Assembly: GCA_958295905.1 (NCBI GenBank)
Contig: OY282382.1
Span: 3,558,001 to 3,622,000 of the forward strand
Source: an uncultured Vicinamibacterales bacterium
GTDB lineage: Bacteria > Acidobacteriota > Vicinamibacteria > Vicinamibacterales > UBA8438
Length of the DNA stretch: 64,000 nucleotides
Direction: 5' to 3'
Shown here: positions 1 to 64,000 of the stretch, one piece after another
How positions within the stretch are numbered: position 1 is the first letter of the stretch
How the letters are laid out: every line of letters begins with the position of its first letter
Translations under genes and position numbers: made by a program
Notes under the pieces: generated by a model
Database searches by the model: none
Told to the model about the DNA's origin: nothing
The model's input: only the letters and a program-made list of their open reading frames with translations

Positions 1-96
1 GCCGCGCGCATGGTGTCCGCTCGCCGCGGATCTCCTCAATGATAACGGCTCCCGCACCGGCGCGGTCCGGCCGCCTGCCGCGCGCATGGTGTCCGC
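1..96. repeat. 20-bp direct repeat pair at window start
   Basis: The 20-bp string GCCGCGCGCATGGTGTCCGC occurs at 1-20 and again at 77-96. The space between them is 56 bp, so this looks like a short tandem duplication of about 76 bp, or its remnant. Nothing in the first 594 bases looks like a gene; the stretch is taken up by this pair, one family-A repeat and a decamer array. Confidence 0.6.
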
Positions 97-124
97 CGGA
101 GTCCGCGAAGTTCGCCGGCAGGAC

Positions 125-284
125 CATCCCGCGCTCCGGCACCGCCGTGCCCGGGCGGAATCGTGGCGGGTCTGGGGCTCCGGACGGGAGGAATCGTGGG
201 TCTCACGCGGCGCCGGCCGGTCGGCAAGACGGTGGCGACCCCTCGAATCGGGGCCGGGCCGTCACGCGCCGTCAGCGTGGGATG
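125..284 (+). repeat. Family A MITE-like repeat, copy 1
   Basis: This is one of four copies in the window of a repeat 160-161 bp long; the others are at 35069-35228, 37735-37894 and 60227-60387. The ends are inverted: CATCCCGCGCT on the left and AGCGTGGGATG on the right. In better-preserved copies the inverted repeat extends outward to CAGGAnCATCCCACGCT. The interior carries two GGAATCGTGG motifs and a conserved CCGGTCGGCAAGACGGTG segment. All reading frames across it look non-coding, and no transposase is nearby, so it fits a non-autonomous mobile element or a structured intergenic repeat. Confidence 0.75.
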
Positions 285-290
285 CCCCTG

Positions 291-460
291 GTCCACCGGT
301 GTCCGCCGGGGTCCGCCGGGGTCCGCCGGGGTCCGCCGGGGTCCGCCGGGGTCCGCCGGGGTCCGCCGGGGTCGTCCTGCGCGACGGTGGGCTCGTGGCG
401 GCGCTCGGCGGGGGTCCGCCGGGGTCCGCCGGGGTCCGCCGGGGTCCGCCGGGGTCCGCC
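291..460. repeat. GTCCGCCGGG decamer tandem array
   Basis: The decamer GTCCGCCGGG is repeated seven times at 301-370, preceded by one degenerate unit at 291-300. After a 40-bp spacer the same unit, in the phase GGGGTCCGCC, is repeated five more times at 411-460. Because ten is not a multiple of three, every frame gives a ten-residue periodic low-complexity peptide, which explains the open frames seen here on both strands. I read it as a simple-sequence array rather than coding DNA. It begins a few bases after the family-A repeat. Confidence 0.85.
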
Positions 461-594
461 GGGGCTCGGTACGGTCGAATCTGCTATGCTCAGAAAAGCG
501 GGCGGCGACCGGCCGTCTCCCGGCAGTTCGCACGGCCGATTCCGAACCGTGTTCTCGGGTTTGCGCGGGTTGCCGTGCGCCCGGCGGAGAATCC

Positions 595-963
595 ATGGAT
601 CTGGACTTCACGTCCGTCGTGGTCGCGCTCGCCACGTTGTTCGTCGGCATCTGGTTCGGCGGCCGGAGCGACCGGTTCAACCGGCGGGCCGACCGGCGGG
701 GGGAGCGGGCCGAGCAGGCGCAGCAGATCGCCGAGGCCTTGAAACCTGTCCGGGCCGACATCGCGGGTTTGCGCGACGCGAACGAGACCGCCCACGCCGC
801 CATTACGGTGAACATCAAGGCCCTCGACCGGCGCATCGACGATCTGAGAGGGCACGTCGATGCGCGGTTCGACGAACAGGGACAGCGCATCGAGAGCATC
901 GACCGGCGGACCGGCGGCATCGAAGCCCACCTGCGTGGGGGAGGGGCGTCGGCCTCGGCCTGA
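595..963 (+). CDS. Small membrane-anchored coiled-coil protein
   Basis: A 122-residue protein starts at ATG 595, with GGAG a few bases upstream. Residues about 5-20 are hydrophobic (VVVALATLFVGIWFGG) and look like one N-terminal membrane anchor. The rest is charged, with heptad-like spacing of hydrophobic residues (NIKALDRRIDDLRGHVDARFD), so a coiled coil facing the cytoplasm or periplasm is likely. The longer upstream open frame runs through the decamer array and is rejected. A similar small protein, with a membrane segment followed by NAHRAITKNID, is at 38080-38286 on the other strand. No enzymatic motif is visible and the role is unknown. Confidence 0.65.
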   Translation: MDLDFTSVVVALATLFVGIWFGGRSDRFNRRADRRGERAEQAQQIAEALKPVRADIAGLRDANETAHAAITVNIKALDRRIDDLRGHVDARFDEQGQRIESIDRRTGGIEAHLRGGGASASA

Positions 964-1106
964 GATCCAGCGAGGCTTAGCTTCAAACCGACGAGACCTG
1001 CAGGTTGCATGATCGCCGACACTGTGGTCCGTCCACCGACGGCGAACACGATCGAACTTGACTCGACTGTAGAGATCACACCCGTTCTAAGGTGAGGAGG
1101 ACATCC

Positions 1107-2120
1107 GTGGGCAATCGACCCGTCGTGCTGTTCGTGGCCGTGGCCCTGTCAGGCGCGGCCGTCCAGCCTGTTCTCGGGCAGGAACCGACCGGAAGTTGGG
1201 AGCCTCCACGGTTGAGCGACGGCCGCCCCGACCTGCAGGGGGTGTGGGACTTCCGCACCGCCACGCCGTTCGAGCGCCCCGACGGGCTCGGCGAACGGCT
1301 GACCGAGGAGCAGGCGGCGGCCATAGAATCGTTCGCCGCGGCCGCGCAGCAGGCGGCCGACCAGCCCCCGCCGGACGGCAACGTCGGCGCCTACAACGCC
1401 TTCTGGCTCGACTTCGGGACCTCCGTCGGCGACGACCGCCGCGCGTCCCTGATCGTCGCGCCCGAGAACGGCCGGATGCCCGAGCTGGTCGAGGGCGTCG
1501 CCCGCCAGGCGGGATCGCTCGACGTGGACGTCGCGGGCGAGCGGCCCTGGCGGGTGCGCTCGGCCGGCATCGGTGCCGACGGTCCCGAGGACCGCGGCCT
1601 CGCGGAGAGGTGCCTGGTCGGGTTCAACTCCGGCCCCCCGATGATGCCCAGCGCCTACAACAACAACATGCAGCTCTTCCAGAACGAGGACCACGTGGTC
1701 ATCCTGAACGAGATGGTCCACGACGCCCGGATCGTCCCGCTCGCGCCGCGGGACCATCTGCCGGCGACGGTGCCGCAGTTGAACGGCGACTCCCGCGGCC
1801 GGTGGGAGGGCGACACCCTCGTCGTCGAGAGCCGCAACTTCTCGGACCTGCGGGCCAGCTTCGAGCCGAACGCGCTGGTGGCGCTGGGCGTGGGCTCGAC
1901 CCTGCGGCTCACCGAGCGGTTCACCCGGGTGAACGACGACACGCTGCTCTACGAGTACACCGTCGACGATCCGGCCACGTTCACGGCCCCGTTCACCGCC
2001 GCGGTGCCGATGCGGCGCTCCGACTCGCTCGTCTACGAGTACGCGTGCCACGAGGGCAACTACGGGATGATCAACGCGTTGAGCGGGGCGCGGGCGGCCG
2101 ACGCCTCGTCGGAGCAGTAG
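1107..2120 (+). CDS. Secreted DLQGVWD-family protein, paralogue 1
   Basis: The start is GTG 1107, chosen because GAGGAGG lies six bases upstream. The first 23 residues form a signal peptide ending near VLGQ. The mature protein has landmarks shared with loci at 36326-37279, 38303-38890 and 41265-42206: DLQGVWDFR, SLIVAPENGRMP, YNNNMQLFQ, VILNEMVHD, GDSRGRWEGDTLVVE, LTERFTR and YACHEGNYGM. Proteins of this type are abundant in Acidobacteriota genomes but I know of no assigned function. The single conserved Cys-His near the C-terminus is not a CxxCH haem site. The last 110 bp of the gene are duplicated twice downstream. Confidence 0.85.
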   Translation: MGNRPVVLFVAVALSGAAVQPVLGQEPTGSWEPPRLSDGRPDLQGVWDFRTATPFERPDGLGERLTEEQAAAIESFAAAAQQAADQPPPDGNVGAYNAFWLDFGTSVGDDRRASLIVAPENGRMPELVEGVARQAGSLDVDVAGERPWRVRSAGIGADGPEDRGLAERCLVGFNSGPPMMPSAYNNNMQLFQNEDHVVILNEMVHDARIVPLAPRDHLPATVPQLNGDSRGRWEGDTLVVESRNFSDLRASFEPNALVALGVGSTLRLTERFTRVNDDTLLYEYTVDDPATFTAPFTAAVPMRRSDSLVYEYACHEGNYGMINALSGARAADASSEQ

Positions 2121-2325
2121 CTGGGCGCTCCGACTCGCTCGTCTGAGAGTACGCCCGCCGCGGGGGCGGCTACGGGACGAGCAACGCGTTGAGCGGATCC
2201 CGGGCGGCCGCCGCGTCGCCGGGTCAGTAGATGCGGCGTTCCGACCCGCTCGTCTGAGAGTACGCCCGCCGCGGGGCGGCTACGGGACGCTCAACGCGCC
2301 GAGCGGGCGCGGGCGGCGGACGCGC
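2011..2325 (+). repeat. Triplicated gene end (about 110-bp units)
   Basis: The last 110 bp of the preceding gene (2011-2120, including its stop) are followed by a diverged copy at 2121-2230 and a second at 2231 to about 2325. GCGCTCCGACTCGCTCGTCT marks the first two units at 2015 and 2125, and GCGTTCCGACCCGCTCGTCT the third at 2236. The downstream copies carry substitutions and a premature TGA where the gene has TAC, so they are not translated in the original frame. The remaining 180 bp before the next gene show nothing recognisable. Confidence 0.85.
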
Positions 2326-2507
2326 CGTGGGATTGGTGGTGGTCCTGCGCCGCAGGCGGTGATTTCTGGATTGTCGGCGTCGCAGGCAGACGCGGCCGGG
2401 GCGAGCCGGCGTCGCCGGGCCGCGTCGAACGGGGTAAGGGCGCGCGGCGCGTCCGAAGACGCTTGCGCGATGCGGGCCGAGAGCCTACCATCCTTCCGGG
2501 AGATGCC

Positions 2508-5500
2508 ATGCGGATGACTTTCTTGCGGGTGCTGACGGTGCTGGGTGCGGCGGCGGTGGTGTCGGGGCTCTACCCGGACAGCGGTCCGGACGTGGTCCTG
2601 GCCCAGTCGCCGGAGCAGGTCGAGTTCCACCGCGACGTGCGGCCGGTCCTCGCGCAGGCCTGCTTCGCGTGTCACGGCGCGGCCGAAGCGACCCGGCAGG
2701 CCGAGCTGCGGCTCGACACCGCCGACTTCATCGAGACCCTGGTGCGGCCCGGCGACGCCGACGGCAGCCCGCTCTTCCAGCGGCTGACGACGGAGGAGCC
2801 GATCCGCCGCATGCCCCCGGTCTCGTCCGGGCGGTCGCTGTCTTCGGACCAGATTCAGCTCGTGCGGACGTGGATCGAGCAGGGCGCGCACCGCGGCGCG
2901 GCGCCGGCCGCGGTGGCCGAGCGCACCGTCGACTTCGCCCGTGAGGTGAGGCCCCTGCTCTCGCAGAACTGCTTCTCGTGCCACGGGCCGGACGAGGGAT
3001 CGCGCCAGGCCGGCCTGCGCCTCGACGTGCCCGAGGGCCCGTTCGCCTATCGCGGCGGCTTCGGCGGCCCCGCGATCGTCGCGGGAGACGCCGCGGCCAG
3101 CCTGCTCGTGCACCGCGTGTCGGCCGGCGACGCCCGCGTCCGGATGCCCCGCGGCGGCGAGGCGCTCGACGAGGCCGAGGTCGAGACGCTCCGCCTGTGG
3201 ATCGATCAGGGGGCCGAGTGGGAGTCTCACTGGGCGTTCATCCCGCCCGAGCGGCCGGCGGCGCCGCCGGTGGCCGACGCCGAGTGGCCCCGGAACCCCA
3301 TCGACCGCTTCGTGCTGCGGCGGCTCGAGGAAGCGGGTCTGGCGCCGGCAGGGGAGGCGGACCGCGCGACCCTGCTGCGCCGCGTCACCCTCGACCTCAC
3401 CGGCGTGCCCCCGACCCCGGTCGAGCTCGCCGACTTCCTGAACGACGACGCCGCCGACGCCTACGAGCAGGCCGTCGACCGGCTGCTGGCGTCGCCGCGC
3501 TACGGCGAGCGGATGGCCGTCGAGTGGCTCGACGCCGCCCGCTACGCCGACACCAACGGCTATCAGACCGACGGCGAGCGGTCGATGTGGCGCTGGCGCG
3601 ACTGGGTCATCGACGCCTACAACGCCAACATGCCGTTCGATCAGTTCACGATCGAGCAGCTCGCGGGCGACATGCTGCCCGGCGCCACCCTCGACCAGCG
3701 CATCGCGACCGCGTTCAACCGCAACCACAGCCTGAACAGCGAAGGCGGCATCGTCGTCGACGAGTTCCTCGCCGAGTACGGGGTCGACCGGGTGTCGACC
3801 ACCGGCACCGTCTGGATGGGCCTGACCCTGGGGTGCGCGCGCTGCCACGACCACAAGTTCGACCCGATCTCGCAGAAGGAGTTCTACGAGGTCATGGCGA
3901 ACTTCAACAACATCCCCGAGCGGGGCAAGGGCTTCAAGTACGTGAACTCCCCGCCTCTGGTGACCGCCCCCACCGTCGGGCAGCAGGCCGAGCTCGACGC
4001 CCTGGATGCGGCGCTGGCCGAGGCGCGGGCCGCCCTCGCCGCGCTCGACGCCGAGGCGGCGGCCGCCCAGGCCGAATGGGAGGCGTCGCTCGAGGCGGCG
4101 GGACCGGTCGACTGGAACCTCCGCGGCGGGCTGCTGGCCTATCACGCCTTCGACGGCACCATCGCCGGCACCCAGACGACGGCCGACGTGCCGGCGGTGC
4201 TGGAAGACGGGCTGCCGCGGTTCTATCCCGGCGTCCTCGGCTCTGCCGCCAACTTCGACGGACAGCGGTTCGTCAACGCCGGCAACAGCCCCGACGTCGG
4301 CTACGACGACGCGTTCAGCCTCGCCGCCTGGATGTATCCGACGGCCGAGAGCGGCGTGATCGTCTCGCGCGCGGCCGGCGGCGACCAGGGCGAGGTCGGC
4401 TGGGGCCTCTATCTCGAGGACGGCCGGCTGCGCCTGAACCTGTCGACGCGCGTGCTCGACGACGGGGTGGCGGCGGAGACGGTCGGGGAGATCGCGCTCG
4501 GCCGGTGGCAGCACGTCGTCGCCACCTACGACGGATCGAAGACCCCCGAAGGCATCCGCATCTACGTCGACGGCCGCCTGCAGGCGCTCGAGCCGCTGCT
4601 CGACCTCGTCGGCAACCGGCTGCCGGCCACCCGCTATCCGCTGCGCATCGGGGCCAGCGGGTCGGACAAGCCGCGGTTCCGGGGCAACCTCGACGAAGTC
4701 CGCATCTACGAAGGGGTGCTGACTCCGGCCGAGGCCGCGGTGGTGGGGACGGTCGAGCCGCTCGGCCGGATCGCCGCCCTCGCCCCCGGGCAGCGGACCG
4801 CGCCCCAGGCCGACAAGCTGCGGCTGGCGTTCCTCGACCAGTACGCGCCCCCTGCGATCCAGGAGGCGGTGCGCGCCGTGGCCCGGCTCGAAAGCCGGCG
4901 CGACGAGCTGTGGGCCAGCTTCCCGACCGTCATGGTGATGGAGGAGCGGGCGGTGCGGAAGCCGACCTACCGGCTCAACCGCGGCGCCTACGACAGCCCG
5001 GCCGAGGAAGTGTTCCCCGGCGTGCCCGCGGTGCTGCCGCCGCTGCCCGAGGGCGTCGAGGCCAACCGGCTGTCGTTCGCGCGGTGGCTCGTCGATCCCG
5101 GCCATCCCCTGACCGCCCGGGTCACCGTGAACCGGTTCTGGCAGATGTACTTCGGGACCGGCCTGGTGAAGACGGCCGAGAACTTCGGCACGCAGGGCGA
5201 GTTCCCCAGCCACCCCGAGCTCCTGGACTGGCTCGCCACCGAGTTCATCGACTCGGGTTGGGACGTCAAGGCGCTGCAGCGGGCCATCGTGACCAGCGCC
5301 GCCTACCGCCAGGCGTCCCAGGTCACCCCCGAGGCGTTCGAGAGCGACCCCGAGAACCGGATGATCGCGCGCGGCCCCCGGCTGCGCCTGCCCGCGCCGA
5401 TGATTCGCGACCAGGCCCTGGCGATGTCCGGCCTCCTCGTCGAGAAAGTCGGCGGGCCGTCCGTCAAGCCGTATCAGCCGGAGGGCCTCTGGGCCGACAT

Positions 5501-6008
5501 GGTCGAGGGCGGCTACGGCGACTACGTGCAGGAGACCGGCGACGACCTGTACCGCCGCAGCCTCTACACGTTCTGGAAGCGGACCCTCGGGCCGCCGACC
5601 ATGATGACGTTCGACGCCTCGACCCGCGAGACGTGCATCGTGCGCACCGGCCGCACCAACACCCCGCTCCAGGCGCTGAACCTGATGAACGACGTGACCT
5701 ACGTCGAGGCGGCCCGCCGCCTCGCCGAGCGCATGATGACGGAGGGCGGCGAGACGCCGGAGGACCGCATCGGCTACGCGTACCTCCTGGCGACCGCCCA
5801 CCGGCCCCCGCCGGCCGCGCGCGAGATTCTCGTCGGCGGCTACCAGCGGCATCTCAACCGCTACCGGTCCGACCGCGGGGCCGCCCTCGAGCTCGTCAGG
5901 CAGGGCGAGTCCGAGCGCGACGAGACCTTGGACGTGGCCGAGCTCGCGTCCTACACCCTGGTCGCGAACCTGATTCTGAACTTCGACGGCACGATCACAA
6001 AGGAATAG
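2508..6008 (+). CDS. PSD1/PSCyt secreted cytochrome-like protein (DUF1549-LamG-DUF1553)
   Basis: The 1166-residue protein starts at ATG 2508 behind a GGGAGA ribosome site. A signal peptide of about 32 residues is followed by two planctomycete-type cytochrome c domains with haem motifs CFACHG (52-57) and CFSCHG (155-160). A DUF1549 region ends in [12 protein letters not shown], a third CxxCH. Next comes a laminin-G/concanavalin-like domain ([28 protein letters not shown]), and the C-terminal third is DUF1553 ([25 protein letters not shown]). This architecture is well known in Planctomycetes and Acidobacteriota and is thought to act in the periplasm, possibly with surface polysaccharide or sulfatase systems; the reaction is not established. 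Its stop is two bases before the DUF1501 gene, so the two are an operon. Confidence 0.92.
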
Positions 6009-6010
6009 CG

Positions 6011-7477
6011 ATGGACTCGCATCTCGAACGGCTTCTGACTCGGCGGCGCTTCTTCGAGCTCACGAGCACCGGCATCGGGACCGCGGCCCTGGCCACCCTC
6101 TTCGGGCAGGACCTCCTGGCCCAGGCCTCCGGCGGCCGCGCAGGGGCGGCGGGCGCGATCGGCGCCCTGCCCGGCCTGCCGCACCACGCGCCGAAGGCCA
6201 GGCGCATCATCTACCTGTTCCAGTCCGGCGCCCCTTCGCAGCACGAGCTTTGGGACTACAAGCCGGCTCTCGCGAAGCTGGTCGGCGAGGACCTGCCGCC
6301 GTCGGTGCGCGGCGACCAGCGCGTCACCACGATGACGGCGGGGCAGGAGCGGTTCCCGCTGGTGCCGTCGATGTTCGAGTTCAGGCAGCACGGCGAGACC
6401 CGGACCTGGGTCAGCGACCTGATGCCGCACACCGCGAAGATCGTCGACGATCTGTGCTTCGTCAAGTCGATGCACACCGAGGCGATAAACCACGACCCCG
6501 GCATCACCTTCTTCCAGACCGGGGCCCAGCTCGCGGGCCGGCCCAGCATGGGGGCGTGGCTCTCCTACGGCCTCGGCAGCATGAACGCCGACCTGCCGAC
6601 GTTCGTCGCGATGATCTCGAAGGGCTCGGCCCAGACCGGGCAGCCCCTCTACGACCGCCTGTGGGGCAGCGGCTTCCTCCCGACCCGCTACCAGGGCGTG
6701 AAGTTCCTCTCGACCGGCGACCCCGTGCTGTACCTGTCGAACCCGCCGGGCGTCGACCAGAACACGCGCCGCCGCTACCTCGACGACCTCGGCGCCCTGA
6801 ACCAGTTGAAGGAGGCCGAGTACGGCGACCCCGAGACCGGCACCCGCATCGCCCAGTACGAGATGGCCTACCGCATGCAGAGCTCGGTGCCCGAGCTGAC
6901 CGACCTGTCGGACGAGCCCGACAGCACCTTCGAGCTCTACGGCCCCGACTCGCGCACCCCCGGCACCTTCGCCCGCAACTGCCTGCTCGCGCGCCGGCTC
7001 GCCGAGCGCGACGTCCGGTTCATCCAGTGCTTCCACCGCGGCTGGGACCAGCACACGCGCCTGCCCCGCGGCATCCAGCGCCAGGCCAGGGACGTGGACC
7101 AGGCCCAGGCCGCCCTCGTCCAGGACCTCAAGCAGCGCGGCCTCCTCGACGAGACCCTCGTCGTCTGGGGCGGCGAGTTCGGCCGCAGCGCCTACTGCCA
7201 GGGCGTCTTCAACGAGGACACCTACGGGCGCGACCACCACCCCCGCTGCTTCACCATCTGGATGGCCGGCGGCGGCGTCAAGCCCGGCGTTACCTACGGC
7301 GAGAGCGACGACTTCTCGTACAACATCGCCCGCGATCCGGTGCACATCCACGACCTGCACGCCACGATGCTGCACCTCCTCGGCATCGACCACACCCGGC
7401 TCACCTACGCATACCAGGGCCGGAACTTCCGCCTCACCGACGTGCATGGAAGGGTGGTGGACGGCATACTGGCGTGA
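6011..7477 (+). CDS. DUF1501 family protein, Tat-exported
   Basis: A 488-residue protein begins at ATG 6011, two bases after the stop of the PSD1 gene. The N-terminus [12 protein letters not shown] is a twin-arginine signal, followed by a hydrophobic stretch ending near LLAQA. The body matches the DUF1501 family, which has a sulfatase/alkaline-phosphatase-like fold: [16 protein letters not shown], the [12 protein letters not shown] segment, [10 protein letters not shown] and the C-terminal [19 protein letters not shown]1501 and PSD1 genes are paired in many genomes, and co-translation here supports joint function. Substrate is unknown. The length is normal for the family. Confidence 0.92.
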
Positions 7478-7937
7478 TGGTGTCGCGGCGGCGTGGACGG
7501 TGGTTGCATGCGCACCGTTCCTCGTCCATACCAGCCTGTGGTGACACCCCCGCGCCGCACCGAGAGCGCCGGGGTGTCTGCCCGACTGCGTTGTTCATCG
7601 GTGACCTACGCCCGATAGGTGCCCTCCTCACGTCTTGTCAGGCACGGGCGTTCTTGCCCGCGGGCGTCCAGCAGCGCATCCGCTAGCCCGGAGAGCGTCG
7701 CCTGCGGCTCCGCTCACCGCCCAACCAACCCTCCGGGAGTTCGCGCCGTTCTACGGCGCAGACTCCTGGCTGGGATGGACCCAGGCGGACGCCATCGAGG
7801 CGTCCTCCACGTACGCTTCGCTCACCGGCGTCCGCTGTCGATGAAGGCCTTGACCTGAGCGTCGGTGAGCACCGCGATATGCTGCGCCTCGTGGCGCCGG
7901 ACCCGCGAACCCTTGGTCCCCTCTGGTCCGGCCCCGT
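7478..7937. other. Intergenic stretch with palindromic repeat (7722-7770)
   Basis: No gene is supported in these 460 bases. At about 7735-7768 GGAGTTCGCGCCG is followed by a five-base loop and CGGCGCAGACTCC, forming a near-perfect hairpin. The left half, including CCCAACCAACCCTCC just before it, recurs in inverse orientation directly after the stop codon at 13672. The right half CGGCGCAGACTCCT recurs at 33462-33475. Further left, text around 7590-7660 (GTTCATCGGTGACCTA, GCCCTCCTCACG, CAGGCACGGGCGTTCTT) resembles the composite repeats at 23.2-23.6 and 25.1-25.5 kb. Confidence 0.55.
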
Positions 7938-8969
7938 ATGATGGTTCCGCGCATGACTCACCGAATGGGCGGCCGGTGCGGCCGGGTGACGGCGGCGCTG
8001 GCGCTTTCCGCCGCGGCCGGCGTCGCCGCGCAGCAGCAGCCGGGGCTGGTCGAGCGCGTCGACGTCTCGCGCGTCCTCATCGATGTGCGGGTCGTCGGCG
8101 ACGAGGGCGAGGCGGTGACGGGCCTCGAGCCGGACGACTTCGAGGTCCGTATCGGCGGCGAGCCGGTCGAGGTCGAGTCGGCGCTGTGGCTCGGCGCCGA
8201 CGAGCCCGATCGGCCGTCCGTGGCGTCGACCGGCTTCAGCGCGGTCCTCGCGCCGCGCGACCGCCGCCAACTTGTCGTGTTCTTCGTGCAGAAGAGCCTG
8301 GAGGCGGACCGGGCGCTGGGGCTGCTGCGGCTGCTGCAGGACAGCGACCGGCTGCTGGCGGGGGTCGGGCCGGACGATCGGGTGGCGGTGGTCTCGTTCG
8401 AGCACCACTTCAGGATCTGGCTCGACTTCACCGCCGACCTGGACCGCGCACGCGAGGTGCTCGCCTGGGACGTGATGCATGAGGACCCGCGCGTGCTCGA
8501 GCCCCAGGCGGACCCTTCGATCGTGGCCGGGATCGACCAGGCGGCGGGGCGGGGGATCTGGCAGGTCGAGGACGCGCTGCGGCGGCTCGGCGAGGCACTC
8601 GAGCCGCTGCCGGGGTCGAAGTCGGTGGTCCTGATCGGGTACGGCTTCGATACCGGCTGGACCCGCTACGACCGGGCCCTCGACGCCCTCGACGCGGCGC
8701 GGGCCGCGGTGTTCTCGCTCGACGCGACCCAGGCCGACTACCACACCTTCGAGCACGCCCTGCGCGACGTGTCCCACCACACCGGCGGGTTGTTCTTGCC
8801 GACCTTCCACCATCCGCGGCGCGCCATCGAGCGGGTGGCCAACGCGGTCGGCGGGCGCTACGTGCTGTTCACCGTTGCGCCGGACCTTGAGCCGGGGTCC
8901 CATTCCATCGACGTGGGGGTGCCGCGCGGCGTCGGACGGGTGCTGGCGCGCAGCACCTACGTCCACTGA
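7938..8969 (+). CDS. VWA-domain protein, acidobacterial VWFA-related type
   Basis: A protein of about 343 residues; ATG 7938, 7941 and 7953 are all possible starts and none has a strong ribosome site. The N-terminus after 7953 reads as a signal peptide ending at AAGVAAQQQ. The early segment (VDVSRVLIDVRVVGDEGEAVTGLEPDDFEV) is typical of the VWFA-related acidobacterial domain. A von Willebrand A fold follows, with RQLVVFFVQKS in place of the usual DxSxS metal site, then SVVLIGYGFDTGW and AVFSLDATQADY. The metal-ion adhesion site looks degenerate. It is probably periplasmic and acts in protein interaction. No operon partner is evident. Confidence 0.82.
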   Translation: MMVPRMTHRMGGRCGRVTAALALSAAAGVAAQQQPGLVERVDVSRVLIDVRVVGDEGEAVTGLEPDDFEVRIGGEPVEVESALWLGADEPDRPSVASTGFSAVLAPRDRRQLVVFFVQKSLEADRALGLLRLLQDSDRLLAGVGPDDRVAVVSFEHHFRIWLDFTADLDRAREVLAWDVMHEDPRVLEPQADPSIVAGIDQAAGRGIWQVEDALRRLGEALEPLPGSKSVVLIGYGFDTGWTRYDRALDALDAARAAVFSLDATQADYHTFEHALRDVSHHTGGLFLPTFHHPRRAIERVANAVGGRYVLFTVAPDLEPGSHSIDVGVPRGVGRVLARSTYVH

Positions 8970-9028
8970 GGGAAGGGGCGCGCCGCCGGCGGGCGTTTCT
9001 GTATGGACGGGATTTTTGCCGCCCCTGT

Positions 9029-9187
9029 CAGTCCGCGGCGGCGGTTGTGCTTGCATCCGACCGGGACCGTACTCGGCGCAAGACGTACCATAACAGTAGC
9101 CGAAATCGCCGAAATCTGGCCGATCCGAGCCGTTTTCGCGCCACCGCCGGCCAGTTCCGGCGCGCCGCGGAGTTTTGCCGCGGGCTG
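9029..9187 (+). repeat. Family C palindromic-ended repeat, copy 1
   Basis: This 159-bp repeat has left end CAGTCCGCGGC and right end GCCGCGGGCTG, an imperfect inverted pair. It matches copies at 23316-23472 (same orientation) and 25245-25403 (opposite). The conserved core includes AAATCGCCGAAATCTGGCC, GATCCGAGCCGTTTTCGCGC and GCGCCGCGGAGTTTTGCC. No reading frame is shared by the copies, so I treat it as a non-coding mobile or structured repeat. The rest of the 8970-9544 gap holds a family-B repeat and no gene. Confidence 0.75.
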
Positions 9188-9252
9188 GTAGGGACCGGTA
9201 GCCCCGGCGGCGGTGGTTCGGTTCCCGCGGCGGGACGGGCAGAGCGGCGGAG

Positions 9253-9423
9253 GGCGCACGTCAGGAAAGTGAGGCGCCGCCGCTGGAAGTATCCGGCGTG
9301 GCTGGCCCCCGGGTGCCAAAAGCGCCAAAGCGCCCGTTCGGGAGGGCCTCAATGCCGAAACGGCACGGAAATCGCCAACCTGACGGTGCCAGAGGCAGTC
9401 ATTTCACGAATCTGACGTGCACC
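9253..9423 (+). repeat. Family B MITE-like repeat, copy 1
   Basis: The element is about 171 bp with near-inverted ends GGCGCACGTCA and TGACGTGCACC. Inner landmarks are GAAAGTGAGGCGCCGCCGCTGG, ATCGCCAACCTGACGGTGCC and a GCCCGTTCGGGAGGGC hairpin. The copy at 37482-37639 is in the opposite orientation with perfect 11-bp ends. A third at 21043-21207 is also opposite and incomplete at one end. Confidence 0.72.
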
Positions 9424-9544
9424 CAGCGGCGGATCGCGCCTGGGGGGGGCTTCGCGAGCCCGTATAATGGGGCGCGTCGATGGGTGTCTGCCCGGACCGG
9501 CGGTCGAGACGATTCGGAAGCAGGATGCATCGGAAGGGATGCGG

Positions 9545-11563
9545 ATGATGAGGAAAAGGGTTCGCCGGGCGCGTGTCGCCGCCATGGTGTCGGCGGCGGC
9601 GTTGGGGACGGCCGCCGCCGCTTCCGCCCAGACGGACGCCGGCGCGCATGCCGTCGCCCCCCTCGTCGAGCAGTACTGCTACCGCTGCCACGGGCCGCAG
9701 ACCCAGACCGCCGGCATCGATCTGGCCACGCTGGTAACCCAACGTCCGCTGGTCCGCAACCGCGGGACCTGGACCCGGGTCATCGAGGCGCTCGACGAGG
9801 GGAAGATGCCGCCGGCCGGCGCCCCGCCGCTTCCGGCCGAGGTTCGGCGGCGGATGGCCGCGATGCTGCACCGCGATATCGAGGAGTTCGACTACTCGAC
9901 CATCGACGACCCCGGTTTCGAGCTGATGCGGCGGCTGACCCACACCGAGTACGACAACACCGTCCGCGACCTCTTCGGCGTCGACCTCAACGTCACCGAC
10001 CGGTTTCCCGACGAGTTGACGGGGTCGAGCGGGTTCGAGAATTCGTCGAACACGCTGTTCCTGCAGCCGGCGTTGATGGAGCGCTACATCGCGGCGGCCG
10101 AGCGGGTCGTCGAGCTGGCCCTGCCCGCCGAGCCCTCCGATGCGCGCCATCTGGCGTCCCGCGAGCTGGTGTTCGTGGCGACGCCGGGCGACGGGCTCGG
10201 CGGGGTGGACGCGGCCGAGACGGTGATCGAGCGGTTCCTGGGGCGCGCCTACCGGCGCCCGGCCACCGCCGGGGAGCGGGATCAGGCGCTTGCCCAGTAC
10301 CGGTCGGGCCGGGCGGCCGGGCTCGATCACGAAGCCGCGGTCAAGCGGGTGCTGCAGGCGATTCTGATCTCCCCGAAATTCCTGCTGCGGGTCGAGCGGG
10401 GCCGCGCGGGCGCCGACGCGTACCCGGTCGACGACTGGGAGCTCGCCTCGCGCCTGTCCTACTTCCTCTGGGCCTCGATGCCCGACCAGGCGCTGTTCGA
10501 CATTGCGGCGCGCGGGGAGTTGCGCGACCCGGAGACGCTCCGGGCGCAGGTGGAGCGGATGCTAGCCGACCGGCGCGCCGACACCCTGGGAACCGTCTTC
10601 GCGGCGCAGTGGCTGGGCTTCCGGCACGTCGGCACGCGCATCTGGCTCGACCCCATCGACAACCCGTGGTGCACCGCGAGCCTGATGACCGCGATGCGCG
10701 ACGAGTCGTCGCTCTTCTTCCTGTCGCTGCTCCGCGAGAACCGGCCCATCCGGAACCTCATCGACGCCGACTACACCTACGTCAACGAGGAGCTGGCGGG
10801 CACGCTGTACGGCATGGACGGGGTCCGCGGCGGGCACATGCGGCGCGTCGCCCTCGACGACCCCAACCGCGGCGGGGTCATCGGGCAGCCGAGCATCCTC
10901 GCGCTGACCTCGAACTACAAGGAGACGAGCCCCGTCAAGCGGGGCAACTACGTGCTCGACGTGCTGCTGGGCACGCCGCCGCCGCCCCCGCCGCCGAACG
11001 CCGGCGTGCTGAGCGCGGAGGTGGCCGACCTGCGCGGCCTCAGCTTCCGCGAGAAGCTCGAGAGGCACTCGAGCAACGAGACCTGCCGGGCGTGCCACGC
11101 CCGCATCGACCCCATCGGCTTCAGTCTCGAGAACTTCGACTATTTCGGGCGCTGGCGCGAGACCTATCACTTCCGCCAGCGGGTGGACGACCCGGCCGAG
11201 GCGGACGAGACCGTCGAGTTCCAGACCGAGACCAGCCCCGATCCCATCGTGCGGCACTACAAGAACACCCATCGGGCCATCGCCGCCGACGGCGCCCTGC
11301 CGGACGGGACGCCGTTCACCGGCCCCGCGGGGTTGAAGCGGGCGCTCCTCGGGAACCGGCACGGCGACCTCGTGCGGCAGGTGGTGTCGAAGATGCTCGC
11401 CTATGCCCTCGGGCGGCAGCTCGAGTATTACGACGAGCCGGCGGTGCGCACGATCGTCGCCGCCCTCGAGGCCGACGGCTACCGGTTCCAGACGTTGCTG
11501 CAGGAGATCGTGGCCAGCTACCCGTTCCAGTACAAAAGGAACCGCGTCGAGGAGACCGGCTGA
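9545..11563 (+). CDS. DUF1592/DUF1588/DUF1585-type secreted cytochrome protein
   Basis: I chose ATG 9545 because GAAGGG ends seven bases upstream; ATG 9539 is in frame but too close. The 672-residue product has a signal peptide ending near AASAQ and a c-type haem site CYRCHG at residues 45-50. The PSD family blocks follow in order: a DUF1587-like region, DUF1595, DUF1592 (SYFLWASMPD, WLGFRHV), DUF1588 (LALTSNYKETSPVKRGNYVLDVLLG, ETCRACHARIDPIGFSLENFD) and DUF1585 (MLAYALGRQLEYYDE). The second CxxCH gives another possible haem ligand. Such proteins pair with DUF1552 proteins in Planctomycetes, Verrucomicrobia and Acidobacteriota. The stop at 11561-11563 overlaps an ATG, part of a duplicated junction. 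Confidence 0.92.
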   Translation: MMRKRVRRARVAAMVSAAALGTAAAASAQTDAGAHAVAPLVEQYCYRCHGPQTQTAGIDLATLVTQRPLVRNRGTWTRVIEALDEGKMPPAGAPPLPAEVRRRMAAMLHRDIEEFDYSTIDDPGFELMRRLTHTEYDNTVRDLFGVDLNVTDRFPDELTGSSGFENSSNTLFLQPALMERYIAAAERVVELALPAEPSDARHLASRELVFVATPGDGLGGVDAAETVIERFLGRAYRRPATAGERDQALAQYRSGRAAGLDHEAAVKRVLQAILISPKFLLRVERGRAGADAYPVDDWELASRLSYFLWASMPDQALFDIAARGELRDPETLRAQVERMLADRRADTLGTVFAAQWLGFRHVGTRIWLDPIDNPWCTASLMTAMRDESSLFFLSLLRENRPIRNLIDADYTYVNEELAGTLYGMDGVRGGHMRRVALDDPNRGGVIGQPSILALTSNYKETSPVKRGNYVLDVLLGTPPPPPPPNAGVLSAEVADLRGLSFREKLERHSSNETCRACHARIDPIGFSLENFDYFGRWRETYHFRQRVDDPAEADETVEFQTETSPDPIVRHYKNTHRAIAADGALPDGTPFTGPAGLKRALLGNRHGDLVRQVVSKMLAYALGRQLEYYDEPAVRTIVAALEADGYRFQTLLQEIVASYPFQYKRNRVEETG

Positions 11564-11696
11564 TGCCGTCCCGCCGCCTGTCGCGCCGCACCGTATTGCT
11601 GCAGGAGATCGTGGCCGGCTACCCGTTCCAGCACTAGAAGAACCGCGTCGAGGAGACCGACTGATGCCGTCCCGCCGCCTGTCGCGCCGCACCGTG
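11495..11696 (+). repeat. 101-bp tandem duplication across the DUF1592/DUF1552 junction
   Basis: Two 101-bp units, 11495-11595 and 11596-11696, each start TTGCTGCAGGAGATCGTGGC. Each contains the end of the DUF1592 gene, its ribosome-site-bearing GTCGAGGAGACC, and the start of the DUF1552 gene. The first unit supplies the real stop of the upstream gene and the second the real start of the downstream gene. Between them a 24-residue chimaeric frame (11563-11637) joins the DUF1552 N-terminus to the DUF1592 C-terminus. The copies differ at several bases, including a TAG for TAC change. Before the duplication the two genes overlapped as TGATG. Confidence 0.9.
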
Positions 11697-13028
11697 TTGC
11701 GGGGGCTCGGAGCCACCGTGGCCCTCCCGCTGCTCGACGTCATGCCCGCCGCCGCGTTCGGCTTCGGGGGCGGGGCTCCGGCCGCGCCGGCCTCCGCGCG
11801 GCGGATGGCCTATCTGTACTTCCCGAACGGGATTCCGCGCGGCGTCTGGTACCCGGAGGAGACCGCGGCCGACGGCAGGCTCGTCAAGCTGAACGAGTGG
11901 ATGCGCCCGCTGGAGCCGTTCAAGGAGCACCTGCTCATCCCCAGCAACATCTGGACCCCCGAGGGCAACGGCCACGTGGGCGGGCCCCCGACGTGGCTGA
12001 CCGGCGGCAGCTACGACCGCATGGCCGTCAACGCCGGCGGGGTGTCGGCCGACCAGATCGCGGCCCGTCATCTGCGCGACGAGACGATGTTGCCGTCGCT
12101 GGAGCTGTCCGTGCAGGGCGAGGGATTCTTCTCGAACTCGCTGCCGCGCAACGCCATCTCGTGGTCGGCGCCGGACCGGCCGATGTCCCGCGAAATAGAG
12201 CCGCGCGCCGTCTTCGACCGGATGTTCCGCCCGCCGTCCGGGGGCGCGACCGACCGCTCGGTCATGGATGCGGTCCTGGCCGACGCCCGGGCCCTCGGCA
12301 ACTACGTGAGCCGCGCGGACCGCTACCGGCTCGACGAGTACTTCGAGTCGATACGGGCCCTCGAGCGCCGCATCGAGTTCGCGGAGCGCCGCTCCACGGA
12401 GATGCGGGACGACGGGGCGGTGACCGACACGCTGACGACCCCGACCCCCGGCATCCCGGCCGACCACGAGTCCTACATGCGGCTGATGATGGACCTGATG
12501 GTGGCGGCGTTCCAGTCCGACGCCACCCGCGTCTGCACCTTCATGCTCGATCACGGCCAGTCGAACCGCTACTTCAACTTCATCCCCGAGGTGCGCGGCA
12601 CTTGGCACGCGCTGTCGCACTACAAGAACGCCTCGGGCAAGACCGAGGACGACGACGGGCTCACCTCGTGGGACTCGGTGGAGCAGAAGCGGGCGATGTA
12701 CGCCGAGGTCATCCGTTGGCACCATCGCCAGGTGGCGTACCTGCTCGGCCGGCTGCGGTCGGTGCGGGAGCCCGACGGCGGGACCCTGCTCGACAACAGC
12801 ATGATCGTCTACGGGGCGACCCTGGGCGACGGCAACGAGCACGACGCCCAGAACCTGCCGACGCTGCTCGCGGGCGGCGGGGGCGGCACCATCGAGACCG
12901 GCCGTTTCCTGGAGCACGCGGAGCCGACCGACCTCGCCCGCATTCATGTCTCGCTGATGCAGCGGATGGGGGTTTCGATCGACCGGTTCGGTACCGCCGA
13001 CGGCCCGCTCGACGGTCTGGAAGGATGA
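11664..13028 (+). CDS. DUF1552 family protein, Tat-exported
   Basis: The 454-residue protein starts at ATG 11664, behind GAGGAGA. The N-terminus SRRLSRRTVLRGLG is a twin-arginine signal followed by a hydrophobic segment (ATVALPLLDVMPAAAFG). Family landmarks are MAYLYFPNGIPRGVWYPE, FKEHLLIPSNIW, SYDRMAVNAGGVSADQ, the FMLDHGQSNRYFNFIPEV block and GNEHDAQNLPTLLAGGGGG. DUF1552 proteins are related to DUF1501 and are almost always encoded next to DUF1592-type cytochromes, as here. Enzymatic activity is not established. The gene ends in ATGA, overlapping a possible start of the cytochrome P460 gene. Confidence 0.92.
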   Translation: MPSRRLSRRTVLRGLGATVALPLLDVMPAAAFGFGGGAPAAPASARRMAYLYFPNGIPRGVWYPEETAADGRLVKLNEWMRPLEPFKEHLLIPSNIWTPEGNGHVGGPPTWLTGGSYDRMAVNAGGVSADQIAARHLRDETMLPSLELSVQGEGFFSNSLPRNAISWSAPDRPMSREIEPRAVFDRMFRPPSGGATDRSVMDAVLADARALGNYVSRADRYRLDEYFESIRALERRIEFAERRSTEMRDDGAVTDTLTTPTPGIPADHESYMRLMMDLMVAAFQSDATRVCTFMLDHGQSNRYFNFIPEVRGTWHALSHYKNASGKTEDDDGLTSWDSVEQKRAMYAEVIRWHHRQVAYLLGRLRSVREPDGGTLLDNSMIVYGATLGDGNEHDAQNLPTLLAGGGGGTIETGRFLEHAEPTDLARIHVSLMQRMGVSIDRFGTADGPLDGLEG

Positions 13029-13030
13029 GG

Positions 13031-13672
13031 ATGAAGATGATGAAGACGACCCCCCGGCGCGTCACGGTATCCCTGGTTCTGGCGGCGGCAGTCGGCGCCG
13101 CTTCCTTGGCCGTCACCGTCCGCGCCCAGTCGGAGCCCGAGGACGGACCGCGCTACCGCAACGGCACCGAGCTCATCCGCCCGGACGACTACCGCGAGTG
13201 GATGTTCCTCAGCGCGGGGCTGGGGATGACCTACGAGGCCGAAGGAGGGGAGGCGGCGGGCAGCGGCGCGCGCCCGCAGCGGTTTCAGAACGTCTTCGTG
13301 AACCGCTCGGCCTACCGGGGGTTCAAGGAAACGGGGGCGTGGCCCGACGGCAGCATCTTCGTGCTCGAGATCCGGCGGGCGGCCTCCGAGGCGTCGATAA
13401 ACGTGGCGGGGAACTTCCAGAGCGACCTGCTCGTGCTCGAAGCGGAGGTGAAGGACTCGCGGTTCGAGGACGGATGGGCGTTCTACAACTTCGGACGCGC
13501 CGGCTCGATGCCCGACGCGGTTGCGCCGCTGTCCGCCGAGGACGCGGCGCCGTGCATCGCGTGCCACACCGAGCACACCGCGGTGGAGCGGACCTTCGTC
13601 CAGTTCTATCCGACGGCCCTGGAGATCGCCCGCGAGAAGGGAACCCTGAAGCCGGGCTTCGACCAGGAGTAG
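13031..13672 (+). CDS. Cytochrome P460 family protein
   Basis: ATG 13031 has GGAAGG six bases upstream; the in-frame ATG 13025 overlaps the DUF1552 stop. The 213-residue product has a signal peptide ending near TVRAQ. The text RNGTELIRPDDYREWMFLSAGLGM is typical of the cytochrome P460 fold, as are FVNRSAYRGFKETGAWPDGS and FVLEIRRA. The C-terminal CIACHTEH is the CxxCH haem c attachment site. P460 proteins of nitrifiers oxidise hydroxylamine, but most homologues are uncharacterised and a general periplasmic redox role is the safer reading. It is the third gene of the DUF1592-DUF1552 operon. Confidence 0.88.
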   Translation: MKMMKTTPRRVTVSLVLAAAVGAASLAVTVRAQSEPEDGPRYRNGTELIRPDDYREWMFLSAGLGMTYEAEGGEAAGSGARPQRFQNVFVNRSAYRGFKETGAWPDGSIFVLEIRRAASEASINVAGNFQSDLLVLEAEVKDSRFEDGWAFYNFGRAGSMPDAVAPLSAEDAAPCIACHTEHTAVERTFVQFYPTALEIAREKGTLKPGFDQE

Positions 13673-13709
13673 AACGGCGCGGACTCCTGGAGGGTGGGTT
13701 GGGCGGCCG
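13670..13709 (-). repeat. Half of the 7.7-kb palindromic repeat, inverted
   Basis: Immediately at the stop codon of the P460 gene the sequence TAGAACGGCGCGGACTCC is followed by TGGAGGGTGGGTTGGGC. Its reverse complement matches 7722-7753 apart from a few changes. The repeat therefore supplies or abuts the TAG stop of this gene, as the related element at 33361-33477 does for another gene. Confidence 0.6.
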
Positions 13710-13740
13710 TCGGAGCCGCTTGGCGGCGGTCCGGACGAGA

Positions 13741-14337
13741 TCAGCCGAGGCGGGCCAGGTGATCGGTGCATTCGGCCACGCCGGCGGCGATGGAGACCGT
13801 GCCATAGAGGGCTCGCGCGCGCTGCCACAGGGCCCTGGCGTCGTCGACCTGCCCCAGCGCCTCTTTGAGGATCGCCATCGGTCGAAGGGCGTTCGCGTAA
13901 TCGAGCGGGGGCGGCTCGTCCTGCGCCGCGTAGAGGGCCAGCGCTTCCGCGTAGCAGGTTTCCGCCGCGGCGAGCCGTCCCGCTTGGCGGTGCGCGTCGC
14001 CGAGATGCCGCACGGCTTGGGCCAACACCGCCGGGTGGCCGGCGCGGCGCGCGACCGCCACGGATTCTTCGTAGCAGGCCAGCGCGGCGTCGCCGCGCCC
14101 CGTATCCTGCTCCACGTGACCGAGCTTTCCGAGCGCCGCCACCAGCTCGCGGGTCGCGCCGGCGGCGCGGCACAGGGCCGCCGCATCGGCGAGATGGCCG
14201 CGGATCCGCGCGGCGACCTCCTGCATGCCGGCCTCGGTGGCGGGCGGAGACGTCATCGTCGTGCGCCGGAGAGTCCAGGCGGTGTCGATCAACGCCCGCG
14301 CCTCTTCGAGGGGGGTAAGCGGGGTAGGGGTATCCAT
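13741..14337 (-). CDS. TPR-repeat protein
   Basis: The 198-residue protein begins at ATG 14337 (MDTPTPLTPLEEARALIDTAW). It contains tandem helical repeats of the tetratricopeptide type: AALGKLGHVEQDTGRGDAALACYEESVAV, AQAVRHLGDAHRQAGRLAAAETCYAEALAL and a third degenerate unit near the end. No signal peptide or catalytic domain is visible. It probably serves as a small cytoplasmic scaffold. It is convergent with the P460 operon and divergent from the alcohol dehydrogenase gene. The 14338-14573 gap contains a 22-bp direct repeat (ATCGGGGCCGCCGGATCGCGCG at about 14355 and 14420). Confidence 0.75.
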   Translation of the reverse strand: MDTPTPLTPLEEARALIDTAWTLRRTTMTSPPATEAGMQEVAARIRGHLADAAALCRAAGATRELVAALGKLGHVEQDTGRGDAALACYEESVAVARRAGHPAVLAQAVRHLGDAHRQAGRLAAAETCYAEALALYAAQDEPPPLDYANALRPMAILKEALGQVDDARALWQRARALYGTVSIAAGVAECTDHLARLG

Positions 14338-14573
14338 GGATGCGGGCTCCGGCCATCGGGGCCGCCGGATCGCGCGCTGTTCGCGCACGTCCCGGACGTC
14401 CGCGCCCCGGTCATCGGCGATCGGGGCCGCCGGATCGCGCGGAAGGCATCGGCATGCCGTCCTCGTCGGTCGGAACCACCCGCGGGGAGGGTGATCCGTG
14501 GCCCCATCCACAGCATACTGGAAATCCGGCGACCGCTTCCCCGCAAACCCCGCAGGACCCGACCGCTTCAGCC

Positions 14574-15716
14574 ATGACCCCCTTCGAATTCCATCTGCCG
14601 ACCCGGGTCCTCTTCGGAGCGGGGACGATCGACCGGCTCGGAACGCTGGCCCGAGAGCTCGGCTTCTCCCGGCCCCTGCTGGTCACGGACCCCGGGCTGC
14701 GGGACGCCGGCCACGTCGAGCGCGCGCTGCGGCCCCTGCGGGACGCTGGCGTCGACGTAGCCGTGTTCGACGCGTGCGAGGTGAACCCCGACGCCGCAAT
14801 GATCGATCGGGGGGTCGAGTTCGCCGCCGGCTGCCGGCCCGACGCCGTCATCGGGCTGGGCGGGGGCAGCTCGCTCGACAGCGCCAAGGGGATCAACCTG
14901 CTGTTCACCAACGGGGGGGCGATCGCCGACTACAAGGGCTACGGGCTCGCCCGGAAGCCGCTGCTTCCGATGATTGCGGTCCCGACCACCGCCGGCACCG
15001 GCTCCGAAGCGCAGAGCTACGCGGTCATCGCCGATACGGCGACTCACATGAAGATGGCCTGCGGCGATCCGAAGCTCGCCTTCGCGGCCGCGATCCTTGA
15101 TCCCGCGCTGACCCTGTCGCAGCCGCCCGCGGTCACCGTCGCGGCGGGTGTCGACGCCATCGCCCACGCGGTGGAGACGGCGGTCACCACGCGCCGCACC
15201 GCGATCTCGACGCTGTTCTCCCACGCCGCCTTTCGGCTGCTCGACGACCACTACGACCGCGTGCTGGCCCATCCCGACGACGTCGACGCGCGCGGGGCGA
15301 TGCAGCTCGGGGCGTTCTACGCGGGCGTGGCCATCGAGCATTCGATGCTCGGGGCCGCGCACGCCTGCGCCAACCCCCTGACGGCGCGCTACGGGCTGAC
15401 GCACGGCGTCGCCCTCGCGATCCTGCTGCCGCACGTCGTGCGCTGGAACGCGCAGGGGGAGGGGAACCTCTACGGCGATCTCGCGGCCCGGCTCCCCGCC
15501 GCCTCGAAGGGCGGGGGAGCCGGAGACCGCCTGGCCCGCCGTCTCGCCGACGCCGGCCGGTCGGGAGGCTGTCCTCCCGACCTCCGAACCGCCGGCGTGC
15601 CGGCGGAGGAGCTGCCGTCCCTCGCCGAGGCCGCGGCCCGGCAGTGGACGGGCACGTTCAACCCGCGGCCCTTCGGCGTCCGCGAGGCGCTCGAAGTCTA
15701 CGAACGCGCCTATTGA
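14574..15716 (+). CDS. Iron-containing alcohol dehydrogenase family protein
   Basis: A 380-residue cytoplasmic enzyme starts at ATG 14574. The N-terminal half has the dinucleotide-binding signature GLGGGSSLDSAKG and PTTAGTGSEAQSYAVI; the C-terminal half has the metal ligands of the family, D in VTVAAGVDAIAHAVE, then H in AHAC and the H of GLTHGVALAILLPHVVRWN. It would use NAD(P)H and Fe2+ (or Zn2+) to interconvert an aldehyde or ketone and an alcohol. The length and motif order match the Fe-ADH family; the substrate cannot be read from sequence. It stands 58 bp before the glycosyltransferase gene. Confidence 0.9.
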   Translation: MTPFEFHLPTRVLFGAGTIDRLGTLARELGFSRPLLVTDPGLRDAGHVERALRPLRDAGVDVAVFDACEVNPDAAMIDRGVEFAAGCRPDAVIGLGGGSSLDSAKGINLLFTNGGAIADYKGYGLARKPLLPMIAVPTTAGTGSEAQSYAVIADTATHMKMACGDPKLAFAAAILDPALTLSQPPAVTVAAGVDAIAHAVETAVTTRRTAISTLFSHAAFRLLDDHYDRVLAHPDDVDARGAMQLGAFYAGVAIEHSMLGAAHACANPLTARYGLTHGVALAILLPHVVRWNAQGEGNLYGDLAARLPAASKGGGAGDRLARRLADAGRSGGCPPDLRTAGVPAEELPSLAEAAARQWTGTFNPRPFGVREALEVYERAY

Positions 15717-15774
15717 CGGTTCGGCCCCGGTGTCCGCGCCGAGCGGCCGCCTCTCCCGGCCGCGACGCACGGCG

Positions 15775-16851
15775 ATGCGGATTCTTCACGTCGCAGATCG
15801 ACTGAGCAACCGAGGAGGCGCCGACCTCGCCCTCCTCGGCCTGCTCGACGCCATGTCGGCCGGTCACGAGCAGCACCTCGCGGTGGGCCGCGACGACGGC
15901 GCCGTGCGCCCGCCCTGTCCGGTGACCGTCGTACCGCAGCTCGACGCCAAGTTGCGCGCAGACGTCCAGCTCGACCCCCTGCTGGCGCGGCTGCGCCCGG
16001 ATCTGGTGCACGTGCACAACGTGGTCAACCCGGCGGTGCTGGAGTGGTCGTCCGGCGTGGACGCGGTGGTGACGGTTCAGGACCACCGCTTCTTCTGTCC
16101 GGGGCGGGGAAAGTGGACCTCGGACGGCCGGTTGTGCGGCGAGCCGATGGGACGCGAAGTATGCGCCGGTTGCTTCGACGACCTCGGCTACTTCGAGCGC
16201 ACGCTCGAGCTCACCGCGCAGCGGCTGGAATCGGTGCGGCGTCTGCGGCTGACGGTGCTGTCCTCCTACATGAGGCGGGAGCTGATCCAGGTGGGGATCC
16301 CGCCGGACCGGATCGCGGTCGTGCCCCCCGTTGCCTACGGTCTCGACCCCGACGCCCGCGCCGACGGTCCCCCCTGCGTCCTCTTCGCGGGGCGGGTGGT
16401 CGAGGCGAAGGGCGTCCGCGATGCGATCGACGCCTGGCGGCGCTCGGGGTCCGATCTGCCGTTCGTCGTGGCCGGCACCGGCCCGTTGCGCCGCGAGATC
16501 GAGGCCGAAGGCGTCGAGGTGTCGGGCTGGCTCGACCGCCGGCGCCTCTCGGCCGCCTACCGGCGCGCCGCCGTGCTCGTGATGCCTTCACGCTGGCAGG
16601 AGCCGTTCGGCCTCGTCGGGCTGGAGGCCCTGACCCTCGGCACGCCGGTGGCCGCCTGGGACAGCGGCGGGGTGCGCGAGTGGCATCCCGGCGGCGGGTT
16701 GCTGGTGCCTTGGGGCGACGTGGACGGGCTGGCCGGGGCCCTTCGTCTCCGGCGGGAGCAGAAAGTCGATCCTCCTTGCGGGTTCGAGCCTGAAGATCTC
16801 GTTCGCAGGCTGGAAGCCGTGTACGGCGGGAGCGCCCCGACGCGTCGGTAG
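15775..16851 (+). CDS. Glycosyltransferase, GT4-like
   Basis: The 358-residue protein starts at ATG 15775 (MRILHVADRLSNRGGAD). The N-terminal domain carries the acceptor-side text PDLVHVHNVVNPAVLE and a cysteine cluster (FFCPGRGKW, CGEPMGREVCAGCF) seen in some GT4 enzymes. The C-terminal domain carries FAGRVVEAKGVRDAIDAW, VVAGTGPLR and the nucleotide-sugar EPFGLVGLEALTLGTPV motif, with the E-x7-E glutamates of retaining GT-B enzymes. It probably transfers a hexose to a cell-surface glycan or lipid. The last 33 bp of the gene are repeated downstream. Confidence 0.88.
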   Translation: MRILHVADRLSNRGGADLALLGLLDAMSAGHEQHLAVGRDDGAVRPPCPVTVVPQLDAKLRADVQLDPLLARLRPDLVHVHNVVNPAVLEWSSGVDAVVTVQDHRFFCPGRGKWTSDGRLCGEPMGREVCAGCFDDLGYFERTLELTAQRLESVRRLRLTVLSSYMRRELIQVGIPPDRIAVVPPVAYGLDPDARADGPPCVLFAGRVVEAKGVRDAIDAWRRSGSDLPFVVAGTGPLRREIEAEGVEVSGWLDRRRLSAAYRRAAVLVMPSRWQEPFGLVGLEALTLGTPVAAWDSGGVREWHPGGGLLVPWGDVDGLAGALRLRREQKVDPPCGFEPEDLVRRLEAVYGGSAPTRR

Positions 16852-16920
16852 CGCTCGGCGCGGGCGTGGCATGTCTGCGGCGCGGAGGTGTACGGCGGGA
16901 GCGCCCCGACGCGTCGGTAG
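16819..16920 (+). repeat. Duplicated end of the glycosyltransferase gene (69-bp offset)
   Basis: The terminal 33 bp of the gene, GTGTACGGCGGGAGC through GTCGGTAG (16819-16851), recur identically at 16888-16920, again ending with TAG. The offset is 69 bp; the 36 bp between the copies are not repeated here. Further along, GCCGGCGTTCGGGCGACG occurs twice at about 16996 and 17070. No gene is visible in 16852-17132. Confidence 0.88.
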
Positions 16921-17132
16921 AAACGGGTCGATCCAGCCGCCGGCCATGGCCGCGTCGGTCCGGCCATCCCTGGACGGATGCCGCGAGGTCCGCTGCCGGC
17001 GTTCGGGCGACGCCGTCGACCAGCCGCCGGCCGCGCCGCAGCCCCGGCAGATGCCTCGATCCGGCTCCGCCGGCGTTCGGGCGACGTGGTCTCGGCGGAT
17101 CGGAGCCGGGTTGCGGCGGCCCGGCCGTCGAC

Positions 17133-18824
17133 CTACTCGTGCAGGCCGAACGTGTAGACGGTGTTCCCCACCGCCATCGTGACGTACTGCGCGCCGCCGA
17201 CGGCATAGGTCATCGGATTGGCGTTGACCGCGCCGCCGAGCGGGATGCGCCAGAGCTCTTCGCCGCTGGCCGCGTCGAGCGCGAAGAAATAGCCGTCGAC
17301 GGTGGCCGCGAACACGAGTCCGCCGGCGGTGGCGAGCACGCCGGAGCGGGCGCGCGGCTTCATGGGGAACTCCCAGCGGACGTCGCCGGTGGCCGGATCG
17401 ATGGCCCGGATGGCGCTCTGGTAGTTGTCCATCGGCTGCGGCGCCTGAACCCCGCCGCCGGTGTAGCGCTCGCCCGCCTCGTACTGCTCGTCGCGGACGA
17501 AGAACCGGCCCTCGCCGTCGAACGCGTTGACGTAGAGCAGGCCGGTGCGCGGGCTGTAGGCCGGCGACCACCAGTTGGTGGCGCCCCCCGCGGTCGGCGC
17601 CACCACGGTTCCCTCGAGGCTCGGGGCGGTGCCGGGCCGCCGGATCGGCCGCCCGCTCCCGTCGAGGCCCTCCGCCCAGGTCTGCAACGCGAAGGGCTTG
17701 CCCAGCAGGAACTCGCCGGTTTCGCGGTCGAGGGTGTAGTAGAACGCGTTGCGGTTCGCCCAGAGCATCGCCCGGCGCGGCTCGCCCTCGAACTCGATGT
17801 CGGCGAGCACCGGGATCTGGATGGCGTCCCAGTCGTGGACGTCGTGCGGCGTGAACTGGAAGTACCACGCCATGTCGCCGGTGTCGCCGTCGAGCGCGAG
17901 CACCGAGTCGGCGTACAGGTTGTCGCCCATGCGCACGTCGCCGCCGTAGTCGGGGCCGGGGTTGCCGGTGCCCCAGTAGATCAGGTCGAGCTCCGGGTCG
18001 TACGACCCCGTGATCCAGGTCGGCGACCCGCCGGTCCGCCACGAGTCGCCGGACCAGGTGCGGTTGTCGGGGTGGTCCGGCCCGGGAATGGTGTAGGTCC
18101 GCCACGCGCGGTCGCCGTTCTCGGCGTCGTAGGCGTCGAGGAAGCCGCGGATGCCGAACTCGCCGCCGGCGATGCCCGTCACCACCCGGTCCTTGACGAT
18201 CAGCGGGGCCGCGGTCTTGCTGTAGCCGTTCCGGTAGTCGGCGACCTCCGAGTCCCAGACCACGCTGCCGCTCCGCGCGTCGATGGCCACGAGATGGGCG
18301 TCGAGGGTGCTCATGTAGAGCGTCTCGCCGAGAATCGCGACGCCGCGGTTGTTGCGGCCGCAGCAGATGCGCAGGTCGTCCGGCAGGGGGTGCTCGTACC
18401 GCCAGTACGGACGCCCGTCGGTCGCGTCGACCGCCGTCAGGTTGCTCGGCGACTCGGTGATGAACATCACCCCGTCGACGACGAGCGGGGTGGTCTCGGT
18501 GCGGTCGAGCTGGCGGATGGTGTACGCCCACTTCAGCTCCAGGTCCGCGACGTTCGCGGTGTCGACCTGGTCGAGCCGGCTGAACCGCCGGCTGTCGAGC
18601 GTGCCGTTGTACATCAGCCAGTTGTGCGGTTCGTCGGCGGCGTTGACCAGCCGCTCCCAGGTGACCGGCTCGAACACCGGCGCGCCGGCGCCGGCCGCCG
18701 GCTCCTGCGCGGAGGCGTTCACCGAGAGGATGCCCGGCGCCAGTCCCAACAGGACCGCCAGACACGTGCGCAGCGTGAGTCTTCCCGCTTCCGTGCGAAT
18801 CGCCCTACGGGGTTCGGTCTGCAT
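17133..18824 (-). CDS. PQQ-dependent alcohol dehydrogenase-like quinoprotein
   Basis: A 563-residue periplasmic protein with ATG at 18824, preceded by AGGGTGATCGCG. The signal peptide ends near SVNASAQE. The body is an eight-bladed quinoprotein propeller with tryptophan-docking repeats (LELKWAYTIRQLDRTETTPLVVDG, GSVVWDSEVADY, GDVRWEFPMKP). The vicinal disulfide motif is present in DDLRICCGRNNRG, and WGTGNPGPDY is typical of methanol/ethanol dehydrogenase relatives. No haem c domain is attached, so an external cytochrome would be the electron acceptor. The substrate is unknown. Confidence 0.9.
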   Translation of the reverse strand: MQTEPRRAIRTEAGRLTLRTCLAVLLGLAPGILSVNASAQEPAAGAGAPVFEPVTWERLVNAADEPHNWLMYNGTLDSRRFSRLDQVDTANVADLELKWAYTIRQLDRTETTPLVVDGVMFITESPSNLTAVDATDGRPYWRYEHPLPDDLRICCGRNNRGVAILGETLYMSTLDAHLVAIDARSGSVVWDSEVADYRNGYSKTAAPLIVKDRVVTGIAGGEFGIRGFLDAYDAENGDRAWRTYTIPGPDHPDNRTWSGDSWRTGGSPTWITGSYDPELDLIYWGTGNPGPDYGGDVRMGDNLYADSVLALDGDTGDMAWYFQFTPHDVHDWDAIQIPVLADIEFEGEPRRAMLWANRNAFYYTLDRETGEFLLGKPFALQTWAEGLDGSGRPIRRPGTAPSLEGTVVAPTAGGATNWWSPAYSPRTGLLYVNAFDGEGRFFVRDEQYEAGERYTGGGVQAPQPMDNYQSAIRAIDPATGDVRWEFPMKPRARSGVLATAGGLVFAATVDGYFFALDAASGEELWRIPLGGAVNANPMTYAVGGAQYVTMAVGNTVYTFGLHE

Positions 18825-19021
18825 CGCGATCACCCTGCCGCGGTTCGTTTTTTTCGAGCCGCCTCCGGGCGGTGCGCCGCCGGGCCCGCGCGGCGGCAGC
18901 GCGCTTGGCCGCGGGACGACGGCGCCATTGTACTCACGATTCCCGCGTTCGCCGGGGCGGCGGCGGTGATGCGGTAAGCTACGGGTCAGCCGCGGTCGAT
19001 TCTCGATCAAAGGAGTTGCTG

Positions 19022-20311
19022 GTGCGCGCCAACAGTGCCCGTGACGGGGCCCGCCTTGTGCCCCGGTTGTCGTTGATGCTCGTCCTTGCCGCCCTGCTCG
19101 CGGTCGGCGCGGTCGGAGCCCAGGCGCCCGTCGGGACGCCTGAAGACGTGGGGTTGTCCGCGGAGCGTCTCCAGCGGATCGGCGGGATGATCCAGCGCGC
19201 CATCGACGCGGAACAGATCTCCGGCGCCGTCACCGTCGTCGCGCGGCGGGGACGGGTCGCCCACTTCGAGGCGCATGGCCTCATGGACATCGAAGCGAAC
19301 GCCCCGATGCGGAAGGACACCATCTTCCCGATCGCGTCGATGACCAAGCCGGTGACCGGCGCCGCCATCCTGATGCTCGTCGAAGAGGGGAAGGTCCGTC
19401 TGTCCGATCCGGTGTCCCGCTTCATTCCGGAGTTCCGGGACACGCAGGTCGCGATGCCGCGATCGAGTTCCACCGGTCAGGAAGACGCCATCTACACCGT
19501 GCCGGCAAGCCGTGGGATCACGGTGCGGGATCTGCTCACCCACACGTCGGGTCTGGTGAGCGGCGGTGCGGGGAGCGCCGCGGCGTCACGCATCGCGCCC
19601 CGCAGGCCGGCCGGCACCGTCGCGGGTTGGGCGGCCGCGCTCGGCGCCGCCCCCCTCGACTTCCAGCCGGGCACCCGCTGGGCGTACAGCGGTCTGGCGG
19701 GGATCGACATGCTGGGGCGCATCGTGGAGGTCGCCTCAGGACTGACGTTCGACGAGTTCCTGCGGCGGCGGATCTTCGAGCCGTTGGCCATGAAGGACAC
19801 CGCCTTCAACGTGCCGGATGCCAGCATGCCGCGCGTCGTGACGCTCTACCGGCGCAGCCCCGACGGACTCGAGCGCCGCCCCGTGCCGGAATGGGTGGCC
19901 ACGCGAACGTTGCACTCGGGCGGTGGAGGCCTTTGGTCGACCGCCGAAGACTACCTGCAGTTTGCCCGGATGCTCGTCAACAAGGGCGAGCTGAACGGTA
20001 CGCGGCTGCTGGGGTCGCGGACCGTCGACCTGATGGCGTCGAATCACGTCGGTGACCTCTACGCGAAGGCGGGGCGCACCGGCGGCCGTCCCGGGAAAGG
20101 CTTCGGATTGACCGTCGACGTCGTGGTCGACGCCGTCGAGGCCCGAGGCGACCACCGGTCGACCGGCAGCTTCGGTTGGAGCGGCGCCTTCGGCACGACC
20201 TTCTGGGTCGATCCGAAGGAGGATCTGACCGCGATTCTGATGGTGCAGACGCCGGGCGGTCCGCTCCGGGCCGACTTCCAGAACGCCGTCATGCAGGCAA
20301 TCGTCGACTAA
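19022..20311 (+). CDS. Serine hydrolase of the class C beta-lactamase fold
   Basis: The start is GTG 19022, with AGGAG six bases upstream. The 429-residue protein has a signal peptide (LVPRLSLMLVLAALLAVGAVGAQA). The catalytic SxxK is in IASMTKPVTGAA, and the second-motif tyrosine is in RWAYSGLAGIDMLG. The family text DLLTHTSGLVSG, GGGGLWSTAEDYLQFARML and the C-terminal FGWSGAFGTTFWVDPKEDL is all present. Members are esterases, D-aminopeptidases or beta-lactamases; periplasmic esterase or peptidase activity is the likeliest. It is divergent from the quinoprotein gene with about 200 bp between them. Confidence 0.9.
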   Translation: MRANSARDGARLVPRLSLMLVLAALLAVGAVGAQAPVGTPEDVGLSAERLQRIGGMIQRAIDAEQISGAVTVVARRGRVAHFEAHGLMDIEANAPMRKDTIFPIASMTKPVTGAAILMLVEEGKVRLSDPVSRFIPEFRDTQVAMPRSSSTGQEDAIYTVPASRGITVRDLLTHTSGLVSGGAGSAAASRIAPRRPAGTVAGWAAALGAAPLDFQPGTRWAYSGLAGIDMLGRIVEVASGLTFDEFLRRRIFEPLAMKDTAFNVPDASMPRVVTLYRRSPDGLERRPVPEWVATRTLHSGGGGLWSTAEDYLQFARMLVNKGELNGTRLLGSRTVDLMASNHVGDLYAKAGRTGGRPGKGFGLTVDVVVDAVEARGDHRSTGSFGWSGAFGTTFWVDPKEDLTAILMVQTPGGPLRADFQNAVMQAIVD

Positions 20312-20409
20312 GTTGGGGAGTCGGCGTGTGGACCGATGGGTTGCTCGTCCCGCTCGACGGGCGGGGCCGCCCGGCGATCAAGTCGTTCTTCCGCGCTGAG
20401 GGGAAATGA
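20312..20409 (+). pseudogene. Orphan C-terminal coding fragment
   Basis: Directly after the stop of the hydrolase gene a frame reads GVWTDGLLVPLDGRGRPAIKS then FFRAEGK and a TGA at 20409. The fragment has no start of its own, and its composition is protein-like rather than typical of frame shadows. I read it as the 3' end of a gene whose upstream part is gone. The source family is not recognised. The remaining bases to 20645 show nothing clear. Confidence 0.35.
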
Positions 20410-20645
20410 GGGAGGGGCTTCCCGCGGGCGCGCCTGACCCGATTGCGGCAAGGGCGTGCGGACGCTTGAATTCCCTTTGCCCGGGAGGCCGTGAGTAGTC
20501 TACCCCGGGCGGGTTCGTGATTGTATTTTGGGCTGGCCGCGGACGGTGGCGCTGCGCCTCCGCGGGCTCCCGGCCCCGGCCGGATCGCGATGTTCGTCGA
20601 TACCGATGCAGCGGGTCTCGAGCGAAACGGCGTGGTGCCGTCGCC

Positions 20646-21062
20646 ATGAATCGAATGGACTTTCGGCTCCCCGGCGGGGTCAGGCGGGATCCTGCCGTCG
20701 ATGCGTGGCTGAAGGCGCGGACGGGTGAATTGGGATCAATCGCGCAAGAATGGTTTCACGTCATTCGAGAGAGGGGCGGCGACGTTCGGGAGCTCATGCA
20801 CGACGGCTGTCCGGTCGCGTGCGTAGAAGATGCGCCGTTCGGCTACGTCAATACCTTCAAGGCCCACGTGAACGTCGGGTTCTTTCATGGCGCGGCGCTG
20901 CCGGATCCGGCGGGCTTGCTGGAGGGAAGCGGCAAGTTCATGCGCCACGTGAAGCTGAAGCCCGGCGTCGTCAGGGATTCCGCGGGGCTGGGCAGGCTCA
21001 TCGACGCGGCCTATTCGGACGTCAAGGCGCGCCTCGAGGTTGGGCGCACGTCGGATTCGTGA
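20646..21062 (+). CDS. DUF1801 domain protein
   Basis: A 138-residue protein starts at ATG 20646. It matches the DUF1801/YdhG-like fold: WFHVIRERGGDVRELMHDGCP, then the strongly conserved VNTFKAHVNVGFFHGAALPDP and GLLEGSGKFMRHVKL. The family is small, cytoplasmic and of unknown function. The final residues (VGRTSDS) are encoded inside a family-B repeat that begins at 21043, so the native C-terminus may have been replaced when the repeat arrived. Confidence 0.85.
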   Translation: MNRMDFRLPGGVRRDPAVDAWLKARTGELGSIAQEWFHVIRERGGDVRELMHDGCPVACVEDAPFGYVNTFKAHVNVGFFHGAALPDPAGLLEGSGKFMRHVKLKPGVVRDSAGLGRLIDAAYSDVKARLEVGRTSDS

Positions 21063-21207
21063 CCTGGCTGCCCCCTGGCACTGTCAGGTTGGCGATTTTC
21101 CGTGCCGTTCTCGGCATCAAGACCCCTCTTGAACGGGCTTTTTGGAACTCTGGCGCCGGGGATGGCTCGGGGGCCCGGCCACGCCGGACTGCCAGCGGCG
21201 GCGCTTG
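21043..21207 (-). repeat. Family B MITE-like repeat, copy 2 (truncated)
   Basis: It starts with GGCGCACGTCG inside the 3' end of the DUF1801 gene. It continues through GGCACTGTCAGGTTGGCGAT, CCGTGCCGTTCTCGGCATC and CTTGAACGGGCTTT to GCCAGCGGCGGCGC, where similarity to the other copies stops. The expected far inverted end is missing. Confidence 0.65.
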
Positions 21208-21263
21208 GTAGTGTCTCAGTTTGATTCCGCCCGCCGCGACCCAGAAGAAGAAGCGGGGCCGAA

Positions 21264-21365
21264 TCATCCGCCACCTGGGGTGACGTTGCCGCCGGCAACG
21301 ATGGCGAGGATCCGGGTACCCCACCAGATGAACGCGAGCAGCCCCGCGATGACGCCGCCGAGAAC
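21264..21365 (-). pseudogene. Orphan C-terminal membrane-segment fragment
   Basis: On the minus strand a 33-residue frame ending at 21264 reads VLGGVIAGLLAFIWWGTRI then LAIVAGGNVTPGGG and stops. It has a clear transmembrane segment and a glycine-rich tail. An in-frame TAG lies immediately upstream and there is no start codon. It looks like the 3' end of a lost small membrane-protein gene. Confidence 0.35.
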
Positions 21366-21413
21366 CTAGTTTCGGAGGGTGGCGATTGTTGATCCGTCCG
21401 CTCGACCGGTGCC

Positions 21414-21640
21414 TCAGGCTGGCTTCGGGCGCGGCTTCTTCGGGGCCGGGGTCAGGTCGTCGACCATCCCCACCAGCCACGCGGCGTCGTAGAGCTCGTC
21501 CACGATGCCGGTCGCCTGCGCGGGGCTCGTCCGCAGCGTTGTGTGCGCCGGCAGAAGTTGGACCAGACCGACCGCAGCGGAACCGCGTGAACGTGGTTCT
21601 CGAGCTGCTTCGAGAAGGCGTTCGTCAGGCGCGTGAAGCG
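21414..21640 (-). pseudogene. Transposase C-terminal fragment, frameshifted
   Basis: On the minus strand, two frames together spell a transposase C-terminus. One reads RRFTRLTNAFSKQLENHVHAV through SNFCRR; the other continues HTTLRTSPAQATGIVDELYDAAW to the stop at 21414, with a proline/lysine-rich tail. The string RFTRLTNAFSKxLENHxHAVxL is typical of IS1-like transposases that also carry TLRxTPAxAxGIxD. The N-terminal two-thirds are absent and the frame is broken. A 75-codon plus-strand frame at 21633-21860 is next to it; I could not identify it. Confidence 0.55.
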
Positions 21641-21913
21641 CCGGGACGGGAGCGGCTCTCATTCAGGCTCGAAGCCCCCTCCAAGAGAACGGGGTCGTCG
21701 ACGCACCTATGCCCAACGGCGGCAGGATCCGGACTGCGGGTGGCTGGAGCCCACGTACCGCCGGATTCAGTTCAAGGATTCGGCGATGCGCTACGAGCTT
21801 GAACACCAGTCGGATCGCAGTGGGACGATGACGTGGGACGCCGCCATGAACCGCCAGTGATGGTAGGCTTCCCCGCCGCCGGTGGTCTTCGAGACGTCGG
21901 CGAACCCGCCCGG

Positions 21914-22879
21914 TCAGTCGTCCGACGGCGCGGGGCCGAGGCCGTGCGTCTGGAGGAACGCTCGAATCGTGGCGTAGATGCGCAGGTTCTCCTCCAGGCT
22001 GAACCCGCCGTGGCCGCCGCCCTCGATGGTCAGCAGCCGGTTCGGCACGCCGGCCCCGTCGAGGGCCTCGTGGAGGCGGACGGCGTGGTCGTGGGGCACG
22101 ATGCTGTCGGCATCGCCGTGGATGGTCAGGACGGGGGGCAGGCCCTGCCGCACGTAGGTCAGGGGCGACACCCGGGCCGCCACCTCGCCGCGGTCGCTGC
22201 GGCTGCCGAGCCAGGCTTCCGTGAAGTTGCCCGAGGTTCCGGGCGGGCCCTGCATCAGGTCGACGACGTCGGTGATGCCGTACCAGTTGATGATGGCGGC
22301 CACCTGCAGTTCGGCCGTCGAGGTGGCGCCCGTCGTCCAGGTCCGGCGGCGGTCGCCGGGGCACTGCCGGTCGAGCCCGGCCGACGCCGGGAGCATGCCG
22401 GTGGTGAGCGAAAGGTGCCCGCCGGCGGAATTGCCGCTGACCACGATGCGGTCGAGGTCGAAGCCGTACTGCTCCGCGTTGCGATAGATCCATCGGAGGG
22501 CGCAGCGGCAGTCTTCGACGGCGGCCGGGGCATGGGCGTCGTCGGCCATGCGGTACTCGGCGTTGACGACGTTCCATCCCATCTCCAGGTAGGGTAGGAA
22601 GGTGAGCGCGGAGCTCTCCTTGTTGCCGTTGGTCCATCCGCCGCCGTGGATGTAGAGGAGGGTCGGGTTCGGGCCGGCGCCGCGCGACTGGTAGACGTCC
22701 AGCTTGAGATCGACGCTCCCGGCGCGCAGGTAGGTGACGTTGGGGACCAGGCGGTAGCTGCTGGCCACCTGCACGAACTTCGCGGCGGCGTCCGTCGCCT
22801 GCGCGGCGGCGGGGGGTGCGGCCAGACCCGGGAGCGAAGCGGCGACGAGACTGCCGATCCATGCCAGTTGCTTCTGCAT
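21914..22879 (-). CDS. Secreted alpha/beta hydrolase (esterase/lipase type)
   Basis: The 321-residue protein starts at ATG 22879; an AGGAAAGGA ribosome-site-like stretch lies somewhat far upstream. The signal peptide ends near PPAAAQA. The oxyanion-hole motif is IHGGGWTNG, the nucleophile elbow is VSGNSAGGH, and the acid and base are likely D in HGDADSIVP and H in EGGGHGGFS. The order and spacing are those of the BD-FAE/hormone-sensitive-lipase-like esterases. A role in cleaving acyl or acetyl esters from polysaccharides is plausible but not shown. Confidence 0.87.
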   Translation of the reverse strand: MQKQLAWIGSLVAASLPGLAAPPAAAQATDAAAKFVQVASSYRLVPNVTYLRAGSVDLKLDVYQSRGAGPNPTLLYIHGGGWTNGNKESSALTFLPYLEMGWNVVNAEYRMADDAHAPAAVEDCRCALRWIYRNAEQYGFDLDRIVVSGNSAGGHLSLTTGMLPASAGLDRQCPGDRRRTWTTGATSTAELQVAAIINWYGITDVVDLMQGPPGTSGNFTEAWLGSRSDRGEVAARVSPLTYVRQGLPPVLTIHGDADSIVPHDHAVRLHEALDGAGVPNRLLTIEGGGHGGFSLEENLRIYATIRAFLQTHGLGPAPSDD

Positions 22880-23238
22880 TTGCGGTTCATCCTTTCCTGT
22901 GTTGCCGAACGCGTGAAAACGATCGATTCGAGCCGGCACCGACCCCAAGATGTTGTGGTGGCCGGGGCATCGTCCGACCGGCAGCTTCGGCGTGTGCTCG
23001 CCGCGGTCAAGGCGCGTCGCTTCGCTCCGCCCCCGCTTCGCGGGGCTCTCGGCCTGGACGGCGGCTCCGCGCACGCCCGTCCAGACCGGGCATTTATCGG
23101 ACGAAGCCCAACCCTGACCCCCTACATCTTGTGGTCGACGACCTGTCCAGATTGACGCACTTTCGGGCGACTGTTGACACCTGCGGCGCCGGTGCGTCCC
23201 GGAATCCCGGTCCGGCCGTCATCCGGCCCCGACGAAAA
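22880..23238. other. Intergenic stretch without recognised gene
   Basis: No coding signal is convincing in these 360 bases. Two related motifs, CCAAGATGTTGTGGTGGCCG near 22946 and CTACATCTTGTGGTCGACG near 23122, may be degenerate ends of an old insertion. A GCTTCGCTCCGCCCCCGCTTCGC stretch near 23022 can form a hairpin. Confidence 0.3.
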
Positions 23239-23590
23239 TAGCCCGTGACGAAGTCCCCGCTGCCTTCGAGCGGTGATGCATCCCGGTTGACTGCGTTGTT
23301 CGCCGGTTACCTATACAGTCCGTGGCAGAAGTTGTGCTGCATCCGGCCGGGGCCGGATTCGGCCCAAGAACGTGTCGTACAGCGGTAGAAATCGCCGAAT
23401 CCGGCCGATCCGAGCCGTTTCCGCGCCACCGCTGGCCAGTTCTGGCGCGCCGCGGAGTTTTGCCACGGGCTGCTATGCCCAAAACCGTCGTGATCGGGGA
23501 CGCCGATCACCCCAACGCCACGAACGTCGGGACAGGTCACAGGAATAGGCGCGCCCTCCTCACGCCTTGTTCGCCACGGGCTGTCCAAGT
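23239..23590. repeat. Composite intergenic repeat with nested family C copy
   Basis: The outer element opens with TAGCCCGTGACGAAG and closes with CTTGTTCGCCACGGGCTG, an imperfect inverted pair. Its left arm (CCTTCGAGCGG...GTTGTTCGCCGGTTACCTAT) and right arm (CTATGCCC...GATCGGGGACGCCGATCACC) also flank the element at 25.1-25.5 kb. A family-C repeat is inserted between the arms at 23316-23472, with CTAT on both sides like a short target duplication. Confidence 0.6.
23316..23472 (+). repeat. Family C palindromic-ended repeat, copy 2
   Basis: 157 bp, with ends CAGTCCGTGGCA and TGCCACGGGCTG. It has the same orientation as the copy at 9029-9187 and the opposite orientation to the copy at 25245-25403, although the flanking sequence of the latter matches this one on both sides. 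Confidence 0.75.
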
Positions 23591-23682
23591 CGCTCAGTAT
23601 ATCCGGGCGCCGCGCCCGGCCGGAAGTCGGCCGCCGGGTCGCCGGCCTCGGGCGGTCCCCGGAGAAGGCGGCGGGCGCTCAT
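23560..23682 (-). CDS. Possible 40-codon ORF coupled to the enolase-like gene
   Basis: ATG at 23682 overlaps the TGA of the enolase-like gene (ATGA), the arrangement of translationally coupled genes. The 40-residue frame (MSARRLLRGPPEAGDPAADF onward) ends inside the composite repeat. It could be the surviving start of a downstream gene truncated by the repeat. I see no domain and hold this loosely. Confidence 0.25.
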   Translation of the reverse strand: MSARRLLRGPPEAGDPAADFRPGAAPGYTERLGQPVANKA

Positions 23683-24977
23683 GGGGCCGGCGGGCGGGGG
23701 AGCGGCCGCGCGCCGGCGAAGACCGCCGCCGCGCCCAGCGCCTCTTCGATGCGGAGCACTTCGTTCCACTTGGCCATCCGCTCGGATCGGGAGAACGAGC
23801 CCACCTTGAGCTGACCCGCCCGCCAGCCCACCGCGAGATGGGCGATGGTGACGTCCTCGGTCTCGCCGGACCGGGCGGAGACGATGGTGCCCATGCCGGC
23901 GGTGCGCGCCGCGTCGAACGCGGCCCGGGTCTCGGTCAGGGTACCGGCTTGGTTGGGCTTGACGAGCAGGGCGTTGCACGCGGCGTCGCGGGCCGCGTGT
24001 TCGACCCGCGCCGCGTCGGTCACGAGATAGTCGTCGCCGACCACCTGCACGCGGTCGCCCACCGCGGCGGTGAACCGCCGCATGCCGGTGGCGTCGTCCT
24101 CGGCCAGCGGGTCCTCGACGGAGACGATCGGATACCGGTCGATCCAGCCGGCGAGCAGGTCGCCGAGGGCGTCGCTGTCGACCACCCGGCGATCGAGGCC
24201 GAGGTGATACCGGCCGTGACGGTAGAACTCGGAGGCGGCGACGTCGAGCGAGATCGCCATCTCGTCGCCGGGGATGCGCCCGCTGTCCTCGATGGCCCGC
24301 ACCAGACGATCGAGGCCCTCTTCGTTGGTGTCGAAGGCGGGCCAGTACCCCCCCTCGTCGGCGACGCCCTGCAGGCGCCCGGCGTCCGCCAGGCGCGCGC
24401 CCGCCGCCCGATAGACCTCCGCCGTCCAGTCGAGGGCCTCGGCGAAGCTGCCCGCGCCCACCGCCATCACCATGAAGTCCTGGACGTCGACCCGCCGCCC
24501 CGCGTGCGCGCCCCCGCCGAAGATCTGGATCTCGGGCAGCGGCAGCGACGCCGGCTCGCCGCCCAGCAGATACCGCCACAGGGGCAGGCGGGCGGCGGCG
24601 GCGGCGGCGTGCAGCGCCGCCATCGAGACCGCGATGCAGGCGTTGCCCCCCAGCCGGTGCTTGTCCGGCGTGCCGTCGAGGTCGATCAGGATGCGGTCGA
24701 GCCCCTCCTGATCGCATACGTCGAGACCGCGCAGGGCCGGGGCGATGGTGTCCCGGACCTGCCGGACGGCGCGGGTGACGTCGTAGCCGCCGAACGCGGC
24801 GCCGCCGTCGCGCAGGTCGCGCGCCTCGGCGCGGCCGGTCGACGCCCCCGCCGGGGCCGTCGCGCGCCCGGTGACGCCGCCGGGCAGATGCACCTCGGCT
24901 TCAAGGGTCGGGCGGCCGCGGGAATCCCAGACGCGGCGGGCCGAGACACGGGCGATACGGTGAGCGGCTTCGGTCAT
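23679..24977 (-). CDS. Enolase family protein with altered active site
   Basis: A 432-residue cytoplasmic protein starts at ATG 24977. The fold is clearly enolase: VWDSRGRPTLEAEV, GASTG, GGNACIAVSMA, VADEGGYWP, SLDVAASEFY, SVEDPLAEDD, VVGDDYLVT and LVKPNQAGTLTET. Two catalytic positions differ from canonical enolase: QEFMI reads QDFMV, changing the glutamate equivalent to yeast Glu168 to aspartate, and SHRSGETED reads SARSGETED, changing yeast His373 to alanine. The metal ligands and Lys345 equivalent remain. It may therefore be a paralogue acting on a related 2-phospho- or phosphono-substrate rather than the glycolytic enzyme. No glycolytic genes are adjacent. Confidence 0.85.
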   Translation of the reverse strand: MTEAAHRIARVSARRVWDSRGRPTLEAEVHLPGGVTGRATAPAGASTGRAEARDLRDGGAAFGGYDVTRAVRQVRDTIAPALRGLDVCDQEGLDRILIDLDGTPDKHRLGGNACIAVSMAALHAAAAAARLPLWRYLLGGEPASLPLPEIQIFGGGAHAGRRVDVQDFMVMAVGAGSFAEALDWTAEVYRAAGARLADAGRLQGVADEGGYWPAFDTNEEGLDRLVRAIEDSGRIPGDEMAISLDVAASEFYRHGRYHLGLDRRVVDSDALGDLLAGWIDRYPIVSVEDPLAEDDATGMRRFTAAVGDRVQVVGDDYLVTDAARVEHAARDAACNALLVKPNQAGTLTETRAAFDAARTAGMGTIVSARSGETEDVTIAHLAVGWRAGQLKVGSFSRSERMAKWNEVLRIEEALGAAAVFAGARPLPRPPAP

Positions 24978-25093
24978 CGGAGGTCGTCGAGCGGTGTCGA
25001 AAGGGAGTAGAGAGCGTCATCCGGGTGCAGCGCGCCGGTCATGGCGGGGCCGCGCCGCCGGGCGACGGCTTCTCGGCCGGCGGCGCGGCCCGG

Positions 25094-25527
25094 CCGCCCG
25101 TGGCGGAAGTCCCGCCGCCTTCGAGCGGCGGCGCATCCCGCCTGACGGCCGTCGGCGTCGGCCGAACCGTCGGCGTGCTCCTCGGGCCGCCGCCTTCGAG
25201 CGGCGGCGCATCCCGCCTGACGGCGTTGTTCGCCGGTGACCTATCAGCCCGTGGCAAAAGCTCCGCAGCGCGTCAGCACTGGCCGGCGGTGCGCGGAAAC
25301 GGCTCGGATCGGCCGGATTTCGGCGATTTTCGACCGTTGTACGACACGTTCTTGGACCGAGTACGGCCCCGGCCGGATTCAGCACAACTTCTGCCACGGA
25401 CTGCTATGCCCGAACCGTCACGATCGGGGACGCCGATCACCCCGACGCCACGAAACGTCGAATATGTTTCACGGCAACAGGCGTCCTCCTCACGCTTGAT
25501 CAGGCACGGCGTTCTTCGCCGGGCTTC
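25094..25527. repeat. Composite intergenic repeat, second copy
   Basis: This stretch starts with GCCCGTGGCGGAAGTCCC and ends near CAGGCACGGCGTTCTTCGCC. The segment GCCGCCTTCGAGCGGCGGCG with CATCCCGCCTGACGGC is present twice, near 25117 and 25191. The right arm CTGCTATGCCCGAACCG...GATCGGGGACGCCGATCACC matches the arm after 23470. The family-C repeat between the arms is inverted relative to the 23.3-kb copy. No gene is visible in 24978-25679. Confidence 0.6.
25245..25403 (-). repeat. Family C palindromic-ended repeat, copy 3 (inverted)
   Basis: 159 bp with ends CAGCCCGTGGCA and TGCCACGGACTG. Reverse-complemented, it matches 23316-23472 closely. CTAT precedes the left end and follows the right end, as at the other locus. 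Confidence 0.75.
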
Positions 25528-25710
25528 TTCAGCCCGCCGGCGCTTCTTCAGCCCGCCGGCGCTTCTTCAGCCCGCCGGCGCTTCTTCAGCCCGCCGGCGC
25601 TTCTTCAGCCCGCCGGCGCTTCTTCAGCCCGCCGGCGCTTCTTCAGCCCGCCGGGCTTCTTCAGCCCGCCGGCGCTTCTTCAGCCCGCCGGCGCTTCTTC
25701 AGCCCGCCGG
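25523..25710. repeat. Ten-copy 19-bp tandem array at a gene end
   Basis: The unit CTTCTTCAGCCCGCCGGCG is repeated ten times; the first and eighth units are preceded by a slightly different junction (GGGC). On the minus strand each unit spells the end of the adjacent kinase gene, ...APAG followed by TGA, so the array is an amplified stop-codon region. There are no spacers, so it is not a CRISPR array. Confidence 0.92.
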
Positions 25711-26738
25711 CGCCCCCGCCGCTCTCGGTGCGACGCGGGGTTCACCACGGGCTGCCAGGCGTCCCGCGCCTCGGCGAGGGTGGCGACCGGCTCCAGGAGC
25801 AGACGGCGCGCCGCCCGCCGCACGCGGTTCCGGTCGCGGTCGGTGGTCACGTACTCGACCGGGGACTTTCCGTCCACCCGCGCCAGCAGCAGGCCGGGCA
25901 GCAGCGCCGCCGCCCGCGCTTCCAGGCGCGCGGGGCGCTCCCAGTCCACGCCCTCCAGATAGGCGCCGGCCAGCCCGCCGAAACACGCGAGGAAACGCGG
26001 CGTCGCGTCCGGCGTCCACAGGCACTTCAGCAGCAGATGGTTCAGGCAGAACGCGACGTCGAACGCGGGGTCGCCGTACCACGCGCACTCGGCGTCGAGA
26101 AAGAGCGGGCCGCCGGGTCCGACGAGGATGTTCTTGGGGCTGACGTCGCCGTGCACGAGGGTGCGCCGGGTCTCCGCCGTCGCCGCCGCGAGGTCGGCGA
26201 GGCGCGGGCGCAGATCCGGATGCCGCTCGGCGGTGGCCAGCAGATACGGTTCGAGACGGATCGCGTGAAAGATGCGGCCGGTGTCGAAGCGCTCCCGGAG
26301 GTCGGCGCGGCCCGCCGTCGCGCGGTGAATCGCCGCGAGCCGGGTTCCCACCTGCCGGGCCGTCCGCTCGCGCGCCTCGCCGCGGCGGAGCTGCGCCTTC
26401 CACAAGGGGTGGGTGGCGGGATCGAGGAACCCCATGACCAGACAGTTCGACCGGGGATCGTGGCCGACGAGGGGGGGCACCCACGCCGGGTCCACCCGGG
26501 CCGCCTCCTGCAGCCACGCCCATTCGTAGCGGTTCCGTTCGACCGGCGCCTCCCAGACCGCATCGACCTTGAGCCGGGCCAGGGCCCGCTTGACGCAGAC
26601 CGGTCCGGCGGGGAGGTCGACGCGCCAGATGTCCGACGACACCCCGCCGCCGAGGGGGGTCATCGCCGGCGTCGCGTCGGCACCGACGAGCTGCAGCCGG
26701 CGCAGGGTGTCGACGATGGGGCGGTGGGGTTCCGGCAC
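25680..26738 (-). CDS. APH-family phosphotransferase
   Basis: The 352-residue protein starts at ATG 26738. It has the aminoglycoside-phosphotransferase-like kinase fold: glycine-rich PLGGGVSSDIWRV, lysine in GPVCVKRAL, the catalytic loop LVHGDVSPKNILV and the metal-binding FLDAECAWYGDPAFD. It would phosphorylate a small hydroxylated metabolite or antibiotic with ATP; the substrate is unclear, and homologues include methylthioribose, choline and homoserine kinases. The last residues (AEEAPAG and stop) fall in the first-read unit of the 19-bp array. Confidence 0.85.
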   Translation of the reverse strand: MPEPHRPIVDTLRRLQLVGADATPAMTPLGGGVSSDIWRVDLPAGPVCVKRALARLKVDAVWEAPVERNRYEWAWLQEAARVDPAWVPPLVGHDPRSNCLVMGFLDPATHPLWKAQLRRGEARERTARQVGTRLAAIHRATAGRADLRERFDTGRIFHAIRLEPYLLATAERHPDLRPRLADLAAATAETRRTLVHGDVSPKNILVGPGGPLFLDAECAWYGDPAFDVAFCLNHLLLKCLWTPDATPRFLACFGGLAGAYLEGVDWERPARLEARAAALLPGLLLARVDGKSPVEYVTTDRDRNRVRRAARRLLLEPVATLAEARDAWQPVVNPASHRERRGRRRAEEAPAG

Positions 26739-26987
26739 GGTGCCTTATCATATCGACGCCGGCCGTCCCTGGAGACCCGGGAGACCTCTGGAGACCGCCC
26801 CGTGTCGCCGGCTGGATTCCGGCGGGGCCTTGCCGCGGACTCCGGGGGCCGCCGCGCGCAAGCGAAGCGCCGCGTGCGCCCGCGGGGGGCGCGGACGCGG
26901 TTGCCGGCCTGCGGCCGGCCCGGACCGCGATCGGGGCGCAGACCGCGTCTCTGTCGGGTCGATGCGCCAATGAGTCAGGGTTGATGC

Positions 26988-28046
26988 ATGAGTGATGTGA
27001 TCCGCGCCGTCCGTTGTCACCGCTACGCCGGTCTCGATGACCGGGGCAGACCGATTCCCACGCCGGTTCCGTTGCGCGACGTCCTGTCCCTGGACGAGAT
27101 TCCCCGGCCCCGGAACGAGCCCGGGCAGGTTCTCGTGCGCGCGCACTACGCCGGCGTGCAGTACCCGGATGCGCTGCAGGCGCAGGGTCTGTACCAGCAC
27201 AAGCCGGACCTGCCGTACGTCCCGGGCATGGACGTGTCCGGAACCGTCATCGAGGCCGACGCCGATCACCTGCGGGCCGGCGACCGGGTCATCGCCCAGA
27301 TGAGCATCGGCGGCCTCGCCGAGGTGGTGCGGGCGCCGGCCGCGTCGGTCTGGCGGGTGCCGGCCGGCGTCGACCTCGCCGCCTGCGCGAACCTGGGCCG
27401 CAACTTCTTTCCCGCCTATCACTCGTTGAAGATCCTCGGCGGGGTGACCGCCGGCAGCCTGGTGCTCGTCGACGGGGCGTCCGGGGGCGTCGGCATGGCC
27501 GCGGTGGAGCTGGCCAAGGCGATGGGCGCGCAGGTCATCGCCGGCGTCAGCACCCCCGAGAAGCGGGAGCCGCCGGCCGCGGGGGGCGCCGACCGGGTGC
27601 TCTGCTACGGCGCCGACCGCGACGGCTACCGGCGGTTCAAGAACGAAGTCCGCGAAGCGTCGGCCGAACTCGGCCACCCCGCCGGGGTGGATGTCGTGCT
27701 CGACATGGTGCAGGGCGATCTGTTCGAGGCGGCGCTGTTGTCGGTGATCCGGCCCCGCGGCCGGATCTGCCTGGTGGGCTTCACGGCCGGCCAGAAGCCG
27801 ATTCGCCCCGGTCTCGTCCTCATCAAGCAGGCGGTGGTCATGGGCAGCATCTGGGCCGGGTGGGCGGCCGAGCATCCGGACGGGCATCAGCGGAACGTCG
27901 CGGAGATTCTCGGCTTTCTCGCCAACGGCGCCGTTCGGCCGCGGGTCGACCGCCTCATTCCGTTCGAGGGGTTCATTGAGGCGTTCGAGCTCTTCGAGCG
28001 CAACCGCGGCCGCGGCAACACCGTCGTCTGCGTTCACGAGGGGTGA
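26988..28046 (+). CDS. NADPH:quinone oxidoreductase-like medium-chain dehydrogenase
   Basis: The 352-residue protein starts at ATG 26988. It is a zinc-independent medium-chain dehydrogenase: GroES-like N-terminus (RAHYAGVQYPDALQAQGLY, LPYVPGMDVSGTV) and a Rossmann domain with VDGASGGVGMAAVELAKAMGA. There are no structural zinc cysteines. It probably reduces quinones or enoyl compounds with NADPH. Its 3' end is duplicated together with the 3' end of the convergent VTT-domain gene. The 249 bp upstream show no gene. Confidence 0.88.
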   Translation: MSDVIRAVRCHRYAGLDDRGRPIPTPVPLRDVLSLDEIPRPRNEPGQVLVRAHYAGVQYPDALQAQGLYQHKPDLPYVPGMDVSGTVIEADADHLRAGDRVIAQMSIGGLAEVVRAPAASVWRVPAGVDLAACANLGRNFFPAYHSLKILGGVTAGSLVLVDGASGGVGMAAVELAKAMGAQVIAGVSTPEKREPPAAGGADRVLCYGADRDGYRRFKNEVREASAELGHPAGVDVVLDMVQGDLFEAALLSVIRPRGRICLVGFTAGQKPIRPGLVLIKQAVVMGSIWAGWAAEHPDGHQRNVAEILGFLANGAVRPRVDRLIPFEGFIEAFELFERNRGRGNTVVCVHEG

Positions 28047-28199
28047 GGCGGTTCGCCGGCGTCCATCTCGTCGAGCGCGCGCCGGGCATCGAGGCGTTCG
28101 AGCTCTTCGAACGCAACCGCGGCCGCGGCAACACCGTCGTCTGCGTTCATGAGGGGTGAGGCGGTTCGCCGGCGTCCATCTCGTCGAGCGCGCGCCGGG
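27974..28199. repeat. 113-bp tandem duplication across two convergent gene ends
   Basis: Units 27974-28086 and 28087-28199 each contain GAGGCGTTCGAGCTCTTCGA...CACGAGGGGTGAGGCGG or its near-identical copy (ATGAGG for ACGAGG, GAACGC for GAGCGC). Each unit carries the stop of the plus-strand oxidoreductase gene and the stop of the minus-strand VTT gene. The plus gene uses the stop in unit 1, the minus gene the stop in unit 2. Before duplication the two stops would have overlapped by about 13 bp. Confidence 0.9.
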
Positions 28200-28848
28200 C
28201 GAGGACGGTGACGTAGGCGACGGCGGCCGCCGAGGCCGCGAGGCCCAGCCCGAGCAGGACCCACTCGCCGGCGGTGCGGGCGCCCCCGCCCAGGGTCTCG
28301 ACCCCGATGAAGCCCGCGTAGAGATAGACGCACGCTCCCGGCAGGGTGAAGACGGCGCTCGAGGCGAGGAACGTCAGGAAGGGGACGCCCGTGACCCCGA
28401 ACAGGTAGTTGCTGGCGCTGTAGGGAAGCGTGGGATTGAGGCGGACGAGGGCCACGATGCGCCAGCCCCCGCGGCTGATGGTGCGGTCGACGATCCGGAA
28501 GCGGGGGTGACGGTCCATCATCCGGAGGACCGCCTGCCGCGCGAGGTGGCGTCCGAGCAGGAACGCGGCGGCGTCGGCCACGGTGGTGGCGACGGCCACG
28601 ACCACGAGGCCCCGGCCGACGCCGTACACCGCGCCGGCGACCAGGGTCAGGGCCGCCCCCGGGACGAAGAGGAGGGCGAGGGCGACGTAGGCGGCGCCGA
28701 ATCCGATCATCCCGCCCGCCCCCCGCGCGTCCGCCCAGAGGCGGAGGGCCGACACCGCTTCGTCGACCCGCGGGGGTCCGGACAACAGGACCGCGGCCGC
28801 GAGGCCCGCGAGCAGTCCGATTACGCCGACACGCCAGCCGATTCGCAC
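28147..28848 (-). CDS. TVP38/TMEM64 (VTT domain) membrane protein
   Basis: The 233-residue protein starts at ATG 28848. It has an N-terminal hydrophobic segment, then the VTT/SNARE-associated core: LALLFVPGAALTLVAGAVYG, AFLLGRHLARQAV, VALVRLNPTLPYSASNYLFG, and two more membrane helices. Bacterial DedA/TVP38 proteins are inner-membrane proteins, and some act as lipid scramblases or undecaprenyl-phosphate transporters. The specific substrate here is unknown. Confidence 0.87.
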   Translation of the reverse strand: MRIGWRVGVIGLLAGLAAAVLLSGPPRVDEAVSALRLWADARGAGGMIGFGAAYVALALLFVPGAALTLVAGAVYGVGRGLVVVAVATTVADAAAFLLGRHLARQAVLRMMDRHPRFRIVDRTISRGGWRIVALVRLNPTLPYSASNYLFGVTGVPFLTFLASSAVFTLPGACVYLYAGFIGVETLGGGARTAGEWVLLGLGLAASAAAVAYVTVLARRALDEMDAGEPPHPS

Positions 28849-28882
28849 CTGTCGGTTACCGGTTCACCGGGGGACGGGAGCG

Positions 28883-28931
28883 GCGAGGCGGATCGCGCGG
28901 GAGGCTGCCCGATCATCCACTGAGTTTCTCT
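28883..28931 (+). repeat. Short dispersed repeat shared with 29909-29952
   Basis: The string around CGCGCGGGAGGC...CGATC..CAC..GAGTTTCTCTG occurs here and again at 29909-29952. The two copies bracket the SpoU methyltransferase gene. It may be a shared regulatory or terminator-like segment, or the edge of an old duplication. Confidence 0.5.
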
Positions 28932-28971
28932 GCCGGCGGCTATCGTAGCGCACCGTGGCGGGGCGGCCGGG

Positions 28972-29814
28972 TCATCGCGGTCCAGTGCGTACGGCTGATC
29001 CCCGCAGACGGGCGGACAGCGCGTACAGGGCGATCCCGGCCGCGGTCGCGACGTTGAGCGAGTCGACGCCGTCCGCGATCGGAATCCGGACGCGGCGGTC
29101 GACGCAGGCCGCGGCCGCGTCGCTCAGGCCCGCGCCTTCGGCGCCGAACACCAGGGCCGTCCGCCGCGGCGGCGCGGCTGCGAGCGACTGCAGATCGTCC
29201 GCGTCTCGGTCCGGGGCGAGGGCCACGGTGGTGTAGCCGTGGGCGCGCAGCCGATGCAGCCCGCCGGGCCAGTCCGGTACCTCGCCGTAGGGAATCCGGA
29301 GGGTGGCGCCGATCGATGTGCGGATCGCCTTCCGGTAGAGCGGGTCGCAGCAGCCCGGGCTGAGCAGGACGCTGCCCGCCCCGAAGGCGGCGGCGTTGCG
29401 GAAGATGCTCCCGACGTTGTCGGGATTGCCGACCTGCTCGAGGACGACGACGAGGCGGGCGGCGGAGAGGGCCGGGAGGTCGGCGTCGGTCGCCGGCGGG
29501 GGCCGTTCCCCGATCGCCAGGCATCCCCGATGGACCCGGAATCCGGTGACCTGCTTCAACAGGGAGGGCGGAGCCACGTACACTGGCAGGGTGTCGAGGG
29601 TCCGGTCGGCGAGGAGGTCGCGAACGCCGGCGAGGGCGGCCGGCGTCGCCAGCAGCGAGCGGGTGGTCAGGCGGGGATGGACCAGCAGCTCCCGCACGAC
29701 GAACCGGCTCTCGGCGACGAAGAGGCCGCGCCGGCGGAACAGGACCGGGTCCGGCACGGCCCGGAAGTCGTGGAGCCGCGGGTCCAGGGGATCGTCGACG
29801 AGCACGATCGGCAT
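28972..29814 (-). CDS. TrmH/SpoU-family RNA 2'-O-methyltransferase
   Basis: The 280-residue protein starts at ATG 29814. An N-terminal substrate-binding domain (RRRGLFVAESRFVVRELL) precedes the knotted SPOUT domain with its three motifs: VVLEQVGNPDNVGSIFRNAAAFG, LVFGAEGAGLSDAA and VRIPIADGVDSLNVATAAGIALY. These enzymes use S-adenosylmethionine to methylate a ribose 2'-OH in rRNA or tRNA. The exact target cannot be assigned. It is divergent from the aminotransferase gene. Confidence 0.9.
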   Translation of the reverse strand: MPIVLVDDPLDPRLHDFRAVPDPVLFRRRGLFVAESRFVVRELLVHPRLTTRSLLATPAALAGVRDLLADRTLDTLPVYVAPPSLLKQVTGFRVHRGCLAIGERPPPATDADLPALSAARLVVVLEQVGNPDNVGSIFRNAAAFGAGSVLLSPGCCDPLYRKAIRTSIGATLRIPYGEVPDWPGGLHRLRAHGYTTVALAPDRDADDLQSLAAAPPRRTALVFGAEGAGLSDAAAACVDRRVRIPIADGVDSLNVATAAGIALYALSARLRGSAVRTGPR

Positions 29815-29979
29815 CGGTACCGTCAGAATGGTTGCTCACCCGGCGCGCCGGACCCGCGCGGCCTGAGAATCGCCGCGCGGCGTGGTGAGGGGTGCCGGCG
29901 CGGGCGGGGCGGAGCGCGCGGGAGGCCGCCGATCGTCACCGAGTTTCTCTGTAGTCCTTCTCGTCCAGGGTGATCGCTC

Positions 29980-31155
29980 ATGTCCCACTCGGCCCGCATG
30001 GAGTCCATTACGCCGTTCCTCGCCATGGAGGTGATGGAACGCGGCATGGAGATGACCCGCGCCGGCCTCGACGTGCTGCAGCTCGGGGTCGGCGAGCCGG
30101 GGTTTCCGCCGCCGCCCGAAGTGGCGCAGGCGGTCGCCGCCGCCGTCGCGGCCGGCGACACGCACTACACCGACAGCCGCGGGCTCCACCGCCTGCGCGA
30201 GGCCATCGCCGCCGACTGCGAACGGCGGCGCGGGGTGTCCATCAGTCCCGCGCAGATCGTAGTCACCAGCGGGACGTCGCCCGCCCTGCTCATGGTCGTC
30301 AGCCTGCTGCTCGACCCCGGCGACGAGCTCATCCTGCCGACGCCCCACTATCCATGCTACCCGAACATGGTCGCGCTGTGCGGGGGGCGGCCGGTCCTGG
30401 TGCCGACGTTCCCGGACGACGGCTACGTCATCGACGTCGACCGCGTGCGGGCCGCGGTCACGCCGCGCACCCGGGGCATCCTGGTCGCCTCGCCGGCCAA
30501 CCCGACGGGGGCGGTGCAGCCCCCCGAGGTCGTGCGCGGACTGGCCGATCTCGGGGTGCCGATGCTGTCCGACGAGGTCTACGACGGGCTGCTCTACGAC
30601 GGCGCCGCCGCCACCTCGCCGCTGGGGATGACCGACCGCTGCTTCGTCTTCGACGGCTTCTCGAAGCGGTACGCGATGACCGGGTTCCGTCTGGGCTACG
30701 CGATCGCGCCGAAATCGTCGATGCGGCAGCTCGTGTCGCTGCAGCAGAACCTGTTCATCTCCGCCTCGCACTTCGTGCAGACGGCCGGCCTCGCCGCGCT
30801 CGAGGCCGGCGAGCCGCACCGGCGGATGATGGTGGCCGAGTACGACCGGCGCCGCCGGGTGCTCGTCGACGGCGTGCGCCGGCTCGGTCTCGCCGTCCCC
30901 GCCGCCCCCGCCGGCGCCTTCTACGTGCTGGCCGACGCCCGGCGCCTCGGGCGCGATTCGCTCGCGCTCGCCTTCGAGATTCTCGAGCGGACGCAGGTGG
31001 CCCTGGGGCCCGGCCGCGATTTCGGGGAGATCGCCGAAGGCTTCCTGCGGTTCTCGTTCGCCGCCGCCTTCGACGACATCGCCGCCGCCCTGGACCGGCT
31101 GGCCGAGGGGCTGCCGGCTCTGGCGGCGTCCCCCCGCGGCGGGTCCGCGCGGTAG
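29980..31155 (+). CDS. Class I/II pyridoxal-phosphate aminotransferase
   Basis: The 391-residue enzyme starts at ATG 29980. Motifs include LGVGEPGFPPPPEV, the HYTDSRGLHRLREAIA block, ASPANPTGAV, LSDEVYDGLLYDG and the PLP lysine in FDGFSKRYAMTGFRLGY. The C-terminal substrate arginine region is FLRFSFAAAFDDI. It belongs to the aspartate-aminotransferase group Ia; the amino donor is uncertain. The group II intron inserts about 80 bp downstream. Confidence 0.9.
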   Translation: MSHSARMESITPFLAMEVMERGMEMTRAGLDVLQLGVGEPGFPPPPEVAQAVAAAVAAGDTHYTDSRGLHRLREAIAADCERRRGVSISPAQIVVTSGTSPALLMVVSLLLDPGDELILPTPHYPCYPNMVALCGGRPVLVPTFPDDGYVIDVDRVRAAVTPRTRGILVASPANPTGAVQPPEVVRGLADLGVPMLSDEVYDGLLYDGAAATSPLGMTDRCFVFDGFSKRYAMTGFRLGYAIAPKSSMRQLVSLQQNLFISASHFVQTAGLAALEAGEPHRRMMVAEYDRRRRVLVDGVRRLGLAVPAAPAGAFYVLADARRLGRDSLALAFEILERTQVALGPGRDFGEIAEGFLRFSFAAAFDDIAAALDRLAEGLPALAASPRGGSAR

Positions 31156-31799
31156 CGGGCAGCGGTGCGGACGCCCGGCCTCCGCGGGGCCGAACGCCAT
31201 GCCTCGTCGCCGGCGTGCGGCGGCGCGCGGTCCCTCTAGTGCATCGCCACGACCAAAAATAGGGGCACCGGGGCACTCACCGCGAACCGCAAGAGTCCTA
31301 TGCAGTGCGCCGTGCAAAAGGCGCCATTCCTCAGCGGGTGCGAATCCCGCCCGGCAACTGTCGCTCCAGCCGGTAGCAGTCGGAGCGGACGATGGAGGCA
31401 ACGACATCGCCTGAAGCACTTCGACGACAACGGGCCGCCATTGGGCGGCTCAGCGACCATGCGGGCCGCAACGCGAGTGAACGCCGAGCAGGCCTCGAAA
31501 CGTCTAATGCGGAAGCCGACCCGCCTGCATTACGGGGAAGGCTGCCACGGGCCGGGAAGCGAGCGACGGGGGCACCGGCCGGTTCCGCCGGGGTACTGGC
31601 GGCGGCACGCATGGAAGAGGGGGATGGACGCAACACGGGAAGCCCCGCCGGTGGTGTGGCACGCGCCAACTGACAGCCCGCGAGGGTCAGGTCGGGCCGG
31701 CGAGGGTGGCGGAGAGGCCCGTAGTACCGGGGAAGCCGGGTAACGCCGGCGGAGGGAAGGGGCCTCGGTTCGAGAGCGGCGCATGACGGAGGAAGGGAC

Positions 31800-33139
31800 G
31801 TGGGGACTGTTGCGAGCCTAACCGCCTCAGAACGAGTTCAGCGACTCCAGACGGCGCTACATGCGAAGCGAAGGAAGCTCCGGGCTTCCGGTTCTACTCG
31901 CTGAGCGACAAGGTGTGGCGCGACGACGTGCTCGCGGTCGCCTGGCAGACGGTCCGCCGCAACGGCGGGACGGCCGGGGTGGACGGCGAAACGGTCGCGG
32001 GCGTCGAGTCGTTCGGGGTTGACCGGTGGCTGGGGGCACTGGCGCGGGACCTGAAGGAGGGGACCTACCGGCCGCGTGCGGTTCGGCAGGTGCTCATCCC
32101 GAAGAAGCAACGCGGGAAGTTCCGGCCGTTGGGCATTCCGTGTCTCCGGGACCGGGTGGCGCAGACGGCGGCGATGCTGGTGTTGTCGCCGATCTTCGAG
32201 GCGGACCTGCAACCGGAGCAATACGCCTACCGACCGGGCCGGGGCGCGCTTGACGCGGTCAGGCGTGCGCACCGGCTGCTGACGACGGGGCGCCGGGAGG
32301 TGGTGGACGCCGACCTGTCGGACTACTTCGGCCAGATACCGCACGCGGCGTTGATGCGGTCCATCGCGCGTCGCGTGAGCGACGGGCGTCTGTTGGGCTG
32401 GGTCAAGGCGTGGCTGGAAATGGCGGTGGAGGAGGACGACGGGCGCGGCGGTCGCCGCCGCACGAACCGGGCGCGTCGGGAGCGGAAGGGGACCCCGCAG
32501 GGGTCGCCGATTTCGCCGCTGTTCAGCAACATCTACATGCGTCGCTTCATCCTCGGCTGGAAGGTGCTGGGCTACGCCCGGCGCTTCAAGGCGGAAATCG
32601 TCAACTACGCGGACGACTTCGCGGTCCTCGGCCGCGCGCCGGCAGCGGCGATGCTGACGGCGGTCGAAGGGCTGATGAAGCGTCTGAAGCTGCCGATGAA
32701 CGCCGGGAAGACCCGCCGCTGCCGGGTGCCGGAGGAGCCGATGACGTTCCTCGGCTACCGGATTGGGCGCAACTACCGGCCGGACACGGGAGCCGCCTAC
32801 ATCGGCACACGTCCGAGCCGGGAGAGCGTCCGGAGCATCTGCCGCCGCGTGAGCGGGCTGACGACACGACGCAGCGGGCTCCTGTCGCCGGGGGTCGTGG
32901 TGGCGCGCCTCAACCGGGCATTGACCGGTTGGGCGAACTACTTCACCCTTGGGCAGGTCAGCCCGGCGTACCGCGCCGTTGACCAGCATGCTACGCGACG
33001 GCTGCGCCAGTGGCTCTGTCGTAAGCACAAGGTGCGGTCCGGGAAGAGTGTGCGCTTCCCGGACGAGCGACTCCGGCAGGAGTACGGGCTCACGTGCCTT
33101 GCGCAGCGCACGGCGAGCTTTCCGTGGGCGAAGGCATGA
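31800..33139 (+). pseudogene. ltrA: Group II intron reverse transcriptase/maturase, frameshifted near its start
   Basis: The protein would start at GTG 31800, behind GGAGGAAGG, and read MGTVASLTASERVQRLQTALHAK. The remaining text, AKEAPGFRFYSLSDKVWRDDVL and onward, is in the minus-one frame, so one base is missing near 31868. The remainder is intact: RPLGIPCLRDRVAQ, DADLSDYF, GTPQGSPISPLFSN, the catalytic VNYADDFAVL and the maturase segment RLNRALTGWANYF. No HNH endonuclease domain is visible. The downstream frame has a weak GTG at 31913. A sequencing error, a real mutation or ribosomal frameshifting are all possible. Confidence 0.85.
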
Positions 33140-33149
33140 TCTCGTCCGA

Positions 33150-33182
<33 letters not shown>

Positions 33183-33360
33183 GATGAGCGGCGACTGGAA
33201 ACGGAGTCACGGCGGGGAGTGAGGCACCGGCACCGGGCGAAAGCGGCCGGAAACAGCTACCCCCATCCGCCTACCGCCACCGCGCCAGTCGTCGACTCTA
33301 CGAAGAAATACGTCGTTCGACTCAAGTCCGTCTGTCCGAAACTTATGACGTGACGGACCA

Positions 33361-33477
33361 CTAGGAGTCTGCGCCGCAGGAAATCCTGACCACTATATGT
33401 TGTGCAAGCTAAGGCGATATAACGCTACATATTGCGCAAGATCGGATCCAAAATAGTTCTACGGCGCAGACTCCTAG
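33361..33477. repeat. 117-bp element with perfect 16-bp inverted ends
   Basis: The ends are CTAGGAGTCTGCGCCG (33361-33376) and CGGCGCAGACTCCTAG (33462-33477). The interior is AT-rich compared with the surroundings and carries two related motifs, TATGTTGTGCAAGC and ACATATTGCGCAAGA. The right end contains the stop codon of the minus-strand PQQ-propeller gene. Parts of the inverted end recur at 7735-7768 and 13670-13709. It lies about 90 bp after the presumed intron end. Confidence 0.8.
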
Positions 33478-34841
33478 GGTTGGGCGATGCGGTAGAGCGC
33501 CGACACGGTGCGGACGATGAGGCTGCCGTTGGCGACGGCGGGGGTCGCGAGGGTCCACTCCTCGAGCGCGTTGACCCCGAGCAGCTCGAACTCGGGCCCC
33601 GCCTTGACGACGTAGGTGTCGCCGTCTTCGCTGATGGCGAAGATCCGGCCGTTGTAGGCCCAGGGCGAGGCGGTGAACAGCGAGCCGCCCGGCGACACCC
33701 GTTGCCGCGGATAGACCTCTTCGCCGGTGCGCGCGTCGTGGCAGATCAGAATGCCGCGATCGAGCAGGATGTAGTGGTAGTCGCCGTAGACGAGGGCCGA
33801 CGGGTTGTAGGAGCCGAGCCGGGGATGGGACCAGGCGATGAACTCGTTGTCCGCGGCGCCCGGGGCCAGCGTGATGTCGCCGCCGGCGCCGGGGCGGATG
33901 GCATAGACCGGCCGGTTCGAGTCGGCGGTATAGCCCGAGTTCACGTACAGCAGGCCATGGCGGGCGAACGGGGTCGCGACGTGAATCGACGACATGCCGG
34001 TCAGTCCCCAGAGCGGGTTGCCGTCGAGATCGTAGGACCGCACGCCCCCCGTGCCGGTGGTCACGATCTCGGTCCGCAGGTCATGCTCCCAGACGAAGGG
34101 GGTGGCCCAGTTCGAGGCCTCGTCGCGGTCGACCCGCCACAGCTCCTCCCCGGTGTTGGTGCTGTAGGCGGCGAGAAACGACTGCTCCAGGTTGTCGTTC
34201 ACGAGAAACAGCCGGTCGCCGTGCACGACCGGCGACGAGGCGGTGCCCCAGCCCTGCCGCATCGGATAGCTCTCCACCGGCCGGCGCCAGCGCGGGGCGC
34301 CGTCGAGATCGAAGGCGAACAGGCCCACGTAGCCGAGGTAGACGTACACGTGCTCGCCGTCGGTGACCGGGGTCTCCGAGGCATAGCTGTTCTTCTCGTG
34401 CTTCGAGCCGGGCACCGCGGTGTGCAGGGTGCGCTCCCACCGCACCTGTCCGGTCTCGAAATCTATCGCGTACAGCGCCCAGCGCAGGGGGGCCTCGGGG
34501 GTCTCGAGGTCGTCGCCGGTCATCGGTCCGTCGAACGAGCGGGACTGATACTGGCTCAGCGGCTTGAGCGGGGTCTCGACCCCGCTGGTGTTCTCGACGG
34601 AGATCACGAACACCTGATCGCCCGAGACGATCGGCGAACTCCAAGCCCGGCCGGGGACCTCGATGCGCCAGACGACGTTTTCCGTGCGGCTCCAGGTGTC
34701 GGGCAGCGAGGGGCTGTCGTCGGCCACGCCTCCGTGGTGCCCGCGGAACCGGGGCCAGTCGTTCTCGGCCGACACCTTTCCCGCGGGGACGGCGACGAGG
34801 ACGGCGACCAGGAACGTGAGAGTGATGGGCTGACGATGCAC
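33474..34841 (-). CDS. PQQ-binding-like beta-propeller protein
   Basis: The 455-residue secreted protein starts at ATG 34841, with a signal peptide ending near AGKVSAEN. NDWPRFRGHHGGVA opens the outer-membrane BamB/PQQ-like propeller family found in Planctomycetes and Acidobacteriota. Repeated blades follow: VVWRIEVPGRAWSSPIV, GQVRWERTLH, GEELWRVDRDEASNWATPFV, GEEVYPRQRV. The catalytic residues of true quinoprotein dehydrogenases are not obvious, so it may be a non-enzymatic scaffold. The TAG stop lies in the right end of the 117-bp inverted-repeat element. Confidence 0.87.
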   Translation of the reverse strand: MHRQPITLTFLVAVLVAVPAGKVSAENDWPRFRGHHGGVADDSPSLPDTWSRTENVVWRIEVPGRAWSSPIVSGDQVFVISVENTSGVETPLKPLSQYQSRSFDGPMTGDDLETPEAPLRWALYAIDFETGQVRWERTLHTAVPGSKHEKNSYASETPVTDGEHVYVYLGYVGLFAFDLDGAPRWRRPVESYPMRQGWGTASSPVVHGDRLFLVNDNLEQSFLAAYSTNTGEELWRVDRDEASNWATPFVWEHDLRTEIVTTGTGGVRSYDLDGNPLWGLTGMSSIHVATPFARHGLLYVNSGYTADSNRPVYAIRPGAGGDITLAPGAADNEFIAWSHPRLGSYNPSALVYGDYHYILLDRGILICHDARTGEEVYPRQRVSPGGSLFTASPWAYNGRIFAISEDGDTYVVKAGPEFELLGVNALEEWTLATPAVANGSLIVRTVSALYRIAQP

Positions 34842-34867
34842 GGATTCCTCCTGTCCAGGTTCGCCGG

Positions 34868-35002
34868 CAGCCCGTGGCGAAGCCCCCGCCGCCCGGTTGG
34901 GTCCGTCCGACGGGCGTCTCCGTCACGCCTCGTCAGGCCGGCGTCCTGCGGCCCGGCGCTTTTCGCCGCTCCCGCGGCGTTCCACCACGGGCGGCCGGCC
35001 CT
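34868..35002. repeat. Repeat related to the outer composite element
   Basis: The left end CAGCCCGTGGCGAAG and the right end CACCACGGGC form an imperfect inverted pair about 130 bp apart. Internal text (CACGCCTCGTCAGGC, CGGCGCTTTTCGCCG) resembles the edges of the composites at 23.2-23.6 and 25.1-25.5 kb. It is the simplest version seen, without a nested family-C copy. Confidence 0.45.
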
Positions 35003-35068
35003 CCAGAGTATATTAGGACGGGCGTACGGCGCATCGCGCCCTATCGCGCCCCCCGGCGCCGGCAGGAC

Positions 35069-35228
35069 CATCCCACGCTCCGCCACCGCCGTGCTGCAGG
35101 CGGAATCGTGGCGGGTCCTGGGGCTCCGGGCGTGCGGAATCGCGGGTCTCACGAGGCGCCGGCCGGTCGGCAAGACGGTGCGACCCCTCGAACCGGTGCG
35201 GGCCGTCACGCGCAGTCGGCGTGGGATG
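35069..35228 (+). repeat. Family A MITE-like repeat, copy 2
   Basis: 160 bp; CATCCCACGCT at the left and GGCGTGGGATG at the right. It lies 34 bp before the start codon of the FAH-family gene, so it could influence that gene's expression. Confidence 0.75.
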
Positions 35229-35261
35229 CCTTCCGCGGCGCCGGCGCATCAGGGAGACGAT

Positions 35262-36032
35262 ATGGCGCAGTGGATCCGTTTCGAGCAAGACGGGGCGATC
35301 GGCTTCGGCACCTTGTCCGGCGACACCATCGCGGTGCACACCGGCAACCTGTTCGAGAACCCGACGGCGTCGGGCGCGGGCCGGTCGATCGACGAGGTCA
35401 CGCTGTTGCCCCCGGTGCCGGCCGGCAAGATGGTGGCGCTGTGGAACAACTCTCGGGCGATGGCCGAGAAGACGGGGCAGACGGAGCCGCCCGAGCCGCT
35501 GTACTTCATCAAGGCCAACGGTTCGTACCTCGGTCCCGGGGGCACGATTCGCAAGCCGCGGTCCTACGGCGGCAAGGTGGTGTACGAGGGCGAGCTGGGC
35601 ATCGTCATCGGCCGCGAGTGCCGGGCCGTCGACACGGCCGGGGCCGCCGCGCGCATCTTCGGCTATACCTGCGTCAACGACGTCACCGCGGTCGGCATCC
35701 TCGGGAAGGACTCGTCGTTCACGCAGTGGACGCGGGCCAAGAGCTTCGACACGTTCGGCGTCTTCGGTCCCGCGGTGGCGACCGGCCTCGACCCCTCGTC
35801 GCTGTCGATCCGCACCGTGCTGAATGGTCAGGAGCGGCAGAACTATCCGGTGACCGACCTCTTTTTTCAGCCGGACCGGATCGTGAGCGCGATATCGCAG
35901 GACATGACGCTGCACCCGGGGGACGTCATCTGTTGCGGCACCTCGGTGGGGGTCGGCTCCATGAAGCCGGGCAGCACCGTGGAGGTGACGATCGACGGGG
36001 TCGGCACGCTCCGCAACCGGTACGAGGAGTAG
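35262..36032 (+). CDS. Fumarylacetoacetate hydrolase family protein
   Basis: The 256-residue enzyme starts at ATG 35262 with AGGGAGA just upstream; the long open frame before it runs through repeats and is rejected. The FAH C-terminal fold is clear: NNSRAMAEK, PLYFIKANGSYLGPGG, the metal ligands E-x-E in YEGELGIVIG, and D in YTCVNDVTA. The C-terminal half has PVTDLFFQPDRIVSAISQ, MTLHPGDVICCGT and VGVGSMKPG. Members hydrolyse or decarboxylate beta-keto acids with Mg2+, typically in aromatic catabolism; which one is uncertain. The last 50 bp are duplicated downstream. Confidence 0.9.
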   Translation: MAQWIRFEQDGAIGFGTLSGDTIAVHTGNLFENPTASGAGRSIDEVTLLPPVPAGKMVALWNNSRAMAEKTGQTEPPEPLYFIKANGSYLGPGGTIRKPRSYGGKVVYEGELGIVIGRECRAVDTAGAAARIFGYTCVNDVTAVGILGKDSSFTQWTRAKSFDTFGVFGPAVATGLDPSSLSIRTVLNGQERQNYPVTDLFFQPDRIVSAISQDMTLHPGDVICCGTSVGVGSMKPGSTVEVTIDGVGTLRNRYEE

Positions 36033-36197
36033 AGGAGTAGAAGGCAGCGCAGCGGAACCGGGCCGTCGGTCGGCGGGGTTGGATGCGTTGTGGAAGTGAC
36101 GATCGACGGGGTCGGCACGCTCCGCAACCGGTACGAGGAGTATGAAGGCAGCGCAGCGGAACCGGGCCGTCGGTCGGCGGGGTTGGATGCGTTGGCG
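35980..36197 (+). repeat. 111-bp tandem duplication at the FAH gene end
   Basis: Unit 1 (about 35980-36090) and unit 2 (about 36091-36197) share GGTCGGCACGCTCCGCAACC, GGTACGAGGAGTA and a 50-bp block starting GGCAGCGCAGCGGAACCGGG. Unit 1 carries the gene's TAG stop and a short AGGAGTAG stutter; in unit 2 the TAG has become TATG. The copies differ by substitutions and indels, so they are not a simple assembly overlap. No gene is visible in 36033-36325. Confidence 0.88.
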
Positions 36198-36325
36198 GCG
36201 CGGCCAGGCGGCGGGCGGAGCCGCAGGCGCGTGATTTCGATTTCGGACGCCGGCGTCGGCGCGGCCGGCGGCATCGAAGCAGAACGGGCGCCCGCCGCGA
36301 CTCGGCGGGCGCGGGGAGGACAGGC

Positions 36326-37279
36326 ATGAGGACGCGATACGCGATGGTGCGGTGGATCGGAACCGGAGTCTGCGGCCTGCTGGCGGCGTCGGCCGCGTCG
36401 GCCGGCCAGACGGCCCGGGGGGAGGCGTCGGGGCGGGACCTGCAGGGGGTCTGGGACTTCCGCAGCGCCGTTCCCTTCGAGCGCCCCGACGACTTCGCGG
36501 GGCGCGCGACGCTGACCCCCGAGGAGGCGGCGGCGTTCGCGCAGGAGCGGGTGGACGCCCAGAACGTCGACCTGTGGCGCGACGAGAACGGCCGGCTGCC
36601 GGTGTCCGGCGGCTACAACAACTTCTGGTACGACCGCGGCACCTCCCTCGGCGAGGAACGCCGGACGTCGCTGGTGGTCGACCCGCCCGACGGCAGGATT
36701 CCCGCGCGCAGCGACGAGGCCCGGGCCCGCGGCGAGCGGCGGCGGACCCTGCTCGGGCGCGACGCGTTCGGTCCCGAGGACCGCGGGGCGTTCGAGCGGT
36801 GCATCATGGGGTTCAACGCCGGTCCGCCGATGAACCCCAGCGCCTACAACAACAACATGCAGCTCTTCCAGACCGGCGCCCACGTCGTGATCCTCAACGA
36901 GATGGTGCACGACGTCCGCGTCGTCCCCCTCGACGGCCCGCCGCACCTGCCCGGCCACGTCCGGCAGTGGAAGGGCGACTCGCGGGGCCGGTGGGAAGGG
37001 GACACCCTGGTCGTCGAGACCCGGAACTTCACCGGCAAGACCAGCTTCCGCGGGTCCGGGCCGGACATGCGCTTGGTCGAGCGGTTCACCCGGCTCGACG
37101 CCGACCGCCTCGTCTACGAGTACACCGTCGACGACGCCGCGTCGTTCGCGCAGCCGTGGTCGGTGCGGGTGGTCATGCGGCGGTCGGACAGCCCGCTCTT
37201 CGAGTACGCCTGCCACGAGGGCAACTACGGCATGGAGAACCTGCTCGTCTCGGCCCGCGCCCGCGAGCGGGAGCGGTAG
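36326..37279 (+). CDS. Secreted DLQGVWD-family protein, paralogue 2
   Basis: The 317-residue protein starts at ATG 36326 behind GGGGAGGAC. The signal peptide ends near AASAGQ. Shared landmarks are DLQGVWDFRSAVPFERP, YNNFWYDRGTSLGEERRTSLV, CIMGFNAGPPMNPSAYNNN, MQLFQTGAHVVILNEMVHD, GDSRGRWEGDTLVVETRNF, ERFTRLDADRLVYEYTVDD and YACHEGNYGMENL. It is the closest relative of the truncated copy at 38303-38890, near identity over the shared segments. Function is unknown; a secreted binding protein is a guess. Confidence 0.85.
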   Translation: MRTRYAMVRWIGTGVCGLLAASAASAGQTARGEASGRDLQGVWDFRSAVPFERPDDFAGRATLTPEEAAAFAQERVDAQNVDLWRDENGRLPVSGGYNNFWYDRGTSLGEERRTSLVVDPPDGRIPARSDEARARGERRRTLLGRDAFGPEDRGAFERCIMGFNAGPPMNPSAYNNNMQLFQTGAHVVILNEMVHDVRVVPLDGPPHLPGHVRQWKGDSRGRWEGDTLVVETRNFTGKTSFRGSGPDMRLVERFTRLDADRLVYEYTVDDAASFAQPWSVRVVMRRSDSPLFEYACHEGNYGMENLLVSARARERER

Positions 37280-37313
37280 CCGGGTTCCGCCCTGCCGTCA
37301 GGTACCGACGCGG

Positions 37314-37400
37314 CTCGCTCGACAACGCTCCCGCCGTCCCGCAGGGCACCGTCACCGGCATCAGGGGCAGCGGCAAGTTCTCGAACGAACGTTGCTTCGG
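37314..37400 (+). pseudogene. Remnant of a second spondin-protein gene
   Basis: A frame here reads SLDNAPAVPQGTVTGIRGSG then KFSNER and breaks. It matches SLDNPPTDPQGAITSIRGTG followed by KFSNER, encoded near 39565-39645 in the intact spondin gene. The nucleotide match is also clear. It is what remains of the downstream gene after a tandem duplication of the gene pair. Confidence 0.75.
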
Positions 37401-37481
37401 CGGCTGGCGGCGGGGCGCCCGGGGGCGTCTGGACCCGAGCGGAGTGGTGTAGAAGCGGCTGCGGCTGTCGTCGGTCCGGCG

Positions 37482-37639
37482 GGTGCACGTCAAATCGTGA
37501 CGTGACTGCCCCGGGTGCCGTCAGGTTGGCGATTTCCGTACCGTTCTCGGCACCGAAGCCCTCTCGAACGGGCTTTGGCGGATGGTGATCCATCGGGGAC
37601 CGGTTCCAGCGGCGGCGCCTCACTTTCTTGACGTGCACC
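37482..37639 (-). repeat. Family B MITE-like repeat, copy 3
   Basis: 158 bp with perfect 11-bp inverted ends GGTGCACGTCA and TGACGTGCACC. The interior includes GTGCCGTCAGGTTGGCGAT, CTCTCGAACGGGCTTTGG and CCAGCGGCGGCGCCTCACTT. It is the best-preserved member of the family. Confidence 0.8.
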
Positions 37640-37734
37640 CTCGTCCGGCCCGCCGATGGACTTCCACGTGACCATTGGTTATAGGTAACGCGGGCACTGC
37701 GTTGAACGCGCGCGGGTGGAGCGGCGCGCCGGAC

Positions 37735-37894
37735 CATCCCACGTTCCGCCACCGCCGTGCGCAGGCGGAATCGTGGCGGGTCCTGGGGCTCCGGACGTGC
37801 GGAATCGTGGGTCTCAACGGCGCCGGCCGGTCGGCAAGACGGTGGCGCCCCCTCGAATCGGGTGCGGGCCGTCACGCGCAGTCAGCGTGGGATG
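37735..37894 (+). repeat. Family A MITE-like repeat, copy 3
   Basis: 160 bp, ends CATCCCACGTT and AGCGTGGGATG. It lies 95 bp after the family-B element. A 30-codon frame at 37975-38067, with AGGGAGGGA upstream, follows it but matches nothing known. The rest of 37280-38079 has no supported gene. Confidence 0.78.
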
Positions 37895-38079
37895 CTCCTG
37901 AGCGGCGCGCCGGCGGCATGCGCATGCTACGCTTGCAGCCTGTACCGACACGTGTTCCAGGGAGGGACGACACGATGCGGGCATGGATGTCGCCGGGGGC
38001 TTGGTTCGGCGGGGGCGGGGACTGCAAGGCGGGGCTTCCACCGGGCCGAGCGGCACAAACCCAATAGGGATCCGTGCTG

Positions 38080-38286
38080 TCAAGCGTCCGATCCCGATGC
38101 GTTGCGTTCCAGTAGGTGCTTGATGAGCATCCGGACATCCTGTTTGACGTCGTCGATGTTCTTGGTGATGGCACGATGCGCGTTCGCGTTCTCGGACCGA
38201 ATCCACTCCAGCCTGACCACCAGCCACACGAGCACCAGCAGGGCCCCCGCGCCTTCGAGCGTCATCACTCTGACTAAATCACCCAT
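38080..38286 (-). CDS. Small membrane-anchored coiled-coil protein
   Basis: A 68-residue protein starts at ATG 38286. After MGDLVRVMTLEG comes one hydrophobic helix (AGALLVLVWLVVRLEW), then a charged amphipathic segment (SENANAHRAITKNIDDVKQD, VRMLIKHLLERN). It resembles the protein at 595-963 in layout and in the NAHxAITxNID motif. Such small proteins are common in bacterial genomes and have no assigned role. It is divergent from the truncated DLQGVWD copy, whose 5' end is only about 20 bp away. Confidence 0.6.
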   Translation of the reverse strand: MGDLVRVMTLEGAGALLVLVWLVVRLEWIRSENANAHRAITKNIDDVKQDVRMLIKHLLERNASGSDA

Positions 38287-38302
38287 GAAGACATCGTAAC
38301 AT

Positions 38303-38890
38303 TGAGGACGCGACACGCGATGGTGCGGTGGATCGAGCCGGAGTCTGCGGCCTGCTGGCGGCGTCGGCCGCGGCGGCCGGCGAGACGGCCCGGGGGGGGA
38401 GGCGTCGGGGCGGGACCTGCAGGGGGTCTGGGACTTCCGCAGCGCCGTTCCCTTCGCGCGCCCCACGATTTCGCGGGGGCGCGCGACAACCGGCGCCCAC
38501 GTCGTGATCCTCAACGAGATGGTGCACGACGTCCGCGTCGTCCCCCTCGACGGCCCGCCGCACCTGCCCGGCCACGTCCGGCAGTGGAAGGGCGACTCGC
38601 GGGGCCGGTGGGAAGGGGACACCCTGGTCGTCGAGACCCGGAACTTCACCGGCAAGACCAGCTTCCGCGGGTCCGGCCCGGACATGCGCCTGGTCGAGCG
38701 GTTCACCCGGCTCGACGCCGACCGCCTCGTCTACGAGTACACCGTCGACGACGCCGCGTCGTTCGCGCAGCCGTGGTCGGTGCGGGTGGTCATGCGGCGG
38801 TCGGACAGCCCGCTCTTCGAGTACGCCTGCCACGAGGGCAACTACGGCATGGAGAACCTGCTCGTCTCGGCCCGCGCCCGGGAGCGGTAG
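38303..38890 (+). pseudogene. Truncated DLQGVWD-family copy
   Basis: It repeats the start of the 36326-37279 gene (GGACGCGACACGCGATGGTGC, signal-peptide region, DLQGVWDFRSAVPF) with small indels that break the frame. It then jumps from the position equivalent to about 36500 to that of about 36875. The remaining C-terminal half (VILNEMVHD through YACHEGNYGMENL) is nearly identical to the intact copy. The central 370 bp are deleted. A 128-codon open frame from about 38504 survives but has no signal peptide. Confidence 0.85.
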
Positions 38891-38994
38891 CCGGGTTCCG
38901 CCCTGCCGTCCGGCGCCGGCGCGGTGCAGCGGCGGAAGTCTGCGCAGGACCGCACAGGACTCCCGGCCCGTTGGCGGGGGAGCGCAATCCGACG

Positions 38995-40794
38995 ATGAAG
39001 TACTGCTCTGAACAACGCATTTGGCGGCGACTGGTAGCGGTCCTCGTGTCGACGGGCGGCGCTCTCTGGCCTGCGCCGCCGGTCGCGGCGCAGGCCGGCG
39101 GCGCATCGGAAGCCACCTACGAGGTGACGTTTCAGGGCAACTGGACCACCGCGAGCACGCCGGACGGCGTCGTCGGGGGCGCGCACTTCACGACCTTGAT
39201 CGGCGCCGTCCACAACGACCGCGTGACCTTCTGGCGCCGCGGCGGCCGTGCCTCGCCGGGGGTCGAGGCCGTGGCGGAGCTCGGCGCGACGCGCAGGTTC
39301 GAGTCTGAAATCGGGGCCTCGCTCCACGCCGCGTCCGTCATCAAGCGGGGCGTCGGGGGGGGCGGCACCAGCAGAGCGACATTCTCGATCGACGTCACCA
39401 GGGACCACCCGCTGGTCACCCTGCTGTCGATGATCGGGCCCAGCCCCGACTGGTTCGTCGGCATCTCGGGGCGGTCCCTGCTGGATGGATCGGGCCGATG
39501 GGTGCCGCGGTTGGAGGTCGACCTGTTTCCCTACGATGCCGGCACCGAGGAGGGCGCCGAGTTCTCGCTCGACAATCCTCCCACCGACCCGCAGGGCGCC
39601 ATCACCAGCATCCGGGGTACGGGCAAGTTCTCGAACGAACGCATGGCCGGTTTGACCATCGTTCGCCGGGAGGCGCCGGCGCCGACGGTGCGCCTGCGGG
39701 CGTCTCCCAACCCGGTCGCCGAGGGCGGTTCGGTGACGGTCACGGCGACGCTGTCGCAGGCGCTGGCGGGCGGCGTGACGATTCCGCTGACGCTGACCGC
39801 GGGCACGGCCGAGCCGGGCGACTACGGCTCGCTGGCGGGCATCGCGATCGACGGCGGCTCGACCACCGGCACGGGCGCGGTCACGACGACGAACGACGTC
39901 GACGAGGACGACGAAACGTTCACGGTGGCGCTGGGCAGTCTGCCGTCGTCGGTGGCGGCGGGCAGCCCGTCCTCGGTCGAGGTGACGATACGCGACGAGG
40001 GGCCGGTTGCCGTTCCGGGCCTGACCTTCTCTCCCCGGCGGGTGACGGTGACCGAGGGCTCGACGGCCGCCTACGAGGTGGCGCTCGACGCGGCGCCGTC
40101 CCCGTCGGTCACGGTGTCGGTGGACAGCGGCGATACGGGCGCGGCGACGGTCTCGCCTGCGTCGCTGGACTTCACGACGTCGAACTGGCGCACGCCGCGG
40201 CAGGTGACGGTGACGGGTGTGCAGGACGCCGACGCGACGGATGAAGCGGTGACGGTGACGCACGGCGGCACCGGGGTGACCACGGGGACGGTCACCGTAC
40301 AGGTGGACGACGACGACACGGCCCCGCCGGAGCGGCCCGGGCGGCCCGACGCGACCCCCCGGGACGGGATGCTCGACGTGTCGTGGCCGGCCGTTCCGGG
40401 CGCGGAGAGCTACACGGTGCAGTGGAAGTCCGGTTTGGACGAGTACTCCGACGCGCGGCAGCAGACCGTCCGGACACCCTCGGCCAAGCTCTCGGGGTTG
40501 ACCAACGGCGTGGCCTACACGGTGCGCGTCCGTGCGAGCAGCGCGGGCGGTGACAGCGACTGGTCGGAAGAGGCGACGGGGACGCCGCTTCAGCCCGTTC
40601 CCGCGCTGCCGGCGGCCGGCGCCGGCCTGCTCGGTCTGTTGCTCGCGTTGCTCGGCGCCCGGCGGCGGGCGCCGACGATGAACCGGCTCTTGTCACGCCC
40701 CGGTCACCCGGCGACTGCGGCCACGTCGACCACCGCCGTCGTGCAGCGCGGCTGCGGCACCGGCTCACGGTGTTCCCGCAAGCTCTCGATGTGA
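38995..40794 (+). CDS. Spondin / Calx-beta / Fn3 surface protein with C-terminal membrane anchor
   Basis: The 599-residue protein starts at ATG 38995. The order is signal peptide (ending near PVAAQA), spondin domain (YEVTFQGNWTTASTPDGVVGG, AHFTTLIGAVHN, residues about 41-220), a Calx-beta-like domain (VRLRASPNPVAEGGSVTVTA, DDETFTVAL), a second beta domain with FTTSNWRTPRQVTVTGVQD, and fibronectin type III (VSWPAVPGAESYTVQW). The end PALPAAGAGLLGLLLALLGARRR looks like a sorting or anchor signal. A further 40 residues follow before the stop and overlap the HicB gene antisense, so the original stop may have been lost. It is probably a surface adhesin or matrix protein. Confidence 0.82.
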   Translation: MKYCSEQRIWRRLVAVLVSTGGALWPAPPVAAQAGGASEATYEVTFQGNWTTASTPDGVVGGAHFTTLIGAVHNDRVTFWRRGGRASPGVEAVAELGATRRFESEIGASLHAASVIKRGVGGGGTSRATFSIDVTRDHPLVTLLSMIGPSPDWFVGISGRSLLDGSGRWVPRLEVDLFPYDAGTEEGAEFSLDNPPTDPQGAITSIRGTGKFSNERMAGLTIVRREAPAPTVRLRASPNPVAEGGSVTVTATLSQALAGGVTIPLTLTAGTAEPGDYGSLAGIAIDGGSTTGTGAVTTTNDVDEDDETFTVALGSLPSSVAAGSPSSVEVTIRDEGPVAVPGLTFSPRRVTVTEGSTAAYEVALDAAPSPSVTVSVDSGDTGAATVSPASLDFTTSNWRTPRQVTVTGVQDADATDEAVTVTHGGTGVTTGTVTVQVDDDDTAPPERPGRPDATPRDGMLDVSWPAVPGAESYTVQWKSGLDEYSDARQQTVRTPSAKLSGLTNGVAYTVRVRASSAGGDSDWSEEATGTPLQPVPALPAAGAGLLGLLLALLGARRRAPTMNRLLSRPGHPATAATSTTAVVQRGCGTGSRCSRKLSM

Positions 40795-40925
40795 AACCGG
40801 ATTGCCTTGCTGATCTCACGAACTGCTTCATCTTCGGAAGCGCCGGTCGCAACGCACCCGGGCAAGTCGGGAACGTAGGCGGCGTAGTTCCTCGGCGATC
40901 TCTCGATGACGATCGCGTATCGCAT
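40704..40925 (-). CDS. hicB: HicB family antitoxin
   Basis: A 73-residue protein starting at ATG 40925. MRYAIVIERSPRNYAAYVPD, LPGCVATGASEDEAVREISK and AIRFHIESLRE are the HicB partial RNase-H fold. The ribbon-helix-helix DNA-binding tail found in long HicB proteins is absent. It lies 4 bp downstream of the HicA gene, forming a type II toxin-antitoxin pair. Its 3' end overlaps the C-terminal extension of the spondin-protein gene on the other strand. Confidence 0.88.
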   Translation of the reverse strand: MRYAIVIERSPRNYAAYVPDLPGCVATGASEDEAVREISKAIRFHIESLREHREPVPQPRCTTAVVDVAAVAG

Positions 40926-40929
40926 GCCT

Positions 40930-41121
40930 TCACTCCTTCACCCCGGCCCGCTTCACGACGCTGGCCCAGGTGCCTCGCGGAAAGTCGTCGTTCAGCTTGC
41001 CGGCGATGGTCACGGTTCCGGGCTTGTCCGGATGCCGGTACTGACGATGGCTCCCTCTGGTACGAACGAGCAACCACCCGTCCCGTTCCACCAAGCGGAT
41101 TGCGTCCCGGACCTTCGGCAC
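40930..41121 (-). CDS. hicA: HicA family toxin (mRNA interferase)
   Basis: The 63-residue protein uses GTG 41121 as the likely start. The HicA signature is complete: VERDGWLLVRTRGSHRQYRHP with the catalytic histidine, then GTVTIAGKLNDDFPRGTW. HicA toxins cleave mRNA and are neutralised by HicB, encoded next in the operon. No strong ribosome site is seen. Confidence 0.88.
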   Translation of the reverse strand: MPKVRDAIRLVERDGWLLVRTRGSHRQYRHPDKPGTVTIAGKLNDDFPRGTWASVVKRAGVKE

Positions 41122-41124
41122 GGG

Positions 41125-41208
41125 TCAGGTCCATTGTGCGCGCGGGGTCAGGCCGAACAGCTCGCGGTCCCTGTCCTTGTCGAGCGTCTCGAACACCGAA
41201 TCATCGTA
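41125..41208 (-). pseudogene. Orphan C-terminal coding fragment
   Basis: A minus-strand frame ends DDSVFETLDKDRDRELFGLTP then RAQWT and stops at 41125, just upstream of hicA. It joins in frame to the antisense shadow of the next gene but reads as genuine protein only over this last stretch. It is probably the 3' end of a lost gene; the family is not recognised. Confidence 0.3.
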
Positions 41209-41264
41209 CCACGGGCTGCCACGGGGCAGCGCGGATGTCGGCGGCGGGCCGCTCAGAGCCTGCG

Positions 41265-42206
41265 TCATTGGCTCGCCTGCTCCTCGGCGCGGTGGCCCGC
41301 GAGGATCCCCTCCATGCCGTAGTTCCCCTCGTGGCAGGCGTACTCGAACATCCCGCCGCCGTTGGCGATCATCGGCAGCACGACGGTCCAGTCGCGCGTG
41401 TACGTCGCCCGATCGCTGAGGGTCATCTCGTAGTCGATGCTGTTCGGACCGGTGCGGGTGAACCGTTCGACGAGGCGGAGGTTGTCGACGGGGAACCCGC
41501 GGAACACCTGCTTGGGGCTGAAGTTGGTGGTCTCCACGACGAGCGTGCCGCCCTCCCAGCGGCCGCGCGAATCGCCGTTCCACAGGCGGACCCCGGAGGC
41601 GACGTGGGGGCGCCCGTCGAGGCTGACCACGCGGGTCTCGTTGATCATTTCGTTCAGCAGCACCACCGAGTCGGGCGTCTGGAGGATCAGGATGTTGCTG
41701 TTGTAGTTGTTGGGGACCCGGGGGGTGCCGCGGGTGATGCAGCGCTCCCACAGGTTGCGGTCGGTCCACGAGTCGGCGGGATGGTCGCGCCGGCGGGCTT
41801 GGCTCTCGGCCGCGCGCCGCTCCGCCGCCGGTGTGAGGGCGGGGATGCGCCCGTCCGCCGGATCGACGATCAGCGATGTGCGGGTCAGGGCGTTGCGGGA
41901 TCCGTCGCGCCACTGCGAGCCGTAGTTGCCGGGGCTGCCCCGCCGCGGGGCCGCGTCGAACGCCGCGAACCGCCGCCGCTCGCGCGCCGCTGCTTCCTCC
42001 TCGCTCAGGAACTCGCGGTCGCCGGCGTCGGCCGCGCGCTCGAGGGGGGTGCCGGTGGTCTGGTCCCAGACGCCCTGCAGATCGGGGTGCCCCCACGGGG
42101 TCCGCTCGAGGGCCCACCCGTCGTCCGTCTCCTGGGCGGCGCCCGGCGCCGCCGTCAGACCGAGCGCCAACGCCGCCGCCAACGTCGTGACACGGATAGA
42201 GCGCAT
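41265..42206 (-). CDS. Secreted DLQGVWD-family protein, paralogue 3
   Basis: The 313-residue protein starts at ATG 42206, with AAGGAGG six bases upstream. The signal peptide ends near APGAAQET. It shares PDLQGVWDQTTGTPLER, RTSLIVDPADGRIPAL, YNSNILILQTPDSVVLLNEMI, GDSRGRWEGGTLVVETTNF, RLVERFTRTG and YACHEGNYGMEGIL with the other paralogues but is clearly more diverged. It lies downstream of a broken SMP-30 gene, whose stop codon overlaps its ribosome site, suggesting an ancestral operon. Function is unknown. Confidence 0.85.
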   Translation of the reverse strand: MRSIRVTTLAAALALGLTAAPGAAQETDDGWALERTPWGHPDLQGVWDQTTGTPLERAADAGDREFLSEEEAAARERRRFAAFDAAPRRGSPGNYGSQWRDGSRNALTRTSLIVDPADGRIPALTPAAERRAAESQARRRDHPADSWTDRNLWERCITRGTPRVPNNYNSNILILQTPDSVVLLNEMINETRVVSLDGRPHVASGVRLWNGDSRGRWEGGTLVVETTNFSPKQVFRGFPVDNLRLVERFTRTGPNSIDYEMTLSDRATYTRDWTVVLPMIANGGGMFEYACHEGNYGMEGILAGHRAEEQASQ

Positions 42207-42218
42207 GGTCGACCTCCT

Positions 42219-42415
42219 TTACACCGCCGAACCACCCGGGTCGGGGGAGAAGGCGATGCCGTTCGGGCCGTCTGCTCGGCCAGACGGGTGGGTTCGCCCC
42301 CGGGGCTCAGCCGATAGATGCCGTTCGCGTCCTGCTCCCGCGCCTCGGGGCTTCGGCAGCCCCGCCGGGGGGCGGTGAAGTAGAGCGAGCCGTCGACGTG
42401 TCGTTCATCCCCGAA
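42219..42415 (-). pseudogene. SMP-30/gluconolactonase fragment
   Basis: The minus strand reads VFGDERHVDGSLYFTAP, then ANGIYRLSPGGEPTRLAEQT, and in another frame GPNGIAFSPDPGGSAV with TAA at 42219. DGSLYFT...GxYRLSPxG...RPNGIAFSPD is the conserved centre of the SMP-30/gluconolactonase/LRE-like propeller. Most of the gene is missing and at least one frameshift is present. The stop overlaps the AAGGAGG of the next gene. Confidence 0.65.
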
Positions 42416-42544
42416 CACATGGTCAGTGCCGCAAGCGTAGCATGCGCGGTGGGGAAGCCGGATGCCGCATCCTTGCCGGTCCATCTCCCGTGCAACACAG
42501 TGTCCGTGTTACATTGTCTTTGTGTCAGAACACGGAGATCGACG

Positions 42545-42787
42545 ATGAAGAACGTCACCATTACGCTGCCGGAGGATCTTGCGCGGTGGGTACGGGTTCG
42601 GGCGGCGGAGGAGGAACGCAGCGTCTCGAAGTGGATCGCCGAGCTCCTCGACGGGATGCGGCGTCAGGAGGACGAGTACGACGTGGCGATGAAGCAATTC
42701 CTGGCAATCGAGCCCCGGAAGAGGGAGTGGGGCGACGGTCGGAAGCCGACTCGCGAGGAACTGCATGATCGAGCCGGTCTTCGTTGA
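42545..42787 (+). CDS. VapB-type ribbon-helix-helix antitoxin
   Basis: An 80-residue protein starts at ATG 42545. MKNVTITLPEDLARWVRVRA followed by AEEERSVSKWIAELLDGM is a CopG/Arc ribbon-helix-helix DNA-binding fold. The acidic C-terminal tail would bind the toxin. It overlaps the PIN-domain gene by 23 bp, the usual antitoxin-first order. The promoter region just upstream is noticeably AT-richer (GTGTTACATTGTCTTTGTG), and autoregulation there is likely. Confidence 0.85.
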   Translation: MKNVTITLPEDLARWVRVRAAEEERSVSKWIAELLDGMRRQEDEYDVAMKQFLAIEPRKREWGDGRKPTREELHDRAGLR

Positions 42788-43244
42788 CACGAACGTGATC
42801 GTCTACCGGTATGACTCGAGCGTTCCGGACAAGCAGTCGCGCGCCGACGAGTGGTTGAGGTTGGTTTGGGATCGTCGTTCGGGCCGTCTGAGCACCCAGG
42901 TCCTGCAGGAGTTCTACTCCACGGTCACCCGCGAGCTGAAGCCGGCCATGCCGGTGGCCGATGCGCGGCGGCTTGTTCGTCGTCTGTCGTCCTGGCGGCC
43001 GCTTCCCGTCGACCTCCCGGTTCTGGAACGCGCTTGGCTCCTGCAGGATCGCTTTTCCCTGTCCTGGTGGGACGCCTCGATCGTGGCGGCGGCACAGACG
43101 TGCGAATGCGGGATTCTCTTGACGGAGGACCTGCAGCACGGCCGGGTGTTCGACACCGTCCGCGTGATCGATCCCTTCGCATCGCCGGAGCGGACGCCGG
43201 CGGAGATACTGCAAGTGACTACCGCGGTCGGGAGGAGCGGGTGA
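42765..43244 (+). CDS. PIN-domain toxin, VapC type
   Basis: A 159-residue protein starts at ATG 42765. It has the four acidic positions of PIN nucleases: D in FVDTNVIVYRYD, E in QVLQEFYSTV, D in SLSWWDASIVAAA and D in LLTEDLQHG. VapC toxins cleave tRNA or rRNA in a Mg2+-dependent manner. The antitoxin gene overlaps its start. Its stop TGA overlaps the ATG of the dCTP deaminase gene. Confidence 0.88.
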   Translation: MIEPVFVDTNVIVYRYDSSVPDKQSRADEWLRLVWDRRSGRLSTQVLQEFYSTVTRELKPAMPVADARRLVRRLSSWRPLPVDLPVLERAWLLQDRFSLSWWDASIVAAAQTCECGILLTEDLQHGRVFDTVRVIDPFASPERTPAEILQVTTAVGRSG

Positions 43245-44437
43245 TGGGTGCCGCGGGCGACCGCGCACGGGTCCCGGAGATCATCGCGGGCGACGCACGC
43301 GCCGCCGCCTCGACGGGCGTCCTGCCGTACCAGCAGATCAAGGCGCTCATCCGCGACGGCCGCATCACCGCGGCCGAGCCGCCGGCGGACGACCAGATTC
43401 AGCCGGCGAGCCTCGATTTGCGGCTGGGCGCGGTCGCCTACCGCCTGCAGGCGAGCTTCCTGCCGGGCCACAGCTCCACGGTGGCGCGCAAGCTGGACGC
43501 GCTGTCCATGGCCGAGCTGGACCTGTCGACGCCGACGGTGCTCGAGAAGGGGTGCGTCTATCTGGCGCCGCTGATGGAGAGCGTACAGCTTCCGCGCGGG
43601 TTGTCGGCGAAGGCCAATCCGAAGAGCACGACGGGCCGGCTCGACGTCTTCACGCGGTTGATCACCGACCACGGCAGCGAGTTCGAGCGGGTGCCGGACG
43701 GCCATTCGGGGCCGCTGTTCGCGGAGATCGTCCCGCGGACGTTCTCGGTCATCGTGCAGCAGGGCGTGCGGCTGTCGCAGCTTCGGTTCGTGCGGGGGAA
43801 GCCGCCGCCGCCGGCCAGCCTGCTGGAACGCCTGGACGCCGCGGAGAACCTGATCTACCTGGATGACGACGGTCCGGCCCCCGCGGAGATCCAGAAGGTG
43901 TCGGTCAACCTCGGGGGCAGGGACGCGACGGACGTCGTTGCTTACCGGGGCCGGAAGAACGCGCCCCTCATCGACATGCGCCGGGTGGATCATTACGATC
44001 CCGCCGTCTTCTGGGACCCCATCAGGAGCCCCCCCGACGGCCGGCTGATCCTGAATCCCGGCGACTTCTACATCCTGGGTTCGCGCGAGCGCGTGGTCGT
44101 GCCGCCGGACTGCGCGGCGGAGATGGTGCCGTTCGATCCGTCCGTCGGCGAGTTCAGGATTCACTACGCGGGCTTTTTCGACCCGGGGTTCGGGTACGGG
44201 GAGAGCGCCAAGGGAACCCGGGTGGTGCTGGAGGTGCGGGCGCACGAGGTGCCGTTCGTCATTGAGCACGGTCAGGTGGTCGGCCGGGTCGTCTACAGCC
44301 GGCTCCTGGACGTCCCGGAGAAGATCTACGGTGCGTCGATCGGCTCGTCGTACCAGCGGCAGGGGCTGGCCCTGAGCAAACAGTTTCGCCGCGCGGCGGC
44401 GAGGCCGGAAATCGTCACAAGGAGGAACGGAAGATGA
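43244..44437 (+). CDS. dcd: 2'-deoxycytidine 5'-triphosphate deaminase, two-domain type
   Basis: The 397-residue protein starts at ATG 43244 with GGAGG upstream; GTG 43241 is an alternative. It belongs to the long, duplicated-domain dCTP deaminase group known from alphaproteobacteria and others. The first half has DDQIQPASLDLRLG and AKANPKSTTGRLDVFTRLITD; the second has LILNPGDFYILGSRERVVVP, the AGFFDPGFGYG segment and VLEVRAHEVPFVIEHGQVVG. The reaction deaminates dCTP to dUTP for thymidylate synthesis. The gene overlaps both neighbours by one to four bases, an unusual context between a toxin and an outer-membrane protein. Confidence 0.9.
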   Translation: MGAAGDRARVPEIIAGDARAAASTGVLPYQQIKALIRDGRITAAEPPADDQIQPASLDLRLGAVAYRLQASFLPGHSSTVARKLDALSMAELDLSTPTVLEKGCVYLAPLMESVQLPRGLSAKANPKSTTGRLDVFTRLITDHGSEFERVPDGHSGPLFAEIVPRTFSVIVQQGVRLSQLRFVRGKPPPPASLLERLDAAENLIYLDDDGPAPAEIQKVSVNLGGRDATDVVAYRGRKNAPLIDMRRVDHYDPAVFWDPIRSPPDGRLILNPGDFYILGSRERVVVPPDCAAEMVPFDPSVGEFRIHYAGFFDPGFGYGESAKGTRVVLEVRAHEVPFVIEHGQVVGRVVYSRLLDVPEKIYGASIGSSYQRQGLALSKQFRRAAARPEIVTRRNGR

Positions 44438-45375
44438 CTCGATGGATCGCGTGCGTGTTGGCGTTGGCGACGCTCTGCCTGCTCTGTCCGGCCCGCGCGG
44501 GCTGGGCGCAGGAGCGCAGGCTCGGACCCTACATGGGCATCGAGCAGGGGGCGACCGTGGCGCGCACGCTGAGCGCGCCGCTGACGGGCAACAGCCAGCC
44601 GACGCGGTGCGATACTCTGCTGTACGCTGCGGGCGTTCCTTCGGGCACGGACTGCCCGGCCAGTTCTCCGCGCGAGATCTACAACACCGAGTTCGATCTG
44701 GGCGCCGGGTTCGCGGCGGGCGTCGCGGCCGGCTACGGCTGGCGCCGGGTTCGCGTCGAAGTGGAGTACCTGAACCAGCACCAGGGGGCGACTTCGTCTC
44801 TCATCTACGCCGGGGGGGATTTGGTCGCGGCCGGCAAAACCGGGGAGTGGAACGATAGCGCCCCGCCGTTCGCGCGGGTGTCCGACGTCCGCGCCCACCA
44901 GTTCTTCGCAAACGTCTACTTCGACGCTGCGAACGGGTCGCGCTGGACTCCTTACGTCGGCGCCGGCGTCGGCGCGGCGCGCACCAGCCTCGGCTACGGG
45001 AACCGTTACGTACGCAAGACGCTTGCGCAGGGGTTCTTTCCGACCGGCGGCGTCGATCCGCTGACCGGCGCGGACGTGCCCGACTGGCAGCGCATCGCCG
45101 CCGGCACCGTCAGCGCCGTGGAGACGGAGATCAGCAAGACACACCTTGGCGGCCAAGCGCTCGGCGGCATCGACTACGAGCTGACGGAACGCGTTTCCTT
45201 GGGCGTCAAGGCGCGCTGGGTGTGGTTCGCCCCGATCGAGGAGGAGTTCGTCTGGGACCTCGTCCGCAGCCATGAGCCGGTGCTCGCCGACGGCGTCACG
45301 CCCTATACCCTCGGGCTGAAACTCGACGGCTTCCAGCACGTCGGCGTCACCTTCGGGCTCAAGTACCGCTTCTGA
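44434..45375 (+). CDS. Outer-membrane beta-barrel protein
   Basis: The 313-residue protein starts at ATG 44434, overlapping the dcd stop as ATGA, behind AAGGAGG. The signal peptide ends near RAGWAQE. Alternating hydrophobic strands with glycine turns (AAGVAAGYGWRRVRVEVEYL, TPYVGAGVGAARTSLGYG, ERVSLGVKARWVWF) and a terminal aromatic residue in GVTFGLKYRF mark an OmpA/OmpW-like barrel. One disulfide is possible (C near 59, C near 73). No partner in the operon hints at the transported molecule. Confidence 0.82.
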   Translation: MTRWIACVLALATLCLLCPARAGWAQERRLGPYMGIEQGATVARTLSAPLTGNSQPTRCDTLLYAAGVPSGTDCPASSPREIYNTEFDLGAGFAAGVAAGYGWRRVRVEVEYLNQHQGATSSLIYAGGDLVAAGKTGEWNDSAPPFARVSDVRAHQFFANVYFDAANGSRWTPYVGAGVGAARTSLGYGNRYVRKTLAQGFFPTGGVDPLTGADVPDWQRIAAGTVSAVETEISKTHLGGQALGGIDYELTERVSLGVKARWVWFAPIEEEFVWDLVRSHEPVLADGVTPYTLGLKLDGFQHVGVTFGLKYRF

Positions 45376-45594
45376 GCCGGGCATCGACAGCCGGCGGCAA
45401 GCGATGCATGCCGGCGGCAACAGGAGCGGCGGACCACCTGCGGGAAACGAAGACGCCTCGAACGCGTGGCCGCGCACCGGCATCGGCCGGTCGAGCACGT
45501 CCGAGAGCGTGCGGACGTTGCCGATCCACGACAGCGCCGCGATGGCGTCCGGCGACGACCTCGCGGCGCTGCTGGCGGCCGTCCGCGCCCGCAG

Positions 45595-45879
45595 ATGACC
45601 CCGGAAGTGACCCCGGAAGTGACCGGGGAAGTTACCCCGGAAGTTCGACTGCTGAGAGCGGTGTCCGGTGAAATGACCAGACAGCACCTCCAGGAATTAC
45701 TTGATCTGAAAAATGATGAACATTTCCGCAAATCCTATCTGCTCCCCGCTCTTCAGGCCGGCCTGATCGAAATGACCATCCCGGACAAGCCGCGCAGCAG
45801 CAAGCAGCGCTACCGCCTGACCCCCGCGGGAAGCGAGTACCTGAAGCGAATCGGGCTCTCCTCAAACGAGTGTGGGTAG
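45595..45879 (+). pseudogene. Isolated winged-helix C-terminal domain of a Fic or AlbA-type protein
   Basis: From ATG 45595 the 94-residue frame reads MTPEVTPEVTGEVTPEVRLL, then SGEMTRQHLQELLDLKNDEH, FRKSYLLPALQAGLIEMTIP and DKPRSSKQRYRLTPAGSEYL. This is the C-terminal winged-helix module of many Fic-domain proteins and AlbA_2-type ATP-binding regulators, including their TPEVTPEV linker. The N-terminal catalytic part is absent, so it is probably a truncated gene; a free-standing small regulator is possible. The preceding 220 bp hold nothing else clear, except that GACCTCGCGGCGCTGCTGGC at 45556 recurs inside the next gene at 46200. Confidence 0.6.
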
Positions 45880-46033
45880 GGGCGCGCCGATCAGCGGGTC
45901 GGCGAGGGATGCTGGCGGCGCAGGCGGCCTCGGGGTTGAGCGGTCATGGTGTTCACCTGACTGGTGGCGGACAGGCCGGCGAAATCCGCACGACCAGAGC
46001 CGGCGCGTCGCGTGGTGGCAGAATAGGCGGGAC

Positions 46034-49000
46034 ATGCCCGACGCCTCCCGCCTCCGGGCGCTGGCCGGCCGCCGCGTCCACCTGCCGGGCCACTTCGCCG
46101 GCGAAGTGACCATCGAGGGCGCCCGGCCGCTCGGCGCCGGCGCCGAACTCCGTGTCCGGCTGCCGGGCGGCGAGCTCGACGAGGCGGTGCTGTCCGGCGG
46201 CGACCTCGCGGCGCTGCTGGCGGCCGGACCGCCCACGCCCGCGGCGCGCTCGCCGGCCGACCCCGAGCAGGTCCGCCTGCTGGTCGAGTCGACCCGCATC
46301 CGGCTCGCCTGGGCCTGGGACCGGCAGTTCGCGGTGAGTCTGTCGGGCATCCGCACCCTGCCCCACCAGATCGAGGCGGTGTACCGGAAGATGCTGCCGC
46401 AGCCCCGGCTGCGGTTCCTGCTCGCCGACGACCCCGGCGCCGGCAAGACGATCATGGCCGGCCTGCTCGTCAAGGAGCTCAAGCTCCGCCAGGCGATAGA
46501 CCGCTGCCTCGTCCTGGTCCCGGCGCCGTTGACCCTCCAGTGGCAGGACGAACTGCTGCGGTTCTTCGGCGAGCCGTTCCAGATCGTCCACGCCGCGAAC
46601 GATCAGCAGCAGTTGCTCAACCTGTGGGAGCGCGAAGCGCAGGTCATCGCCTCCATCGACTACGCCAAGCAGGACGGCGTCCGGGAGCGCGTCTGGCAGC
46701 AGCGGTGGGATCTGGTCATCGTGGACGAGGCCCACAAGTGCAGCGCGTACACGAAGCGCTCGGCCGGCCGCGGCGACGAGGTGGAGCGGACCAAACGGTA
46801 CCAGCTCGCGGAGCGGCTCTCCGAGCAGTGCGACAACCTGCTGCTGCTGACCGCGACGCCCCACCACGGCGACGACGACCGCTTCGCGCACTTCATCCGC
46901 CTGCTCGACCGCGATCTGTTCCCCGAACCGCACCGCTTCGGCGACGAAGCCAAACGGGTTCGCCGCGAGATCCTGCGGCTCGGCGAGGACTGCCCGTGGT
47001 CGCTGCGCCGCCTGAAGGAAGACCTGAAGGACCTCGACGGCCGCCGGCTGTTCCCCGACCGCCACGTCCGGACCGTCAGCTTCCATCTCGGCCCGGAAGA
47101 GTACGCGGTCTACAAGGCGGTGACGGCCTACATCAACGAGTTCCTGCCGCGGGCGGCGGGCCGGCGGCAGAACAGCGTCGCGCTCGTCCGCACCGTCTTC
47201 CAGCGCCGTCTGGCCAGCTCGACCCGCGCGATCCACGAATCGCTGCTGCGCCGCCGGACGCGGCTGACGGACCTCGTCGACGAACTGGAGCGGCTGCCGC
47301 CGTCTCAGCGGGCGCGGCGGCTGGCGCAGCTCGCCGGAAGGCTGGCCGACACCGAGCAGGACGAGGACGATCTGGACGAGACCGCCCGCGACGCGCTGAT
47401 CGACGAGACGACGGCGGCGGCCGAGCTCGATCAACTCCGAACCGAAATCGCCGCGCTCGGCGACGTGGCGGCGCGGGTCGGCCGCCTCCGCGACAGCGGA
47501 CGCGACTCGAAGCTGGTGGCGTTGCGCGACTGCCTGCAACGGGCGGAGTTCCACGACCTGCAGGACGGCCGCGGCAAGCTCCTCGTCTTCACCGAGCACC
47601 GAGACACGCTGAACCACCTCCGGGAGCACCTTGCCTCGTGGGGCTATTCGACCTGCGCGATCCACGGCGGGATGAACCCGCGCGAGCGCCGGCGCGCGCA
47701 GGAGGAGTTCCGGACGAGCCGGCAGATCTGCGTGGCGACGGAGGCGGCCGGCGAAGGCATCAACCTCCAGTTCTGCCACCTGATGGTCAATTACGACCTG
47801 CCCTGGAACCCGACCCGCCTGGAGCAGCGCCTGGGCCGCATCCACCGCATCGGGCAGTCCCGCGACGTATACGCCTTCAACTTCGTCGCGACCTCCTCGG
47901 AGGACGGCCAGCCGGTCATCGAGGGACGCATCCTGGAGCGGCTGCTGAACAAGCTGGACCTGATGCGGAACGCGCTCGGCGACCGGGTGTTCGACGTCGT
48001 GGGCGAAGTGCTGTCGCTGAACCGGATCAACCTGCCGGACATGCTCCGCGACGTGGCGTACGACCCGCGCCGGCTCGACGACTACCTCGACGCCATCGAC
48101 CGGATCGATCCGCAGCAGCTCGACCTGTACGAAGAGGCCACCGGCATCGCCCTGGCGCGGGGGCAGGTCGACTTCTCCTCCGCCGCTCGATCGAATTTGG
48201 AAGCGGAGGAGCGGCGGCTGATGCCGCGCTACGTCGAGGCCCATTTCCTGAACGCGGCGCGCGCCGTCGGGCTGCGCGCCGAGGCGCGTGCGGACGGGCT
48301 GTGGCGGGTGGAGCACGTGCTCGCCGATCTCCGCTCCGACCGGCTCGCCTCCGTCCGGCGTCTCGGGAAGCCGGACGCCGGCTACCGGAAGCTGACGTTC
48401 TACAAGGAGCACCTGGAACAGGACCGGCATCTCGACGCGGTGCTGATCGGTCCCGGACACCCGCTGTACGGCGCGCTGGACGAGCGGCTGCGGGAACGCC
48501 TGCGCGCGATCGCTGGACAGGCGGCGGTGTACGTGGATTCCGCGGCCGACGCGCCGTATCGGCTGCATTTCCACGAGATCGCGGTCCGCGGCCAGACCGC
48601 CGGCGGCGAGGCGGCGACCATCCACGCCGAGCTCGTGGCCGTGCGGGAGGACACCGGTGACGACGTCGCCGGCGCCGATCGGTTCCACGTCGTCCCCGCG
48701 GATCTGCTCATCGACCTGCCGGCGCATCCGCGCCCGCCCGCGGCGCTGCCCGCGTTCGACCACCAACCGGTCAGCGACTACGTGAAGTCCGCCGTGCAGA
48801 TGGACCGCCGGGAAGCGTCACGGATCGAGCGCGGCCGGTACGCCGACGTCGCGCGCGACTACCTGGAACGGTCGTTCGACGCCCGGGTGAAGGCCGCGCA
48901 GAACCGGGTCATGGGGCTGCGGGCGCGCGAAGCGACGGACCCCGAGGTGGCCCTGGCGCGGCAGCGCGCCGAGCTCGATCTCGAAGATCTCGAGCGCACG

Positions 49001-49603
49001 CGGACGGCACGTCTGGCCGGCGTCGAACGGCTCCGTATCGCCCGCCACGGTCCGGTGCGTCACGTCGCCAGCTGCCTCGTGCTGCCGCCCGACGCCGCCC
49101 CGGCCGGCGCGTCCGAACCGGCGGGGGAGCCGGACGCGGCGCTGAAGCGCCGCATCGAGCTGGCCGCCGAGGACGTGGTCGTCGCCTGGGAGGAGGGCCA
49201 GGGACGCGAGTGCGAGCGGGTCGGCCACCAGAAGATCGGCTTCGACGTCCGCAGCCTCGCGCCGCCCGATCCGCAGACCGGATACCGCGACCCGGCCGCC
49301 GGCGTGCGCCGGATCGAAGTCAAGGGCCGCCGGCGCGGCCAGCCGTTGCGCCTGACCACCAACGAGTGGTACAAGGCGCAGCAGCTCGGCGACACCTACT
49401 GGCTGTACGTCGTCTGGGACCCGCTGGACGCCCCCGATCCGGTCCCGCTGATGGTCCGCAATCCCGCCGCGCGCCTCGACCACGCGAAGAAGGAGGTCGT
49501 GGCCGCCCGCTACTACGACCTGCCGGCCGCCGCGGTCGAGCAGGCGGCGCGGGAGCAGGGGACCGAGCGGGGCGGGGTCGGCGGCGGTGCGGCGGCGCGT
49601 TGA
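46034..49603 (+). CDS. SNF2-family helicase with C-terminal DUF3883
   Basis: The 1189-residue protein starts at ATG 46034. The SNF2 ATPase core has Walker A ADDPGAGKTIM (131-141), DEAH in VIVDEAHKC (231-234), LLTATPHHGD, and helicase-C motifs VFTEHRDTLNHL, CAIHGGMNPRER and TEAAGEGINLQF...RLGRIHRIGQ. The C-terminus (about 1040-1180) is a DUF3883 domain, VGHQKIGFDVRS...RRIEVKGRRRGQ...LTTNEWYKAQQLG, seen in many restriction-like proteins. Helicases of this type are linked to type 3 BREX (BrxHII) and DISARM-like loci. It would translocate on or remodel DNA in phage defence. It leads the defence island. Confidence 0.9.
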   Translation: MPDASRLRALAGRRVHLPGHFAGEVTIEGARPLGAGAELRVRLPGGELDEAVLSGGDLAALLAAGPPTPAARSPADPEQVRLLVESTRIRLAWAWDRQFAVSLSGIRTLPHQIEAVYRKMLPQPRLRFLLADDPGAGKTIMAGLLVKELKLRQAIDRCLVLVPAPLTLQWQDELLRFFGEPFQIVHAANDQQQLLNLWEREAQVIASIDYAKQDGVRERVWQQRWDLVIVDEAHKCSAYTKRSAGRGDEVERTKRYQLAERLSEQCDNLLLLTATPHHGDDDRFAHFIRLLDRDLFPEPHRFGDEAKRVRREILRLGEDCPWSLRRLKEDLKDLDGRRLFPDRHVRTVSFHLGPEEYAVYKAVTAYINEFLPRAAGRRQNSVALVRTVFQRRLASSTRAIHESLLRRRTRLTDLVDELERLPPSQRARRLAQLAGRLADTEQDEDDLDETARDALIDETTAAAELDQLRTEIAALGDVAARVGRLRDSGRDSKLVALRDCLQRAEFHDLQDGRGKLLVFTEHRDTLNHLREHLASWGYSTCAIHGGMNPRERRRAQEEFRTSRQICVATEAAGEGINLQFCHLMVNYDLPWNPTRLEQRLGRIHRIGQSRDVYAFNFVATSSEDGQPVIEGRILERLLNKLDLMRNALGDRVFDVVGEVLSLNRINLPDMLRDVAYDPRRLDDYLDAIDRIDPQQLDLYEEATGIALARGQVDFSSAARSNLEAEERRLMPRYVEAHFLNAARAVGLRAEARADGLWRVEHVLADLRSDRLASVRRLGKPDAGYRKLTFYKEHLEQDRHLDAVLIGPGHPLYGALDERLRERLRAIAGQAAVYVDSAADAPYRLHFHEIAVRGQTAGGEAATIHAELVAVREDTGDDVAGADRFHVVPADLLIDLPAHPRPPAALPAFDHQPVSDYVKSAVQMDRREASRIERGRYADVARDYLERSFDARVKAAQNRVMGLRAREATDPEVALARQRAELDLEDLERTRTARLAGVERLRIARHGPVRHVASCLVLPPDAAPAGASEPAGEPDAALKRRIELAAEDVVVAWEEGQGRECERVGHQKIGFDVRSLAPPDPQTGYRDPAAGVRRIEVKGRRRGQPLRLTTNEWYKAQQLGDTYWLYVVWDPLDAPDPVPLMVRNPAARLDHAKKEVVAARYYDLPAAAVEQAAREQGTERGGVGGGAAAR

Positions 49604-49750
49604 CGTGGCGTTCATGCTGCACTATCGTCATGGGCGCACGACCCTGAAGAGCCAGGACGACGAATGTTGCCATCACGCGGCCTGACGGTTCGCGGTGTTT
49701 GCGGATAAGGCCGACGACGCTATCCTTATCAAGTTTTCGATGAGGTCGCA

Positions 49751-52228
49751 TTGATAGATCCAAAATTCACCGAGGCGTTTCGGGATACGCTTTTTTCCGG
49801 CAAGTATAACTTGTTGTTAGGATCTGGTGTTTCCCTGAATAGCTGTGACGGCCGTGGAAGACCTTTGCGCGGCACAGATCAGCTACGACGGGATATATGC
49901 AACGTGACCGAAATAAACAGTGCGACATCCCTTCCTCGCGCATATGCGTTATTGACGCCCCAGCAGCGCCAATCCGAGCTAGTCGATAGGTACTCGCGTT
50001 GTAAACCGGGTAAGGAACTTTTATCCCTGCGTCAGTTTCTTTGGAAGCGTGTTTTTACATTCAACATAGACGACGTCATTGAAAACATTTACCGTTATAG
50101 CGATAGCGCTCAGAAACTGGTGACTCTAAATTTTAATTCTGCTTTCGAGCCTGATACGGAAAAATCTGAATTGCAATGTATTCACCTGCACGGTCATGTA
50201 AAGCAATACCAAGCAGGGTTTGTTTTCTCCCACAATGAATATGCACGTACAATGCAAGGAAACAATCCGTGGATGTTTCTATTGTCTGAACTACTGCCGT
50301 CTGAATCGTTCATCATCGCCGGGACGTCTCTCGATGAAATAGATCTTGAATACTACTTGGCTCGACGCACGTCAAGCACACCTCGCCGGGGACGTGGACC
50401 ATCTTTGTTGGTAGAGCCGAATCCGGATGCTGCAACGCAGGCAGATTGCAAGAAATATGACTTGACTCTAGTTAAGGCTGAATTCGGTCAATTCTTGACC
50501 TGGATTTCGAAGACATTTCCCGAGCGCCCTTCAGTACGTGGGCTCATCGTCCCACCGGCAGTGAATTTGTTTCGATCTGAAATTCCTCAAAAAACTCTCT
50601 TGCGCTTCTTCAGCGATTTTGCTCTCGTCCAAACTAAAGCCATAGCGGAAGACGCCACGCCTAGGGCATACATGTACGGCGCGGAACCGACATGGTCTGA
50701 CATTCGTGAACACCTTGACGTAGAACGCAGTGCGAACCAAGTTGCGACGGACTGGCTTACCAATTGGGTTAAGCGGCCTTCTACGGACGAGCGCGTACTG
50801 CTGATTTTGGACGGTCCGGCAACCGGCAAAAGTACGCTGCTGAAACGAGTAGGGCATGACTTGGCATCACTTGGTAAAGTTGTTTTTTACATTCGAACAC
50901 TAGCCAAGATCGACGTCCGCACCGCCGTACGTTGCTTGCAGCAACGGACTTCTCCTTCCATTATCCTCGGTGATAATTTCGCCGATTGCGCCGAACAAAT
51001 TCGCGATCTGTTGGAGAGAATCGGATCAAACACAGACGTAGCCTTTGTGGGCGTTGAACGCGCATATAGAAAAGATCACATTGATGTTGTTATGTCTGAT
51101 GTTCCTATGACTGTGGAGCGGCTTGGCAATCCGACGACAAGCGAACTGAATCAGTTGCTTGAAAAATATAGAAGCTCTGGCCTTATTGCCAATAGAAACT
51201 TAGTCAAGAATCGCCAACGCGCAATTGGTGCCTTGCGAGGCGAACCTATTGCCGTGGCTGTTTGTCGTATTCTCAACGATTACCGGCCATTGGATCGAAT
51301 AGTTGACTCTATATGGGACGCTGCCAATGAAAAACAACGCATGGTCTATCTTTCGTGCGCACTAGCGCACCATTGCCACGCTGCCGGCGTCAGGCGATCC
51401 GTCCTACAGATGATTGCGGGATCTGATTTTTCAGTTGATAGTTTGCTGGGAGAGGAATGTCCGCTTCCACTTGCTTTTCATCCATCTGACGATGATTTTT
51501 TGCTTCCTCAGAGCGTGGTCGTTGCAGAACGTGTTCTGGCTCGTATTTCAAAACGGAAGCGAGATTTGACAATCGACGTGTTTACAAGCCTTGCAAAGAA
51601 CATTGCGCCGCGTGTGAATCGTGCAGCAGTCAGGATGCGTACTCCCGATGCGCGTCTTGCTGGACGCCTTTTTGACGGCGACAAGATCGTTCGACCTCTT
51701 CTGGCAGCGCACTCCGAGGATTTCTATATTGCTGCAAAGGATGCCTGGGAGTGGAACTCTCGATATTGGGAACAACGAGCCTTGTTGATTGCGGACCGAG
51801 ATATAAAAACGGCTCTTCAGTTTGCTCGCCACGCCGTTGCCATCGAAGAGCATCCTTTTCCCCTGACTACGCTGGGTACTGTATTGTTGAAGCACTTGGA
51901 TAGTTGTGTGAAGACCGATAGAGCCTCGATATTTTCGGAAGCATTCTCTGTGCTTAACCAAGCAATATCAATAGAGGCAAACAACGCAAGAATAACGGCA
52001 AAGCCATTTTCTATCCTCTTTGCTGGAACATCTAAGTTTATTGAAAATGGAGGTAGTCTGACTCATGAGCAACACAACACGATTCGTAACCATGCCGACG
52101 ACGCGCGATTCCGTTACGGTGACGATGCTGGGATCGCGGCGGCAATAAGGAGCTTGGATTCTCGTATGCAATCTCGAATGAAATCTCGAATGAAATTTCC
52201 CTCGCCAAGTTGGTTGGATGGCAAGTGA
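49751..52228 (+). CDS. SIR2-STAND NTPase, probable NADase defence sensor
   Basis: The 825-residue protein starts at TTG 49751 with GAGG five bases upstream. The N-terminal SIR2-like domain has LLLGSGVSLNS (21-31), TFNIDDVIENIY, IHLHGHVK and IAGTSLDEIDLEYY, the NAD-binding and catalytic positions. A P-loop NTPase follows, LILDGPATGKSTLL at about 350, and the C-terminal half is helical without clear repeats. SIR2 fused to STAND modules is known from Avs5-type and related anti-phage proteins that deplete NAD on sensing phage protein. Base composition is visibly AT-richer and codon use differs from both neighbours, so the gene was probably acquired separately. Confidence 0.85.
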   Translation: MIDPKFTEAFRDTLFSGKYNLLLGSGVSLNSCDGRGRPLRGTDQLRRDICNVTEINSATSLPRAYALLTPQQRQSELVDRYSRCKPGKELLSLRQFLWKRVFTFNIDDVIENIYRYSDSAQKLVTLNFNSAFEPDTEKSELQCIHLHGHVKQYQAGFVFSHNEYARTMQGNNPWMFLLSELLPSESFIIAGTSLDEIDLEYYLARRTSSTPRRGRGPSLLVEPNPDAATQADCKKYDLTLVKAEFGQFLTWISKTFPERPSVRGLIVPPAVNLFRSEIPQKTLLRFFSDFALVQTKAIAEDATPRAYMYGAEPTWSDIREHLDVERSANQVATDWLTNWVKRPSTDERVLLILDGPATGKSTLLKRVGHDLASLGKVVFYIRTLAKIDVRTAVRCLQQRTSPSIILGDNFADCAEQIRDLLERIGSNTDVAFVGVERAYRKDHIDVVMSDVPMTVERLGNPTTSELNQLLEKYRSSGLIANRNLVKNRQRAIGALRGEPIAVAVCRILNDYRPLDRIVDSIWDAANEKQRMVYLSCALAHHCHAAGVRRSVLQMIAGSDFSVDSLLGEECPLPLAFHPSDDDFLLPQSVVVAERVLARISKRKRDLTIDVFTSLAKNIAPRVNRAAVRMRTPDARLAGRLFDGDKIVRPLLAAHSEDFYIAAKDAWEWNSRYWEQRALLIADRDIKTALQFARHAVAIEEHPFPLTTLGTVLLKHLDSCVKTDRASIFSEAFSVLNQAISIEANNARITAKPFSILFAGTSKFIENGGSLTHEQHNTIRNHADDARFRYGDDAGIAAAIRSLDSRMQSRMKSRMKFPSPSWLDGK

Positions 52229-52315
52229 TGCCAGGGTGGCGAAGAATCCGACGCAATTTCTCGAAGAAGTGGGTTGCTTGGACGACCGCTCATGTGACAC
52301 CGCTCGGCGGTGTGG

Positions 52316-55123
52316 ATGATGGCGATGAACGACCGCCGGCTGATCGAGGACTACCTGCCACTGGGCGCGCTCAATGCCATTGCGTCCAAGGAGAAGCTGC
52401 ATCCGCGGCGGTACGTGGAACTGGTCCACTACTGGCCGGCCCGCCGCCCGATCACCGCCTCGCGCGCCGCCATCTACGCGGCGCTGGTCTCCGCGCCGAA
52501 CTCCGACGCCGAACGGGAAGATGCGGCGTCGTTCGTCGCCCGGCTCGCGGCGTTCAAGCCCGATTCGGAAGTCGTCCGGGAAGCTGGCGTTCGCATCAGG
52601 CAGGCGCGTGGCGGGCGCAGGCCGAAGGTGCTTGATCTGTTCGCCGGTGGAGGAGCGATTCCGCTGGAGGCCGCCCGCCTTGGTTGCGAGAGCCATGCCG
52701 TCGACTACAACCCGGTGGCGCACCTGATCGAGTTGTGCACGCTGGTGTACCCGCAGCAGTTCGGGCCGAAGCTCGCGGACGACTTCGAACGCTGGAGCCG
52801 CGTCCTGCTCGAACGAATGCGGCAGGACATCGGCAACCTGTACCCGTCCGTCCAGGTGCCGGCGACCGGGGACGTGGCGAAGCAGGCTCAGCTATTCTCC
52901 GCTCCTGTCCGGGGGAGTGTAGCTCCCGTTCGGCGGACCGCTCTCGTAGCCTGCATCTGGGCGCGCACGGTCCCCTGCCGCCGGCCCGGCTGCGCCGCGC
53001 CGGTGCCGCTCGTTCGCCAGGCTTGGCTGCGCAAGAAGGGCGGTGCGGTGGCCGCCGTCCCCCGAATCGAAGACGGCGACCGCCTGCGCTGGAACATCGT
53101 TTCGGGCGCGTCCATCCGTGAGGTTTCCCAGCACGAGGAGCAGACCGGCGCAGGGCAGGCGGTCTGCGTGGCGTGCCACACGCCCGTTCCCTCCGGTTAC
53201 GTCAAGGACATGGCAATCGCGGGACGGATGAAGGAATCCCTCGCCGCTGTGGTCGTGGACGGCCAACGGTCCAAGCTCTACCTGCCGCCCACCGCCGCGG
53301 CGTTGCCGGATGACGACGAATGTCTGAGTCGGCTTGACGCGTTGCTGAACGAGACCGGGCTGGATTTGCTCGACGAACAGATGAATACGGCGGACTCCAC
53401 GACGGTTGCTGGACGTGGCTACGGTATTTCGCTTTGGCGCGAGCTCTTCACCCCCCGGCAACTGCTCGTCCTGTTCACGCTCGTCAAGCACATGCGGCAA
53501 ACCCATGCCGAGATGCGTGACGAGGGCATGGCCGAGGATCGGGCGCGGGCGCTCGCGACCTTTTTCGCGATGGCGTTCGGCCGCTTCGTCATCATGTTCA
53601 ACAAGTTCTCTCGATGGGAACCGAAAGATCAGATTACTAGGGGCGCCATTGGTGATCGGCAAGCGCTCAAGATGATTTACGACTTTTCCGACATCAATCC
53701 CTTCGCAAAGACGACCGGAAGTCTCCCCTTCGCACTGGACCGGGAAGCCTACTGCATCCGCGAGCTCGCCAAGATCGGCAATTCATCGATCGTCACGCGC
53801 GGCAGCGCGGAGAAGCTCTTCTACGACGACGAAACCTTCGACGCCGTGATCACCGACCCGCCCTACTACAGCAGCATCTACTACGCGGACCTGTCGGCGT
53901 TCTTCTACGTGTGGCTGAAGCGGATCGTCGGCGACCTCTACCCGGAGCACTTCACCCTTCCCGCGCCCCCGAAGCGGCGGGAGGCGGTCGCCCAGCCGAG
54001 CGAGCACGGCGGGGATACACAGAAGGCGAACGCCCACTACCAAGACCTGATGCGCCGCTCGTTCACCGAGGCGCGGCGTGTGCTGAAGCCGGGCGCGCCG
54101 CTCGTCTGCGTCTACGCGCACCGCACGACGGAGGGCTGGGCCACGCTGATTTCGGCGCTGGTCGACGCCGGGCTGACGGTCACCGAGGCGTGGCCGGTGC
54201 AAACGGAGTCGCGCGGACGGGTGAACGCGCTCGGGGCCGCGGCGCTCTCCGACAGCATCTTCTTCGTCGCGCGGCGGCGGGACGACACTGGTGCCGGGCA
54301 GTACGAGACTGACGTGAAGCCGGAGCTGCACCGCATCGCGCGGGAGCGGGTGACGACGCTGTGGGCCGGCGGCAAGGGGATCGGCGGCGCGGACCTCCTG
54401 ATGGCCGCGGTCGGCGCCGGGCTGCGCGCCTACACCCGGTTCGCACGGGTCGAGTACGCCAACGGCGAGCCGGCGCCGGCCGAGCGCTATCTGCGCGAGG
54501 TCGAGGGGGTCGTGCTGGACGTGATGCTCGACGAGATCTTCGGTCTCCGCGGCGCGGCGGTCGGGTCGGTGGATGCGCTGACGCGGTTCTACATCCTGTG
54601 GCGGTTCACCTACCGCGAGTCGCCGATCGAGGCCGGCGACGCCTACGTCTTCTGTTATCCGCAGGGGATCGAGGTCGATGGTACCGGCGGCATCTGCGGG
54701 CCGGCCCCGGCGCTGGTCGAGAAGATCCGCGGTAAGGGCAGCGGCAAGTTCCGTGTCCGTACCTTCGAGGAGCGCGGCGGCGACGAGAATCTAGGCGTCG
54801 GTGAAGACGGCAGGCCGGCTTCGCTCATCGACGTCGTCCACCGGCTGCTCTGGCTGCTCGATCACCGGCCCGCGGCGCTTCCCGCGTTTTTCCGGAAAGC
54901 GCATCCGAATACGGAGCAACTCCGCCTGGTCACGCAGGCGCTCTGCGCTCCGGTCCTCGGCGGCCCGCGGGCACAGGATGTGGCGCCGACCGCGGAGCTG
55001 CGCGCCCTCGCTAGGCTGAACGCCAACTGGCGGAGCGTAGTCGAAGGCGGGGCGTTCGCGCGGGAGACCGAGACGCGGATCACCGGACAGCGGGAACTGG
55101 TTCTGGAAAGCGACGACCGATGA
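52316..55123 (+). CDS. DUF1156 DNA methyltransferase
   Basis: I use ATG 52316; GTG 52310 and ATG 52325 are also in frame. The N-terminus has the DUF1156 signature (IEDYLPLGALNAIASKEKL, VHYWPARRPITASRAAIYAAL). The SAM-binding motif DLFAGGGAIPLEAARLGC follows at about 105, a zinc-ribbon-like insert has CRRPGC and CVACH, and the catalytic motif is VITDPPYYSSIYYADLSAFF. The length, about 935 residues, fits the COG1743 adenine-specific methylases associated with type 3 BREX (PglXI) and other defence loci. It probably marks host DNA. Its stop overlaps the DUF499 start (ATGA). Confidence 0.9.
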   Translation: MMAMNDRRLIEDYLPLGALNAIASKEKLHPRRYVELVHYWPARRPITASRAAIYAALVSAPNSDAEREDAASFVARLAAFKPDSEVVREAGVRIRQARGGRRPKVLDLFAGGGAIPLEAARLGCESHAVDYNPVAHLIELCTLVYPQQFGPKLADDFERWSRVLLERMRQDIGNLYPSVQVPATGDVAKQAQLFSAPVRGSVAPVRRTALVACIWARTVPCRRPGCAAPVPLVRQAWLRKKGGAVAAVPRIEDGDRLRWNIVSGASIREVSQHEEQTGAGQAVCVACHTPVPSGYVKDMAIAGRMKESLAAVVVDGQRSKLYLPPTAAALPDDDECLSRLDALLNETGLDLLDEQMNTADSTTVAGRGYGISLWRELFTPRQLLVLFTLVKHMRQTHAEMRDEGMAEDRARALATFFAMAFGRFVIMFNKFSRWEPKDQITRGAIGDRQALKMIYDFSDINPFAKTTGSLPFALDREAYCIRELAKIGNSSIVTRGSAEKLFYDDETFDAVITDPPYYSSIYYADLSAFFYVWLKRIVGDLYPEHFTLPAPPKRREAVAQPSEHGGDTQKANAHYQDLMRRSFTEARRVLKPGAPLVCVYAHRTTEGWATLISALVDAGLTVTEAWPVQTESRGRVNALGAAALSDSIFFVARRRDDTGAGQYETDVKPELHRIARERVTTLWAGGKGIGGADLLMAAVGAGLRAYTRFARVEYANGEPAPAERYLREVEGVVLDVMLDEIFGLRGAAVGSVDALTRFYILWRFTYRESPIEAGDAYVFCYPQGIEVDGTGGICGPAPALVEKIRGKGSGKFRVRTFEERGGDENLGVGEDGRPASLIDVVHRLLWLLDHRPAALPAFFRKAHPNTEQLRLVTQALCAPVLGGPRAQDVAPTAELRALARLNANWRSVVEGGAFARETETRITGQRELVLESDDR

Positions 55124-58026
55124 GCGAAAGACTTCGCCCGTGGCTCGAGTGCGTCGAGCTGCACCCCGACGTCCTCTCGGACGAATTCTCGGAGGACGTC
55201 TTCGCGCTCGACCTCGGCGCGTTGTCCGACCACCTGATCGGGGCCGACGCCGGCCTGCCGGCCGCGGAGTTGCCGCGTGTGCCGGCCGTCTACCGGGACG
55301 CGGACAGCTTCTTTCAGGCGTCGTACCTGACCGGCGGCCTGCGGGCGCTGCTCGACGACGTGTTCGGGCGGCTGGCCGGCGCGCGGGGCAACCGCGTGCT
55401 CAAGCTGCTGACCCCGTTCGGGGGCGGCAAGTCGCACACGCTGGCCGCGCTGCTGCACGGCGCCCGGTCGCGGCGGGCGCTCGACGCGCTGCCGGAAGCG
55501 GCCGGGTTGCCGCGGCTGGACGGCGTGCGGGTGGCGGTGGTCGACGGGCAGTTCTTCGACGCGACCACCGGCAAGCGGGCGCCGGCGGAGACGTTCGCGG
55601 CGCGGACCGTCTGGGGCTGGATTGCGTGGGCGCTCGGCGGGCGGGACGGTTACGAGGTCGTCCGGGCGCAGGACGAGGCGCGCGTCGCCCCCGGCGGCGA
55701 CGAGATCATCGCGCTGCTCCGCCGCGGCCCGAGCCTGATCCTGATCGACGAGTTGCTGGAGTATCTGATCAGCGCGGGGGGCGTGCGCGTCGAGCGGACC
55801 ACGCTCCGCGACGAGACGCTGTCGTTCCTGAAGCGGCTGACGGTGGCGGTGGGTGCCGTGGATGACGCGGTGCTGGTCTACTCGTTGCAGTCGAGCAAGC
55901 GCGAATCGCTCGAATACACAAGCCTGCTGCGGACCGTCGAGCATCTGGCCGCCCGCAAGGACCAGCGCCGGGAACCGGTCGAGGGGAACGAGATCCTGAA
56001 CGTCATCCAGCGGCGGCTGCTGGCGGCGCCGCCCGATCCGCGGGCGGCGGGCGGCGCGGCCGAGGCGTGGCGGCGGGTGTTCACCCGGATGCGCCGCGCC
56101 TACGCGCAGAGCGACGCGGAACGGCGGCAGGCGGAAGAGGACGGGCTGGCGCTCCGCGACCGGATCACGGCCGCCTACCCGTTCCATCCGGCGCTGATCG
56201 ACGTGATGCGGGAGCGCTGGGCGGCCGTGCCGGAGTTCCAGCGGACGCGCGGCGCGCTGCGGTTCCTGGCGTCCTGCCTCCGCGCGGCGCACCGCGCCGG
56301 CGGATCGCGCGCGCTGCTCGGTCCCGGCGACGTTCCCGTGCGGGACAACGACGTGCGCCTCGCCTTCTTCAAGGAGGTGGGCCAGCGCGAAGACTTCCTC
56401 GCCTGCTTGGAGCACGACTTCGTGGGCGCGAACGCGCGCACCCGGCGGATCGACGACCGGCGCGCCCGCGAGGTCACCGCTGAGGCGGGCCGGCGGCCCG
56501 CCACCCGCCTCGCCACGACGATGCTCCTGTACTCGTTCGGCGGCCTGCGCCGCGCCGCCGGCGACGACGGCGACCTGCTGCCGCCGGGCATCGGCGAAGC
56601 GGACCTGCTGGATGTCGGCATCGGCCCCGACCTGGACGGCACGACCGCGCAGGCGTGCCTCAAGGAGCTCCGGGAGCAGTGCTTATACCTCCACTTCGAC
56701 GGCGTGCGCTACCGCTTCAAGAAGGACCCCAACGTCACTCTGCTCGTCGAGCAGGAGGCCGACGCGGTCGCCCGCGACGAAGCCGGCGTGCGCGCCCGCA
56801 TTCTGGCGCTGATCGATGAACGCCTTGCCGGCCGCCGATCCGCCGTCGTCTGGCCGGCGAAGTCCGACGAGGTGCCCGACTGCGACGCGCAGTTCCTGAT
56901 CGCGTACCTGCCGATCGAATTCGCCGCGCTGTCGGCGGCCGAGCAACAGGAGAAGGCACAGGAAATCTGCGAGCAGTACGGCAGCCGCCCGCGCGAGTTT
57001 CGGAACGGCTTGGGGCTGGCCGTGCCGGCCGTCGATCAGGGGGAAGTGCTGCGCCGCGCCGTGCGCTACCTGCTTGCCATCGAGCGGGTTGAGAGCCGGT
57101 GGCGCGAGCACAACCTGACGGACACACAGAAAGCCCAGCTTCGGGAACGCGGAGCCACCGAAGGGGCGGCGGCCGAATCCGCCCTGCTCAAGCTGTATCC
57201 GGAGGTCTGGCTGCCTGCGTCCGCCGAGGGCGCGCTGACGCTGGACGCGGTCGGCCTGGGCGGCCGGCCGCTCCAGACGACGCTCGACGAGAAGAAGCGC
57301 GCCCGCATCCACGAGCGCCTGATGGAGCTGCTGACGACCGTGCGCAAGAAGGTCTTCGGCAGCGTCGCGCCGGGCAAGATCGTCGAGCTGTACCGCCTCG
57401 GCGACGACGCTGGCGATCCCGGCATCCCGACCGACAAGGTGGTCGCCGGTTTCTTCTCGTTCCTCGGCTTCCCGCGGCTGCACGCCGCCGACGTCGTGCG
57501 CACGGCGATCGCCCGCGGTGTCGAGCTCGGCCTATTCGCCTACACGACCGGCCGGCCCGCGCTCGGCGACGACGGGCGGTACCGGCTCGACCGGAGCCGC
57601 ACCGCGTTCGAACGGACGGTCGCGGAGGACGAAATCGACCTCGACTCCGGTTTTCTCATCGCGCCCGCCGCGCTGCCGGAGCCGGAGAAGCCGGCCGCGG
57701 CGCCGATCTCGACCAGTGGCGGCGGAGACGACGACGCCCGCTACCCGGCACCCGGCGGCGCCGGCGCGATTCGGGAGCGGACGGGCGTGACCGCCGGGGC
57801 GGAGCCCGCCGCCCAGGGTTCGCACGACTTCACCATTTCGTTCGTCGCCGACCGAAACGAGTTGTACGCCGCCTGGAACGCGCTGGCCAACCTCGCCGAC
57901 GCGGCCGGAAAGGTCTCGGTCCGCGTGCAGGCCGCGTCGGACAAGGGTTTCGACCCCGCCGGCATCGAGAACGGCGTCCTGGAACCGTTGCGGGAACTCG
58001 GGCTGATCGATGACGATCAGGCGTGA
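55120..58026 (+). CDS. DUF499 P-loop ATPase
   Basis: The 968-residue protein starts at ATG 55120, overlapping the methyltransferase stop by four bases. The Walker A motif is TPFGGGKSHTLAAL (98-111) and Walker B is LILIDELLEYLI near 210. DUF499/COG1483 ATPases accompany DUF1156 methylases in many defence loci and correspond to the BrxC-like ATPase of type 3 BREX. The C-terminal region has an acidic, glycine-rich linker (STSGGGDDDARYPAPGGAG) and a final domain DFTISFVADRNELYAAWNAL. Co-translation with the methylase argues for one complex. Confidence 0.9.
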   Translation: MSERLRPWLECVELHPDVLSDEFSEDVFALDLGALSDHLIGADAGLPAAELPRVPAVYRDADSFFQASYLTGGLRALLDDVFGRLAGARGNRVLKLLTPFGGGKSHTLAALLHGARSRRALDALPEAAGLPRLDGVRVAVVDGQFFDATTGKRAPAETFAARTVWGWIAWALGGRDGYEVVRAQDEARVAPGGDEIIALLRRGPSLILIDELLEYLISAGGVRVERTTLRDETLSFLKRLTVAVGAVDDAVLVYSLQSSKRESLEYTSLLRTVEHLAARKDQRREPVEGNEILNVIQRRLLAAPPDPRAAGGAAEAWRRVFTRMRRAYAQSDAERRQAEEDGLALRDRITAAYPFHPALIDVMRERWAAVPEFQRTRGALRFLASCLRAAHRAGGSRALLGPGDVPVRDNDVRLAFFKEVGQREDFLACLEHDFVGANARTRRIDDRRAREVTAEAGRRPATRLATTMLLYSFGGLRRAAGDDGDLLPPGIGEADLLDVGIGPDLDGTTAQACLKELREQCLYLHFDGVRYRFKKDPNVTLLVEQEADAVARDEAGVRARILALIDERLAGRRSAVVWPAKSDEVPDCDAQFLIAYLPIEFAALSAAEQQEKAQEICEQYGSRPREFRNGLGLAVPAVDQGEVLRRAVRYLLAIERVESRWREHNLTDTQKAQLRERGATEGAAAESALLKLYPEVWLPASAEGALTLDAVGLGGRPLQTTLDEKKRARIHERLMELLTTVRKKVFGSVAPGKIVELYRLGDDAGDPGIPTDKVVAGFFSFLGFPRLHAADVVRTAIARGVELGLFAYTTGRPALGDDGRYRLDRSRTAFERTVAEDEIDLDSGFLIAPAALPEPEKPAAAPISTSGGGDDDARYPAPGGAGAIRERTGVTAGAEPAAQGSHDFTISFVADRNELYAAWNALANLADAAGKVSVRVQAASDKGFDPAGIENGVLEPLRELGLIDDDQA

Positions 58027-58079
58027 CGTGCTGCCGGTGTCCTGAACGAGCTCATCGGTCCATGATGGGGATCTGCTGA

Positions 58080-59093
58080 ATGGCGCGCTCCGGCCTCCTG
58101 CTCGATCTCGTTCGTGCCGGCGCGCGCGGCGATCGGGCGCTGTTCCGAAAATCGCTGGAAGCGCTCGTCACGGAAGAGCGGGCCAAGCAGCATCACGTGC
58201 TGGCAGACCGCCTTGCGGCGCATCTTCAGCCCGACGGAGGGCGACCGGCGGGCGGTACGCCGCCGTCGCCGCGGCGCAACGGGCCGGCCGCGGAGCTGTA
58301 CCACGAGACGGCGCCGGAGCGCAGGTTGGACGATCTCGTGCTTCCCGGCCCGGTGATCGACGCCGGCCGGGAGCTGATCGAGGAGCACGAACGCAGCGAC
58401 CTGCTGCGTGCGCACAATCTGGAGCCGAGGCACCGCATTCTGCTGACCGGCCCGCCCGGCAACGGCAAGACCTCGTTCGCCGAGGCGCTGGCGGCGGAAC
58501 TGGCGGTCCCGCTGCTCTCCGTCCGCTACGAGTCGCTGATCGCCAGTTATCTCGGCGAGACCGCCGTCCGGTTCTCCCGCCTCTTCGATCAGGTGCGGAC
58601 CCGTCGCTGCGTCCTCTTCTTCGACGAATTCGACGTGGTTGGAAAGGAGCGCGGCGATGTGCACGAAACGGGCGAGATTAAGCGGGTCGTCAGCTCGCTC
58701 CTGCTGCAGATCGACACGCTGCCGAGTTACGTCGTCGCCGTCTCCGCGACGAATCACCCGGAACTGCTCGACCGCGCCGTGTGGCGCCGCTTTCAGCTTC
58801 GGCTCGCACTGCCCGCGCCAACGCCTGCGCTCGCTCGAGAGTGGTTTCGACGCTTCGAGCAACGCTTCGAGTCGAAACTGGTTCCCGCTCCGTCCACCCT
58901 CGCCAAGCGTCTTCACGGCCTGAGCTTCGCGGAGCTGGAGCAGTTCTGCCTCGACGTGCAGCGGCATCACGTGTTGAAACTGCCGGAGAGCGACGTGCGC
59001 GCCATCGTCGCGGAACGGTTGAAGCAGTGGCGGAAGCGCGTGCCGGCTACCGGCAGCCGCGCGACGATGCCGGCGGACGACGACAATGCCTGA
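58080..59093 (+). CDS. AAA ATPase, IetA-like
   Basis: The 337-residue protein starts at ATG 58080, 54 bp after the DUF499 stop. The N-terminal helical region is followed by a single AAA module: Walker A GPPGNGKTSF (124-133), Walker B CVLFFDEFD (177-185), sensor VVAVSATNHPELLDRAVWRRF with its arginine finger. ATPases of this kind are usually encoded directly upstream of an S8 subtilisin-like protease; that pair was reported as the IetAS anti-phage system. Here the next frame begins 8 bp before its stop and is the start of such a protease, now broken. Confidence 0.85.
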   Translation: MARSGLLLDLVRAGARGDRALFRKSLEALVTEERAKQHHVLADRLAAHLQPDGGRPAGGTPPSPRRNGPAAELYHETAPERRLDDLVLPGPVIDAGRELIEEHERSDLLRAHNLEPRHRILLTGPPGNGKTSFAEALAAELAVPLLSVRYESLIASYLGETAVRFSRLFDQVRTRRCVLFFDEFDVVGKERGDVHETGEIKRVVSSLLLQIDTLPSYVVAVSATNHPELLDRAVWRRFQLRLALPAPTPALAREWFRRFEQRFESKLVPAPSTLAKRLHGLSFAELEQFCLDVQRHHVLKLPESDVRAIVAERLKQWRKRVPATGSRATMPADDDNA

Positions 59094-59250
59094 ACGTCCG
59101 CTGCTGATCCTGCAAAATCCTGGTGAACCGCTTCCAGGCCTCAAGAGACGTGGCGGCGGTGGCGCGCCCTCACTTCCCGAGCCGCGCGCGAAAGGTCGAG
59201 CGGCTGGAACCGAAGTTCGAGAAACTGCAGAGCCAGCGCAGCCAGCGCAC
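59086..59250 (+). pseudogene. S8 peptidase N-terminal remnant (IetS-like), frameshifted
   Basis: ATG 59086 overlaps the AAA gene end. The first frame reads MPERPLLILQNPGEPLPGLK then RRGGGGA. The expected continuation is in another frame: ARPHFPSRARKVERLEPKFE then KLQS. Together these are the characteristic N-terminus of the S8 peptidases that follow IetA-type ATPases. The subtilisin domain itself, with its Asp-His-Ser triad, is nowhere in the window. The protease is thus both frameshifted and truncated. Confidence 0.65.
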
Positions 59251-59760
59251 CCCAGCCCACAGGCGCCGGAACTCGGCGCGCTGCATGGGCGTGACCTCCG
59301 TCCCTCATCTTTCCATGTGCGCCGGGCTCCTGCGTCGGAATTCGAACCACGTGCGAGGCGCGTTCCCAGGCGCCCGGCGCTCGCGCGCCCGGCTCGCCAC
59401 AGCCGGCGCTGCGCCGCCGGCCGACGCTCCACGAACAAGCTCTCGCCCGAGCGCTTGGTGACCGGAGCGGCCCCGCCCCGACAGCGCGGCGCGGCGTAGT
59501 CCCGCCGCCGCACCGCATCGCCGCCTTCCGAAAGCAGCGTGGCGGGCACGCCGACGCCGGCATCGACAACAGGATCGCTTCGGACGGGTCCAGCTCGGTG
59601 TCGGCGGCTGAGTCCGCCTCGGCCGCCGGCACCGCCTCGACGCGCTGATGCGCGACCCCTTCGGGACGAGCCGGACAAGCGCTGAGCCGTTCCGCGTCCT
59701 GTTCGCGCACTTCAGGGTAGACGCGGCGGCGCCCGGCTCTGTAATCGGATCGGCCGATAC
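59251..59760. other. Degraded intergenic stretch after the defence island
   Basis: Several open frames cross this region on both strands, but none has a domain, convincing start or consistent composition. It appears to be scrambled remnants between the broken protease and the outer-membrane-protein fragment. Confidence 0.35.
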
Positions 59761-60066
59761 TATCCTCCAACGTACAGAGGCGGCGCGTGGCCGGCGGACA
59801 TCGACACGGACGCCGCGAACATCCGCTGCGGGGGCTACGGGAACGGCGTCAAGAGGAGCGGGTGCTTGAACGTGCCGTACCCCGAGTACAGGGAGACACG
59901 CCGCAACTGGCTCCTCGTCCAGCCTGGGTTGGGGCTGGACGTGCGGATCTGGCGCGGGGCCAAGTTCCGGGCGCTGATGGACATGCTCGGCGTCGTGAAC
60001 CGCGACTGGGGCGTGGAGTGGGCGCCCCGGGTATCCGCCCGCGTCGTGATCGGGTTCGGGCGCTGA
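59761..60066 (+). pseudogene. Outer-membrane protein C-terminal fragment
   Basis: A frame without a start codon reads PTYRGGAWPADIDTDAANIR, CGGYGNGVKRSGCLNVPYPE, then NWLLVQPGLGLDVRIWRGAK and ends ARVVIGFGR with TGA at 60066. The last strands alternate hydrophobic residues and look like the final hairpins of a beta-barrel. The only in-frame start is TTG 59866, inside the fragment. It is the 3' end of a lost outer-membrane protein gene. Confidence 0.55.
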
Positions 60067-60226
60067 GGGGGTAACCGTGCCGGCTTTGCCCGCCTCCATG
60101 CAGGCAGGAGGTGAGTCACGAAGGGCCACACCCTCGTCGGCCGCGGCGCCGTCGCCGCGGCCGCCCCCGCGGTCGCGCTCTTCGCGCCGCTCGTCAAGAA
60201 CTCATGTGAACGTACGTCATCAGGAG

Positions 60227-60387
60227 CATCCCACGCTGACTGCGCGTGAGGGCTCGCCCCCGATTCGCGGGGTCGCCATCGTCTTGCCGACCGGTCGGTG
60301 CCGCGTGAGTCCCACGATTCCGCCCGTCCGGAGCCCCAGGACCCGCCACGATTCCGCCTGCGCACGGCGGTGGCGGAGCGTGGGATG
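60227..60387 (-). repeat. Family A MITE-like repeat, copy 4 (inverted)
   Basis: 161 bp with CAGGAGCATCCCACGCT at the left and AGCGTGGGATGGTCCTG at the right, a nearly perfect 17-bp inverted pair. The orientation is opposite to the other three copies. It lies 65 bp upstream of the Uma2 gene. The 60067-60226 stretch before it shows no gene. Confidence 0.8.
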
Positions 60388-60452
60388 GTCCTGCGTACGT
60401 CATCCCGGCGGGTTGATGAGGACGATCTGCGGCCGTACACTGGAAGACAGGG

Positions 60453-61010
60453 ATGGCGGTTCTCCAACGGCGCGAGCTCGTCACGGCGGAGGAGCTGTTC
60501 GACAGCGCGGACGACGGCTATCGCTACGAGCTGGTGCGGGGAGAGCGGATCCGAATGGACCCGACCGGCGGGCGGCACGCCGCCGTGGCCGTCCGCATCG
60601 CCCGGCTGCTCGACGAGTACGTCGAGGCGCACGACCTCGGCGTCTGCGGTACCGCGGAACCGGGCTTCGTTCTGCAGCGGGCCCCGGACGTCGTCCGGGC
60701 GCCCGACGTGTCGTTCGTCGCCAAGGCGCGCATTCCCGAAGCGGGCATCCCCGCCGCCTACTGGCCGGGCCCGCCGGACCTCGCCGTCGAGGTCGTGTCT
60801 CCTTCCGATCGGCTCGCCGACGTGCATGGCAAGATCGCCGAGTACTTCGCGGCCGGCACGCGTCTGGTCTGGCTGGTCGAGCCTGCCGCGCGGGTCGTCT
60901 ACGCCTATCGATCGCAGCATGACGTGCAGGTGATCGGGGGCGGCGGCGAGTTGACCGGCGGCGAGGTGCTGCCGGGATTCCGGTGCCCGGTGCGGCGGCT
61001 GTTTCCGTAG
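60453..61010 (+). CDS. Uma2 family (DUF820) putative endonuclease
   Basis: The 185-residue protein starts at ATG 60453. It has the PD-(D/E)xK-like Uma2 fold: LVTAEELFDSADDGYRYELV, RAPDVSFVAKARIP, and the core DLAVEVVSPSDRLADVHGKI with AEYFAAGTRLVWLVEP. Catalytic D and E-x-V positions are intact. These proteins occur in many copies in cyanobacteria and other bacteria; nuclease activity is predicted from fold, and a biological role is not established. Confidence 0.88.
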   Translation: MAVLQRRELVTAEELFDSADDGYRYELVRGERIRMDPTGGRHAAVAVRIARLLDEYVEAHDLGVCGTAEPGFVLQRAPDVVRAPDVSFVAKARIPEAGIPAAYWPGPPDLAVEVVSPSDRLADVHGKIAEYFAAGTRLVWLVEPAARVVYAYRSQHDVQVIGGGGELTGGEVLPGFRCPVRRLFP

Positions 61011-61286
61011 CCGGGCCCGCTCCGCCTGCCGTCCGCCGCGCCGGGCGGCGGCTTCACCTGACGGGCCGCGGGCGTGGAGCACGGCGGGGGGGGAGGTCGG
61101 TGCGGAGGATCTGCGGGCCGGCCGGCGTGTCATGGCGGCCGGTAATCATCGGCGTCCTACGAGCCCGCGGCGAAGGCCCCCGTCGCATTCCGGCGCGACG
61201 GGATGTTCACCACGGACTCCCAGGGTGTCGGCGCGGCCGGCGCGCTCCGACCGCCGACGGGGGGCGCCGGCCTGGGCGCCGGCCCG
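61011..61286. other. Intergenic stretch with degraded composite-repeat text
   Basis: No gene is supported. Near 61165-61225, AGCCCGCGGCGAAGGCCCCC and TTCACCACGGACTCCCAGG resemble the inverted ends of the composite repeats at 23, 25 and 34.9 kb, here only about 60 bp apart. It separates the convergent Uma2 and TonB-receptor genes. Confidence 0.4.
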
Positions 61287-64000
61287 CTACCACGTGAACT
61301 GCGCGCCGAACTTGACGAAGCGCGCCAGCAGGATGTTCTCGGGCACCTGCCACTGCGGGCCGAAGGTGTCGTTGATGGCCAGCGGCGCGTTGTCGTTGAG
61401 CATGTTGTAGGCGTCGAGCATCAACCGGACCTCGCGGTCCGCATCGAACCGGAAGATCTTCGAGATGCGGATGTCCAACTGGTTGAGGCGGTCGGCGAAC
61501 AGCGTCCCCGGCGCGATCAGGTGGACCTCGGCGCTTCGCGCCCCGCCCGCCAACGGCCGCCCGAGCGACGGCTCGATGGCGCTGCTCGGCGCGTTCCAGG
61601 TCGCGAGAATCGGCACCCCCGGCAGGTTCTGCAGGAATCCCGAGAGCTGCACGTCGTACCAGGGCAGCGTATAGGCGCCGCTCAGCTTCCAGCTGGGCCG
61701 GAAGAACGGCGGGTCGACGCGGCAGTGATGCCCCTTCGGCAGGATGAGCCCGGCCGCTTCCTCGCTGTCCCAGCCGCCGCCGGTGCCCGCCCCGCCCGCA
61801 GTGAGGGCCAGCGTCGGCACCGCCGCGGGGTTGTCGGGGCGCGCGCCGCAGTCGTCGAAGCGGGTGCGGCCCAGGCTGACCCCGCCGTAGACGAACAGGT
61901 CGCTGCTGACCCGCGAGTTGATGGTCACGTCGAGTCCGTCGTACACCTGATCCATGGTGTAGCCGTTCGGCTCGGCCCGCACGATGTCGTTCTGCACCTG
62001 GCCGAACTTGGCGGGATTGACGTCGTAGAGGCCGCAGACCTCCCGTCCGGCGTTCGGCAGTCTCGGGTCGTCGGGCGCGGTCACGCAGTACGGGTCGAAG
62101 TCGCCGGGTCCGACCAGCACGTTGTCGGTCACCGAGAAGTTGCCCTGCACGCGGCGCCAGTACGACACGTCGAGGGCCATGCGGGGCAGAATCTCCTGCT
62201 CGACGCCCACCGAGTACTCCCAGTTGTTCCGGCGCGTCCCGAACCCCGAGTAGACGTCCTCGGCGAAGACGTTGGTGAGGACGCTCCGGCCGAAGTTGGC
62301 GTTCGAGAACGGCCCCAGCTCGTTCTCGTCCGGGAAGAAATCGCCGTTCAGGTCGCGCCAGCTTCGCGTCGCGCTCGTGACCGACGCGTTGACGGGGTTC
62401 CGCGACGCCGACATCGCGATGGTGTCGACGCGGAGGTAACGGCTGACCGAGCCCTTGATCGCGGTCCGGCCGTCACCGAAGACGTCGTGGGCGACGCCGA
62501 TCCGCGGCGACAGGTCGGTCCAGTTCGCGGCGTTGGGAATGGCGTCCCAGCGGCGCGTCGGCGCCCAGGTGCCCGGCGCCACCGAGCCCGTCGGCGTGTC
62601 GACGAAGCGCGACGTGTCCTGCGCGGGAATGTCCTGCCGGATGCGGTCCCACCGCAGGCCGAGGTTGAAGGTGGTGCGGTCGATGGTCCAGGTGTCCTGC
62701 ACGTAGAGGCCGAGGTCGGCCTTCAGATCGACCTCCACGTTGTAGGGCGTGGCGAACGCCGCGATCAGGAACGGCGCGCCGCCGAAGGTGAACAGCAGGC
62801 TGTCGGTCGGTCCGATGATGTCGGTGCCCTGCCGCCACGTTCCTTCGTCGAGGGTCATGCCGAACTTGAGGTTGTGCGAGCCGGTGACGTAGGACATCGA
62901 CGCCTTGTAGGCCCGGTGCACTTCGTTCCACCGCCGGCTGAAACCGATGCCGCGGAAGTCGATGCCGGTGGTGAGCTCGTGCACGGCGTGGAGCTGGGGG
63001 GCGTCGGGCTGCGGATCGATGGTCGCGTCCTGCACCTGCATGCCCATCCCCGCCTCGAGCAGGATGCGGTTGCCGATGGTGCCGGTCCAGGTGGTCGTCC
63101 CGTGCCAGTTCAGGGGGTTCCGCTGGTCGCGCGACGCCTCCGGCGTGCGGCGGTTCGAGATGCCCTGGTACGGGCGGTGGCGCGGCGCCCCGTTGTAGTA
63201 GACGGCCAATTTGTTGCTGCGTGTGGCCTGCCACGTCAGCCGGAGGCTGGCGCTCTGGTCGTACTGCTCGTCGATGCCCGGCCGCGCCACGTCCGGCTCG
63301 AAGACGAAGTCGTTCGGGTCGGTGTCGTAGAACGTGTTGGCGGGGAGCAGTTTGAGGCCCCAGTTGCGGTACGCGCCGTGGAACCACAGCCGGTCTCTGA
63401 CGATCGGTCCCCCGAGATCGAAGCTCGTGTCCCAGATGCTGCTGACGACGTCCGGCGTCCGCAGGCCGGCGTCGATCAGGTCCTGACTGAGGTTGTCGCC
63501 CTGGAGTCCGCTGTTGGAGAAGTTGCCGAAGGTCGATCCGCTGAACGTGTTCCCGCCCTCCTTGGGAATGATGTTCACGCGGACCCCGCCGACCGCCACG
63601 TCGGCCGAGACCGCCCCGATCTCGTAGGAGAGCTCTTCGGTCTGGGCGTCGTTCGCGTTCAAGGTCGTGCAGGAGTAGCCGCACGACAGGTTGCCCATCG
63701 TCAGCCCGTCCATCTGGCGCATGCCGTCGCGGGTGTCGCCGCCGTGCGCGGCGAGATAGGGCATGTACGAGTCGCGGACGCCGCCGACGTCCTGCGACTC
63801 GGGCGCGACGCCGACCGTCAGCGCCCCGATCGCGCCCCAGTCCTTGTTCATCGGCAGGGAGTCGAGCACATCCTTGGTGACGACCGACAGCTCCTGCACC
63901 CGCTGAACGTCGATGACCGGCGACCGGCCCGAAACGGTGATCGTCTCTTCGAGGGTGCCGACGCCCAACTCGACGTTGACGGGCGCCGTGAACCCGGCGG
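61287..64000 (-). CDS. TonB-dependent receptor, carboxypeptidase-regulatory-like type (partial)
   Basis: The gene enters from beyond the right edge; 904 codons are visible and the frame is open to base 64000. The first visible text, AGFTAPVNVELGVGTLEETI then TVSGRSPVIDV, is the end of a carboxypeptidase-regulatory-like domain and the start of the plug. The plug and barrel follow: LPMNKDWGAIGALTVGV, VNIIPKEGGNTFSGSTFGNF, and a very long barrel ending AQFTW with a terminal aromatic. This CarboxypepD_reg-TonB type is expanded in Acidobacteriota and probably imports oligosaccharides or siderophores. No transporter or enzyme partner is visible in the window. Confidence 0.92.
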   Translation of the reverse strand, partial: AGFTAPVNVELGVGTLEETITVSGRSPVIDVQRVQELSVVTKDVLDSLPMNKDWGAIGALTVGVAPESQDVGGVRDSYMPYLAAHGGDTRDGMRQMDGLTMGNLSCGYSCTTLNANDAQTEELSYEIGAVSADVAVGGVRVNIIPKEGGNTFSGSTFGNFSNSGLQGDNLSQDLIDAGLRTPDVVSSIWDTSFDLGGPIVRDRLWFHGAYRNWGLKLLPANTFYDTDPNDFVFEPDVARPGIDEQYDQSASLRLTWQATRSNKLAVYYNGAPRHRPYQGISNRRTPEASRDQRNPLNWHGTTTWTGTIGNRILLEAGMGMQVQDATIDPQPDAPQLHAVHELTTGIDFRGIGFSRRWNEVHRAYKASMSYVTGSHNLKFGMTLDEGTWRQGTDIIGPTDSLLFTFGGAPFLIAAFATPYNVEVDLKADLGLYVQDTWTIDRTTFNLGLRWDRIRQDIPAQDTSRFVDTPTGSVAPGTWAPTRRWDAIPNAANWTDLSPRIGVAHDVFGDGRTAIKGSVSRYLRVDTIAMSASRNPVNASVTSATRSWRDLNGDFFPDENELGPFSNANFGRSVLTNVFAEDVYSGFGTRRNNWEYSVGVEQEILPRMALDVSYWRRVQGNFSVTDNVLVGPGDFDPYCVTAPDDPRLPNAGREVCGLYDVNPAKFGQVQNDIVRAEPNGYTMDQVYDGLDVTINSRVSSDLFVYGGVSLGRTRFDDCGARPDNPAAVPTLALTAGGAGTGGGWDSEEAAGLILPKGHHCRVDPPFFRPSWKLSGAYTLPWYDVQLSGFLQNLPGVPILATWNAPSSAIEPSLGRPLAGGARSAEVHLIAPGTLFADRLNQLDIRISKIFRFDADREVRLMLDAYNMLNDNAPLAINDTFGPQWQVPENILLARFVKFGAQFTW

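Follow-up and report, generated by a model that had tools for sequence, protein, structure and literature searches.

An Hma anti-phage operon with an embedded SIR2-STAND gene in an uncultured Vicinamibacterales bacterium

We analyzed a defence island at positions 45595-59250 of a 64,000-nt window (the whole stretch of DNA under study) and conclude with high confidence that the locus is of a known kind: an Hma operon holding one embedded, exchangeable defence gene, a SIR2-STAND gene that is a passenger and not a replacement effector. All of the genes named in the initial annotation are present, on the + strand and in the order given there, including the 4-bp overlap between the methylase and DUF499 genes (hmaB and hmaC).

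Identity of the core operon and the HmaA nuclease

The first core gene, hmaA (46031..49603, + strand), encodes an SNF2/SF2 helicase with a C-terminal DUF3883/NOV_C nuclease and matched the PADLOC HmaA model at 627.7 bits, nearly twice the score of the best BrxH model. Its longest open reading frame spans 45872-49603 from a GTG at 45872, the ATG at 46031 being the probable start. Downstream lie hmaB (about 52316..55123, +; PADLOC HmaB, 357 bits), which encodes a DUF1156 amino-methyltransferase with an invariant DPPY motif and a most variable stretch (residues ~181-480) that is a putative target recognition domain, and hmaC (55120..58026, +; PADLOC HmaC, 304 bits), which encodes a DUF499 AAA+ ATPase with intact Walker A/B motifs. 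For all three genes the Hma models were the best in PADLOC, far above those of BREX and DISARM. Based on the matched families and motifs of helicase, methylase and ATPase, the core is therefore assigned to the named three-gene anti-phage system Hma (Payne 2021, PMC8565338), equivalent to Type-1 BREX-Related (BR), a later re-description of Hma (Rakesh & Krishnan 2026, PMC12839542). Type-1 BR is defined by a helicase with a C-terminal PD-(D/E)XK domain, a DUF1156 N6-methyltransferase and a DUF499 ATPase, with PglZ lacking (PMC12839542). The window shares with Hma/Type-1 BR the three core genes, the hmaA-hmaB-hmaC order, the helicase-PD-(D/E)XK fusion, the DUF1156 methylase, the DUF499 ATPase and the absence of PglZ, and differs in the SIR2-STAND gene and gajB scar between hmaA and hmaB and in an HmaC without the N-terminal HEPN domain. 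The view of the locus as a minimal helicase-methylase-ATPase module without PglZ thus holds as far as a BREX-like module is concerned, but not as a new one, the three genes matching a system that already has a name.

PglZ, BrxA/F, DrmA/B and a PLD nuclease are absent from the island, as first described, and iSTAND and DUF3780 from the locus, the island genes being assigned to other families. The three PglZ matches in the genome are all far from the locus at 3.61 Mb (0.66 and 2.84 Mb on C1, and contig C3), and PglZ proved to be regularly absent beside the sampled Hma loci. One PglZ, on the contig of locus L065, was rejected as a locus member: it lies ~22 kb off on the other strand, adjoins a different helicase and is separated from the locus by genes that seem to be unrelated, transporter genes among them. 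The helicase, methylase and ATPase are homologous to those of type 3 BREX (BrxHII, PglXI, BrxC, PglZ, BrxA, BrxF), but the last three components are missing from the window and its helicase carries a nuclease of its own. Type-3 BREX-Related loci, with an active PglZ in the locus and a helicase without nuclease, are the opposite in both respects, and DISARM differs in its DrmA, DrmB (DUF1998) and PLD DrmC.

The PD-(D/E)XK domain of HmaA (49157..49435, +) has its catalytic E at 49157, D at 49244 and E-V-K at 49316-49324, all invariant in 16 aligned sequences. The predicted structure of the C-terminus (pLDDT 87.5) matched Hjc resolvases, the SPARDA nuclease and, among restriction enzymes, NhoI/Eco15I (Z 9-10). 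Judged by motifs and model, HmaA has its own C-terminal PD-(D/E)XK nuclease, predicted to be active, and Hma would therefore need neither PglZ nor a substitute effector.

The SIR2-STAND gene and the hmaA-hmaB slot

The embedded gene (49751..52228, +; TTG start) encodes an 825-aa protein identified by Pfam and motifs as SIR2 plus nSTAND5. It has a GC content of 48.5% and a GC3 of 46%, compared with 70% GC in the surrounding region. The protein keeps the NAD-binding GSGVS, TFNIDD, the catalytic H of HLHG and a Walker A motif; with the conserved N and H of the NADase domain present, NADase activity is predicted. A single-sequence structure model reached a pLDDT of 40, too low for use, and the fold assignment rests on sequence motifs and Pfam. 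Just 5' of the gene (49704..49730, +) is a palindrome with perfect 7-bp arms, GATAAGG-N13-CCTTATC, which is not conserved in homologues and is a possible operator.

In PADLOC and among PDB sequences the best match of this protein was Avs5 (9nah, at 39.6 bits for the SIR2 portion), with which it shares the succession of a SIR2_2 domain and a STAND NTPase, the conserved N and H and the Walker A motif. However, the model match (32.9 bits) covers the SIR2 part and not the full length, and the STAND domain in the window is an nSTAND5. Defence genes embedded in Hma have already been published as HEC candidates (Payne 2024, bioRxiv, as cited in PMC12111858, PMC11411939 and PMC12988326), and the window gene resembles these, as the citing papers describe them, in being encoded between Hma core genes; unlike the named HEC families, it matched no PADLOC HEC model at an E value of 0.001. 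Its homologues, at 46% and 23-26% identity, are solitary genes that lie outside any hma locus, and no relatives were found in plasmids and IMG/VR at the sensitivity used.

The hmaA-hmaB junction was surveyed in 79 loci. It measures ≤100 bp in 32 of them and >450 bp in about 43, where it holds other genes, many recognisable as defence; the gaps of L109, L117 and L128 are overstated, hmaB having been called late. Gaps of ~500 bp between hmaB and hmaC were left out, since an N-terminally extended HmaC probably makes them partly artefactual. Among the closest relatives (HmaA 60-80% identical) the slot contents differ from locus to locus: the slot is empty in the sister operon L060 and contains Gabija in L061 and L075, DarTG in L049, DarG and a STAND protein in L103, HD proteins in L063 and L069, and Schlafen with ParA in L101. 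Further contents occur in other near loci. In L075, hmaB is frameshifted and HmaB is ~44% identical in both pieces, well below the 75% of HmaA and the 70% of HmaC; a replacement of this HmaB was considered and set aside, a lower initial figure having come from the frameshift.

Within the sampled slot set only the window protein matches SIR2_2, and the recurrence of a SIR2-STAND gene between helicase and methylase, which had been suggested as a check, was seen in no other sampled locus. Given this and the solitary homologues, SIR2-STAND was rejected as a conserved system component. The arrangement recalls a Type I restriction-modification operon that harbours an embedded DarTG2 (PMC12255303): in both cases the core genes of a system based on modification enclose an unrelated toxin-type defence, and DarTG itself occupies the slot of L049, although the host operon and the cargo of the window are different.

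Scars, core-gene fossils and flanking remnants

Directly after the SIR2-STAND gene remains the 3' end of a UvrD-like helicase gene (52233..52319, +), recognized by similarity to L062 with an alignment score of 53 (maximum 38 in 1000 shuffles). This gajB scar comprises ~28 codons, compared with 57-65 codons of the GajB tail retained in L062 (E ~1e-19), and its TGA overlaps the ATG of hmaB, the same arrangement as in L062. On the evidence of this remnant, Gabija was probably the earlier occupant of the slot; SIR2-STAND would then have entered it with the gajB end left behind.

A second trace lies upstream, before a Fic-like tail: 55 nt (45538..45592, +) duplicate the head of hmaA (~46183-46238) with an alignment score of 67, whereas 500 dinucleotide shuffles reached at most 38 and 208 other real window stretches at most 36. 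We regard it as a possible core-gene fossil. Other repeats in the island were discarded, as they look like the ordinary similarity of G+C-rich coding DNA. Comparable pieces occur elsewhere: a joint of hmaB head and hmaA tail sits between two cargo genes in L103, L066 and L058 carry copies of the hmaA tail, and in L062 the hmaB-tail/hmaC-head region is repeated around cargo. These scars and fossils, the new element of the present analysis, suggest that cargo turns over via recombination at core-gene ends. That the core junctions are true exchange slots, where cargo units bordered by core-gene ends are swapped or stacked by recombination with fossils left behind, is a tentative proposal that we hold to be plausible but somewhat short of probable.

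Decay is also visible at the edges of the island. Downstream of hmaC, ietA (58080..59093, +; PADLOC IetA, 481 bits) encodes an intact AAA ATPase, and a 77% identical copy occupies the same place in L062, followed by a long open ietS. Judged against the latter, the window ietS is a stub (59086..59220, +) with ~33 aa of the S8 protease N-terminus, a frameshift and ~20 aa more before the remainder is lost. By its sequence, IetA belongs to the separate known system IetAS, here with a truncated and frameshifted protease partner, which speaks against the earlier idea of the AAA/S8 pair as effector of the operon. Upstream, at the start given in the initial annotation, a C-terminal winged-helix tail (45595..45879, +; PF21247 Fic-like_C, 88.1 bits) is all that remains of a Fic-like protein. 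A genome of the same genus lacks the 16.9 kb bounded by the flanking dcd and TonB genes, with 7.9 kb of other DNA there instead.

Proposed mechanism and alternative readings

As the likely mechanism of the core, HmaB would mark host DNA on adenines (or on N4 of cytosine) within a specific site, and HmaC, a BrxC-like AAA+ ATPase, would assemble a surveillance complex. HmaA would travel along unmarked invader DNA and cut it with its own nuclease, so that PglZ would not be needed. The SIR2-STAND protein is best read as a back-up that functions autonomously: the STAND domain probably senses a phage protein and then oligomerises to trigger the SIR2 domain, which would destroy NAD+ and arrest the infected cell.

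SIR2-STAND could still depend on Hma, since its position inside the operon may couple expression. It might, for example, be a guard set off by phage inhibition of the HmaABC complex, by analogy with PrrC, which guards EcoprrI, and PARIS, which senses Ocr. There is precedent for embedded genes that serve as back-up by sensing inhibitors of restriction, and back-up effectors were proposed in the survey of BREX-related systems; however, the families found as cargo in the slot are unrelated in mechanism, several of them are known to function alone, and the SIR2-STAND homologues lie away from any hma locus, which makes such coupling rather unlikely. Less likely still, in our view, is a chance accumulation of genes in a defence island, in which the hmaA-hmaB position would have no significance. 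The Fic-like tail, the ietS stub and the absence from a sister species do mark a turbulent site, but the junction is either tight or gene-filled, former cargo and core genes have left scars there, and it has been used repeatedly. Least probable is the initial proposal of a novel minimal BREX-like system whose core drives SIR2 NAD+ depletion as a dedicated effector in place of PglZ: the gene does sit within the operon on the same strand with NADase and Walker motifs intact and with PglZ not nearby, but HmaA brings its own conserved nuclease, the slot of the sister operon is empty, no other sampled slot has a SIR2 there, and the gene is sharply different in composition, solitary elsewhere and equipped with its own STAND sensor domain.

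Together, our analyses indicate that this BREX-like operon, although free of PglZ, is supplied with a nuclease by HmaA, and that the SIR2 gene rides along as a passenger rather than filling in for a missing effector. The scars make the turnover of defence genes visible at one fixed junction, and the succession of defences in a lineage can thus be reconstructed; slots of the hmaA-hmaB kind can also be mined for undiscovered defence genes. If the core junctions are indeed exchange slots, 'guilt by embedding' would gain a mechanism and a way to order past defences.

Core and predicted effector of the island

The island lies on the + strand of a 6.3-Mb genome in three contigs, in the order Fic-like C-terminal remnant, hmaA (SNF2 helicase with C-terminal nuclease), SIR2-STAND, hmaB (DUF1156 methylase), hmaC (DUF499 ATPase), ietA and an ietS stub, hmaB and hmaC overlapping by 4 bp as the initial annotation had it. 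The stretch from dcd to a TonB-type receptor gene, 16.9 kb in the window, is missing in its entirety from a same-genus genome, in which matching flanks (85–90% DNA identity) surround 7.9 kb of different DNA. The island's right edge (60453–61010) holds a putative endonuclease gene, Uma2-like by eye.

The best PADLOC models for the core were HmaA (627.7 bits), HmaB (357.1) and HmaC (303.7), while the best rival models for the helicase, BrxH and DrmD, scored 334.6 and 429.3. Hma, named after helicase, methylase and ATPase (Payne et al., 2021; PMC8565338), has been placed as Type-1 BREX-Related (BR) (Rakesh and Krishnan, 2026; PMC12839542), a subtype defined by a helicase to which an active PD-(D/E)XK nuclease has been added, a DUF1156 N6-methylase, a DUF499 ATPase and no PglZ (PMC12839542). 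The absence of PglZ noticed earlier is therefore the rule for this subtype. As an Hma/Type-1 BR operon the core is ordinary and apparently intact. HmaB was termed an m5C methylase (Payne et al., 2021; PMC8565338), but its DPPY motif, invariant in our sequence comparison, is consistent with an amino-methylase (N6-A or N4-C).

The C-terminal NOV_C/DUF3883 domain of HmaA contains E, GFD and (I/V)EVK, of which E, D and E-V-K are invariant in 16 aligned sequences, some just 25% identical to that of the window. AlphaFold2 modelling of the final 260 residues (mean pLDDT 87.5) gives a structure that matches archaeal Hjc resolvases (Z about 10; 110 residues at an rmsd of about 3), as well as the SPARDA nuclease and two restriction enzymes, NhoI and Eco15I. 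The model's long helices also draw unrelated helical hits with Z values in the same range; what gives weight to the resolvase match is that it spans a separate domain (106–250) and that the motif agrees. A nuclease–Snf2 helicase fusion in Halomonas is the subject of an experimental study cited by Rakesh and Krishnan (2026; PMC12839542). Motif and model place the Hma effector in HmaA itself, as its predicted C-terminal nuclease.

Two other effectors had been proposed in place of PglZ. An AAA/S8 pair is unlikely to be active here because, although ietA is intact, ietS is broken: about 33 residues remain ahead of a frameshift, beyond which the match runs for some 20 more. The ietA of a related locus, L062, is 77% identical and directly followed by a long open ietS. 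Nor did SIR2 hold up in that role, HmaA having its own predicted nuclease and SIR2-STAND being cargo.

SIR2-STAND as a passenger

The SIR2-STAND gene has a GC content of 48.5% and a GC3 of 46%, against a GC3 of 85–93% in the adjoining hma genes. In its product, the NAD-binding glycines, N and D of the TFNIDD motif, the HLHG histidine and Walker A are all kept; the nearest solved structure by sequence is a 'SIR2 family protein' (9nah, 39.6 bits, SIR2 part). Relatives in the phylum are 46% identical in genome G374 (interrupted) and 23–26% in others; they occur on their own, the 12–19 kb around each containing no hma genes, and searches of plasmids and IMG/VR gave none at the sensitivity used. 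The closest, L162 in G374, is split in two by about 1.1 kb. SIR2-STAND is thus cargo in the Hma operon, a passenger in the style of the Hma-embedded candidates (HEC). Upstream of the gene, 49704–49730 holds perfect 7-bp palindrome arms that were absent from window shuffles; no similar palindrome was seen upstream of the homologues. Three other SIR2_2 proteins are encoded on contig C1 of this genome (G000:C1:1915204, 2979343 and 2676052); a DUF499 gene lies about 17 kb from the one at 2979343.

The hmaA–hmaB slot across relatives

With HmaB as bait we compared 80 named loci and additional phylum loci, a sample of the closest relatives by HmaB with many metagenome bins. In the 79 loci where hmaA and hmaB are in line, the gap between them was ≤100 bp in 32 and >450 bp in 44. 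Three of the latter gaps are too large because the hmaB start was called late, and with that corrected one falls below 450 bp. The closest clade comprises five operons from Acidobacteriota, Gammaproteobacteria and Chloroflexota (HmaA 75–80% identical to that of the window). There, hmaA and hmaB overlap by 4 bp in L060; L061 and L075 hold Gabija (GajA with OLD-like TOPRIM, GajB UvrD) in this slot; and L062 and the window have a gajB tail immediately 5' of hmaB, behind other DNA. More distant slots carry DarTG (L049), DarG and STAND (L103), HD domain proteins (L063, L069), Schlafen and ParA (L101) or ParA-like and DUF4365 proteins (L066). Pfam domains among the 69 slot proteins included Schlafen AlbA_2 (6), UvrD helicase (4), Macro, HD and PIN (2 each); SIR2_2 occurred in the window only, so that SIR2-STAND did not recur between helicase and methylase in any other slot sampled. 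On the HmaA tree, slot contents differ between close neighbours.

Four further DUF499 loci lie in this genome (L039–L042; G000:C1 3272152, 2959591, 5834881 and 5576426). L039 and L042 also carry HmaB, and in L042 a GajB-like helicase precedes hmaB; L040 and L041 apparently pair DUF499 with an OLD/AAA-type ATPase and lack both a helicase and a methylase. PglZ matches at G000:C1:664490 and G000:C3:16264 lie on two contigs, with equal scores and frames of equal length, and are either a duplication or an assembly repeat. In another genome, the contig carrying L065 has a separate cluster of PglZ and an SNF2-type helicase (G507:C16:35825–39357); the hma operon is about 22 kb away.

Scars and core-gene fossils

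The gajB tail in the window (52233–52319), 3' of the SIR2 stop codon, reads ..RVAKNPTQFLEEVGCLDDRSCDTARRCG and its L062 counterpart ..GWSKAPSRFLVEMGCLGDHGSDTAAGRIG; in both, the stop overlaps the ATG of hmaB. Aligned as DNA, the two scars scored 53, while the best of 1000 shuffles reached 38, and L062 keeps 57–65 codons of the GajB tail (E about 1e-19).

Pieces of core genes were also found. In L103 (7400–7570), two cargo genes flank a 26-residue hmaB head joined in frame to a ~35-residue hmaA tail, a clean fossil of recombination. The slots of L066 and L058 hold hmaA tail copies of 49 residues (69% identical to L066's own) and 24 residues, and at the hmaB–hmaC junction of L062 (12790–16562) about 3.5 kb of cargo DNA lies between an hmaC head and an hmaB tail. 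Reversed slot sequences, as a control for such pieces, gave nothing below E 0.002. The L103 joint would be the expected product of one crossover with a circle bearing hmaA-tail, cargo and hmaB-head; an unequal exchange involving two operons, with a later deletion, would explain it equally well. In L075 (10001–12773), a frameshifted hmaB about 44% identical to that of the window, beside an hmaA and hmaC at 75% and 70%, looks like a swapped methylase allele, and L113 (11278–16410) has a second hmaB-like gene, with both head and tail found, between hmaB and hmaC.

Defence genes between Hma genes have already been published as HEC ('guilt by embedding'), some with demonstrated anti-phage activity, according to papers citing the Payne 2024 preprint (PMC12111858, PMC11411939, PMC12988326). 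Type I RM operons supply close parallels to such cargo: DarTG2 in one (PMC12255303) and a GmrSD-like pair in another. The BREX-Related survey (PMC12839542) lists nuclease back-ups, and its main text does not mention SIR2. What is new is the detail: SIR2-STAND cargo at the hmaA–hmaB site, the trace of its probable gajB predecessor and the fossils of core genes.
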